Part shown: in pieces, positions 1 to 35,983 of the stretch | Numbering within the stretch: the stretch's first letter is position 1 | Layout: each line of letters opens with the position of its first letter | From: Nitrospira japonica | Lineage (GTDB): Bacteria; Nitrospirota; Thermodesulfovibrionia; UBA6902 | Direction: 5' to 3' | Assembly (NCBI GenBank): GCA_020723105.1 | Contig: DYJL01000007.1 | Location: forward strand, 1 to 35,983 | Length of the DNA stretch: 35,983 nucleotides | Notes under the pieces: generated by a model | What the model was told of the DNA's origin: nothing | The model's input: the letters and a program-made list of their open reading frames with translations, nothing else | The model's database searches: none | Program-made: the position numbers and the translations under genes

Positions 1-5
1 TAAAG

Positions 6-48
6 TGGGGAATAAAACTGAAACCGGGCTGGGGAATAAAGTTGAAAC
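6..48. repeat. two 19-bp direct repeats at the left edge
   Basis: Copies of TGGGGAATAAANNTGAAAC lie at 6-24 and 30-48, 24 bp apart. They differ only at the NN (AC versus GT). Short spaced direct repeats of this kind occur at the ends of IS21-type elements, but no transposase lies in the window, so that origin is a guess. Confidence 0.55.
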
Positions 49-96
49 TCGACAATTATTCCTGTCGATGCATTGCCGGAGAGATTTCAATGGCTA

Positions 97-546
97 TCAA
101 GGCATAATCTTATTATTATTGATAACCGTCGGCGTTAAAGATGTTTGGGCCCTTCTTAGTATGTCAATGCTTTCTAAATCAATAATGTGTAAATGCACTT
201 TATCATCATGAATGTTAAGTTGTTTGAATATTTTTTCGGCTATAGGTTTTAAGACCTGGGGATTTTGAGTAGCTACCACAGCACGGAACCTATTCAAACC
301 GCTATGATCTCTTTCTTTTATACCCATTTCTATCATTTTGGGTAAGTAAATAGATATAGATGCCTCGCCATTTAATTTGGATATGTAGATTAAAAGTCGA
401 CTGCCAATAACAATCTTTTCTGAATACGGTTCGTTGTCCAAACTTAAAATTCCTGACTTTAACTCAATACTATTAAATACTTCTTCTGGACACTTGCAAC
501 CTAATGAGTTTTGAACAAATGATTTAATACTTTCTTTCTGATTCAT
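97..546 (-). CDS. small unknown protein, last gene of the ATPase operon
   Basis: A 149-residue protein that I cannot assign to a family. It has a Cys-x-Cys-Pro-Glu-Glu motif near residues 17-21, then mixed strand and helix, and no signal peptide or membrane segment. A purine-rich ribosome binding site (AAGGAAA) precedes the ATG. It starts 16 bases after the stop of the upstream glutamine amidotransferase-like gene on the same strand, so the two are probably co-transcribed and may work together. Low GC matches its operon neighbours. The reading frame is supported by its length and its start signal; function is unknown. Confidence 0.6.
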   Translation of the reverse strand: MNQKESIKSFVQNSLGCKCPEEVFNSIELKSGILSLDNEPYSEKIVIGSRLLIYISKLNGEASISIYLPKMIEMGIKERDHSGLNRFRAVVATQNPQVLKPIAEKIFKQLNIHDDKVHLHIIDLESIDILRRAQTSLTPTVINNNKIMP

Positions 547-562
547 TTTGGATTTCCTTCGT

Positions 563-1411
563 TTATAGTTTGCTGATAATTTTCAATCTTACTGATAATC
601 CAAGTGATGTAATAGAAGATATTGACGCAATTATGCTGAAGACTTTTTCGTCAATCATACCAACTAGAAATCCTAAAATAGAGAAAATGCACATTGCTAA
701 TGTCCCTATTAACAATATAAACAGCCATGACATGTTTGATAAACCGACAATTCTGCGCCACCTTTTAAAACTTTTTCCTCTGTTATCAATCTCTTTTTCA
801 GCCCAGTCAATAATTCCTTCGAAAAGTTTCTCAGCGTGATGATTTCTGATAAATCCATGCTTTGTTTGTCCGGAAATTGTGTGATGATCTGGGTCAAGTG
901 TCGTAATTAAGAGCTTCCCATCAACTCCTCTTGGATGTACGATAGATAATACTAATTTATTAGTATCATTAGTCGACAGTAAGGGTATTGTGTTACTGGA
1001 TAAAGTTCCAAAAGTCCCGTGCGAAAAGAATGTATCATGATAATTTAAGGCATTAATATCAAAATTAATTCCTCCAAAAATAATTTGTGATGCTGGATTT
1101 TCTCTGTTTAAGAATTGAATGTTTTTGGGATACTCTTGATCATGATACGTGCAGCAGCTTAACCAATCCTTTTTGTTTTGGATTGCGCCTAATGCCACAA
1201 CAATTCCACCGTATTTTAGGAATGTTTCAATTCTTTGTTGATTATCATAAAGAATATCTTGATTTGAATAGGAAGGAATTATGAGGACATCATATAATAA
1301 AAGATTTAAATGAGGGAGAGAACACACCGGTACCGAAGTAATAGATTTTCCAAATAAAGAAACTGCTTGGTCTGAAGCCCTTCCGTTTTGAAGATAAAGA
1401 ATTTTTGCCAT
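563..1411 (-). CDS. glutamine amidotransferase-like (ThuA-type fold) protein with C-terminal membrane anchor
   Basis: 282 residues. The first 205 or so look like a class I glutamine amidotransferase or ThuA-like fold. They include a YDVLIIPSYS strand-turn, then a helix and a GGIVVALG strand, the arrangement around the nucleophile-elbow region of this fold. A catalytic Cys-His-Glu triad is not obvious, so it may bind rather than hydrolyse. Two hydrophobic segments at about 227-252 and 256-277 should anchor it in the inner membrane with the large domain in the cytoplasm. It lies between a P-loop ATPase gene upstream and the small protein gene downstream. In such a context it could be a membrane effector controlled by the ATPase, which is an inference. 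Confidence 0.6.
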   Translation of the reverse strand: MAKILYLQNGRASDQAVSLFGKSITSVPVCSLPHLNLLLYDVLIIPSYSNQDILYDNQQRIETFLKYGGIVVALGAIQNKKDWLSCCTYHDQEYPKNIQFLNRENPASQIIFGGINFDINALNYHDTFFSHGTFGTLSSNTIPLLSTNDTNKLVLSIVHPRGVDGKLLITTLDPDHHTISGQTKHGFIRNHHAEKLFEGIIDWAEKEIDNRGKSFKRWRRIVGLSNMSWLFILLIGTLAMCIFSILGFLVGMIDEKVFSIIASISSITSLGLSVRLKIISKL

Positions 1412-1425
1412 AGAGTTTATTTAAT

Positions 1426-1555
1426 GCATAACTGATTGTTGATACTAAATAAAAATTTGTAAACCAAATTGCTAAAACTCATTAAAGAGCAAAAAATGCG
1501 ACTTGCAGTCCTCAAACCATTAATGGTTAAAAAGGTAAAACACTACTTGTTAGGC
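1426..1555 (-). other. attC-like spacer between two island genes (weak)
   Basis: Read on the minus strand, GCCTAAC lies 5 bases after the ATPase stop and GTTATGC lies 15 bases before the next start codon. The two heptamers are near inverted repeats of each other, the layout of an integron attC site, and the 130-bp length fits. The interior contains the perfect palindrome AACCATTAATGGTT (1,515-1,528), but the arms next to the heptamers do not pair well. This may be chance. Confidence 0.2.
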
Positions 1556-1559
1556 ATTC

Positions 1560-3407
1560 TCACCATTGCTTAATCAACTCAACCAGCTTATCAACTGAAC
1601 TGATAACGTTGTTTATAAAACTACTTGCCGACAGTAAGCCATTTGAAGTCATATTAGTTTTAAAACGACCTAAACTCTTCAAGATTGAGTCTTTGTTAGT
1701 ATCACTAAGTATTTCTTTATTTAATTCATTAAAACATTTTCGTAAGATATCTACACCTATAACGGCTTCATGCTGATTAATAATTCCATCAATATCTGCT
1801 AAACAAACAAGCGCCTTATGTTTTTCTGTCCAGTTTTCACCATGTCCAACTACAGCTCCTCGAACCGGAGAGTATAACAAATTTTCTAGAATCACCTTTA
1901 TGTAATGATCAACTGCTGGATGAATAAGATAGTAATTGCTGTCTGGAAGAAAAGTTGATCGTACTTTTCCAGTCGTTTCAAAATGTTGAGAATATGTTAT
2001 GTCCTGCTTCGTCTCATGTCTTGTGACAATCCCTAAGAGCCCAATTCGGTATAGGTCACAGAATATATGATATACTGCATTGCAATCTCGACAATTACCC
2101 CCATGATATGAAATACAAGCATCGAAATGATTATTGTACTTTCTACATATGTCTTGTATTTCTGATTTAGTTAAGATGTTTCGTCTAAAAAACGAGAAAA
2201 ATCTTTCAACATTTGTATATTGAAGAGATGTTGTAAAACGTGCAACCTCTTTCATATACTGCTTCTGAATCTCCTCGCCTGGTATTCTATTGACGCTATC
2301 CCGAAAATTCGTTTCACCAAGGCTGTTTTTCTTAGATAGCCTATGAATTTCCTCACCGAACATTATTAAATCACGTGGACGTCTTAAGGTATGTCTTAGC
2401 ATATATTTAAACGGAGTCTCTTGAATATTGTTCCATACATTTTCCACCTTCTCTAACCCAGTAAATGCTACTATAGGAGAATAAGCATACTTATCTGGGA
2501 GTTTAACTGTTTCAGTGGATTCGTAAGTACGAACAGCGTGTTCAAAAATATTTTCTAAATCTGGTTCTGAATAGGTCAACTCACTTACAATATCGTGATA
2601 TTGGGTATGAAGTTCAGCTATACAAGAGTCCCATGCTTCTTTCCGAACTGAAGCATATATTTTAATTTGCCGATTTGAATTGTGAATCCTAAAAATTGCC
2701 CCTACTATACCATTTTGAGCATTTTTCCATATCTCAAGAGGATACTCGCTTATTCCCTGATCGATCTGGTCAATGAAAACATAAACAGGTCTATCGATAG
2801 ATAAACACCACTGATGAGACCGATCAAGTGCTGAGGGTATGGAACTTTGAATATTTCCAAGAGGTAATGAAAGAATGTTGCTCAATATCGAAGATGGATT
2901 CGCCTGAATTTTATAGTAATCTCTTATGGATTCATTTGCTTTGAGTTTTGAAGTGATTTTTTCAATAAGAACCAATATATTATTGAATTTTATTTTCTCA
3001 TTTTTAAGAATGTCACAGAAATCTGAAAGATACTCAGAATCACGAGATCTAATTGAGTAATGAATAATAATTGAGATAGCTAAAGACAATTGCCAAAGAC
3101 ATTGCCAAGTATCGAATGATGACAAGAAATCAACTAGTTTTCCTTCATAAGGCAATGAATGGTCAAAGTAATCAATATAGGAATTTGCAGGCACTGTTAT
3201 AATCTTCTGTCCTTCATACTTCGACGCAACATTATGATATACGTATTTAAGCAGAAGTGTTTTTCCATATCCTTTGGGAGCAACAATGATAAATCTTGAG
3301 GATTCAATAAACTCACTTACTTTTGGTGTACGTGCAATATATTTTTCAAAATTAAAATTAGAAACATCTATTGTTGCTGCATCAATATACCAAAAATCTT
3401 TCATCAT
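1560..3407 (-). CDS. P-loop ATPase (Sll1717/ORC-like), first gene of a three-gene operon
   Basis: About 615 residues. A Walker A motif APKGYGKT lies at about residues 43-50 and a Walker B-type PVYVFIDQID near residues 207-216, as in STAND/ORC-like ATPases. A Cys/His-rich stretch near residues 420-450 (Cys, then Cys, then CRDC and a further Cys) could bind zinc, and the C-terminal part is probably helical. I chose the ATG at 3,407; an ATG at 3,404 and a TTG at 3,410 are in frame. GGAGGTGA ends just upstream at 3,411, which fits any of them. It is not a helicase: no SF1/SF2 motifs follow. ATPases of this family are often found in accessory regions; a sensor or switch role with the membrane protein encoded downstream is an inference. 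Confidence 0.7.
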   Translation of the reverse strand: MMKDFWYIDAATIDVSNFNFEKYIARTPKVSEFIESSRFIIVAPKGYGKTLLLKYVYHNVASKYEGQKIITVPANSYIDYFDHSLPYEGKLVDFLSSFDTWQCLWQLSLAISIIIHYSIRSRDSEYLSDFCDILKNEKIKFNNILVLIEKITSKLKANESIRDYYKIQANPSSILSNILSLPLGNIQSSIPSALDRSHQWCLSIDRPVYVFIDQIDQGISEYPLEIWKNAQNGIVGAIFRIHNSNRQIKIYASVRKEAWDSCIAELHTQYHDIVSELTYSEPDLENIFEHAVRTYESTETVKLPDKYAYSPIVAFTGLEKVENVWNNIQETPFKYMLRHTLRRPRDLIMFGEEIHRLSKKNSLGETNFRDSVNRIPGEEIQKQYMKEVARFTTSLQYTNVERFFSFFRRNILTKSEIQDICRKYNNHFDACISYHGGNCRDCNAVYHIFCDLYRIGLLGIVTRHETKQDITYSQHFETTGKVRSTFLPDSNYYLIHPAVDHYIKVILENLLYSPVRGAVVGHGENWTEKHKALVCLADIDGIINQHEAVIGVDILRKCFNELNKEILSDTNKDSILKSLGRFKTNMTSNGLLSASSFINNVISSVDKLVELIKQW

Positions 3408-3703
3408 CAATCACCTCCTTTTTTTGCCTGACTATACTAATTCTGTAAAATAAATAACTTAAAATTCTATGTCATTAATGTTATTAATCTCATGGGAACA
3501 ATGGCATTATATTTCACTTTTGTAGTATATTCCCGCCTGATACTAAAACTGAATTATTTTAAACCGAGGTCACAAAAACATCAATAAAAATCTTTTTTAA
3601 AATCTTTTTAAATATCTATCTTGATTTATTTTCCTATCTTTATTTATCCTAAAAATGGCTCTGATATTTATTTCGCTTTTCCAACAATGGAATTTAAAAC
3701 GAG

Positions 3704-3801
3704 GGATGCTGACTCTTGATTTAAAGGTTATTCCCTGCCTACGCTAAGAGCCCAACCTTTACTTCAGCCATGTCCCCTCATGGAGTCGGCATCCTTTTTT
3801 T
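3704..3801 (+). ncRNA. candidate structured RNA with intrinsic terminator
   Basis: The arms at 3,704-3,715 and 3,783-3,794 pair over 12 positions (one G-U), followed by seven T (3,795-3,801). Inside, AAAGGTT (3,723-3,729) pairs with AACCTTT (3,754-3,760), and CCATG (3,768-3,772) pairs with CATGG (3,779-3,783). This makes a three-way junction in which the last base is shared with the outer stem. CTCTT (3,713-3,717) could also pair with AAGAG (3,745-3,749) as a pseudoknot. No coding frame is evident. The form suits a small RNA or a riboswitch-like terminator about 340 bases upstream of the Ino1-like gene. I do not recognise a known class. Confidence 0.5.
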
Positions 3802-3833
3802 GTCTGAGAAAGTGATTCTTAGCAATTACTAAT

Positions 3834-3864
3834 CTAATAAACGAATCTGAGATTCGTTTATTAG
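3834..3864. repeat. perfect 14-bp inverted repeat
   Basis: Arms 3,834-3,847 (CTAATAAACGAATC) and 3,851-3,864 are exact reverse complements around a TGA loop. There is no T-run after it, so it is more likely an operator or an element end than a terminator. It lies 33 bases after the candidate RNA. Confidence 0.6.
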
Positions 3865-4139
3865 AAAAGTTTTTAAAGATCAAAATAATTCTTGTCAATC
3901 TATGTGAAAATTGGTTATATTCTCGTAGTCATCTGAAAACGTAGGGGAGGAGCGAACCTGTTGTTATCCTTTATATGTATCCATTGCAGGTAATGCCATT
4001 CTGCAACACTTTTTCTATAGATCGAAAAGGGACTGAAAGGAGCATATTTTTTGCAAAGGCACAAAATGATGCATATTGTTATATGCATAGAAACTCTGTG
4101 GTTCAGTCATAATTTTTATATAGTTAGAGGAGAAAGTTT

Positions 4140-5744
4140 ATGGAGAAAATAAAGATTGCTATTATTGGCGTTGGCAATTGTACCAGCTCCCTACTCCAGG
4201 GTATTGAATATTACAGGCATAAGGATAGTAGGGAAGCTATCGGTCTTATGCATTGGGATATTGGCGGTTATAAGCCTTTCGATATTGACGTAGTCGCCGC
4301 ATTTGATATTGACAAGAGGAAGGTCGGTAAGGACATTAATGAGGCAATCTTTGCCCTTCCTAATAACGCTAATGTTTTTTGTGGTGATTTGCCGATATCT
4401 GGTGTTAAAGTGCAAATGGGAAAGATATTGGATGGATTTTCTGAACACATGAAAAATTATGACGAGAAACAAACATACATTCTAAGCAATGAAAACGAAG
4501 CATCAAAAGATATAATTGTTAGTGCATTAGTAAAATCCGGAGCTGAGATATTACTGAATCACTTGCCTGCGGGTTCAGTGCAAGCAACACGTTTTTATGC
4601 AGAATGTGCCCTTGAATCTAGAGTGAGTTTTATTAATAATACTTCAGTTTTTATTGCAAGCGATCCTACGTGGGCTGCTAAATTCAAAAGAAGCAATATC
4701 CCAGTCATCGGCGATGACATCAAATCACAGCTTGAAACTTCAATAATCCATAGAATACTTGCAAGTTTCTTTAGAAAAAGGGGTGTAGAAATCGAACGAA
4801 CTTATCAGCTAAATACAGGGGGCAATACTAACTTTCTTAATATGTTATACAAAAACAGGTTTGCATTAAAAAAAGAATTGAAGACCGAAGCAGTGCAGTC
4901 GATCCTGAATATGAACAGACTGGAGGATAAGAACATTCACATCGGGCCAAGCGACTATGTCCCGTGGCAGAAAGACAATAAGATATGTTTTATACGAATA
5001 GAGGGAAGGCTTTTCGGTGATGCCTCGATGAGCCTAGAGCTGCGGCTTTCCGTAGAAGACTCGCCCAATTCTGCTGGTGTCTCTATAGATGTCATTAGAT
5101 GTTGTAAGATAGCACTTAATAGGGGTAAGAGCGGCGGGCTATACCCTCTGTCAGCTTATTTTATGAGACATCCACCAAAGCAGTTTCCTGATGATTTAGC
5201 ATATCGTATGACTGAAGAATTTATTGCAGGCCAAGATATATTATCAGATGATTTAGATAGGATAGAGGTTGACGTACGCATTCCACAAAAAGTTATTAGT
5301 TCAAAAGATATTGACCGTCTTCTTGATGCAATTAATAATTTCATGGAGTCTTGCGGTTTTGAATATGAGGCAGAATTTGAAGTAACTAAGGGGTCTTTTT
5401 ATCAGAAATTACGATTTTTATCTAAAAACCAAAAAACAAGAGACGAAATGGAAGAAATTTATAAAAAAGGAAAGCGAGCTCTTGAGCTGCAGTATTTAGA
5501 TAAACCAACTGCAGAAGCTACAAATGAGCTTACAAACGCTGCTTCGAATTTGATAAATGCTTGTAATTCTTTAGATGAAGTTGTTATAAGACTTGGAGCA
5601 ATTCTGTTGGTAAAAGTAAATATAGATGGAAAGAGTAAGTTAGTTGTCGACACAGTATCCCCCGATGTCATAATTAAACTTGAAAGTGATACTTCCTTAT
5701 ATAACAATCCCTTGAAAGTGTATGAATTATTGAGATCGCGATAA
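4140..5744 (+). CDS. inositol-3-phosphate synthase (Ino1-type) with extra C-terminal domain
   Basis: Residues 1-365 match the short Ino1 family of actinobacteria and archaea. It converts glucose 6-phosphate to inositol 3-phosphate using NAD. The Rossmann loop is GVGNCTSSLLQG, and VVAAFDIDKRKVG, the catalytic-region QLNTGGNTNFLNM, GPSDYVPW and the SPNSAGVSIDVIRC block are all present. Family members are usually about 360-440 residues; this one has 534. The last 165 or so residues contain a basic amphipathic segment and a helical stretch (RALELQYLDKPTAEATNELT) and end in a mixed strand region I cannot name with certainty. GAGGAG lies 8 bases before the ATG. It stands alone between two long gaps in an island of defence-like genes. 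It may make inositol phosphate as a solute or lipid precursor, or the fusion may have a signalling role. The enzyme call is good; the role of the tail is unknown. Confidence 0.8.
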   Translation: MEKIKIAIIGVGNCTSSLLQGIEYYRHKDSREAIGLMHWDIGGYKPFDIDVVAAFDIDKRKVGKDINEAIFALPNNANVFCGDLPISGVKVQMGKILDGFSEHMKNYDEKQTYILSNENEASKDIIVSALVKSGAEILLNHLPAGSVQATRFYAECALESRVSFINNTSVFIASDPTWAAKFKRSNIPVIGDDIKSQLETSIIHRILASFFRKRGVEIERTYQLNTGGNTNFLNMLYKNRFALKKELKTEAVQSILNMNRLEDKNIHIGPSDYVPWQKDNKICFIRIEGRLFGDASMSLELRLSVEDSPNSAGVSIDVIRCCKIALNRGKSGGLYPLSAYFMRHPPKQFPDDLAYRMTEEFIAGQDILSDDLDRIEVDVRIPQKVISSKDIDRLLDAINNFMESCGFEYEAEFEVTKGSFYQKLRFLSKNQKTRDEMEEIYKKGKRALELQYLDKPTAEATNELTNAASNLINACNSLDEVVIRLGAILLVKVNIDGKSKLVVDTVSPDVIIKLESDTSLYNNPLKVYELLRSR

Positions 5745-6055
5745 AAATAAGACAATATACAGCTCTTTATGGTTTATATGTAGTAGTCAATAACTTGTGA
5801 GTCAATCCCTTTTCCCTGATAGGAATTAAGACTGCACCTTCGGTAACGATCAGTAAGCTTAGACTTTGGAAATCTGACAACATCCTTTAAATAGCTTTCC
5901 CCTTATCGTTTAAACTGATATCCTTCTGTTCCTTTATGGAATCCCCCGCTCTTAACCCGTTAGACCACTCATGGTTGTTATTTTATGCCGCTGCATGCAG
6001 ACATCCTACACAAAAAACTGATATTTAATTTCAAAATATTTCCTCTTTTTTACTT
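5745..6055. other. non-coding gap with no recognised feature
   Basis: About 310 bases between the Ino1-like gene and the leader of the DUF932 gene. I see no plausible gene, no strong hairpin followed by T-run and no repeat. It may be decayed sequence at a junction between modules, since base composition changes across it. Confidence 0.4.
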
Positions 6056-6149
6056 GCCTCAACCGTCAATATCCCTCTCCTTTTTATCTTTCCTCGCTCT
6101 TCTACACTGAAATTATGTTCTTTAAACAATCAAACAAAGGAGGTTTGAA
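6056..6149 (+). promoter_or_regulatory. leader A with boxA-like motif and strong ribosome binding site
   Basis: This block is clearly related to the leader at 8,984-9,088: GCCTC, CCGTCAA, ATCC, CTCCTTTTTAT and a later TTCTA..TGAA occur in the same order. It ends with TGTTCTTTAAACAAT (6,116-6,130), which resembles the boxA antitermination signal, then AAAGGAGG seven bases later and the ATG at 6,150. No clear sigma70 -35/-10 pair is seen; TACACT (6,103-6,108) is a possible -10. Confidence 0.6.
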
Positions 6150-6881
6150 ATGAGCTTAATAGTCCACAGTGGAGGAAATGTTGTAACAAAAGACGACTTA
6201 GCAGCCATTCCAGTCCCGGGGGCCACGGAGAGTTATACCCCTGTCCCTCACAATTATCTGGCAGAGACGCTTTCAACCATAGGCCGGGACATCCTTACCG
6301 GATTCAAGCTCGAAGACGAGCAGTACGCCCTTGCCAGAAATGGCAATCAGATGTTCGGGGTTCTGGCCTTCTCAAACGGTGATACGGAACTTGCCCTGTC
6401 CATCGGTTTCAGAAACTCTTACGACAAGAGCATGGCCGTAGGTATTGCCATCGGCGCGAAGGTGTTTGTCTGTGACAATCTGGCCTTTACGGGGGATATC
6501 ACGGTGTTAAGAAAGCATACCTCAAATGTCTGGTCATCGCTTGAAAATATTTCCATCTCAACGCTCTACCGGAGCCGGAAGAATTTCAACAAGATAGTAG
6601 AAGACGCTGAAGTGCTCAAAGCAAAGACAATGACTGACAAAGAGGCTTTCATGATGCTCGGCCTGCTATACGGAAAGAGAGTTCTCTCTTTAAGGCAACT
6701 GTCATTTGCGAAGCTGGAATGGCTGAATCCTTCGCATGACGACTTCAGATCGCGCGACATGTGGAGCTTCTACAATGCCTGCACTACGGTCTTAAAGACG
6801 TGCCCGCCGATTGTGATTATGGAAAAGCATATTGCGCTTCATAACCTCATTATGGGAGGCCAGAATGCACATAATAATTAA
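6150..6881 (+). CDS. DUF932 family protein
   Basis: 243 residues of the DUF932 type, common on plasmids, phages and integrative elements, of unknown biochemical role. The central block with SIGFRNSYDKSMAVGIAIGA, followed by VFVCDNLAFTGD, is the family's typical core. The C-terminal half is helical. AAAGGAGG and the ATG are well spaced. The next small ORF starts before its stop, so the two are translationally coupled. GC is visibly higher than in the preceding genes, in line with the methyltransferase-helicase unit downstream, with which it shares leader and terminator. Confidence 0.8.
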   Translation: MSLIVHSGGNVVTKDDLAAIPVPGATESYTPVPHNYLAETLSTIGRDILTGFKLEDEQYALARNGNQMFGVLAFSNGDTELALSIGFRNSYDKSMAVGIAIGAKVFVCDNLAFTGDITVLRKHTSNVWSSLENISISTLYRSRKNFNKIVEDAEVLKAKTMTDKEAFMMLGLLYGKRVLSLRQLSFAKLEWLNPSHDDFRSRDMWSFYNACTTVLKTCPPIVIMEKHIALHNLIMGGQNAHNN

Positions 6882-7014
6882 CTGGAGCGGGCATGAGGAT
6901 ATCGAGTTTGTCCGAAACGAAGACGGCTCGGTTATGCTCTTTAAGACCCTGAAAGAGGCTACCTGTTATGCTGAGAATGAACTTAACTTCTATTGGGAGA
7001 TTGTGGAGGTTTGA
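6865..7014 (+). CDS. small ORF coupled to the DUF932 gene
   Basis: A 49-residue acidic protein of unknown function (starts MHIIINWSG, ends WEIVEV). The ATG at 6,865 follows GGGAGG by 6 bases and overlaps the end of the DUF932 gene by 17 bases in another frame, a normal arrangement for coupled translation. It is followed within 10 bases by a strong terminator. The residue pattern (alternating hydrophobic strand, helix, strand) looks like a real small domain. Confidence 0.6.
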   Translation: MHIIINWSGHEDIEFVRNEDGSVMLFKTLKEATCYAENELNFYWEIVEV

Positions 7015-7022
7015 AAAACTTT

Positions 7023-7048
7023 GGAGATGCGAAAGCATCTCCTTTTTT
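7023..7048 (+). terminator. intrinsic terminator after the DUF932 unit
   Basis: Perfect 8-bp stem GGAGATGC / GCATCTCC with a GAAA tetraloop, followed by six T. The stem core GGAGATG is also that of the terminator at 12,882. Confidence 0.9.
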
Positions 7049-7073
7049 GTGCTCTTGTGCAGTCGTTATATGG

Positions 7074-8825
7074 CTATGCCAATTTCTTTAATATATCTTT
7101 TAGAATCTTCTTTCTTGCCACTAAAAAAGTCTGAAACTTTGTGAAGTCAAATATTTCCGGGATGAACCGGCGTTCACAGAACTCTTTTTGTGTAATACCC
7201 TTGCTCTTCGATTCTCTCTTAACCCACTCCCAAAGTTCTGCATCTTGCTTTGACTTGTTCTCATTGCCATCCAAAAGCTGTAAATTTAAAATACTGTTGT
7301 AATTTTCAGGGTTAAGATAAAAGTCAAATTGATCCTCTCTAACACCAAAAGATTTGAGCTGCTTTTTTGTAAAAAAAGATTCAGCAAAAATATGGTCCTT
7401 ATGGAAATCCCCATTTCTGTAGTCCAACTGCGGATAAAGAATGGCTAATATAGAAAAGCATAATGGATCATCCTTCTGAGTCAACAATAGATTCTCAATA
7501 TAATCATCATCGAAAGTCATATCCTTTGTAGTACCTTTTAACTCCTTTACTATTAGAGAATGGGGAAATTCAGTTATAGAACTCTTGATCTTCTTCTTCG
7601 CGATATCGTCAGTAAAAACAGTTCTAATTTTGGATAGAATTGCATCAGCTTGCCCGCCAAAAATTCTTTTAATTAGGACAATGTGAAGCCATCTTTTGAT
7701 TATCTCTCTGTCTTTCTCGTAGTTTTTCTTCTTATAAAAATCTGTATAAATATCTTTATGGTATAAGTAATAAGCGATAGGGATAACGGCGTTTTTTGAA
7801 GTAAGAGTTTTATCAGTGAAACCATATGACCTTATTAAATCAAAAGTGCTACTTAACGCTGACTTAATATCATTCCACTTGTTTTCGAAATGCCTTGCAT
7901 TGTCTTTTGAAAAATTGGTTACCTTGAATTTGATGTCACTACTGTAAAGCACTAAGAATGTCTTTAGGATTAAATCCTTCGAAATGAAAAAACCTTTATC
8001 TCTGATTTCATCAATAAGTTGATTGATTTCTTTGCGCGCGTCAAGCTTTGTCCAATTAGCTATTGCTATTGACATTAATAAGTCGGAGAAATTAAGTGGC
8101 TCTCCTCCGCTGTTTATGCGGATAAAAATATTTAGTGCCTTATCTAAATTTTGTTCCTTTTCGAGAAAGTAATTAATAATTCGATCAGTATGAATTGCCT
8201 CTTGAAGCCTGGAGAGTGATTCATAGGTAAATTGATTTGCCTTGTAATTATGCTTATCCAAAAATTTATTGAATTCAAATACGCTCTTTAAATTTAATAT
8301 ATCACCTACCTTAAACCATTTTTCTTTCTCAGAGCTATACTCGCCCTTGGTCAAGAATCTGAAATCGTACATTCTTCCGTCTTCTTCATCCTCTAATCTA
8401 TTTGCAATATTTAAATATAGATGTCTTGTAGGGATACTATGTTCTGTATTTTCCCACCAGCGACGCGGTAATTTATAGGCATAACTACCTTTAAGGCCGA
8501 TGTATATGGAAGCCAGTCTTTGTTGACCGTCCAATACCGCCTTGAAATCGTTTGCGCCGCTCGTATCGAACTCGTCATTATGAGTCTGATACCATTCCCG
8601 AAAGTTCTTTAGAAAGCTATAGAATTTATATTGGTGCTTCGTATTTCCTTCAACCTGCCAAAATAGAAATGAACTAATTGGATAATGACGCATTATAGAA
8701 TCGAATAACCATTCAATTTGAGTATTTATCCACACAAACTCTCTTTGAATTGCAGGCAACAGAAGCCTATTATTATCGATATCTTCTATAGCTGAGGCGA
8801 TGGTTATTGGTGTTTGAAATGACAC
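7074..8825 (-). CDS. DUF262/HNH nuclease, GmrSD-like (type IV restriction type)
   Basis: 583 residues. The N-terminal DUF262 (ParB/Srx-like NTPase) domain has LPAIQREFVW at about 24-33 and the diagnostic DGQQRLASIYIGLKG near residue 98. The C-terminal part has HKDHIFAESFF and a downstream NPENYNSILNLQLLDGNENKSK, the His-Asn-His layout of DUF1524-type nucleases. GmrSD proteins use nucleotide hydrolysis and this nuclease to cut modified (glucosylated hydroxymethylcytosine) phage DNA; others of this architecture have different modification targets. The start is a GTG at 8,825 with GGAGG five bases upstream. It is AT-rich and points away from both flanking higher-GC units, so it looks like inserted defence cargo. 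Confidence 0.85.
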   Translation of the reverse strand: MSFQTPITIASAIEDIDNNRLLLPAIQREFVWINTQIEWLFDSIMRHYPISSFLFWQVEGNTKHQYKFYSFLKNFREWYQTHNDEFDTSGANDFKAVLDGQQRLASIYIGLKGSYAYKLPRRWWENTEHSIPTRHLYLNIANRLEDEEDGRMYDFRFLTKGEYSSEKEKWFKVGDILNLKSVFEFNKFLDKHNYKANQFTYESLSRLQEAIHTDRIINYFLEKEQNLDKALNIFIRINSGGEPLNFSDLLMSIAIANWTKLDARKEINQLIDEIRDKGFFISKDLILKTFLVLYSSDIKFKVTNFSKDNARHFENKWNDIKSALSSTFDLIRSYGFTDKTLTSKNAVIPIAYYLYHKDIYTDFYKKKNYEKDREIIKRWLHIVLIKRIFGGQADAILSKIRTVFTDDIAKKKIKSSITEFPHSLIVKELKGTTKDMTFDDDYIENLLLTQKDDPLCFSILAILYPQLDYRNGDFHKDHIFAESFFTKKQLKSFGVREDQFDFYLNPENYNSILNLQLLDGNENKSKQDAELWEWVKRESKSKGITQKEFCERRFIPEIFDFTKFQTFLVARKKILKDILKKLA

Positions 8826-8983
8826 AATATCCTCCTTATGATTTTACTTTCTTGCCATATAACAAGCTAAAACAAAAGAGAAAGGATAAATAATTGTACT
8901 TAGCTCTGTAAAGAAAGACAAGTAAAAATTATAGGTTAGAAAAAATTATGATTTTAGAGCCTAATTTTATTTTGAACCAGATT

Positions 8984-9088
8984 GCCTCCTCCGTCAACAT
9001 CCTCCTCCTTTTTATTTTCCTTCCTCCTTCTAAAGTGAAGACAGAATCTATTGTTCTTTGAAATCAAGAAGAAGGAGGTAAATACAAA
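8984..9088 (+). promoter_or_regulatory. leader B with boxA-like motif, twin of leader A
   Basis: Shares ordered blocks with 6,056-6,149, including CCGTCAA, ATCC, CTCCTTTTTAT and TTCTA.AGTGAA. The boxA-like TGTTCTTTGAAATCAAG lies at 9,052-9,068, then GAAGGAGG and the ATG of the methyltransferase at 9,089. The remaining bases 8,826-8,983 between the divergent genes show nothing else that I recognise. Confidence 0.6.
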
Positions 9089-10039
9089 ATGGCAAGACTG
9101 GAATCACAGGCAAAAATGGGATACTACCCCACACCGGAGGTGACATTACAGGAGATAAAAGATAAACTGAATTTTTCCAAAAAAGCAGTTCTGCTTGACC
9201 CCTGCTGCGGCGAGGGCTATGCCTTAAGCGAGATCGCAGACGATGCCGGGGCCACGGCCTTCGGCATTGAACCTGACACGGACAGGGCGATAAAGGCTAC
9301 GGACGTGTTAAGCAGCGTTCTTTGCGGCAGTCTCTTTGATGTCATAGTCCGACCAGTAGATTGTTTCTCCTTACTCTATCTCAATCCTCCCTATGACTGG
9401 CAGGACGGGGAGAGAATGGAATTTCTTTTTCTCAAGCACAGCCATAAATGGCTCATGAACGGAGGGCTCCTCATCTTCATCGTACCCGAGCACGTGCTTG
9501 GGATAACAAAGATCAAGGACTGGATAGCCAGAAGATACGAGGACATTCGTATTTGCAAGGTTACGAAAGAAGACTTTCCGGCCTTCAGGCAGGTTGTCCT
9601 TTTCGGGGTCAAGAAAGAGAACGAGGAAGAGAATTTCCCCAAGCCACCCTATCCGCACATAGAGGATATGGACTTTACGTATAACGTGCCGGAGGGGTCA
9701 CGTCTCAGGATATTCGAGCTTCAGGGGTTAAGGCCGGAAGATATCCACTCATATAGGGCTGTAGCAGAGAAGAATATCATGGAGACGATCTTCGGAGTTG
9801 AAAGCAATGTAGCGGCCCTTTCTCCGCTATTCCCGCTAAGGAAAGGGCATCTGGTCTCACTCCTTATGAGCGGGGTGTTAAACTGCGAGCTTAAAGAGGA
9901 GAAGATAGTCTTCAAATGCTTTACCGAAAGGAGCCGGTCAATCAGGCTTGAGGAGGAAGATGACAAGGAAATCACTACCGATACCTATGTGTCCGGTATC
10001 AGGGTGATAGAGAAAGGGAGGTGGTACGATGTCATGTGA
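9089..10039 (+). CDS. N6-adenine-type DNA methyltransferase (DUF6094-like)
   Basis: 316 residues. S-adenosylmethionine binding is shown by motif I, DPCCGEGYALSEIA, near residue 37, followed by an acidic GIEPD. The catalytic motif NPPY near residues 98-101 marks amino-methylation of adenine (or cytosine N4). The N-terminus, MARLESQAKMGYYPTP, and the layout match DUF6094-type methyltransferases of mobile elements, which lack a clear target-recognition domain. It starts after a strong GGAGG. The next gene begins 11 bases before its stop, so the two are coupled. It probably modifies the element's DNA or acts with the helicase; no partner restriction enzyme is adjacent except the divergent DUF262 gene, whose type cuts modified DNA. 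Confidence 0.8.
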   Translation: MARLESQAKMGYYPTPEVTLQEIKDKLNFSKKAVLLDPCCGEGYALSEIADDAGATAFGIEPDTDRAIKATDVLSSVLCGSLFDVIVRPVDCFSLLYLNPPYDWQDGERMEFLFLKHSHKWLMNGGLLIFIVPEHVLGITKIKDWIARRYEDIRICKVTKEDFPAFRQVVLFGVKKENEEENFPKPPYPHIEDMDFTYNVPEGSRLRIFELQGLRPEDIHSYRAVAEKNIMETIFGVESNVAALSPLFPLRKGHLVSLLMSGVLNCELKEEKIVFKCFTERSRSIRLEEEDDKEITTDTYVSGIRVIEKGRWYDVM

Positions 10040-10574
10040 AACAGTGCTCGAAAAGACACAAAAACAGGATACGCTGTACAAGATCGCATTCAGGGGGATT
10101 ACGGCTGTGGGCGATATGGCACTCTGGAAAAAGCCGCTTTACTCTAACGCTTCGACCGCTCTTCTTTTGAGCCTCTACGGGTCTGAAAATCAGCTGAGAG
10201 GCATATTCTCATCCCTTGCCACAGGCTACCAGTTGAAGCTAAACGGCGAGTCCCTTACAAGAAGCTGGGACGGCAATCTGAAGTTCAAAAAATCAAAGAT
10301 CGGATACGGGAAATGCCACGCTCTTATCTGGAACGAGAAGATCATCCCCGAATGCGTTATTACTTTCGCGTCAGGGGAAGATATTGCAGCATGGGAGAAA
10401 TTCCTGAAAAGAAGAAAGATACCGCTTCTTAAGAAATGGCTTCCGAAGCTTACCGGCATCCTTAAAAAGCAGGGACTGGTAGAAGAGCTTTCAGGGATTA
10501 ACCTCAAGGGCTGGCACTTAACGACCTCTGACGATCAGGTCTGCGACTACATAGTCAAAGAGATATACAGATAA
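10029..10574 (+). CDS. unknown protein between methyltransferase and helicase
   Basis: 181 residues, basic, with no motif I recognise and no signal peptide or membrane segment. Its second half carries a Lys/Arg-rich patch (EKFLKRRKIPLLKKWLPKL) that could bind nucleic acid. It overlaps the methyltransferase by 11 bases, with an AGGGAGG ribosome binding site inside that gene (GGTGG follows). The hairpin terminator at 10,596 follows closely, then the helicase gene. Its composition matches the neighbouring higher-GC genes. Confidence 0.7.
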   Translation: MSCETVLEKTQKQDTLYKIAFRGITAVGDMALWKKPLYSNASTALLLSLYGSENQLRGIFSSLATGYQLKLNGESLTRSWDGNLKFKKSKIGYGKCHALIWNEKIIPECVITFASGEDIAAWEKFLKRRKIPLLKKWLPKLTGILKKQGLVEELSGINLKGWHLTTSDDQVCDYIVKEIYR

Positions 10575-10595
10575 CAAACAACTCACAACAAATTT

Positions 10596-10634
10596 GGGCG
10601 CAGATTCTTAACCGGCTGCGCCCTTTCTATTTTC
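10596..10634 (+). terminator. hairpin terminator inside the methyltransferase-helicase unit
   Basis: GGGCGCAG (10,596-10,603) pairs exactly with CTGCGCCC (10,616-10,623) around a 12-base loop, followed by TTTCTATTTT. It sits in a 79-base gap between two co-oriented genes, so it either attenuates or must be read through (see the boxA motif in the leader). Confidence 0.75.
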
Positions 10635-10653
10635 CAAAAAAAGGAGACTAACC

Positions 10654-12840
10654 ATGTCTGTTTCGTTAAAAGAATTCGTTGAAAAGTACGGTAAGGCGCT
10701 CGGAGAAAAGATTGAAAGAGAGCTTACCCCGGTATATAACCCGCTGAGAGAAAACGTTGAGCTTATGGAATATCAGGGAAGATTAAGTAAGCTCTTAAGA
10801 ACTCCTTTCCCTGTTCAGGCGCAGGTCATAAAGGGTCTGGCCAAAGCTCTTTATCAGAAAGGCAGAACAAAACTATTCGTCTGCGGGGAGATGGGTGCGG
10901 GTAAGACATTCATAGGTCTGAGCGTCATTGCGTTGGCTTTAAAGCCCATGCGAACGCTTGTGGTCTGCCCCGGTCATCTGGTAGAGAAATGGATTAGGGA
11001 GGCAAAGATGACCATCCCCGGCATCAACGTCGTTGATCTGGCAGTCAAGGACGCTATCACTATTCTCAATGCGCTCCGCTATGAAAGGACTCCCCTTGAT
11101 ACGCATGAGCTATGGGTCATCTCAAAGGAAAGGGCAAAGTTGAGTTTTGGCTGGAGACCGGCCTACGTAACTACCAGAAGAAGCAAGTATCCAAAATGCC
11201 CTGATTGCGGGTTCATTCCTAAAGGCAAGGACTTTGAGATAATGAGTATTAGCGCCATAGAAAGAAACCGTACCAAATGCCACTGCGGAAGTCCCCTCTG
11301 GCAAGCACTGGCCAAACCAAGGCGGTATTCACCGGCAGAGTTTATCAAGAAATATCTTAAGAACGTCTTTGACGCGGTAATCCTTGATGAAGTCCATGAC
11401 TACAAGGCTGGGGATTCGCTTCAGGGTCATGCGATGGGGCAGCTTTCTAGGTCAGCCAAATACTTTCTTGGATTAACCGGCACGCTTAACGGCGGCTATG
11501 CCGATAACCTCTTTTACCTGCTGTACAGGCTTGAGCCCAAGCGTCTTGAGCATTTCGGCTATGCCGGTGCGGAGAAATGGCAGCGTACATATGGGGTGAT
11601 TGAGGAGGTAAGAAGCCTCGAAGATACCGACCATACCTATGGCCGGATTAAGCGCAAGAATGTCGTTATCAGAAAAAGGCCGGGCGTTGCCCCTGAAGTC
11701 ATAGGCAGATACTTTCTGGATAAGAGCTGCTTTATCAGACTATCTGACGTGATAGATGGCCTTCCCCCTTATGACGAGATCGTCACCATGATTGAGATGG
11801 ATGCAAAGCAGAAGGCGGCTTATGAAAATCTGGAAGACGAACTGAGAGGGGTGGTAAAAAGCTACAAGATGAAGGCCACGGCTTCAATGCTTCAGGCATT
11901 GTTAAGTTATCCGGATTCCTGCGCGGTATTTCCTGAACACATAGAGATCAAGGCTAAAGACAAGGAGACAGGACAGTATACTGTACTTGCAACAATTGAG
12001 GCCCCTCAGCTTAAAATCAACCTGCTTCCCAAAGAGAAAGAACTGATGGAAATAGTCAGATCAGAAAAAGAACAGGGTAGAAAGGTCCTCCTCTATCTTA
12101 CCTTCACCGGCACAAGGGATACAAGACAGAGATTAAAGCAGGTGCTTGAAAAGAGGGGTTTCACGGTCGGCACACTTCCAGAATCCATTGAGCCGAAAAG
12201 GCGGGAGCAGTGGATAGATAAAAATTCTTCTGACTTTGATGTCCTCATCTCAAATCCTGAACTTGTGAAGGTTGGCCTTGACCTTGTGCAGTTTCCCACC
12301 GTTATTTTCTATCAAGCGGGCTATAACATCTTCACCTTAAGGCAGGCGGCCAGACGCTCATGGCGGATAGGCCAGACAAAACCGGTTAAGGTCTATTATC
12401 TGACCTATAAGGGCACGATGCAGGAGACAGCCCTTTCGCTTATAGCCAAAAAGCTTGAGATCGCGCTGCTTGTAGAAGGCGACCTGCCGGAGGGACTTGC
12501 GCAGTATCAGGTTGAGGGCGGCTCCTTGTTTGAGGAGATGGCAAAGGCGCTGGTTGAAGGCAGAAGGTATGAAGGAGCCGAGACCGCCTGGGCCAATTTC
12601 AGAAAGAGGGAGATTGAGACATCATTGGGAGTGGGTAAAAAAGAAGCTATCTTCACCGAGAAGGCGCTTAAGGCGGTCTCAAGATCGAAAGCGGATACCA
12701 AGACCACCGTAACCGATAACACTGTAGTCAAGGTCACTATCATAGAGGGCAGGGGGAAGAAGGTATCCCGGCTGTCGGTGAAGTACGGGGAGTTGGATGA
12801 GATGCTGAAAGGTAAGGTGGCGCAGTTTGCGATGTTTTAA
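10654..12840 (+). CDS. SNF2-type superfamily 2 helicase/ATPase
   Basis: 728 residues. Helicase motif I is GEMGAGKT near residue 78 and motif II is LDEVHD near residue 244, with a Cys4 zinc ribbon between them (CPDC at about 187, CHCG at about 210). Motif III-like GLTGT and motif VI QAARRSWRIGQ near 562 follow. The RIGQ end and the preceding block define the SNF2 group, which translocates on double-stranded DNA. AAGGAG precedes the ATG. It follows the unknown 181-residue protein after a hairpin. With the methyltransferase it recalls mobile-element and phage-defence pairs, but no DrmB, PglZ or other DISARM/BREX partner is present, so I do not assign a named system. Confidence 0.85.
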   Translation: MSVSLKEFVEKYGKALGEKIERELTPVYNPLRENVELMEYQGRLSKLLRTPFPVQAQVIKGLAKALYQKGRTKLFVCGEMGAGKTFIGLSVIALALKPMRTLVVCPGHLVEKWIREAKMTIPGINVVDLAVKDAITILNALRYERTPLDTHELWVISKERAKLSFGWRPAYVTTRRSKYPKCPDCGFIPKGKDFEIMSISAIERNRTKCHCGSPLWQALAKPRRYSPAEFIKKYLKNVFDAVILDEVHDYKAGDSLQGHAMGQLSRSAKYFLGLTGTLNGGYADNLFYLLYRLEPKRLEHFGYAGAEKWQRTYGVIEEVRSLEDTDHTYGRIKRKNVVIRKRPGVAPEVIGRYFLDKSCFIRLSDVIDGLPPYDEIVTMIEMDAKQKAAYENLEDELRGVVKSYKMKATASMLQALLSYPDSCAVFPEHIEIKAKDKETGQYTVLATIEAPQLKINLLPKEKELMEIVRSEKEQGRKVLLYLTFTGTRDTRQRLKQVLEKRGFTVGTLPESIEPKRREQWIDKNSSDFDVLISNPELVKVGLDLVQFPTVIFYQAGYNIFTLRQAARRSWRIGQTKPVKVYYLTYKGTMQETALSLIAKKLEIALLVEGDLPEGLAQYQVEGGSLFEEMAKALVEGRRYEGAETAWANFRKREIETSLGVGKKEAIFTEKALKAVSRSKADTKTTVTDNTVVKVTIIEGRGKKVSRLSVKYGELDEMLKGKVAQFAMF

Positions 12841-12861
12841 GGCGAAGGATAGGACAGATAA

Positions 12862-12875
12862 TGTTCTTTAAATTC
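12862..12875 (+). promoter_or_regulatory. third boxA-like motif
   Basis: TGTTCTTTAAATTC lies between the helicase stop and the terminator hairpin. It resembles the boxA-like motifs at 6,116 and 9,052, and like them it is followed by a GGAG sequence, but no gene starts there. Confidence 0.35.
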
Positions 12876-12881
12876 ATTCAA

Positions 12882-12907
12882 GGAGATGTTAAAACATCTC
12901 CTTTTTT
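12882..12907 (+). terminator. intrinsic terminator after the helicase unit
   Basis: GGAGATGTT / AACATCTCC with a very small loop and six T. The stem core GGAGATG/CATCTCC is identical to that of the terminator at 7,023. Confidence 0.9.
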
Positions 12908-12962
12908 CTTAATTAATTAAAGCAAGGCGTTACATTAAAGTGCCTTTCACTGCATTTTTATT

Positions 12963-12968
12963 TATAAT
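12963..12968 (+). promoter_or_regulatory. possible -10 box of the SPARTA operon
   Basis: TATAAT lies 21 bases before the TIR-APAZ start codon, downstream of a terminator. A convincing -35 box at 16-18 bp is not seen, so the promoter is likely but its details are unsure. Confidence 0.35.
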
Positions 12969-12989
12969 ATCACTTAGTCGGAAATAAAA

Positions 12990-14258
12990 ATGAAAGACAT
13001 TGTTTTTATAAGTCATGCAAATCCGGAAGATAATTATTTTGCATTCTGGCTTTCAAGCAAATTAAAACAAGCAGGCTATAGTGTTTGGGTTGATATAAAC
13101 AATCTAGTAGCTGGGGATTCAACTTGGCCAGAAATAGAAAAGATCATAAGAGAACAAACAATCAGATTTGTAGCTGTAATTTCTAATACTTATATCAACA
13201 AAGCTAAAACGCCTGGGTCAGGTATTAGGAAAGAAATATCGTGTGCGTCTGTAATACAAAATATCCCTAATTTTATGGTACCCGTCAGACTTGACCAAAG
13301 CAAATTCAGTGATTTTAACATTGATATTCTGGAACTATACGCGACTGATTTCAATGATAACTGGAAGCAGGGTCTAACCAAATTACTAAGTGATCTTGAA
13401 GTCTTAAAAACTCCGAAGAGTTCAAATGATTCAGATATACATCAATTCTGGATAAATGCGTTAAAAATTAATCAGGACCCCCTACAGAAAACAGAACAAT
13501 ATCGAACGAATTGGTTCGAGATTTTGCTTCCAAAAAATATTTACATTCATCAACCAACTTTACTTCAAAATACCACTTCTGAACCATCTTATAAATATGT
13601 GAATTATGCCGATAGATTTATTGCCTTTGCATCCGAAGAAATTGTATCAAAATCCATATCATTGCAGTCATCGGTAAAAGTTCCCATTACGTTATTTTCT
13701 TGCTCTAATGAATATAAAATTGACAACACAATTTCAATTAAGCGCCCCAACTATTTATTAGTTCAATTGCTAAATTCAATCTTAAGAAGTGAATTATTGG
13801 GGAGAGGACTATCCGTTTATAAACAAGCAAACAAAAAGGAAGTCTTCCATTTTGATTTTTCTGAGGAACATATTAAACCAGTCAGTTTAAAAAAATTTAA
13901 TAAGGCAAGGAGAACAATTATTGGGCAAATGAAGAATTTTGTCTGGCATTTTGGCATAAGCTATAGTGCGGCTTTGTTTCCAAAGCCTATGTTCAAAATT
14001 TCTTACCATATCATTTTCAAAGATGATAAAGGGAATTATTTATCTAAGGAAGACCAACATTTACTCAGAAGAAATATTGGTTCCGATTGGTATAACAGAA
14101 AATGGCTGGAAACATTATTAGCTATGATGGTAAAAGTATCGAATTCAACTACTGATGATTTCATAGAAATTCCAGTGCATCAAAGTGAAACTCTAAGAAT
14201 AATGATTTCTCCCATTGTCATGCATTCTGATGTTGGATATTCAGAACCTAATGAATAA
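12990..14258 (+). CDS. TIR-APAZ protein, effector subunit of a SPARTA system
   Basis: 422 residues. Residues 1-140 form a TIR domain: VFISHANPED at 5-14, the GYSVWVD strand at 29-35, AGDSTWPEIE at 41-50 (E48, or less likely E50, is the candidate catalytic Glu of NAD-cleaving TIR domains) and VAVISNTYI. Residues 150-422 form the APAZ domain, whose motif-poor helices and strands pair with a short Argonaute; WHFGISYSAALFPKP is in the expected region near its end. In SPARTA, the heterodimer recognises a nucleic-acid target through the Argonaute guide, oligomerises and depletes NAD(P)+. The next gene starts 8 bases before this stop, which ties the two subunits. The ribosome binding site is weak. 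No frameshift is seen, so the system looks intact. Confidence 0.92.
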   Translation: MKDIVFISHANPEDNYFAFWLSSKLKQAGYSVWVDINNLVAGDSTWPEIEKIIREQTIRFVAVISNTYINKAKTPGSGIRKEISCASVIQNIPNFMVPVRLDQSKFSDFNIDILELYATDFNDNWKQGLTKLLSDLEVLKTPKSSNDSDIHQFWINALKINQDPLQKTEQYRTNWFEILLPKNIYIHQPTLLQNTTSEPSYKYVNYADRFIAFASEEIVSKSISLQSSVKVPITLFSCSNEYKIDNTISIKRPNYLLVQLLNSILRSELLGRGLSVYKQANKKEVFHFDFSEEHIKPVSLKKFNKARRTIIGQMKNFVWHFGISYSAALFPKPMFKISYHIIFKDDKGNYLSKEDQHLLRRNIGSDWYNRKWLETLLAMMVKVSNSTTDDFIEIPVHQSETLRIMISPIVMHSDVGYSEPNE

Positions 14259-15810
14259 CAAATTGATATATTTAAATGAACCTAAGTTAATTTTTGGTTA
14301 TAATCAAAAAACGATTGACCCACGGGACGGCTTAACCTTATTTGGCCCGTATGAATCTCTGGCTCCTTTTAGTGTAAAAGCTGGCGTAGTAGCTACAAGT
14401 AATGGCTTTGAGGCGTACAAATATTTTGTAGAAAGAGTCAATAAGCCTATTATATCCACAAAAAAAGTATATGGAAAAATTAAAATCGATGAAATTAGCA
14501 GGCCTAGCTTTCCTGGTTTTGAAGCAATTTTTAATATAAGCTGGCCAACTACGCCTGAAATTTACAAAGAATTAGACTCGTCTAAACTCAACACATTACT
14601 GAAAGAGAAAAAGAAGAAAAAAAGAATCTTAAAAGTTGTTGACTATTATCTACAAAAAATTTTAGAGGCAACAAAAAAGGAAGATACTCAAGTCAATATC
14701 TGGTTCATAATAGTACCTCGGAATCTATACTCCAGATGCAGGCCAGGCTCATGGGGATCGGAAGTAAGCAGAGAAGTCAGACAGTTTCTAGATTTGACAA
14801 GAGCAGGTCAACAGTTATTTAATTTTTTGCTGGAAGACGAAGAATTCCAAGATGATTTAAAAAACGAATATGATTCGAGGGAAGACTTTCATCACGTTCT
14901 TAAGGCTCGCCTTATTCAGGAAAAAATTACAATTCCGGTTCAGCTTATTGTAGAGTCAACACTGTATTTCAGAGATAAGAAATACAATAAAGAATTAGAT
15001 GAGAATATCAAAGCACATCTGGCTTGGACACAATCAACAACGTTGTACTATAAACTCGGCAAGTTGCCTTGGAAATTAGGCGATATCAGGGATGGTGTTT
15101 GTTATTTGGGCTTAGTTTTTAAGAAATTAAAAACTCCCGCGCAGAAGGGAAATGTATGCAGTGCAGCTCAAATGTTTTTGAAAGACGGTGACGGCTCCGT
15201 GTTTAGAGGTAATATTGGGGCTTGGGAATCAAAGAGCTTAAAAGAATTTCACTTAGACGAAAAAGCTTCTTGCGAACTATTAACATTGGCTTTAGATGAT
15301 TATTTTGAAAAATGGAATAAATATCCTAATGAACTGTTTATTCATGGCCGGGCAAAGTTTTCCGAAGAGGAATGGACAGGCTTCAAAAAGGCGATTGAGG
15401 GGAAAAAGGCCGCGACAGAACTAACTGGAGTCGTAATAAAAGAGAGTTCTAATTTTAAAATATTTCGAGACATTGAACATGAGTCGAGCAATTATGGAGT
15501 ATTGCGTGGCCTTGCATTTCAAATCTCTGATAGAGAGGCATACTTGATGACAAGAGGTTTTATACCAAGATTAAATACGAGTTCTAGTATTGAGGTACCA
15601 AATTCCCTGCACATTCAGATCACAAGAGGAACTTCTGATATGGGTAAGGTCTTAAATGATGTTTTGGCTTTGACTAAATTGAATTACAATGCTTGCATCT
15701 TCGGCGACGGAGTGCCGGTCACACTTCGTTTTTCGGATTTGATTGGAAATATTCTGACTGCTACAGAAAACTGGAAAGTGGATATTAGGCAATTCAGATT
15801 CTATATTTAG
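14251..15810 (+). CDS. short prokaryotic Argonaute (MID-PIWI), SPARTA guide-binding subunit
   Basis: 519 residues with the short-pAgo architecture (no N or PAZ domain). The N-terminus NEPKLIFGYNQKTIDPRDGL and the AHLAWTQSTTLYYKLG block near residues 253-268 are typical of this family. The PIWI fold continues with CYLGLVFKKL near residue 283 and LFIHGRAKFSEEEW near residue 363. The aspartates of the nuclease tetrad are missing at both places (YLGLV instead of a Gly-x-Asp motif; HGRA instead of HRDG), so it should bind guide and target but not slice. The ATG at 14,251 was chosen because it gives the family N-terminus and overlaps the TIR-APAZ stop by 8 bases; a TTG 36 bases upstream is unlikely. 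It works with the preceding TIR-APAZ protein. Confidence 0.94.
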   Translation: MNNKLIYLNEPKLIFGYNQKTIDPRDGLTLFGPYESLAPFSVKAGVVATSNGFEAYKYFVERVNKPIISTKKVYGKIKIDEISRPSFPGFEAIFNISWPTTPEIYKELDSSKLNTLLKEKKKKKRILKVVDYYLQKILEATKKEDTQVNIWFIIVPRNLYSRCRPGSWGSEVSREVRQFLDLTRAGQQLFNFLLEDEEFQDDLKNEYDSREDFHHVLKARLIQEKITIPVQLIVESTLYFRDKKYNKELDENIKAHLAWTQSTTLYYKLGKLPWKLGDIRDGVCYLGLVFKKLKTPAQKGNVCSAAQMFLKDGDGSVFRGNIGAWESKSLKEFHLDEKASCELLTLALDDYFEKWNKYPNELFIHGRAKFSEEEWTGFKKAIEGKKAATELTGVVIKESSNFKIFRDIEHESSNYGVLRGLAFQISDREAYLMTRGFIPRLNTSSSIEVPNSLHIQITRGTSDMGKVLNDVLALTKLNYNACIFGDGVPVTLRFSDLIGNILTATENWKVDIRQFRFYI

Positions 15811-15874
15811 ATGAAGAGTTAGATTAAACCATTCAAACCGACTTAAATAATTTAACTTTTAGAGAGGGGGATTT

Positions 15875-16195
15875 ATGAGTATCAAGAAGCAATATAAAAA
15901 GAAGTTGTTCAAAAAGGGCTCTTCTCCGTGCAAGGTTACTTTCAGCTTGCCCGAGGAAATGATTAATCCCGCCAAGACAGTTTATCTGGTCGGTGAGTTT
16001 AATAATTGGGATGTCGAGGCCACTCCCATGAAAAAGAAAAAAGACGGGACATATTCCGTTACCATTGAGCTTGAAGCTCAAAAGGAATACCAGTTCCGCT
16101 ACCTTATTGATTCCGATAGATGGGAGAATGACGGGGAGGCCGACAAGTATGCCGCGACTCCTTACAGTAGCGAAAACTCGGTGGTAGTGGTTTAA
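15875..16195 (+). CDS. small CBM48 (isoamylase early-set / AMPK-beta-like) protein
   Basis: 106 residues. After a basic N-terminus (KKQYKKKLFKKG), residues 20-106 form one carbohydrate-binding module 48: VTFSLPEE, VYLVGEFNNWDVEATPM near 40, the GTYSVTIEL strand, and YQFRYLIDSDRWENDGEADKY. The Trp and Phe positions of the glycogen-binding face are kept. Such stand-alone modules bind alpha-glucans such as glycogen and may regulate or target partners. AGAGAGGGGG precedes the ATG. It lies just inside the island by the tRNA remnant and may be either cargo or a native gene; it has no evident link to SPARTA. Confidence 0.85.
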   Translation: MSIKKQYKKKLFKKGSSPCKVTFSLPEEMINPAKTVYLVGEFNNWDVEATPMKKKKDGTYSVTIELEAQKEYQFRYLIDSDRWENDGEADKYAATPYSSENSVVVV

Positions 16196-16231
16196 GGATT
16201 GCCTTTTCTCTTCTCCGTTCCTGTTTAAAAA

Positions 16232-16253
16232 AAATCAGGCCGTAGCCTGATTT
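16232..16253 (-). terminator. hairpin with T-run on the minus strand
   Basis: AAATCAGGC / GCCTGATTT, a perfect 9-bp stem with a 4-base loop. The minus strand reads into TTTTTTTT after the stem and the plus strand only into TTT. It probably ends transcripts entering from the chromosomal side and only weakly those of the CBM48 gene. Confidence 0.5.
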
Positions 16254-16417
16254 AAAAACATGATTCAACTGTAGAAGAATTGTAGCAGATTGCGTCAAAA
16301 AGGGCGGAATTTACAGGAAAGCACAGGAACAGACAGTATCTGAAAAACTCATTTTATTTAAATAGTTATTAAAATATTCAGGCCAGAGGCCGGTTTGCAA
16401 TTTTACCCCCTTTGGAC

Positions 16418-16460
16418 TTCCTAAACCTGGTGCCGCAGGTTCGATCCCTGCAGGGGGCGC
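16418..16460 (+). tRNA. 3' half of a tRNA-Arg(CCU), attachment-site remnant
   Basis: The order is anticodon loop TTCCTAA (anticodon CCT at 16,420-16,422), 3' anticodon stem ACCTG, 5-base variable loop, T-stem GCAGG, loop TTCGATC, CCTGC, acceptor strand AGGGGGC and discriminator G. No matching 5' anticodon stem, D-arm or correct 5' acceptor precedes it, so it is not a working gene. Tyrosine recombinases often recombine in this part of a tRNA, leaving exactly such a fragment at the far end of an island. The rest of 16,196-16,574 holds the hairpin at 16,232 and otherwise nothing I recognise. Confidence 0.8.
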
Positions 16461-16574
16461 TTTTCCCACTCTGTAATTATTTCCATTGAAACCTGTTTTT
16501 TGTTTATGTATCATATGTCAGTATTTGCAAACCACATAAATATATGCTATATCATTTTTAAATAGGGAGAGCTT

Positions 16575-16970
16575 ATGGAAAACTTTTTCTGGGGAGTTAT
16601 TGCAGGTGGATTGATTATATTGGCAGCTTTCTTAATTCCTGCCATTTTGCAGATTAAAAGGACTGCAAAGGCTGCCGAAGATTTTCTTCAGACTACACAG
16701 GATTCGCTCAATCCTCTTTTGAGAAGGCTTCAGGAAACAGTTGAAAAGACAAATCAGATTACTGCGAAACTGGATGAGTCTATCAGCAACATGCAGCAGT
16801 TATCAAAGGCTGTAGGAGAAACCGGAGAAATAATTAGTGACATAAATAGTTTAGTCAGAAAGATTCAGATGTTTTTTACTGTTACAACTTCAAGTTTTGG
16901 AGCAGGCATAAAAACAGCCCTGAGTGTCCTGACACAGGGGGCTATTCAAAAAATAACCTCACAGAAGTGA
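16575..16970 (+). CDS. DUF948 family membrane-anchored coiled-coil protein
   Basis: 131 residues. A single N-terminal hydrophobic segment (about residues 5-27) is followed by a long helical, heptad-like region (TAKAAEDFLQTTQDSLNPLL onward) typical of DUF948 proteins, whose function is not known. GGGAGAG precedes the ATG. It is paired with a YtxH gene 70 bases downstream, a frequent neighbourhood of small envelope or stress proteins. It is the first gene on the chromosomal side of the tRNA remnant. Confidence 0.8.
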   Translation: MENFFWGVIAGGLIILAAFLIPAILQIKRTAKAAEDFLQTTQDSLNPLLRRLQETVEKTNQITAKLDESISNMQQLSKAVGETGEIISDINSLVRKIQMFFTVTTSSFGAGIKTALSVLTQGAIQKITSQK

Positions 16971-17040
16971 GGAAATATAAATTAACAACAAGATTGCACA
17001 GGGTTTTCAATTTGTGTAATCGCTGTTACAGGAGGTAAAG

Positions 17041-17352
17041 ATGAACGATGAAAGAGGATTTTGTGCAGGCAGTGTTATTCTGGCCTTTGTTTTAGGCGGT
17101 ATTGTAGGTGCAGGCGTTGCTTTGCTGACAGCGCCACAGTCGGGAAGGGAAACACGGGAAAAGATAAAGGAATTTTCAGATGAAACCAGGAAAAAGGCTG
17201 CTGAGTATGCCGGTCAGGTAAAAGATAAATTCTCCACAGCAGTAGAAGAGGGCAAGCACTATGTTGAGGAAAAAAAGTCACTAATCTCCTCAGCAATAGA
17301 CGCCGGAAAAGAAGCATTTCAGAAGGAAAAAGAGAAGCTGGCCAAGTCCTGA
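17041..17352 (+). CDS. YtxH-domain protein
   Basis: 103 residues. The glycine-rich hydrophobic segment near 10-27 followed by LLTAPQSGRETREKIKEF is the hallmark of YtxH (gas-vesicle/stress-type) proteins, and the rest is a charged amphipathic helix. Probably membrane-associated; role unknown. GGAGG lies 5 bases before the ATG. Confidence 0.85.
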   Translation: MNDERGFCAGSVILAFVLGGIVGAGVALLTAPQSGRETREKIKEFSDETRKKAAEYAGQVKDKFSTAVEEGKHYVEEKKSLISSAIDAGKEAFQKEKEKLAKS

Positions 17353-17430
17353 TTGATGACAGAAAGAGAAATTCAAAATCTACTGATAAGAAATCTGGTA
17401 GCATTCTCAATGCACTAAGAGAACGCCTAT

Positions 17431-20400
17431 ATGAAGCAATTCATAGGACTTGACGCAGGTTCTGTAAGCGTTAAGCTTGTAGTGATTGATGCCGGGGGGG
17501 ATATCCTTGAAACAAGGTATATCAGGCATAAAGGGAATCCTCTTCCGGTTGCGTATGAATTATTAAAAATCGTAACGCATAGTGCGTCACTTGCTACTTG
17601 TCACTGGTCCCTTTCCATTACAGGTTCGGCTGGTAGTGTTATTGCCGGCGCCCTGGGCCTTAAGCCTGTAAACGAGGTAGTCGCCCTCAGTTATTCAATA
17701 AAAAAACTCTATCCTCAAGTCAGGACTGCTATTGAGATGGGAGGCGAAGATTCCAAGTTGATCCTGCTTGAGAATGGAATGGTCAAGGAATTCTCCATGA
17801 ATTCTGTTTGTGCTGCAGGAACAGGCTCCTTCATTGATCAGCAGGCTGAAAGGCTTAATCTCAGCATAGAAGAATTCAGTGAGCTCTCGCTTAAATCACA
17901 GCATCCGCCGCGCATAGCCGGCAGGTGCAGCGTCTTTGCAAAATCGGATATGATTCATCTTCAGCAGATAGCCACGCCTGTTGAGGATATCGTGGCTGGG
18001 CTCTGTTTTGCAGTTGCAAGAAATTTCAAAGGCAGCATCTGCAAGAACATGGAATTGCCCGAGCCCATCAGTTTTCAGGGAGGTGTTGCTGCAAACAAAG
18101 GCGTGGTTCGGGCCTTTAGAGAGATACTGTCTGTTGATAACATTATCATTCCCTGTCAGTTTGCGGTAATGAATGCAATAGGAGCCGTTTTAAAGGACCG
18201 GGAGGCGGGGCTTGAGAATTTGTTTGAGGTTGAGAAGCTGAAATTGTTTATTGAGTCTATGAAAGACGATAGTGTAGGGCACAAACCGCTGAGAAGAATA
18301 CAGGGGCAAGGGACAAGGGGCAAGGGGCAAAAGATAGAAGATGAGAAGATGAGAAGTTGGGAAGATAGGAATATCTCTCAACCTCTTACCCCCTCAACTT
18401 CTCAACTTCAGTCTTTTAACCCGTCACTCGTCACTCGTCACTTGTTACTGCCTTTAAACGTCTACCTTGGCATTGACATAGGTTCCATCAGCACAAACCT
18501 TGCAGTTATTGATGAGAAAGGGAGACTGCTTGCAAAAAGATATCTCATGACAGCAGGGCGACCCATTGAGGCAGTCCAGAAAGGTCTTGAGGAGATTGGA
18601 AATGAAGTTGGCGATAAAGTCCATATTTGCGGTGTTGGCACTACAGGGTCCGGCCGGTACATGATTGCTGATTTTGTAGGTGCGGATATCGTAAAAAATG
18701 AAATTACCGCACAGGCCACTGCTGCTGTGGAAATAGACCCTGAAGTGGATACGATTTTTGAAATAGGCGGGCAGGATTCAAAATATATTTCCATACGTAA
18801 TGGCGTAATTGTTGATTTTGAAATGAACAAGGCCTGTGCTGCGGGCACAGGTTCCTTTATAGAAGAACAGGCTGAGAAACTTGGTATATCGGTAAAGAAC
18901 GAGTTTGCTCAAACAGCTTTTCATTCTCACAAACCATGCACTCTTGGGGAAAGATGTACGGTTTTCATGGAAAACTCTCTCCTGTCAAAACAGCAGAGAG
19001 GTGCAACAAAGGAGGACCTTACTGCAGGGCTTGCTTATTCAATCGTTCAGAACTATATAAACCGTGTTGTTGGCGACAGGGCGATTGGCGAAAAGATATT
19101 TTTCCAGGGTGGTGTAGCTTTTAACAAGTCTGTTGTGGCGGCCTTTGAGAACTATCTCGAAAGAGAAATTATTGTGCCACCGGATCATGACGTTACAGGC
19201 GCTATAGGTATGGCGTTTATTGCGAAGAAACATATGGAGAGTCTTGTAGGGGCGGGTCTATGTGCCCGCCCTGAATCAGGGCAACCACAAGGGATTGCCC
19301 CTACATCCTTCAAAGGTTTTGATCTTTCAAAAATAAATTATGATATAAAATCATTTCCCTGCAAGGGTTGTGATAATTTATGTGAGATAAACAGGGTTCA
19401 GGTAGAAGGCGAAAAAGAACCTCTTTTTTACGGAAGCAGATGCGAAAAGTATGATGTAAAGCGAAAGAAAAATATTTCTTCAGACATGCCTTCTCTTTTT
19501 GCGGAGAGGAAAGAACTGCTTGTTAAAACACACAATGAATATAAGAAAAAATTCGAAATTCGAAATCCAAAATTCAGAACTCACCGAATCGGCATACCGA
19601 GGATTTTCTTCTTCCAGGATTTTCTTCCCTTCTGGAGCACGCTTCTGTGGGAGCTCGGTTTTAATGTAGAGCTATCGGCAAATACCAACAGACAGATAAT
19701 CAACAAGGGCGTTGAGAGTATCCTTGCAGAAAGCTGCTTCCCACATAAGGTTGCGCATGGCCATATAAGAGACCTTATGGAAAAGGGGGTTGATGCAGTT
19801 TTTCTTCCGAGTTTTATAAATTTCAACTCTGAAAGTGAATCAGTCCGCAGCTTTGCATGTCCCTATGCACAGACCATGCCGTATATAGCCGGTATAGCTT
19901 TTGGTCAGGTCCGATTTATCAAACCGGTAATAAATCTTGAATATGGCAGGCAGCACCTTATTAATGAGATATACAAATCTTTAATACCCTTTCATATAAC
20001 AAAACGCGCAATTAAAAAAGCGCTGCAGCAAGCTGAAAAGGCCCAGTGGGAATTTGCCTCTGCAATCAAGAGCCGCGGCCGGGAGATTCTTGAAAAAATT
20101 ACTGAGAATACAATTGTAATCATCGGCCGTTCATACAATGCCTTTGATTCCGGTATCAATCTTGAAATACCAAAGAAATTGGCTGCTCTTGGAGTATTTT
20201 CCATTCCTATGGATTACCTTCCTCTGGAAACAGTTGATATTTCCAGTAAGTGGACGAATATGTACTGGAGGTCCGGTCAAAACATCCTGAGAGCTGCTGA
20301 ACTTGTCAGGGACAATCCAAAGCTGTTTGCACTCTATATAGGCAACTTCTCCTGCGGGCCCGATTCCTTTATACAACATTTTTTTGATAAGACAATGTCA

Positions 20401-21807
20401 AACAAGCCCTTCCTGCACATTGAAATTGATGAGCACAGCGCAGATGCCGGAGTGATAACAAGATGTGAAGCGTTTCTCGACAGTATAAGCGGTCAGCAGT
20501 CAGCGGTCAGCGGTCAGCAGACAAAAGAGAAACAGACTACTTCCGGACTTTCGCGCTTACGAGCTTCCACGCTTAGTAACCGGATTGTTTATATTCCGCA
20601 TATGTCAGATCATGCCTTTGGGCTTGCGGCTGCTTTTGAAGCCTGCGGTATAGAAGCTGAGGTAATGAAGGATCCTGATATTGAGACCGTAAAAATCGGA
20701 AGACGGTTTGTGTCGGGAAAGGAATGTTATCCTTGCGCTATCACAACGGGAGATATGGTAAAAAAGGCCCTGTCAGATGACTTTGATCCTGACAGAGCCA
20801 TGTTCTTCATGCCGTCCGGAGCCGGGCCCTGCCGCTTTGGACAGTATAATATTTTCCACCGGATGGTTTTAGCTGATGCAGGCTTTCCGCAGGTCCCGAT
20901 ATTTTCACCAAATCAGGACGAATCTTTTTATACGGCTCTCGGCATGGTTGGAAAGGAGTTTACAAAGCAGATATGGAGAGGGGTTATTGCTATTGAAATG
21001 CTTATGAAGTGTTTGCATGAAGCAAGGCCCTATGAGGTCTATAAAGGAGAGACAGATAAAATTTATCAGGAGTATCTGGAAAAAATCTGTGGCACGTTAA
21101 AAAACAGCAATGGGACCATGGCAGAACTTCTTCATGATATGCGCAGATCTTTCTCAGCAATAAAGAAGAGGGAGGAAAAGAGGCCTTTAATCGGGATTAT
21201 CGGAGAAATCTTTGTCAGGCATAATAAATTTGCCAATGAAAATATCATCAGGAAAATCGAGGCGCTTGGCGGGGAGGTGTGGCTTGCGCCTGTAGAGGAA
21301 TGGATTTACTATGTAAACCATACGGCTATGCGGAAGGCCATGATAAGTCTCCGTAATTCTTTTACACAGAATCTGGCAGAGGATCTTTTGAGGACCGTTA
21401 TTACAAAGTATGTTCAGAAAAAAACAGAACATGAATATGCCAAACCTTTTGTGGGGTTTTTGAGGACGCTTAAAGAACCGTCCACAACTGAAATACTGAA
21501 AAATGCAGCGCCGTATCTGCACGATTCATTTGAAGGTGAAGCTGTTTTGAGCATGGGTAAGGCAGTAGATTTCATCAGAAGAGGAGCCTCCGGCATAATC
21601 AGCGCAATGCCTTTTGGCTGTATGCCAGGCACCATTGTAAGCGCTTTATTGAAAGGGCTTAAGCAGAATGAAGATGTACCGTGCCTCAGTGTTGCCTACG
21701 ACGGAGCAGAAGCAACCTCTTCCGAGATACAGCTTGAAGCGTTTATGCATCAGGCGGGTGAGTGTATGAAGCGGAAAGAGGCGTTACCCGATAGAAAAAA
21801 TAGTTAA
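17431..21807 (+). CDS. double acyl-CoA dehydratase activase (BadF/HgdC type) fused to DUF2229/HgdB-like domains
   Basis: 1,458 residues. There are two tandem ASKHA ATPase modules, about 1-275 and 345-600. Each has a GLDAGS or GIDIGS phosphate-1 motif, MGGEDSK or IGGQDSK, and a CAAGTGSF motif whose Cys ligates the [4Fe-4S] cluster of activases. They are followed by a Cys-rich linker (CKGCDNLC) near 645, a DUF2229 part (RIFFFQDFLPFWSTLLWELG) and a C-terminal HgdB-like part. Related activases use ATP to inject an electron into 2-hydroxyacyl-CoA dehydratases or benzoyl-CoA reductases; the substrate of this 1,400-residue class is not established. Several stretches with no family counterpart (about 47-62, 291-345, 606-625, 706-718, 1,019-1,050) are translations of dispersed DNA repeats. 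The frame stays open throughout. Confidence 0.85.
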   Translation: MKQFIGLDAGSVSVKLVVIDAGGDILETRYIRHKGNPLPVAYELLKIVTHSASLATCHWSLSITGSAGSVIAGALGLKPVNEVVALSYSIKKLYPQVRTAIEMGGEDSKLILLENGMVKEFSMNSVCAAGTGSFIDQQAERLNLSIEEFSELSLKSQHPPRIAGRCSVFAKSDMIHLQQIATPVEDIVAGLCFAVARNFKGSICKNMELPEPISFQGGVAANKGVVRAFREILSVDNIIIPCQFAVMNAIGAVLKDREAGLENLFEVEKLKLFIESMKDDSVGHKPLRRIQGQGTRGKGQKIEDEKMRSWEDRNISQPLTPSTSQLQSFNPSLVTRHLLLPLNVYLGIDIGSISTNLAVIDEKGRLLAKRYLMTAGRPIEAVQKGLEEIGNEVGDKVHICGVGTTGSGRYMIADFVGADIVKNEITAQATAAVEIDPEVDTIFEIGGQDSKYISIRNGVIVDFEMNKACAAGTGSFIEEQAEKLGISVKNEFAQTAFHSHKPCTLGERCTVFMENSLLSKQQRGATKEDLTAGLAYSIVQNYINRVVGDRAIGEKIFFQGGVAFNKSVVAAFENYLEREIIVPPDHDVTGAIGMAFIAKKHMESLVGAGLCARPESGQPQGIAPTSFKGFDLSKINYDIKSFPCKGCDNLCEINRVQVEGEKEPLFYGSRCEKYDVKRKKNISSDMPSLFAERKELLVKTHNEYKKKFEIRNPKFRTHRIGIPRIFFFQDFLPFWSTLLWELGFNVELSANTNRQIINKGVESILAESCFPHKVAHGHIRDLMEKGVDAVFLPSFINFNSESESVRSFACPYAQTMPYIAGIAFGQVRFIKPVINLEYGRQHLINEIYKSLIPFHITKRAIKKALQQAEKAQWEFASAIKSRGREILEKITENTIVIIGRSYNAFDSGINLEIPKKLAALGVFSIPMDYLPLETVDISSKWTNMYWRSGQNILRAAELVRDNPKLFALYIGNFSCGPDSFIQHFFDKTMSNKPFLHIEIDEHSADAGVITRCEAFLDSISGQQSAVSGQQTKEKQTTSGLSRLRASTLSNRIVYIPHMSDHAFGLAAAFEACGIEAEVMKDPDIETVKIGRRFVSGKECYPCAITTGDMVKKALSDDFDPDRAMFFMPSGAGPCRFGQYNIFHRMVLADAGFPQVPIFSPNQDESFYTALGMVGKEFTKQIWRGVIAIEMLMKCLHEARPYEVYKGETDKIYQEYLEKICGTLKNSNGTMAELLHDMRRSFSAIKKREEKRPLIGIIGEIFVRHNKFANENIIRKIEALGGEVWLAPVEEWIYYVNHTAMRKAMISLRNSFTQNLAEDLLRTVITKYVQKKTEHEYAKPFVGFLRTLKEPSTTEILKNAAPYLHDSFEGEAVLSMGKAVDFIRRGASGIISAMPFGCMPGTIVSALLKGLKQNEDVPCLSVAYDGAEATSSEIQLEAFMHQAGECMKRKEALPDRKNS
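18301..18450. repeat. composite simple repeat inside the activase gene
   Basis: GGGGCAAG-type units (18,303-18,330), an inverted pair GAGAAGTTG/CAACTTCTC (18,351 and about 18,396), and CGTCACT units near 18,422-18,441. They encode an in-frame linker between the two activase modules. A short related tract (GTCACTTG-type units) lies near 17,583-17,610. Confidence 0.6.
19246..19304. repeat. dispersed palindromic repeat, in-frame copy
   Basis: 59 bp beginning GTAGGGGC and ending GCCCCTAC, made of two hairpins (GGGCGGG/CCCGCCC and AGGGCAA/TTGCCC). It is related to the copy at 33,876-33,935. It encodes GAGLCARPESGQPQGIAPT in the activase gene without breaking the frame. Confidence 0.8.
19547..19585. 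repeat. TTCGAAAT-type simple repeat in the activase gene
   Basis: AATTCGAAATT-type units and a degenerate third copy, of the kind seen between genes in many genomes, here coding for KKFEIRNPKFRTHR. Confidence 0.5.
20486..20580. repeat. GGTCAGC tandem repeat and tail in the activase gene
   Basis: Four GGTCAGC- or AGTCAGC-type units (20,490-20,520), then a tail with CGCGCTTACGAGCTTCCACG. It encodes SGQQSAVSGQQ and a Ser/Thr-rich segment with no counterpart in the family. Confidence 0.6.
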
Positions 21808-21892
21808 ACCCCTTCTAAATTTAATCCCTATGAAATCATTAATGATATATGGTAAACTGTTTTACCAAATTTTATCGAAGGAGGTGAACTGA

Positions 21893-21985
21893 TTGGGTAG
21901 CGTTGTAAAGTGGCGTAAGAAGAAGATGAGCAAGCACAAGCACAGAAAGCTTCTTAAAAGGACCAAACATCAGAGGAGAAAATAA
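21893..21985 (+). CDS. AURKAIP1/COX24-domain ribosomal peptide
   Basis: 30 residues, very basic: it begins GSVVKWRKKKMSKHKHRK, then LLKRTKHQRRK. This is the small COX24/AURKAIP1-type domain, a mini ribosomal protein of the small subunit in several bacterial phyla. Translation starts at a TTG (21,893) with AAGGAGGTGA ending 5 bases upstream, one of the strongest ribosome binding sites in the window. An internal ATG would remove the conserved first third. Because of size and non-ATG start it is easily missed. Confidence 0.85.
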   Translation: MGSVVKWRKKKMSKHKHRKLLKRTKHQRRK

Positions 21986-22048
21986 GCTTTGTTCTTATTT
22001 GTTATCTTAACTTTTAAGCATAGATGTTAAAGAGGCAGGGGTCATTTA

Positions 22049-22215
22049 CTACTTCTTTTCTGCAGATTTTCTCATTTCTTTAATTACCTTAAACTCCAAG
22101 TCAAAAGCATCCAGCGTATTTTATTCAGGGCTTCCCAGAGTTTTTGGGATATTTCATGGTTTTCATAGTAAAAAATAGCTTGATAGAAAACGTTTGATGA
22201 TATATATTATCCAAA
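22049..22215 (-). pseudogene. possible frameshifted gene remnant
   Basis: Reading right to left, one frame gives SSNVFYQAIFYYENHEISQK and LWEALNKIRW, then a shift of one base gives DAFDLEFKVIKEMRKSAEKK and a stop at 22,049-22,051. Joined, they look like the end of a helical protein. The family is not recognised and the call is weak. The rest of 21,986-22,276 shows nothing else. Confidence 0.3.
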
Positions 22216-22276
22216 GCGCGGCAGTTACCACAAAATTTGTACTAATAAACACGAATGAATTAACAAGGAATGAACT

Positions 22277-25200
22277 ATGCGTGTAGAAAGATTAGAGTTA
22301 ATCGGCTTTAAGTCATTTGCTGAAAAAACAATATTTAATTTTCATCCCGGCATTACTGCAATTGTGGGTCCGAATGGCTGTGGCAAGAGTAACATTGTTG
22401 ATGCCTTCAGATGGGTTTTGGGCGAACAGAGTGCCAAGAGTTTGCGTGGTGACAGTATGGAAGATGTAATATTTCTTGGTTCAGCAACAAAGAAGACAAA
22501 GGGTCTGGCAGAGGTCACTCTCGTGCTTTCGGATATTGACAGGAAGCCCTCCAATGGTTCTAAAGATGACAACAAGGCTGCACTGACTGAAATCTCTGTC
22601 ACAAGGCGTCTTTACAGGTCGGGTGAAAGTGAATACCTGATGAACAAGGTTCCATGCAGATTGAAGGATATCAAGAATACATTCCTTGATACGGGACTTG
22701 AACTGAAGGCTTACTCTATTCTCGAACAGGGGAAGATGGATTCCATTTTAAATTCAAAGCCTCAGGACCGGAGATTTCTGATAGAGGAAGTGGCCGGTGT
22801 GATGAAATATAAGGTCAGAAGGACTGAAGCGTTAAGCAAGATTGAAGCCGCTAAATCAAATCTTCAGAGATTGCAGGATATTATTGCTGAAGTAAAAAGA
22901 CAGATTAATACAATAGACAGGCATGCGAAGAAGGCGGAGAGATACAAAAAATTACTTGAAGAGATAAAAGATATTGAATTGCGCATTGCCAAGAGTGACT
23001 TAAAGGGAATGCAGGATGAGATATCTGCATACACTAAATCAGAAGAAACCTATAGGGAAAACGAGGCAAAAGTTTACACAAATCTCCATGCTGCCGAAGC
23101 TTTATTGGAGGAAAAGAAGCGTTTATGCACTGATAGTGAAAAATACCTTAACGAAATCAAGATGAAACTTTATTCGCTCGAGAGAGAGGTTGCTGAAGAC
23201 GAAGGGAAAATAGCGCTGTTTAAAAGCGATTGTGACAACTTGCGAGGAAAAAACGAATCGCTGCTGAAACAGGATGGCGAGCTCACTGCGCAGAGAGAAA
23301 ACGCAATTCAATCCATACAGGAAAAGGGAAATCTGGAGGCGGAGTTGGGCCGGGACCTTGTGAATTCTGAAACTATGCTTGAAGATAAAAACAGGGTGTT
23401 TGCCGATTCTGATGATGAGATAAAGGGGTTAGAGAATGAAGTTGAAATTCAAAGGAGGAATCTTTTTAACAAGGCTGAGGAAATAAGCAATACAAGAAAT
23501 GAAATTAATCATTTATCTTTCAGCATCGAAAATATTTCCAGAAAAGCTGAGAAGAGTTCACAGGATATTATTTCCCTGAATGACAACCTTTCTTCTCTGC
23601 AAACAGCGCTTGAAGAAACCAGAAACGAACACGTAAAGGTTAAAGCTGAAATTGATGAAGTAAAGAAGACAAAAGAAGACCTTATCAGCAGATTGAAAGA
23701 CAAGAAACAGGAGCTCTCTGCAAACGAAGAAATACTTTACAGTTACAGAGAAGACCTTGCCGCGATGACCTCAAGGCTCGAATCCCTCAAGGAACTGGAT
23801 CAGATACAGAGGCATTCTCTCGATGAGAATGTAAGGGCCCTGTGTCAGGTGGCTGATGTGCTTGAGTCATCACCTCAGTATGAGACCGCTATTGAAGCTG
23901 TTCTTGGAGATAAGCTTAATGCAGCGATTGTAGAAGACCGCAATGAGATTGCCAAGGCTTTGCAGTACATCAGGGAACAGAAATCAAAAAGGAGTGGATT
24001 TATCGCTGTAACTCCGGAAATACAGTCAGCTCATTCACACTCCGGCGTTACCGGCAATGGAGTTTTTGGAGAGGCGGCTGATTTTGTCACTGTAAAAGAG
24101 GGGTTTAACAAAATAGCGGCCTTGCTTTTGAGCAAGGTGTTGCTGGTTGATAATCTTAATACAGCATTCGCTCTTCAGGATTCAGAAGCAGGTCTGAAAT
24201 CTTACTGCTTTGTCACGCTCAACGGGGAAGTGCTTGAACCTTCTGGCATTGTTTTTGGTGGAAGTGGCAAAGAAGTGCTCAAGATCAAGAGAATGATAAA
24301 AGAGATTGAACAGGAGATTTCAGGGAAGAAAGATAAAATCATGCTTGCTGAAGAGGCCGTAGTTAATAATAAAGGAGAGATTGTATCAGTTGAGAATGAT
24401 ATGATTTCAACTGATGCAAGAATATCCAGCCAGGAAAAATACTGCCATGCGCTGGAAGTAAAGATTGAAAACTTGCAAGAGGAAGATGGCAGGACCCGCA
24501 AGAGGTATGAATATCTTTCTCTGGAAATAAATGACGACCATGCTGAAAAAGATAAGCTCAATAACTTGCTTGAAATCGAAGGCGCCAACTGCAGGCGGCT
24601 CGAGAGCGAGAAACAGGAAATAGAGGGAGGAATAAACTCAATTCAGGAGACAATTTCCGGCCGGAGAGAGTTGCTTGAAACGCTGCGTTCCGAACTTACC
24701 GAAATAAAACTCCATCTCATGTCAAACAGAGAAAAGACAACTTCAATCAGAAGAGAAGTTGAGAATCTTAATAAGTTTATCGTTGAAATAGAAAAGAAAA
24801 AGGAAGAGATGCGTGATGAACGCCTCAATATTGAGAGGGACCTCAGGGATAAAGAACAGGAAATTGCAGAAAAAGAAGAGGCCCTGAAATCCAAGGTTGT
24901 TGTTGTAAGCGAGCTGCAACAGGAGACCTCAAAGATCACCGAAGCGCTTGAAGCAAAGACCGCAGAGCTCTCTGTTATTGAAAAACAGCAGAAGTCGCTG
25001 TCTGCTGAGCTTGAGTCTGTACGCAATGAACTTAATCATATTGAGATGAAGAAGATGGAACTGACAATGAGACTGAACTATCTTAAGGAAGATATCAGGA
25101 AAACATACTCTGTTGAAATTGAGACAGCAGAGATTGCTGATATTATTACATCGGAAGAAGAGGAAAAGCTGGCTCAGAATAAGGAACGTCTGCAGGAAAT

Positions 25201-25798
25201 AGGCCCTGTCAGCCTTGGCACACTTGATGAATATGAAGAACTGAAATCAAGATATGAATTCCTTTCAAAACAGCGCGATGATCTTGTTGCATCCATTGAG
25301 GCGCTGCAGGATACGATACAGAAAATAAACAGAACTACACAGTCCAGACTAAGTGAGGCTTTTAATGCCCTGAATGAAAAATTCCGGGAAGTATTTACAA
25401 CGCTTTTCGGCAAGGGAAGGGCGGAACTGCATCTTACAGAAGAAAGTATTTTAGATGCCGGAATTGAGATTGTGGCTCAGCCGCCCGGCAAAAGGCTTCA
25501 GAATCTCATGCTGCTTTCAGGCGGTGAGAAGGCGCTGACTGCGCTTTCCCTGCTTTTTGCAGGTTTCATGATTAAACCGACGCCGCTGTGCATATTAGAT
25601 GAGGTTGATGCGCCCCTTGACGAGTCAAATACGGACCGGTTTATCAACCTGTTAAAGGAGCTTTCAAAGGGGATTCAGTTTATTACTATTACCCATAACA
25701 GACGGACGATGGAGGCTGCCAATTACATCTATGGTATCACTATGGAGGAGCCGGGCTCCTCAAAGGTTGTCTCAATGCATTTTGCAGAGACTGCATAA
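22277..25798 (+). CDS. smc: chromosome segregation protein SMC
   Basis: 1,173 residues, normal for bacterial SMC. Walker A GPNGCGKSN lies at 31-39. A first coiled coil follows, then the hinge at about 525-660 (QYETAIEAVLGDKLNAAIV), the returning coiled coil, the ABC signature LSGGEKALTA near 1,079 and Walker B LCILDEVDAPLDESN near 1,104. The SMC dimer with ScpA and ScpB organises and helps segregate the chromosome; scpA and scpB are not next to it here. A weak AAGGA precedes the ATG. The head and hinge motifs look intact. Confidence 0.97.
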   Translation: MRVERLELIGFKSFAEKTIFNFHPGITAIVGPNGCGKSNIVDAFRWVLGEQSAKSLRGDSMEDVIFLGSATKKTKGLAEVTLVLSDIDRKPSNGSKDDNKAALTEISVTRRLYRSGESEYLMNKVPCRLKDIKNTFLDTGLELKAYSILEQGKMDSILNSKPQDRRFLIEEVAGVMKYKVRRTEALSKIEAAKSNLQRLQDIIAEVKRQINTIDRHAKKAERYKKLLEEIKDIELRIAKSDLKGMQDEISAYTKSEETYRENEAKVYTNLHAAEALLEEKKRLCTDSEKYLNEIKMKLYSLEREVAEDEGKIALFKSDCDNLRGKNESLLKQDGELTAQRENAIQSIQEKGNLEAELGRDLVNSETMLEDKNRVFADSDDEIKGLENEVEIQRRNLFNKAEEISNTRNEINHLSFSIENISRKAEKSSQDIISLNDNLSSLQTALEETRNEHVKVKAEIDEVKKTKEDLISRLKDKKQELSANEEILYSYREDLAAMTSRLESLKELDQIQRHSLDENVRALCQVADVLESSPQYETAIEAVLGDKLNAAIVEDRNEIAKALQYIREQKSKRSGFIAVTPEIQSAHSHSGVTGNGVFGEAADFVTVKEGFNKIAALLLSKVLLVDNLNTAFALQDSEAGLKSYCFVTLNGEVLEPSGIVFGGSGKEVLKIKRMIKEIEQEISGKKDKIMLAEEAVVNNKGEIVSVENDMISTDARISSQEKYCHALEVKIENLQEEDGRTRKRYEYLSLEINDDHAEKDKLNNLLEIEGANCRRLESEKQEIEGGINSIQETISGRRELLETLRSELTEIKLHLMSNREKTTSIRREVENLNKFIVEIEKKKEEMRDERLNIERDLRDKEQEIAEKEEALKSKVVVVSELQQETSKITEALEAKTAELSVIEKQQKSLSAELESVRNELNHIEMKKMELTMRLNYLKEDIRKTYSVEIETAEIADIITSEEEEKLAQNKERLQEIGPVSLGTLDEYEELKSRYEFLSKQRDDLVASIEALQDTIQKINRTTQSRLSEAFNALNEKFREVFTTLFGKGRAELHLTEESILDAGIEIVAQPPGKRLQNLMLLSGGEKALTALSLLFAGFMIKPTPLCILDEVDAPLDESNTDRFINLLKELSKGIQFITITHNRRTMEAANYIYGITMEEPGSSKVVSMHFAETA

Positions 25799-26058
25799 GG
25801 AATGTTGCAGTAGTAGTGACAGGCTGACAAGAGATTTGGAATAAGTCGGGAATTTTTACAATATAAGTTTGGAAATATTTTAAACCGTCGGATAATATTA
25901 CATTATGACAAAGATAATACTTTATTATTCCTGTAACAGCTTGATTTATATGTGTATATTTTAAGTATTATATTCATGCATGAAATTTGCTTATAAATAA
26001 ATAGAATATTGTAATTAATGCAGCTGAGATAACATTTTTGAGAAGCCAGGTTTAATTT

Positions 26059-26379
26059 ATGGAAAGAAGACATTCCAAAAGGATACCGGTTAACTTGAAC
26101 GCCAAGATTATTTCAGAAGACAGCATATTTGATGGCATAATCGAAAATATGTCAGAAGACGGCTTGGAATATTTTATGACGTCTTTTATCAAGACCTCGC
26201 AAGATATTACTCCTCAAAGATTAATTAAATGTAATTTCCTGAGCCCCTCTGGTGAAATGCTGGATTTGAACTGTGAATTGATATGGTTTCTGGAAACCGC
26301 TCCGGGGGAGAAACTCCTGGGTATGCGGATTATAAACCCGCCGTTAACATACAAAGAGATAGTAGAGCATTTAAATTGA
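26059..26379 (+). CDS. PilZ-domain c-di-GMP receptor, single domain
   Basis: 106 residues forming one PilZ domain. The N-terminal RRHSKR (residues 3-8) and NMSEDG (about 29-34) are the RxxxR and D/NxSxxG motifs that bind cyclic di-GMP. The rest is the beta barrel and a C-terminal helix. It lacks any output domain and would act by binding a partner. It is preceded by a 260-base AT-rich gap in which I see no clear feature, and the ribosome binding site is weak. Confidence 0.85.
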   Translation: MERRHSKRIPVNLNAKIISEDSIFDGIIENMSEDGLEYFMTSFIKTSQDITPQRLIKCNFLSPSGEMLDLNCELIWFLETAPGEKLLGMRIINPPLTYKEIVEHLN

Positions 26380-26480
26380 CTATATCCCTGTTAAAGCTTT
26401 TCAGGATTATCTCTTCTTTTATCCCTTACTGAATAACAGAATATTATTTTCTTTCCCGGGACTGTTATAATTAAGTCGTC

Positions 26481-27863
26481 ATGGTATTTAAAATATTTAA
26501 AAAGAAAAATGAAGAAGCATTTCCTCTTCCAAACAGGGTTTCATATGAGAAGGAAGAACTTTTTTGCTGTGGCTTTGATGCCTCCTCAATGCAGGGCGCT
26601 CCTTCAGCAGTTGTAAAGCCTGTAAGTACTGACGAAGTTGTACAGGTACTCAGGTTTGCAAATCAGCAGAGAACGCCTGTTGTACCACGCGGGGCGGGAA
26701 CAGGCATGACAGGCGGCGCTGTACCAGTGAACGATGCAATTGTTTTGTCTCTTGATGGCATGAACAACATTCTGGAAATTGATGAAAAAAACATGATTGC
26801 CATAGTTGAGCCGGGAGTTATCAATGGGCATTTACAGGAAAAGCTTGAGGACAGAGGCCTTTTTTATCCACCCGATCCGGCAAGCATGAACTTCTGCACC
26901 CTCGGCGGGAATGTTGCTGAAAATGCAGGCGGCCCCAGGGCCATAAAGTATGGAGTAACAAGGGATTACGTGCTTGGATTTGAAGTAGTTCTTCCCGACG
27001 GCAGAGTGCTGACGACGGGAGGGAAAAACTATAAAGATGTTGTTGGATATGACCTGACGCGGCTTATCGTAGGCTCAGAAGGGACCCTATGTGTAGTGAC
27101 AAAAATATTTCTCAAGGTGTTGCCTCTTCCTGCAGAAACAATGACGCTCTTATGCACATATTCGCAGATAAATGATGCAGCCTTGACTGTTTCAAAGATC
27201 ACTTCTTCAGGAATAGTTCCCAGGGCGCTTGAATTTATGGACAACGGGTCTATCAGGGCAGTTGAGAGTTACAGAGAATTTGGATTGCCGACAGATGCGG
27301 AAGCATTGTTATTGATTGAGGTGGACGGCTCACGTGCTTCGGTTTCTGAAGAGGCTGATAAAATTGCTTCTGCCTGTATTTCACAAAACGGCAGAGTCAG
27401 TGTTGCCGATGATATGTTTGCAAAACAGCGGATATGGGAAGCAAGGAGAGCCATATCACCGGCGCTTTACCGCATTAAGCCAACAAAAATAAATGAAGAT
27501 ATAGTTGTGCCCCGCGGAAGGATCCCTGAAATGCTTCAGGCGCTCAAGGGGATATCAGAGAAATATGATTTGAAAATAGTGAACTTCGGTCATGCAGGCG
27601 ACGGGAATATTCATGTAAATATAATGACTGACAAGAACAACAAGGATGAATATCAACGCGCAAGAACCGCAGTTGAAGATATTTTCAGGGTTACACTGAG
27701 ATTGGAAGGCACGATATCAGGGGAACATGGAGTAGGGCTTACAAAGAAACAGTATATCGGGATGGAGCTTTCCGAAACAAACCTCGAGATAATGAAAGCG
27801 ATTAAGAAGGTTTTTGATCCGAACGGGATAATGAATCCGGGGAAGATATTCCCTTTGGATTGA
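26481..27863 (+). CDS. glcD: FAD-linked oxidase, GlcD / D-lactate dehydrogenase type
   Basis: 460 residues. The PCMH-type FAD domain has PRGAGTGMTGGAVP near 70, YPPDPAS, CTLGGNVAENAGGPRAIKYG near 140 and VGSEGTL. The C-terminal FAD-oxidase domain has HAGDGNIHVN near 373 and ends in GEHGVGLTKKQY and NPGKIFPLD. It oxidises a 2-hydroxy acid such as glycolate or D-lactate and passes electrons to a partner. The usual FeS partner (GlcF) is not adjacent, so the electron acceptor is unknown, and glcD versus a D-lactate dehydrogenase gene cannot be decided. Confidence 0.88.
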   Translation: MVFKIFKKKNEEAFPLPNRVSYEKEELFCCGFDASSMQGAPSAVVKPVSTDEVVQVLRFANQQRTPVVPRGAGTGMTGGAVPVNDAIVLSLDGMNNILEIDEKNMIAIVEPGVINGHLQEKLEDRGLFYPPDPASMNFCTLGGNVAENAGGPRAIKYGVTRDYVLGFEVVLPDGRVLTTGGKNYKDVVGYDLTRLIVGSEGTLCVVTKIFLKVLPLPAETMTLLCTYSQINDAALTVSKITSSGIVPRALEFMDNGSIRAVESYREFGLPTDAEALLLIEVDGSRASVSEEADKIASACISQNGRVSVADDMFAKQRIWEARRAISPALYRIKPTKINEDIVVPRGRIPEMLQALKGISEKYDLKIVNFGHAGDGNIHVNIMTDKNNKDEYQRARTAVEDIFRVTLRLEGTISGEHGVGLTKKQYIGMELSETNLEIMKAIKKVFDPNGIMNPGKIFPLD

Positions 27864-28004
27864 CAATAATAGGGAGAAAGTATAAATTAAAACAGTCGGA
27901 AAACCAGAGGTCCTGAAGATCCTTCACATTCTGGCTTAACAATAGTTTGTTATTCTGTTTTAACCTTGTTAAAAAAATCTTAACAATTCAGGAGAGTGAC
28001 TGAA

Positions 28005-28463
28005 ATGAAAATTATTTTAAAAGAAGATGTAAAAAACCTCGGAACCATAGGCAGTGTTGTGAATGTAGCAAACGGTTATGGAAGGAATTATCTTATACCA
28101 AGGAATCTTGCCGCAGAGGCAAACCCTAAAAACATTAAACAGTTCGAACATGAGAAGAGCGCCATTCTTGCAAAATCCAGGAAGATAATCAGATCAGCAG
28201 AGGATCTGGCAAAGCAGGTCTCAGGTATAACATTAAGCATAGAAGCTCAAAGCGGTGAAGAAGATAAATTATTCGGTTCTGTAACTTCAATGGATATCGC
28301 AAAGGCCCTTTCAAAACAGGGGATAAACATCGATAAACGCAAGATCAACCTCGAAGAGCCTATCAAAAGACTTGGGACGTACAGTATAGCTGTCAAACTT
28401 CATCAGAATGTTTCGGCGAATGTGACTGTGGAAGTTAAAAAGGCTGAAGCCACAGAAGCTTAA
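28005..28463 (+). CDS. rplI: 50S ribosomal protein bL9
   Basis: 152 residues. The N-terminal domain MKIILKEDVKNLGTIGSVVNVANGYGRNYLIP is the bL9 signature, followed by the long connecting helix and the C-terminal RNA-binding domain. It binds 23S rRNA domain V. The start is the ATG at 28,005, the family start; a GTG 9 bases upstream is in frame. GGAGAG precedes it. It lies just before dnaB, the usual bacterial order, although rpsF and rpsR are not next to it. Confidence 0.96.
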   Translation: MKIILKEDVKNLGTIGSVVNVANGYGRNYLIPRNLAAEANPKNIKQFEHEKSAILAKSRKIIRSAEDLAKQVSGITLSIEAQSGEEDKLFGSVTSMDIAKALSKQGINIDKRKINLEEPIKRLGTYSIAVKLHQNVSANVTVEVKKAEATEA

Positions 28464-28468
28464 TAATA

Positions 28469-28529
28469 GTTGTTAGTTTTTAGTTTTCAGTTTTTAACTA
28501 ACAACTAACAACTAACAACTAACAACTAA
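28469..28529. repeat. inverted and tandem repeat abutting the dnaB start
   Basis: GTTGTTAG and related units at 28,469-28,485 are complementary to the tandem CTAACAA units at 28,495-28,528. The array ends right at the dnaB ATG, leaving no room for a normal ribosome binding site. Confidence 0.7.
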
Positions 28530-29918
28530 ATGCTTGAACGTATTCGCAGTAACAATCCGGTAGTCGGCGGCGCAAAACAGCCAGGAACCGACTATGACCG
28601 TTTGCCACCCCAGAATATCGAAGCGGAACAATCTGTTCTTGGAGCGGTTCTGCTTGACAATGAGGCTATTGCCACGGTTATTGAACAACTCTTACCAAAT
28701 GATTTTTACAAGGATTCCCACAAGAAAATATTCATTGCGATGCTCGATCTCTATGAAAAAAATGAACCAATTGATCTGATAACACTTACAGAACAGTTGA
28801 GCAGGAAAGAACAGCTTGAAGATATAGGAGGCGCATCATACCTGAGTTCCATTGTAAATTTGGTGCCTACTTCAGCAAATGCCCGCTACCATGCAAAAAT
28901 AGTAAAAGAAAAAGCAATCCTCAGAAACCTCATCACAACTGCTACTGAGATTATAACCACATGTTATGATGCCGAGGGTGATGTCCATGAACTCTTGGAC
29001 GGCGCTGAAACAAAGATATTCAGCATTTCTGAGAAGATGGTAAGGAGTTCATACGTTCATGTGAAAAGTGTGTTGAAAGACACTATCGAACTCGTGGACC
29101 GGCTCTATAACAAGAAGGAACTTATAACAGGGCTTCCCACTGGTTTCATGGACCTTGATGAGGCGACAACAGGCTTTCATAAAGGTGATCTGATAGTGAT
29201 TGGAGCGAGACCCGGTATGGGAAAGACCGCTTTTTGCCTTAACATCGTCACGCATATCGGTCAGGAAGTGAAGGCGCCTATTGCGGTCTTCAGCCTTGAA
29301 ATGACAAAAGAACAGATCGTCCTGAGAATGTTATGTTCCGAGGCTGAAGTTGATTCAAAGGCTGTACGTTCAGGATATCACAGCAAGGAAGACTACAGAA
29401 AACTTGTAAATGCAGCCGGCAGACTGGCTGATGCCCCCATCTATATTGATGATACTTTCAATTCAATTCTTGATATAAAGGCCAAAGCCAGGCGCCTGAA
29501 AGCTGAACATGGTTTAGGGCTTGTCGTTGTTGATTATCTGCAGCTTATGAGCGGGGTGAATACATTTGCTGCAAGGGAACAGGTGATTTCGGATATATCA
29601 CGTTCCTTAAAAGCGCTTGCAAAAGATCTGGAAGTGCCGGTTATCGTAATTAGCCAGCTTAACAGAAGCTGTGAACAAAGAGGTGAAAATAAACGTCCGA
29701 TAATTGCCGATTTGAGAGAATCAGGAGCTATTGAGCAGGATGCGGACATAATATTATTTCTTTACAGAGATGACTATTACAGGACCAAAGATGCCAAGGA
29801 AGGCGTGGCTGAGCTGAATATTGCCAAGCAGAGAAACGGCCCCATCAAGACGATTGAACTTGCTTTTATTGACAAGTTTACGAAGTTTAAAAACCTGTCC
29901 CATATGGATGAGTATTAA
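28530..29918 (+). CDS. dnaB: replicative DNA helicase DnaB
   Basis: 462 residues. The N-terminal helical domain starts at LPPQNIEAEQSVLGAVLLDNEA, then a linker and the RecA-like ATPase domain with Walker A ARPGMGKTA near 226-234 and Walker B VVVDYLQLM near 330. The end contains the DnaB block (LRESGAIEQDADIILFLYRD). The hexamer unwinds DNA at replication forks. There is no intein. The start codon touches a repeat array and has no Shine-Dalgarno sequence, unusual for this gene, but no better start is available. Confidence 0.97.
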   Translation: MLERIRSNNPVVGGAKQPGTDYDRLPPQNIEAEQSVLGAVLLDNEAIATVIEQLLPNDFYKDSHKKIFIAMLDLYEKNEPIDLITLTEQLSRKEQLEDIGGASYLSSIVNLVPTSANARYHAKIVKEKAILRNLITTATEIITTCYDAEGDVHELLDGAETKIFSISEKMVRSSYVHVKSVLKDTIELVDRLYNKKELITGLPTGFMDLDEATTGFHKGDLIVIGARPGMGKTAFCLNIVTHIGQEVKAPIAVFSLEMTKEQIVLRMLCSEAEVDSKAVRSGYHSKEDYRKLVNAAGRLADAPIYIDDTFNSILDIKAKARRLKAEHGLGLVVVDYLQLMSGVNTFAAREQVISDISRSLKALAKDLEVPVIVISQLNRSCEQRGENKRPIIADLRESGAIEQDADIILFLYRDDYYRTKDAKEGVAELNIAKQRNGPIKTIELAFIDKFTKFKNLSHMDEY

Positions 29919-29924
29919 TAAATG

Positions 29925-30003
29925 AACAATGAGTAATGATGAATTAGTAATTAAGGAAATTTTTATTCCATAATTATTCATTAATAATTCTTAATTGTTA
30001 ATT
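29925..30003. repeat. AT-rich imperfect repeat before the Memo gene
   Basis: AATGAGTAATGATGAATTAG-like and complementary AATTATTCATTAATAATTC units lie on both sides of a GGAAATTTTTATTCC segment. They resemble the repeat that follows the Cys-cluster gene at 31,852. Confidence 0.5.
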
Positions 30004-30807
30004 ATGAAAAGGCAGCCGGCAGTAGCAGGGCAATTTTATCCATATTCTCCCTCCAAGCTTACCGAACAGGTCAGGGGATATATTAATGACAACGCCGTAA
30101 AAGAGAAGGTATTCGGAGTGGTTTCACCCCATGCGGGACTGATGTATTCAGGTGCGGTTGCAGGAGCAGTTTTCTCAAAGATAGAATTTCCTCACACCTT
30201 TATACTTATTGGCCCAAATCATACAGGCTTGGGGAGCCCTGTTTCCATAATGTTATCGGGTGCATGGCAAATGCCTACCGGAGAATTGGAGATAAATAAG
30301 GATCTTGCAAGAAAAATAACAGAGAAGTCTGACATTATCGAAGAAGATATTCTCGCGCACTCAATGGAACATTCACTTGAAGTGCAACTGCCTTTCATTC
30401 TTTATGTTGCGCCTGATGTCAGAATTGTTCCAATTGTTATGATGGCTGAGTCCCTGGAAATCTGCAGGTCGGTCGGGAATGCTATTGCAGATGCTATAAG
30501 AGAATCGGGAGATACCGTTACTATTGTCGCAAGCTCTGATATGAGCCATTATGTAACAGATTCAATGGCACGTAAAATGGACAAAAAGGCAATTGATAGA
30601 ATTGTAGCCCTTGATCCCGAAGGACTTTATAACACCGTCAGGCAGGAGAGGATAAGCATGTGCGGTTTCATACCGGTAACTACCATGCTTTTTGCTGCCA
30701 AAAAATTAGGAGCAAAAGAGGCTGCACTTGCTAAGTATATGACCTCCGGCGAGACAAGCGGCGACTATGACCAGGTCGTTGGATATGCCGGGATGGTAGT
30801 TAAGTAA
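30004..30807 (+). CDS. amrB: Memo family protein (AmmeMemoRadiSam system protein B)
   Basis: 267 residues. The first block RQPAVAGQFYP and the metal/ligand residues are kept: His of SPHAG near 43, His of GPNHTG near 73 and Cys of MCGFIPV near 220. Memo-family proteins bind copper or iron and are found with AMMECR1 and radical SAM partners (AmrA, AmrS), of unknown joint role; neither partner is in this window. The ATG at 30,004 gives the conserved N-terminus; a TTG nine bases upstream is less likely. A repeat lies upstream and no strong ribosome binding site is seen. Confidence 0.9.
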   Translation: MKRQPAVAGQFYPYSPSKLTEQVRGYINDNAVKEKVFGVVSPHAGLMYSGAVAGAVFSKIEFPHTFILIGPNHTGLGSPVSIMLSGAWQMPTGELEINKDLARKITEKSDIIEEDILAHSMEHSLEVQLPFILYVAPDVRIVPIVMMAESLEICRSVGNAIADAIRESGDTVTIVASSDMSHYVTDSMARKMDKKAIDRIVALDPEGLYNTVRQERISMCGFIPVTTMLFAAKKLGAKEAALAKYMTSGETSGDYDQVVGYAGMVVK

Positions 30808-30992
30808 GCGGGAAGTTCCCCAAAGTAGTCTCTCACAATCTTTCTCAAACTACATTCTTTGGATTTAAATTCTCCAATATTGTTATAATCATAACATTCT
30901 TTTATCAAATAAATTTGCTGTTTAGTCCTCATGTTAAATGAGTAGTGAGCGTCAAGCGAGCGAATATAAAAGTAATAATTCATTACATTAAG

Positions 30993-31020
30993 ATTCCCCG
31001 CAGCTTGCCGGGGGAATTTT
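30993..31020 (+). terminator. hairpin with short T-run
   Basis: ATTCCCC / GGGGAAT arms around a 10-11 base loop, followed by TTTT. It lies 31 bases before the next gene. It looks like one of the dispersed GC-rich hairpins here and may or may not terminate transcription. The rest of 30,808-31,050 shows nothing further. Confidence 0.4.
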
Positions 31021-31050
31021 CAATGGCAATAAACTTCAAGGAGCAATAAA

Positions 31051-31851
31051 ATGGGTAAAATGGATGTTGTAGAGCCAGTAAAGTTGTCGTTGCATTCAAA
31101 ATTTAAATTCAGATGTCATAAAGGGATAAAATGTTTTACCAGATGCTGCAGTAATATAAATATCCTTCTAACACCTTATGATGTTGTATGTCTGAAAAAC
31201 AGGCTGGGCTTATCTTCTGAAGAATTTCTGGAAAAATATACATACATGAAGGTTGATGAACAGTCTTCACATCTCTACGCCATGCTGAAAATGAATGAAG
31301 ATGCAGAAAGGAAATGCCCGTTTGTTACACCGGACGGATGCACTGTTTATACAGACCGCCCGGCCAATTGCCGTTATTATCCGATAGGGCAGGGCACATT
31401 GAAGAGAGAGAATAAGGACGGCGTTTTTGATGAGGAATTTTACTTTTTCATAAGGGAGCCTCACTGCTATGGTTATCACGAAAAAAAGCAGTGGACTATT
31501 GAGTCCTGGAGGCAGGATCAGAACGTGGACCAGTATGACAGCATAAACAAGGAATGGAAGACCATTCAGTTAAGAAGGAACCTTCCCGGACAGGCTCCTC
31601 TTGATGAAAAAAAACAGATGCAGTTTTACATGGCGAGTTATGATACTGATCGTTTCAGAAGATTCATTTTTGAGAGCAATTTTCTGAATGTATTTGATAT
31701 TGATCCGGAGACTGTTGAGAAAATCAGAACTGATGAAGTGGAGCTGATTAAGTTCGGCGCTAAGTATATCAAATACGTCATGATGCTTGAAGAAACACTG
31801 AAGGTCAAGGAAGAGGTGCTGAATAAAAAACCAGGTAGCAATAATTTATAA
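31051..31851 (+). CDS. YkgJ-type Cys-cluster protein
   Basis: 266 residues. The CxnCxxCC-type cluster lies in the first third: CHKGIKCFTRCCSN, followed by KCPFVTPDGCTVYTDRPANCRYYP, the classical set of cysteines that bind a zinc or iron-sulfur site in YkgJ proteins. The C-terminal half is family-specific. AAGGAG precedes the ATG. It is followed 29 bases later by the aldolase gene, so the two may be co-transcribed. Function is unknown. Confidence 0.88.
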   Translation: MGKMDVVEPVKLSLHSKFKFRCHKGIKCFTRCCSNINILLTPYDVVCLKNRLGLSSEEFLEKYTYMKVDEQSSHLYAMLKMNEDAERKCPFVTPDGCTVYTDRPANCRYYPIGQGTLKRENKDGVFDEEFYFFIREPHCYGYHEKKQWTIESWRQDQNVDQYDSINKEWKTIQLRRNLPGQAPLDEKKQMQFYMASYDTDRFRRFIFESNFLNVFDIDPETVEKIRTDEVELIKFGAKYIKYVMMLEETLKVKEEVLNKKPGSNNL

Positions 31852-31880
31852 TTGTTCATTAATCAAAGGAGGACTTTTAT

Positions 31881-32675
31881 ATGGATTGGGGAATGAAAAA
31901 TCGTTTGGCACAAATTATTAAACCGGACGGGCACTGTTTTTTTATGCCGATTGACCATGGTTATTTTCAGGGGCCGACAAGCTGTCTGGAAAGACCTGGT
32001 GAAACCATAAAACCCCTTTTGCCTTACGCTGATGCACTTTTTGTTACAAGGGGAGTCTTGCGCAATGCGATAGATCCGGTAAAGTGCAAACCGATTATTC
32101 TCAGGGTGTCCGGGGGCACCAGCATGGTTGGAGAAGACCTTGCAAATGAAGGACTGACCACTTCGATACAGGAGATTCTGCGTTTAAATGTTTCTGCTGT
32201 AGGGATGTCTGTCTTTATCGGCAGTAAATATGAAAAGGAGACCCTTCTGAATCTGGCAAAGCTTGTTAACGAGTGTGAAAATTACGGTGTTCCTGTAATG
32301 GCAGTTACTGCTGTGGGAAGAGAACTTGAAAAGAGGGATGCACGATATCTTGCCTTATGCTGCAGGATTGCTGCAGAACTCGGTGCGAGGGTTGTGAAGA
32401 CCTACTGGTGCGAAAATTTTGAAAAAGTCACAAACGGGTGTCCTGTGCCGGTTGTTATGGCAGGAGGGCCCAAATGTGAAACAGATCTTCAGGTAATGGA
32501 ATTTGTCTATGATGGCATGCAGAAAGGCGCAATAGGGATAAATCTTGGAAGAAATGTCTGGCAGAACAAATATCCTGTTGCAATGATGAAAGCCTTGCAT
32601 GCGATTATTCATAAGAAGGCGACTGCTAAAGAAGCGCACGAGATTTTTAATGAGGAGAAGAACAAGAAAAAATAA
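31881..32675 (+). CDS. class I aldolase of the DhnA/LsrF type
   Basis: 264 residues of a TIM-barrel family. FMPIDHGYFQGP near 20 is the substrate region, VVKTYWCENF near 172 carries the Schiff-base Lys, and GCPVPVVMAGGPK and GAIGINLGRNVWQ form the phosphate-binding end. LsrF-like enzymes are thiolases or transaldolases, and others are fructose-bisphosphate aldolases or aminodeoxyshikimate-type synthases; the substrate here cannot be decided. AAAGGAGG is 8 bases before the ATG. With the alcohol dehydrogenase and the PfkB kinase it forms a small sugar-type cluster. Confidence 0.85.
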   Translation: MDWGMKNRLAQIIKPDGHCFFMPIDHGYFQGPTSCLERPGETIKPLLPYADALFVTRGVLRNAIDPVKCKPIILRVSGGTSMVGEDLANEGLTTSIQEILRLNVSAVGMSVFIGSKYEKETLLNLAKLVNECENYGVPVMAVTAVGRELEKRDARYLALCCRIAAELGARVVKTYWCENFEKVTNGCPVPVVMAGGPKCETDLQVMEFVYDGMQKGAIGINLGRNVWQNKYPVAMMKALHAIIHKKATAKEAHEIFNEEKNKKK

Positions 32676-32847
32676 TATAAATTTATGCGCAAGACAGTTT
32701 CAAAAATTGATAATGCGATAAGATTTATGAAATAGATTAATGCGCTGTATATATTTACTGCCTGGAAAATTTTAAGAGCGTGATTAAATATGTGCAAAGG
32801 TATCGCTATGAATTTTTTCAACTGCCTTACGCATCTGAAATAACACT

Positions 32848-33879
32848 ATGCGCGTATTAATGTACTACAATAATAAGGACGTCCGGGTTGAAGAGATGCC
32901 TGTTCCAAAGATAGGGCTGGGAGAGCTTCTCGTTAAAGTTAACGCCAGTGGCCTTTGCGGAAGCGATGTGATGGAGTGGTACAGGATTAAGAAGGCGCCG
33001 AGGGTGCTGGGGCATGAAATCACCGGAGAAATTGCTGAAGTTGGTGAGGGCGTCAGGAATTATAAAAAAGGAGACCGGGTCTTTGTTTCGCATCATGTGC
33101 CATGCAATAAATGTTATTACTGCCTCAAAGGTTCTCATACGGCCTGTGAAACTTTGCATAGAACAAATTATGATCCGGGGGGATTTGCTGAATATATTCG
33201 CATCCCGGAAATAAATGTGGACCGGGGTGTGTATTTACTGCCGGATGATATGTCTTATGAAGAAGGCACTTTCATTGAGCCCCTGGCATGTGTAGTCCGT
33301 GGACAGAGACTGGCCAAGTTAAAGCCCGGGCAGACGGTGTTGGTCATTGGCAGTGGAATTTCAGGCTTGATCCATATTGCATTTGCACGAGCGCTTGGCG
33401 CAGGGAAAATTATTGCTACAGATATAACAGAATACCGTCTTAATGCTGCAAAACATTTCGGTGCGGATGCTGTGATAAATGCAAAGGAAGATGTGCCAAA
33501 ACTTCTTCTTGAATTAAATGACAACGGACTTGCAGACCTTGTAATTGTTTGTGTCGGGGCGCTGTCTGCAGCAGTTGCTGCTTTAAATTGCGTTAGCAGG
33601 GGAGGGACCGTTCTGTATTTTGCAGTGCCGGAGCCCGAAGTAATGGTTCCTGTGCCGATGAACGACATGTGGCGTAATGAAATAACTCTTATGACTTCCT
33701 ACGGCGCAGCCCCTGATGATCTTGAAATTGCGCTTAATCTGATGAAGAACAAAAGGCTGGTGCTCACTGATATGATTACCCACAGATTGTCATTTGATGA
33801 AGGCTTGCTTGGTTTCAGGCTTGTAATAGAGGCCAGAGATTCGATTAAAGTAATTTTTGAACCGGAGAGAAGAATGTAG
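32848..33879 (+). CDS. zinc-dependent alcohol/sorbitol dehydrogenase family enzyme
   Basis: 343 residues, MDR family. Catalytic zinc ligands are C37 (LCGSD) and H56-E57 (GHE); structural zinc is held by C86, C89, C92 and C100. The NAD(P) Rossmann fold has GSGISGL near 171. It oxidises a secondary or sugar alcohol, L-threonine or a similar substrate; the exact one is unknown. The C-terminus is encoded right up to a dispersed palindrome whose first GTAG supplies the TAG stop codon. It lies between the aldolase and PfkB genes on the same strand. Confidence 0.88.
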   Translation: MRVLMYYNNKDVRVEEMPVPKIGLGELLVKVNASGLCGSDVMEWYRIKKAPRVLGHEITGEIAEVGEGVRNYKKGDRVFVSHHVPCNKCYYCLKGSHTACETLHRTNYDPGGFAEYIRIPEINVDRGVYLLPDDMSYEEGTFIEPLACVVRGQRLAKLKPGQTVLVIGSGISGLIHIAFARALGAGKIIATDITEYRLNAAKHFGADAVINAKEDVPKLLLELNDNGLADLVIVCVGALSAAVAALNCVSRGGTVLYFAVPEPEVMVPVPMNDMWRNEITLMTSYGAAPDDLEIALNLMKNKRLVLTDMITHRLSFDEGLLGFRLVIEARDSIKVIFEPERRM

Positions 33880-33959
33880 AGGCAGACCTGTGCGTCTGCC
33901 CCTATTCAAGGGCAACCACATAGGGTTGCCCCTACAAGATTCCGCATCAAGTGCGGAAT
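33876..33959. repeat. dispersed palindromic repeat with second hairpin
   Basis: 33,876-33,935 is a relative of the element at 19,246 (GTAGAGGC, AGGGCAACCACA, GGTTGCCCCTAC). It is followed by ATTCCGCA / TGCGGAAT (33,939-33,959), a hairpin of the GTCATTCC class also seen at 35,753-35,812. Confidence 0.8.
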
Positions 33960-33989
33960 GACGGATTATAAAATATTTTGGAGGTTATC

Positions 33990-34901
33990 ATGTCATTACT
34001 TGTTGTAGGCTCAGTAGCATTCGATTCTGTAAAGACACCCTTTGGTGAGGTTGATGAAGTGCTGGGAGGCTCGGCCACTTATTTTTCTACTGCAGCAAGT
34101 TATTTTACCAATGTATCCATTGTAGCTGTTGTCGGTACGGATTTTCCTGACAAGCACCTGATGTTTTTGAAAAGCCGCAAGATTGATATTGAAGGGATAG
34201 AAAGACAGCCTGGGAAAACATTCAGATGGAAAGGCGAATATGGATATGAATTAAATGAAGCGCGTACTCTTGATACACAACTGAATGTCTTTCAGACTTT
34301 TAAGCCCAGATTGCCGGAGAATTACAGGGACAAGAAAATAGTTTTTCTTGCAAATATAGACCCGGATTTACAGAGGGACGTATTGTCACAGGTTGACAAG
34401 CCTGTGCTTGTGGCCTGCGATACCATGAACTTCTGGATAGGTGGAAAAAAGAAGGCGCTGCTTGAAACTTTAAAATTAGTTGATATACTTCTTATTAATG
34501 ACGGAGAGGCCCGGGAACTTTCCGGTGAACCAAACCTTGTTAAGGCGGCAAATATTATACTCACATACGGGCCTAAAACACTCATTATAAAGCGTGGTGA
34601 GTATGGCGCTCTTATGTTCAGTGACAGGAAAATATTTACAGCTCCTGCATATCCTCTTGAATCGGTTTTTGATCCCACAGGCGCCGGAGACTGCTTTGCC
34701 GGAGGCTTCATGGGATATCTTGCAAATACAATGAACTTTGAAGAATCAAATATCCGCAAGGCCATAATATTTGGAAGTGTTATGGCGTCTTTCAATGTCG
34801 AAGCCTTTAGCCTGGACCGGATAAAAAGTCTTGATTATTCCGAAATAGAAAACAGGTACAGGGAGTTCAAAGGTTTAACACATTTTGAAGATTTGAGGTA
34901 A
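33990..34901 (+). CDS. PfkB-family sugar or nucleoside kinase
   Basis: 303 residues. The N-terminal part has the LVVGSVAFDSV strand and GGSATYFSTAASYF, and the C-terminal motif DPTGAGDCFAGGFMG near 228 carries the catalytic Asp (GAGD) and the anion hole. It phosphorylates a sugar, sugar acid or nucleoside with ATP; the substrate is unknown, and the adenosine/ribokinase branch is possible. The ATG at 33,990 was chosen because GGAGG lies five bases upstream; a TTG at 33,978 is in frame but too close to that site. Confidence 0.9.
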   Translation: MSLLVVGSVAFDSVKTPFGEVDEVLGGSATYFSTAASYFTNVSIVAVVGTDFPDKHLMFLKSRKIDIEGIERQPGKTFRWKGEYGYELNEARTLDTQLNVFQTFKPRLPENYRDKKIVFLANIDPDLQRDVLSQVDKPVLVACDTMNFWIGGKKKALLETLKLVDILLINDGEARELSGEPNLVKAANIILTYGPKTLIIKRGEYGALMFSDRKIFTAPAYPLESVFDPTGAGDCFAGGFMGYLANTMNFEESNIRKAIIFGSVMASFNVEAFSLDRIKSLDYSEIENRYREFKGLTHFEDLR

Positions 34902-34910
34902 TGGGTCGCC

Positions 34911-35738
34911 ATGTCTGATTCATTAAAACAATATGTGCAGCAGATTACGCAACTGCCGACCATACCTGTTGTTGCACAGGAAATATTAAGGCTGGTCCAT
35001 GATGAACTTACAACGGTGGACAGGCTGGAGAACATTATTGAGAACGATCCTCCCATAACGGCAAAGATTTTACATGTTGCAAATTCAGCCTTTTTCGGAT
35101 ACAAGACACCTACACAAACTATAAAGAACGCAATCTTGCGTATAGGTTTTAACAATGTCCGGGATATCGCTGTAGGCGTATCTCTGATGACTGTTTTTGA
35201 GGAAAGGGAAACAGGGGTGAGCGCGCTGGACTATCAGAGAATTTTTAACCATTCCGTGACCGTAGGAGCTGTGGCGCAATTGATTTCAAAAGACCTGAAA
35301 ATGAAATTTACCCAGGAAATTTTTATGAACGGGATATTGCATGATCTGGGATACTTAGTGTTGAATAAATATTTTCCCGACATATATATGCAGGTGTTGG
35401 ATCTTTTTGAGAAGGAGCAACATCTTTTTCAATCTGAAAAAGCAGTTTTCAATTTTACTCATGCCGAGATCGGAGCCTGGCTGGCTGAAAAATGGAAGCT
35501 GCCGGAGAGTATTATTGATACGGTTTTATATCATCACAATCCGTCATCAGCAAAGAAGAATCTGAAACGTGTTGCCGTCATTCATATCGCCGATTACGTA
35601 GTAAGCAAAGGTGTTTTTAGTGTAACCAAAACCAATCCGGATTATCCTATGGACCCGTTCTCTCTTGAGGCGCTGGAAATATCTGAGGATTATATCAGGG
35701 AAGTGGAAGGGAAGATAAGTACAGGGGAAGTTTTTTAG
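34911..35738 (+). CDS. HDOD-domain signalling protein
   Basis: 275 residues forming one HDOD domain: QLPTIPVVAQEILRLV near 13-28, DPPITAKILHVANSAFFG near 46-63, then the ILRIGFNNVRDIA core and NGILHDLGYLVLN near 140. HDOD proteins lack most HD metal ligands and act in regulation of motility, stress or c-di-GMP signalling. It follows the PfkB gene by 9 bases, so it could be its operon partner. Confidence 0.88.
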   Translation: MSDSLKQYVQQITQLPTIPVVAQEILRLVHDELTTVDRLENIIENDPPITAKILHVANSAFFGYKTPTQTIKNAILRIGFNNVRDIAVGVSLMTVFEERETGVSALDYQRIFNHSVTVGAVAQLISKDLKMKFTQEIFMNGILHDLGYLVLNKYFPDIYMQVLDLFEKEQHLFQSEKAVFNFTHAEIGAWLAEKWKLPESIIDTVLYHHNPSSAKKNLKRVAVIHIADYVVSKGVFSVTKTNPDYPMDPFSLEALEISEDYIREVEGKISTGEVF

Positions 35739-35752
35739 TCAGCCTTGATATT

Positions 35753-35812
35753 GTCATTCCTTGTGAAAACGGGAATCCAGTCCTTTCTTGTCATTCCGGC
35801 TTGTCCGGAATC
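35753..35812. repeat. GTCATTCC-type hairpin repeats
   Basis: Two units begin GTCATTCC (35,754 and 35,790); the second is ATTCCGGctTGTCCGGAAT, a hairpin. They are related to the hairpin at 33,939-33,959. Confidence 0.6.
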
Positions 35813-35845
35813 TCTTTTAAGTAAAAAAACCGAATAATAAAGTGT

Positions 35846-35874
35846 TTGACAAACCAACAAGTGTTTGGTATCCT
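35846..35874 (+). promoter_or_regulatory. sigma70-type promoter
   Basis: TTGACA (35,846-35,851), a 17-base spacer, then TATCCT (35,869-35,874). It is followed 30-40 bases later by GAGGGG and the TTG start at 35,911. Confidence 0.6.
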
Positions 35875-35910
35875 TTCAGGCATAAACCTGATGCCTCAGA
35901 GGGGTAAAAC

Positions 35911-35983
35911 TTGTCGCACCTTTTATTCAAAGGCTTTTCTGACCATTCCAAAGACATCAATTCCCTTATAACGTCATTTTGTA
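35911..35983 (+). CDS. start of a gene cut by the window edge
   Basis: A TTG start (after GAGGGG) opens a frame that stays open to the last base, giving LSHLLFKGFSDHSKDINSLI and a few more residues. An ATG at 35,891 in another frame ends before the edge. Too short to name. Confidence 0.35.
   Translation, partial: MSHLLFKGFSDHSKDINSLITSFC

What the first reader, a model, noticed from the sequence alone, without database searches (positions are those of the whole stretch)
16418..16460. tRNA-Arg(CCU) 3' fragment marks the island's right end
The fragment begins exactly at the anticodon loop, lacks a 5' half and separates accessory from core genes. This gives a boundary and predicts that the intact tRNA lies to the left of the window on the plus strand, with an identical 3' half.
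Basis: partly seen in the sequence, partly recalled or inferred. Interest (0 to 1): 0.62.

Follow-up and report, generated by a model that had tools for sequence, protein, structure and literature searches.

The report
Right end of tRNA-Arg integrated defence island
A 42-base leftover piece of an arginine tRNA gene marks where a mobile DNA island carrying anti-phage (Argonaute) genes ends in a Nitrospirota bacterium; this is a textbook integration scar, confirmed here, with an unusually well-documented insertion hotspot behind it.

Summary
Confirmed. Window 16418-16459 is exactly nucleotides 33-74 of tRNA-Arg(CCU). It starts on the first base of the anticodon loop and has no 5' half. The genome holds exactly one other copy, an intact tRNA-Arg(CCU) on contig C25 (53237-53310, +). 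The shared repeat is 48 bp without mismatch (16418-16465). A 375-aa tyrosine integrase lies directly 3' of the intact gene. The integrase arm motif occurs inside both ends, in the window at 16269-16288, at the same distance from the fragment (-116) as in two cousin elements of another genome. Integrase relatives in other Nitrospirota lie beside the same tRNA. A genus-mate (G005) has intact tRNA, short insert, 3' fragment and then the same right-hand core gene on one contig; that insertion looks independent. The fragment is therefore attR of an integrated island of about 41 kb plus a gap. Cargo includes SPARTA (TIR-APAZ plus short Argonaute) and a GmrSD-like gene. The window begins at a contig end, so physical linkage is inferred; no clean empty site was found. 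It is a new member of a known kind. Side finding: mirror-image junctions that leave the tRNA 5' half, with a homologous arm.

The parts
16418..16459 (+). Displaced 3' part (nt 33-74) of tRNA-Arg(CCU); host side of attR
   Evidence: identical to C25:53269-53310, only two places in the genome; starts at first base of anticodon loop
16418..16465 (+). 48-bp direct repeat shared by attL (C25:53269-53316) and attR
   Evidence: exact extension
16269..16288 (+). Putative integrase arm-type site CTGTAGAAGAATTGTAGCAG, partner of CTGTAGCAAAATTGTAGCAG beside the intact tRNA
   Evidence: only match within 2-3 mismatches in window, L033, L034 besides the C25 copy; same offset (-116) as in G040 elements
16256..16417 (+). 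Inner arm region of attR, alignable without gaps to attR arms of two cousin elements in G040
   Evidence: alignment; BLAST hits
16379..16391 (+). CAGGCCAGAGGCC, conserved GC-rich near-palindrome in the arm
   Evidence: identical in G040 C12 and C45 attR
12990..14258 (+). TIR-APAZ protein of SPARTA
   Evidence: Pfam TIR_2; PADLOC Aga_TIR-PNTD1-PNTD2 E 3e-99; PDB SPARTA chains E ~1e-48
14215..15810 (+). Short prokaryotic Argonaute of SPARTA
   Evidence: PADLOC pAgo_I E 2e-177; PDB short pAgo chains E 1e-123 to 1e-128
7074..8825 (-). GmrSD-N / HEC-05 candidate defence protein
9089..10039 (+). DUF6094 methyltransferase; second copy at C57 of the same genome
10654..12840 (+). SNF2-type helicase
6150..6881 (+). 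DUF932 protein; 70% identical homologue lies on the same contig as the integrase/VirD4-like/orf599 block in G258
4140..5744 (+). Inositol-3-phosphate synthase-like protein, island cargo
1560..3410 (-). Sll1717-family P-loop ATPase, island cargo
15875..16195 (+). CBM48 (glycogen-binding) protein, last island gene
16575..16970 (+). DUF948-like core gene, first gene right of the island
   Evidence: conserved with YtxH and BadF-type genes in relatives; directly right of the 3' fragment also in G005

Best explanation
The fragment is attR, the right end of an integrated genomic island. Shown: a tyrosine integrase gene lies directly 3' of an intact tRNA-Arg(CCU); a 48-bp repeat links that gene to the window fragment; and similar arm-type sites lie inside both ends. 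Inferred: the integrase recombined attP (which carries the anticodon loop and 3' half) with the tRNA gene by strand exchange in the 7-base anticodon loop, flanked by the palindromic anticodon stem CAGGTTT-CCT-AAACCTG. The incoming 3' half restored the tRNA at the left end, and the host's own 3' half was pushed to the right end, where it is now a non-functional scar. The island spans at least 24.5 kb on C25 and 16.4 kb on C82, plus an unsequenced gap near an insertion-sequence copy. It carries SPARTA and other likely defence genes, so it would move anti-phage immunity between Nitrospirota.
For: Exact 42/48-bp match, two copies only. Integrase adjacent and antisense-overlapping the tRNA, with its stop in the anticodon loop. 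Arm motif in both ends, with the window copy at -116 exactly as in two G040 elements. Whole cousin element in G040 C12: intact tRNA, 57% identical integrase, phage-like genes, 3' fragment. Integrase relatives at 86, 57, 54, 43 and 41% identity lie beside intact tRNA-Arg(CCU). G005 has intact tRNA, insert, fragment and the same right-hand gene on one contig. Left flank HisI-YraN-tRNA-Pro-tRNA-Arg is conserved in G019 and, interrupted, in others. G258 has homologues of both the C25 block and the window's DUF932 on one contig, in the same order and orientation. SPARTA is supported.
Against: No contig spans from the intact tRNA to the window, and the contig ends do not overlap. No genus member shows a clean empty site; in most, tRNA-Arg and the DUF948 gene are on different contigs. 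The closest relative, G008, has no detectable tRNA-Arg(CCU) at either flank. Excision or transfer was not tested, and no relaxase or secretion apparatus was identified among the C25 genes scanned. The right cut point is exact, but the C25 and C82 cargo could in principle belong to two elements.
Confidence: 0.93

Rival explanations
1. The fragment is an old scar of an earlier insertion, and the present island arrived later by another route (tandem insertion or replacement of cargo).
For: The site is a hotspot with repeated insertions (G005, G038, G040). Islands at such sites turn over: two alternative elements share both outer flanks in G040.
Against: The fragment is identical to the tRNA over 48 bp, the inner arm is intact and at the standard offset, and an intact integrase lies beside the tRNA. 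Only one fragment and one intact tRNA exist, so no extra att site of a tandem array is visible.
Confidence: 0.12
2. C25 and C82 carry halves of two different elements that happen to use the same tRNA, not one island.
For: Assembly gap; C25 ends in a repeat shared with C1 and C86; C82 starts with unique sequence.
Against: Only one intact tRNA and one fragment in a genome rated 100% complete. The arms of the two ends carry the same motif. G258 has homologues of both halves in the same order on one contig.
Confidence: 0.08
3. A decayed tRNA duplicate or chance match with no link to integration.
For: None beyond the lack of a spanning contig.
Against: Exact match, truncation at the anticodon loop, integrase, arm sites and independent parallels.
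Confidence: 0.01

Closest known systems
Islander-type genomic islands with anticodon-loop ('A') crossover and displaced 3' tDNA fragment (PMC4383910)
   Same: Regenerated tRNA at one end, 3' fragment in the same orientation at the other, integrase by the tRNA, crossover in the anticodon loop. Islander lists 3760 islands with 3' fragments and 2083 anticodon-centred sites.
   Different: Only the host phylum and cargo, and the draft assembly, which stops full mapping of the island.
SPARTA short Argonaute/TIR-APAZ defence systems (PMC11156904, PMC10474274)
   Same: Two-gene operon, TIR-APAZ followed by short pAgo, matching solved SPARTA chains over full length.
   Different: Divergent sequence; found in few Nitrospirota (9 of 296 genomes sampled have any pAgo match); here placed inside a tRNA-integrated island.
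Tyrosine integrases whose gene runs into the att site (Mx8 and SSV cited in PMC4383910)
   Same: The integrase reading frame extends across the tRNA 3' half.
   Different: The stop codon lies inside the shared 48-bp core, so integration does not alter the protein, unlike split 'suicidal' archaeal integrases (PMC8371274).

Membership tests
tRNA-integrated genomic island (Islander definition) | intact tRNA plus cognate fragment in the same genome | tested here: met
tRNA-integrated genomic island (Islander definition) | fragment is a tRNA end fragment, same orientation, on the correct side | tested here: inconclusive
   3' end fragment met; relative orientation and side across contigs C25/C82 inferred from flanks and from G005, not read through
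tRNA-integrated genomic island (Islander definition) | tyrosine integrase gene in the island | tested here: met
   Pfam Phage_integrase E 4e-37 directly 3' of the intact tRNA
tRNA-integrated genomic island (Islander definition) | island length 2-200 kb on one replicon | tested here: inconclusive
   at least 40.9 kb on two contigs; gap unknown
tRNA-integrated genomic island (Islander definition) | empty site in relatives | tested here: inconclusive
   no clean empty site; G005 has an apparently independent short insertion
SPARTA | short pAgo (MID-PIWI) encoded beside TIR-APAZ | tested here: met
SPARTA | NAD(P)ase activity triggered by guide RNA/target DNA | not testable with these tools
   needs biochemistry
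Integrative and conjugative element | relaxase and type IV secretion genes | tested here: inconclusive
   only a VirD4/TraD-like ATPase (weak TraD hit) among the C25 genes scanned; gap not sequenced

The most novel reading that the evidence does not exclude
One integrase family uses the palindromic anticodon stem-loop of tRNA-Arg(CCU) in both orientations. Besides junctions that displace the 3' half (as here), relatives carry mirror-image junctions in which a homologous arm is joined to the tRNA 5' half (G001, G005, G020). Elements of one family would thus have switched which half of the tRNA they carry.
Probability: 0.35. Interest if true: 0.45.

Novelty: new member of a known kind. Interest (0 to 1): 0.3.

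Why it matters
It gives a precise right boundary for a Nitrospirota island that carries an Argonaute-based defence system. It also identifies tRNA-Arg(CCU) as a repeated landing site in this phylum and supplies the integrase, core repeat and arm sites needed to test excision and transfer. The mechanism itself is well known.

Tried and rejected
ARAGORN and Rfam on the window: no complete tRNA or other RNA family. Direct overlap of the C25 end and C82 start: none. Joining through repeats: the C25 end is a 55-bp repeat shared with C1 and C86, while the C82 start is unique. Clean empty site next to DUF948: not found in 30 relatives' loci. Direct repeats bounding the G258 element: none found. Viral contigs with a close integrase: only weak matches, 24-34% identity. 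A self-inverted element as the source of the 5'-half junctions: considered; the palindrome of 3' halves it predicts was not seen, so a 5'-half-carrying class is preferred. An assumption that L140 is the same stretch as G014 C22 (equal contig length) was checked over the overlap and not supported.

Full report
Observation. Window 16418-16459 reads TTCCTAAACCTGGTGCCGCAGGTTCGATCCCTGCAGGGGGCG. It equals nucleotides 33-74 of a tRNA-Arg(CCU) and begins on the first base of the 7-base anticodon loop (TTCCTAA). No complete tRNA exists in the window. In the whole 3.13-Mb genome this sequence occurs twice with up to 3 mismatches, both exact: here and in an intact tRNA-Arg(CCU) at C25:53237-53310, plus strand. 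The shared stretch is 48 bp (16418-16465) and stops abruptly on both sides.

The other end. Directly 3' of the intact tRNA, on the opposite strand, is a 375-aa tyrosine integrase (Pfam E 4e-37). Its reading frame runs antisense through the tRNA 3' half and stops at a TAG formed by the antisense of the anticodon loop. Because that stop lies inside the 48-bp core, integration does not change the protein. Left of the tRNA are core genes HisI, YraN and tRNA-Pro(CGG). This order with tRNA-Arg directly following is kept in G019 and G000, and with inserts or truncation in G001, G002, G038 and G045.

Arm sites. CTGTAGCAAAATTGTAGCAG lies beside the intact tRNA. The window has CTGTAGAAGAATTGTAGCAG at 16269-16288. 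These were the only matches with up to 3 mismatches in the window and C25 stretches searched, and the only ones with up to 2 in about 0.2 Mb of this genome, counting overlapping copies once. Relative to tRNA position 1, the attR copy sits at -116 in the window and at the same -116 in both G040 elements; the attL copies sit at +125 to +137. The window's 160 bp inside the fragment align without gaps to both G040 attR arms, including an identical CAGGCCAGAGGCC.

Relatives. G040 contig C12 is a whole cousin element: intact tRNA at 50-123, 57% identical integrase, phage-like genes, 3' fragment at 14570-14614. Contig C45 of the same genome has a different 2.8-kb insert between the same outer flanks, so two alternative occupants of one site seem to have been assembled. 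Integrase relatives with 86, 57, 54, 43 and 41% identity lie beside intact tRNA-Arg(CCU); other relatives lie beside other tRNAs. In G005, one contig carries intact tRNA-Arg, a 1.35-kb insert whose left end resembles the C25 attL, a 3' fragment cut at the same base, and then the DUF948 gene that also follows the fragment in the window. The G005 fragment shares its own tRNA's T-stem variant (CTGG/CCAG), not that of G000, so the two insertions look independent (sequences; inference).

Linkage. The window starts at base 1 of contig C82. C25 ends in a 55-bp repeat also found on C1 and C86; the start of C1 reads like an insertion-sequence transposase by inspection. No overlap joins C25 to C82. Indirect support for one island: a single intact tRNA and single fragment, matching arms, and G258 contig C9, where homologues of the C25 block (integrase, VirD4-like protein, orf599) and of the window's DUF932 gene (70% identity) lie on one contig in the same order and orientation.

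Cargo. The window part carries a SPARTA pair, TIR-APAZ at 12990-14258 and short pAgo at 14215-15810. It matches PADLOC models and the full length of solved SPARTA chains. It also carries a GmrSD/HEC-05 protein, a DUF6094 methyltransferase with an SNF2 helicase, an Sll1717-type ATPase, an inositol-3-phosphate synthase-like protein and a CBM48 protein. The C25 part carries a VirD4/TraD-like ATPase, a RuvC nuclease, radical SAM/B12 enzymes, an AAT-family protein and a serine recombinase. G+C is 38.6% and 37.4% in the two island parts against 42.0% and 42.6% in their core flanks.

Mechanism. Established knowledge (PMC4383910, PMC8371274) and the anatomy agree on site-specific integration at the anticodon loop with regeneration of the tRNA by the element's 3' half. 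Shown: repeat, integrase, arms, parallels. Inferred: strand exchange itself, one contiguous island, present mobility, and defence function.

Mirror-image junctions. G001, G005 and G020 also carry tRNA 5' halves (nt 1-40 or 1-43) joined at the anticodon loop to an arm homologous to the reverse complement of the window arm (for G005, 71% over 136 bp, E 8e-13), with the arm motif at +170 to +183. G002 and G040 have 5' halves whose arm was not recognised. Islander lists 159 islands with 5' fragments among 3919, so the class is known. What may be new is one arm family seen with both halves; a complete 5'-half element with its integrase at this tRNA was not found.

Verdict. It is an ordinary, well-understood kind of feature, with useful cargo and unusually clear comparative support.

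Noticed in passing
L106 9134-9173 (-), L228 13784-13823 (-), L229 11637-11679 (+): tRNA-Arg(CCU) 5' halves joined at the anticodon loop to an arm homologous to the window's attR arm, in mirror-image orientation.
   Followed up: partly
L226 1-14735 and L096 5583-8477: Two alternative elements (14.4 kb phage-like and 2.8 kb) share the same outer flanks at tRNA-Arg(CCU) in genome G040, suggesting strain variation at the hotspot.
   Followed up: partly
G008 (L114, L123): The closest relative, rated 99% complete, shows no tRNA-Arg(CCU) at either expected flank and no full match in the genome search.
   Followed up: no
L034 4251-11488: Island part on C25 holds an operon of two radical SAM/B12 proteins, an AAT-family protein, a D-2-hydroxyacid dehydrogenase and an ATP-grasp-like protein, perhaps a small-molecule pathway.
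   Followed up: no
window 9089-10039; G000:C57:129244-130227: The DUF6094 methyltransferase has a 58% identical second copy elsewhere in the genome, possibly in another island.
   Followed up: no
L261 4877-9035: In G095 a 56% identical VirD4-like gene and an integrase lie beside tRNA-Glu(TTC): the same module at another tRNA.
   Followed up: partly
window 4140-5744: Inositol-3-phosphate synthase-like protein with a long C-terminal extension among defence genes; role unclear.
   Followed up: no
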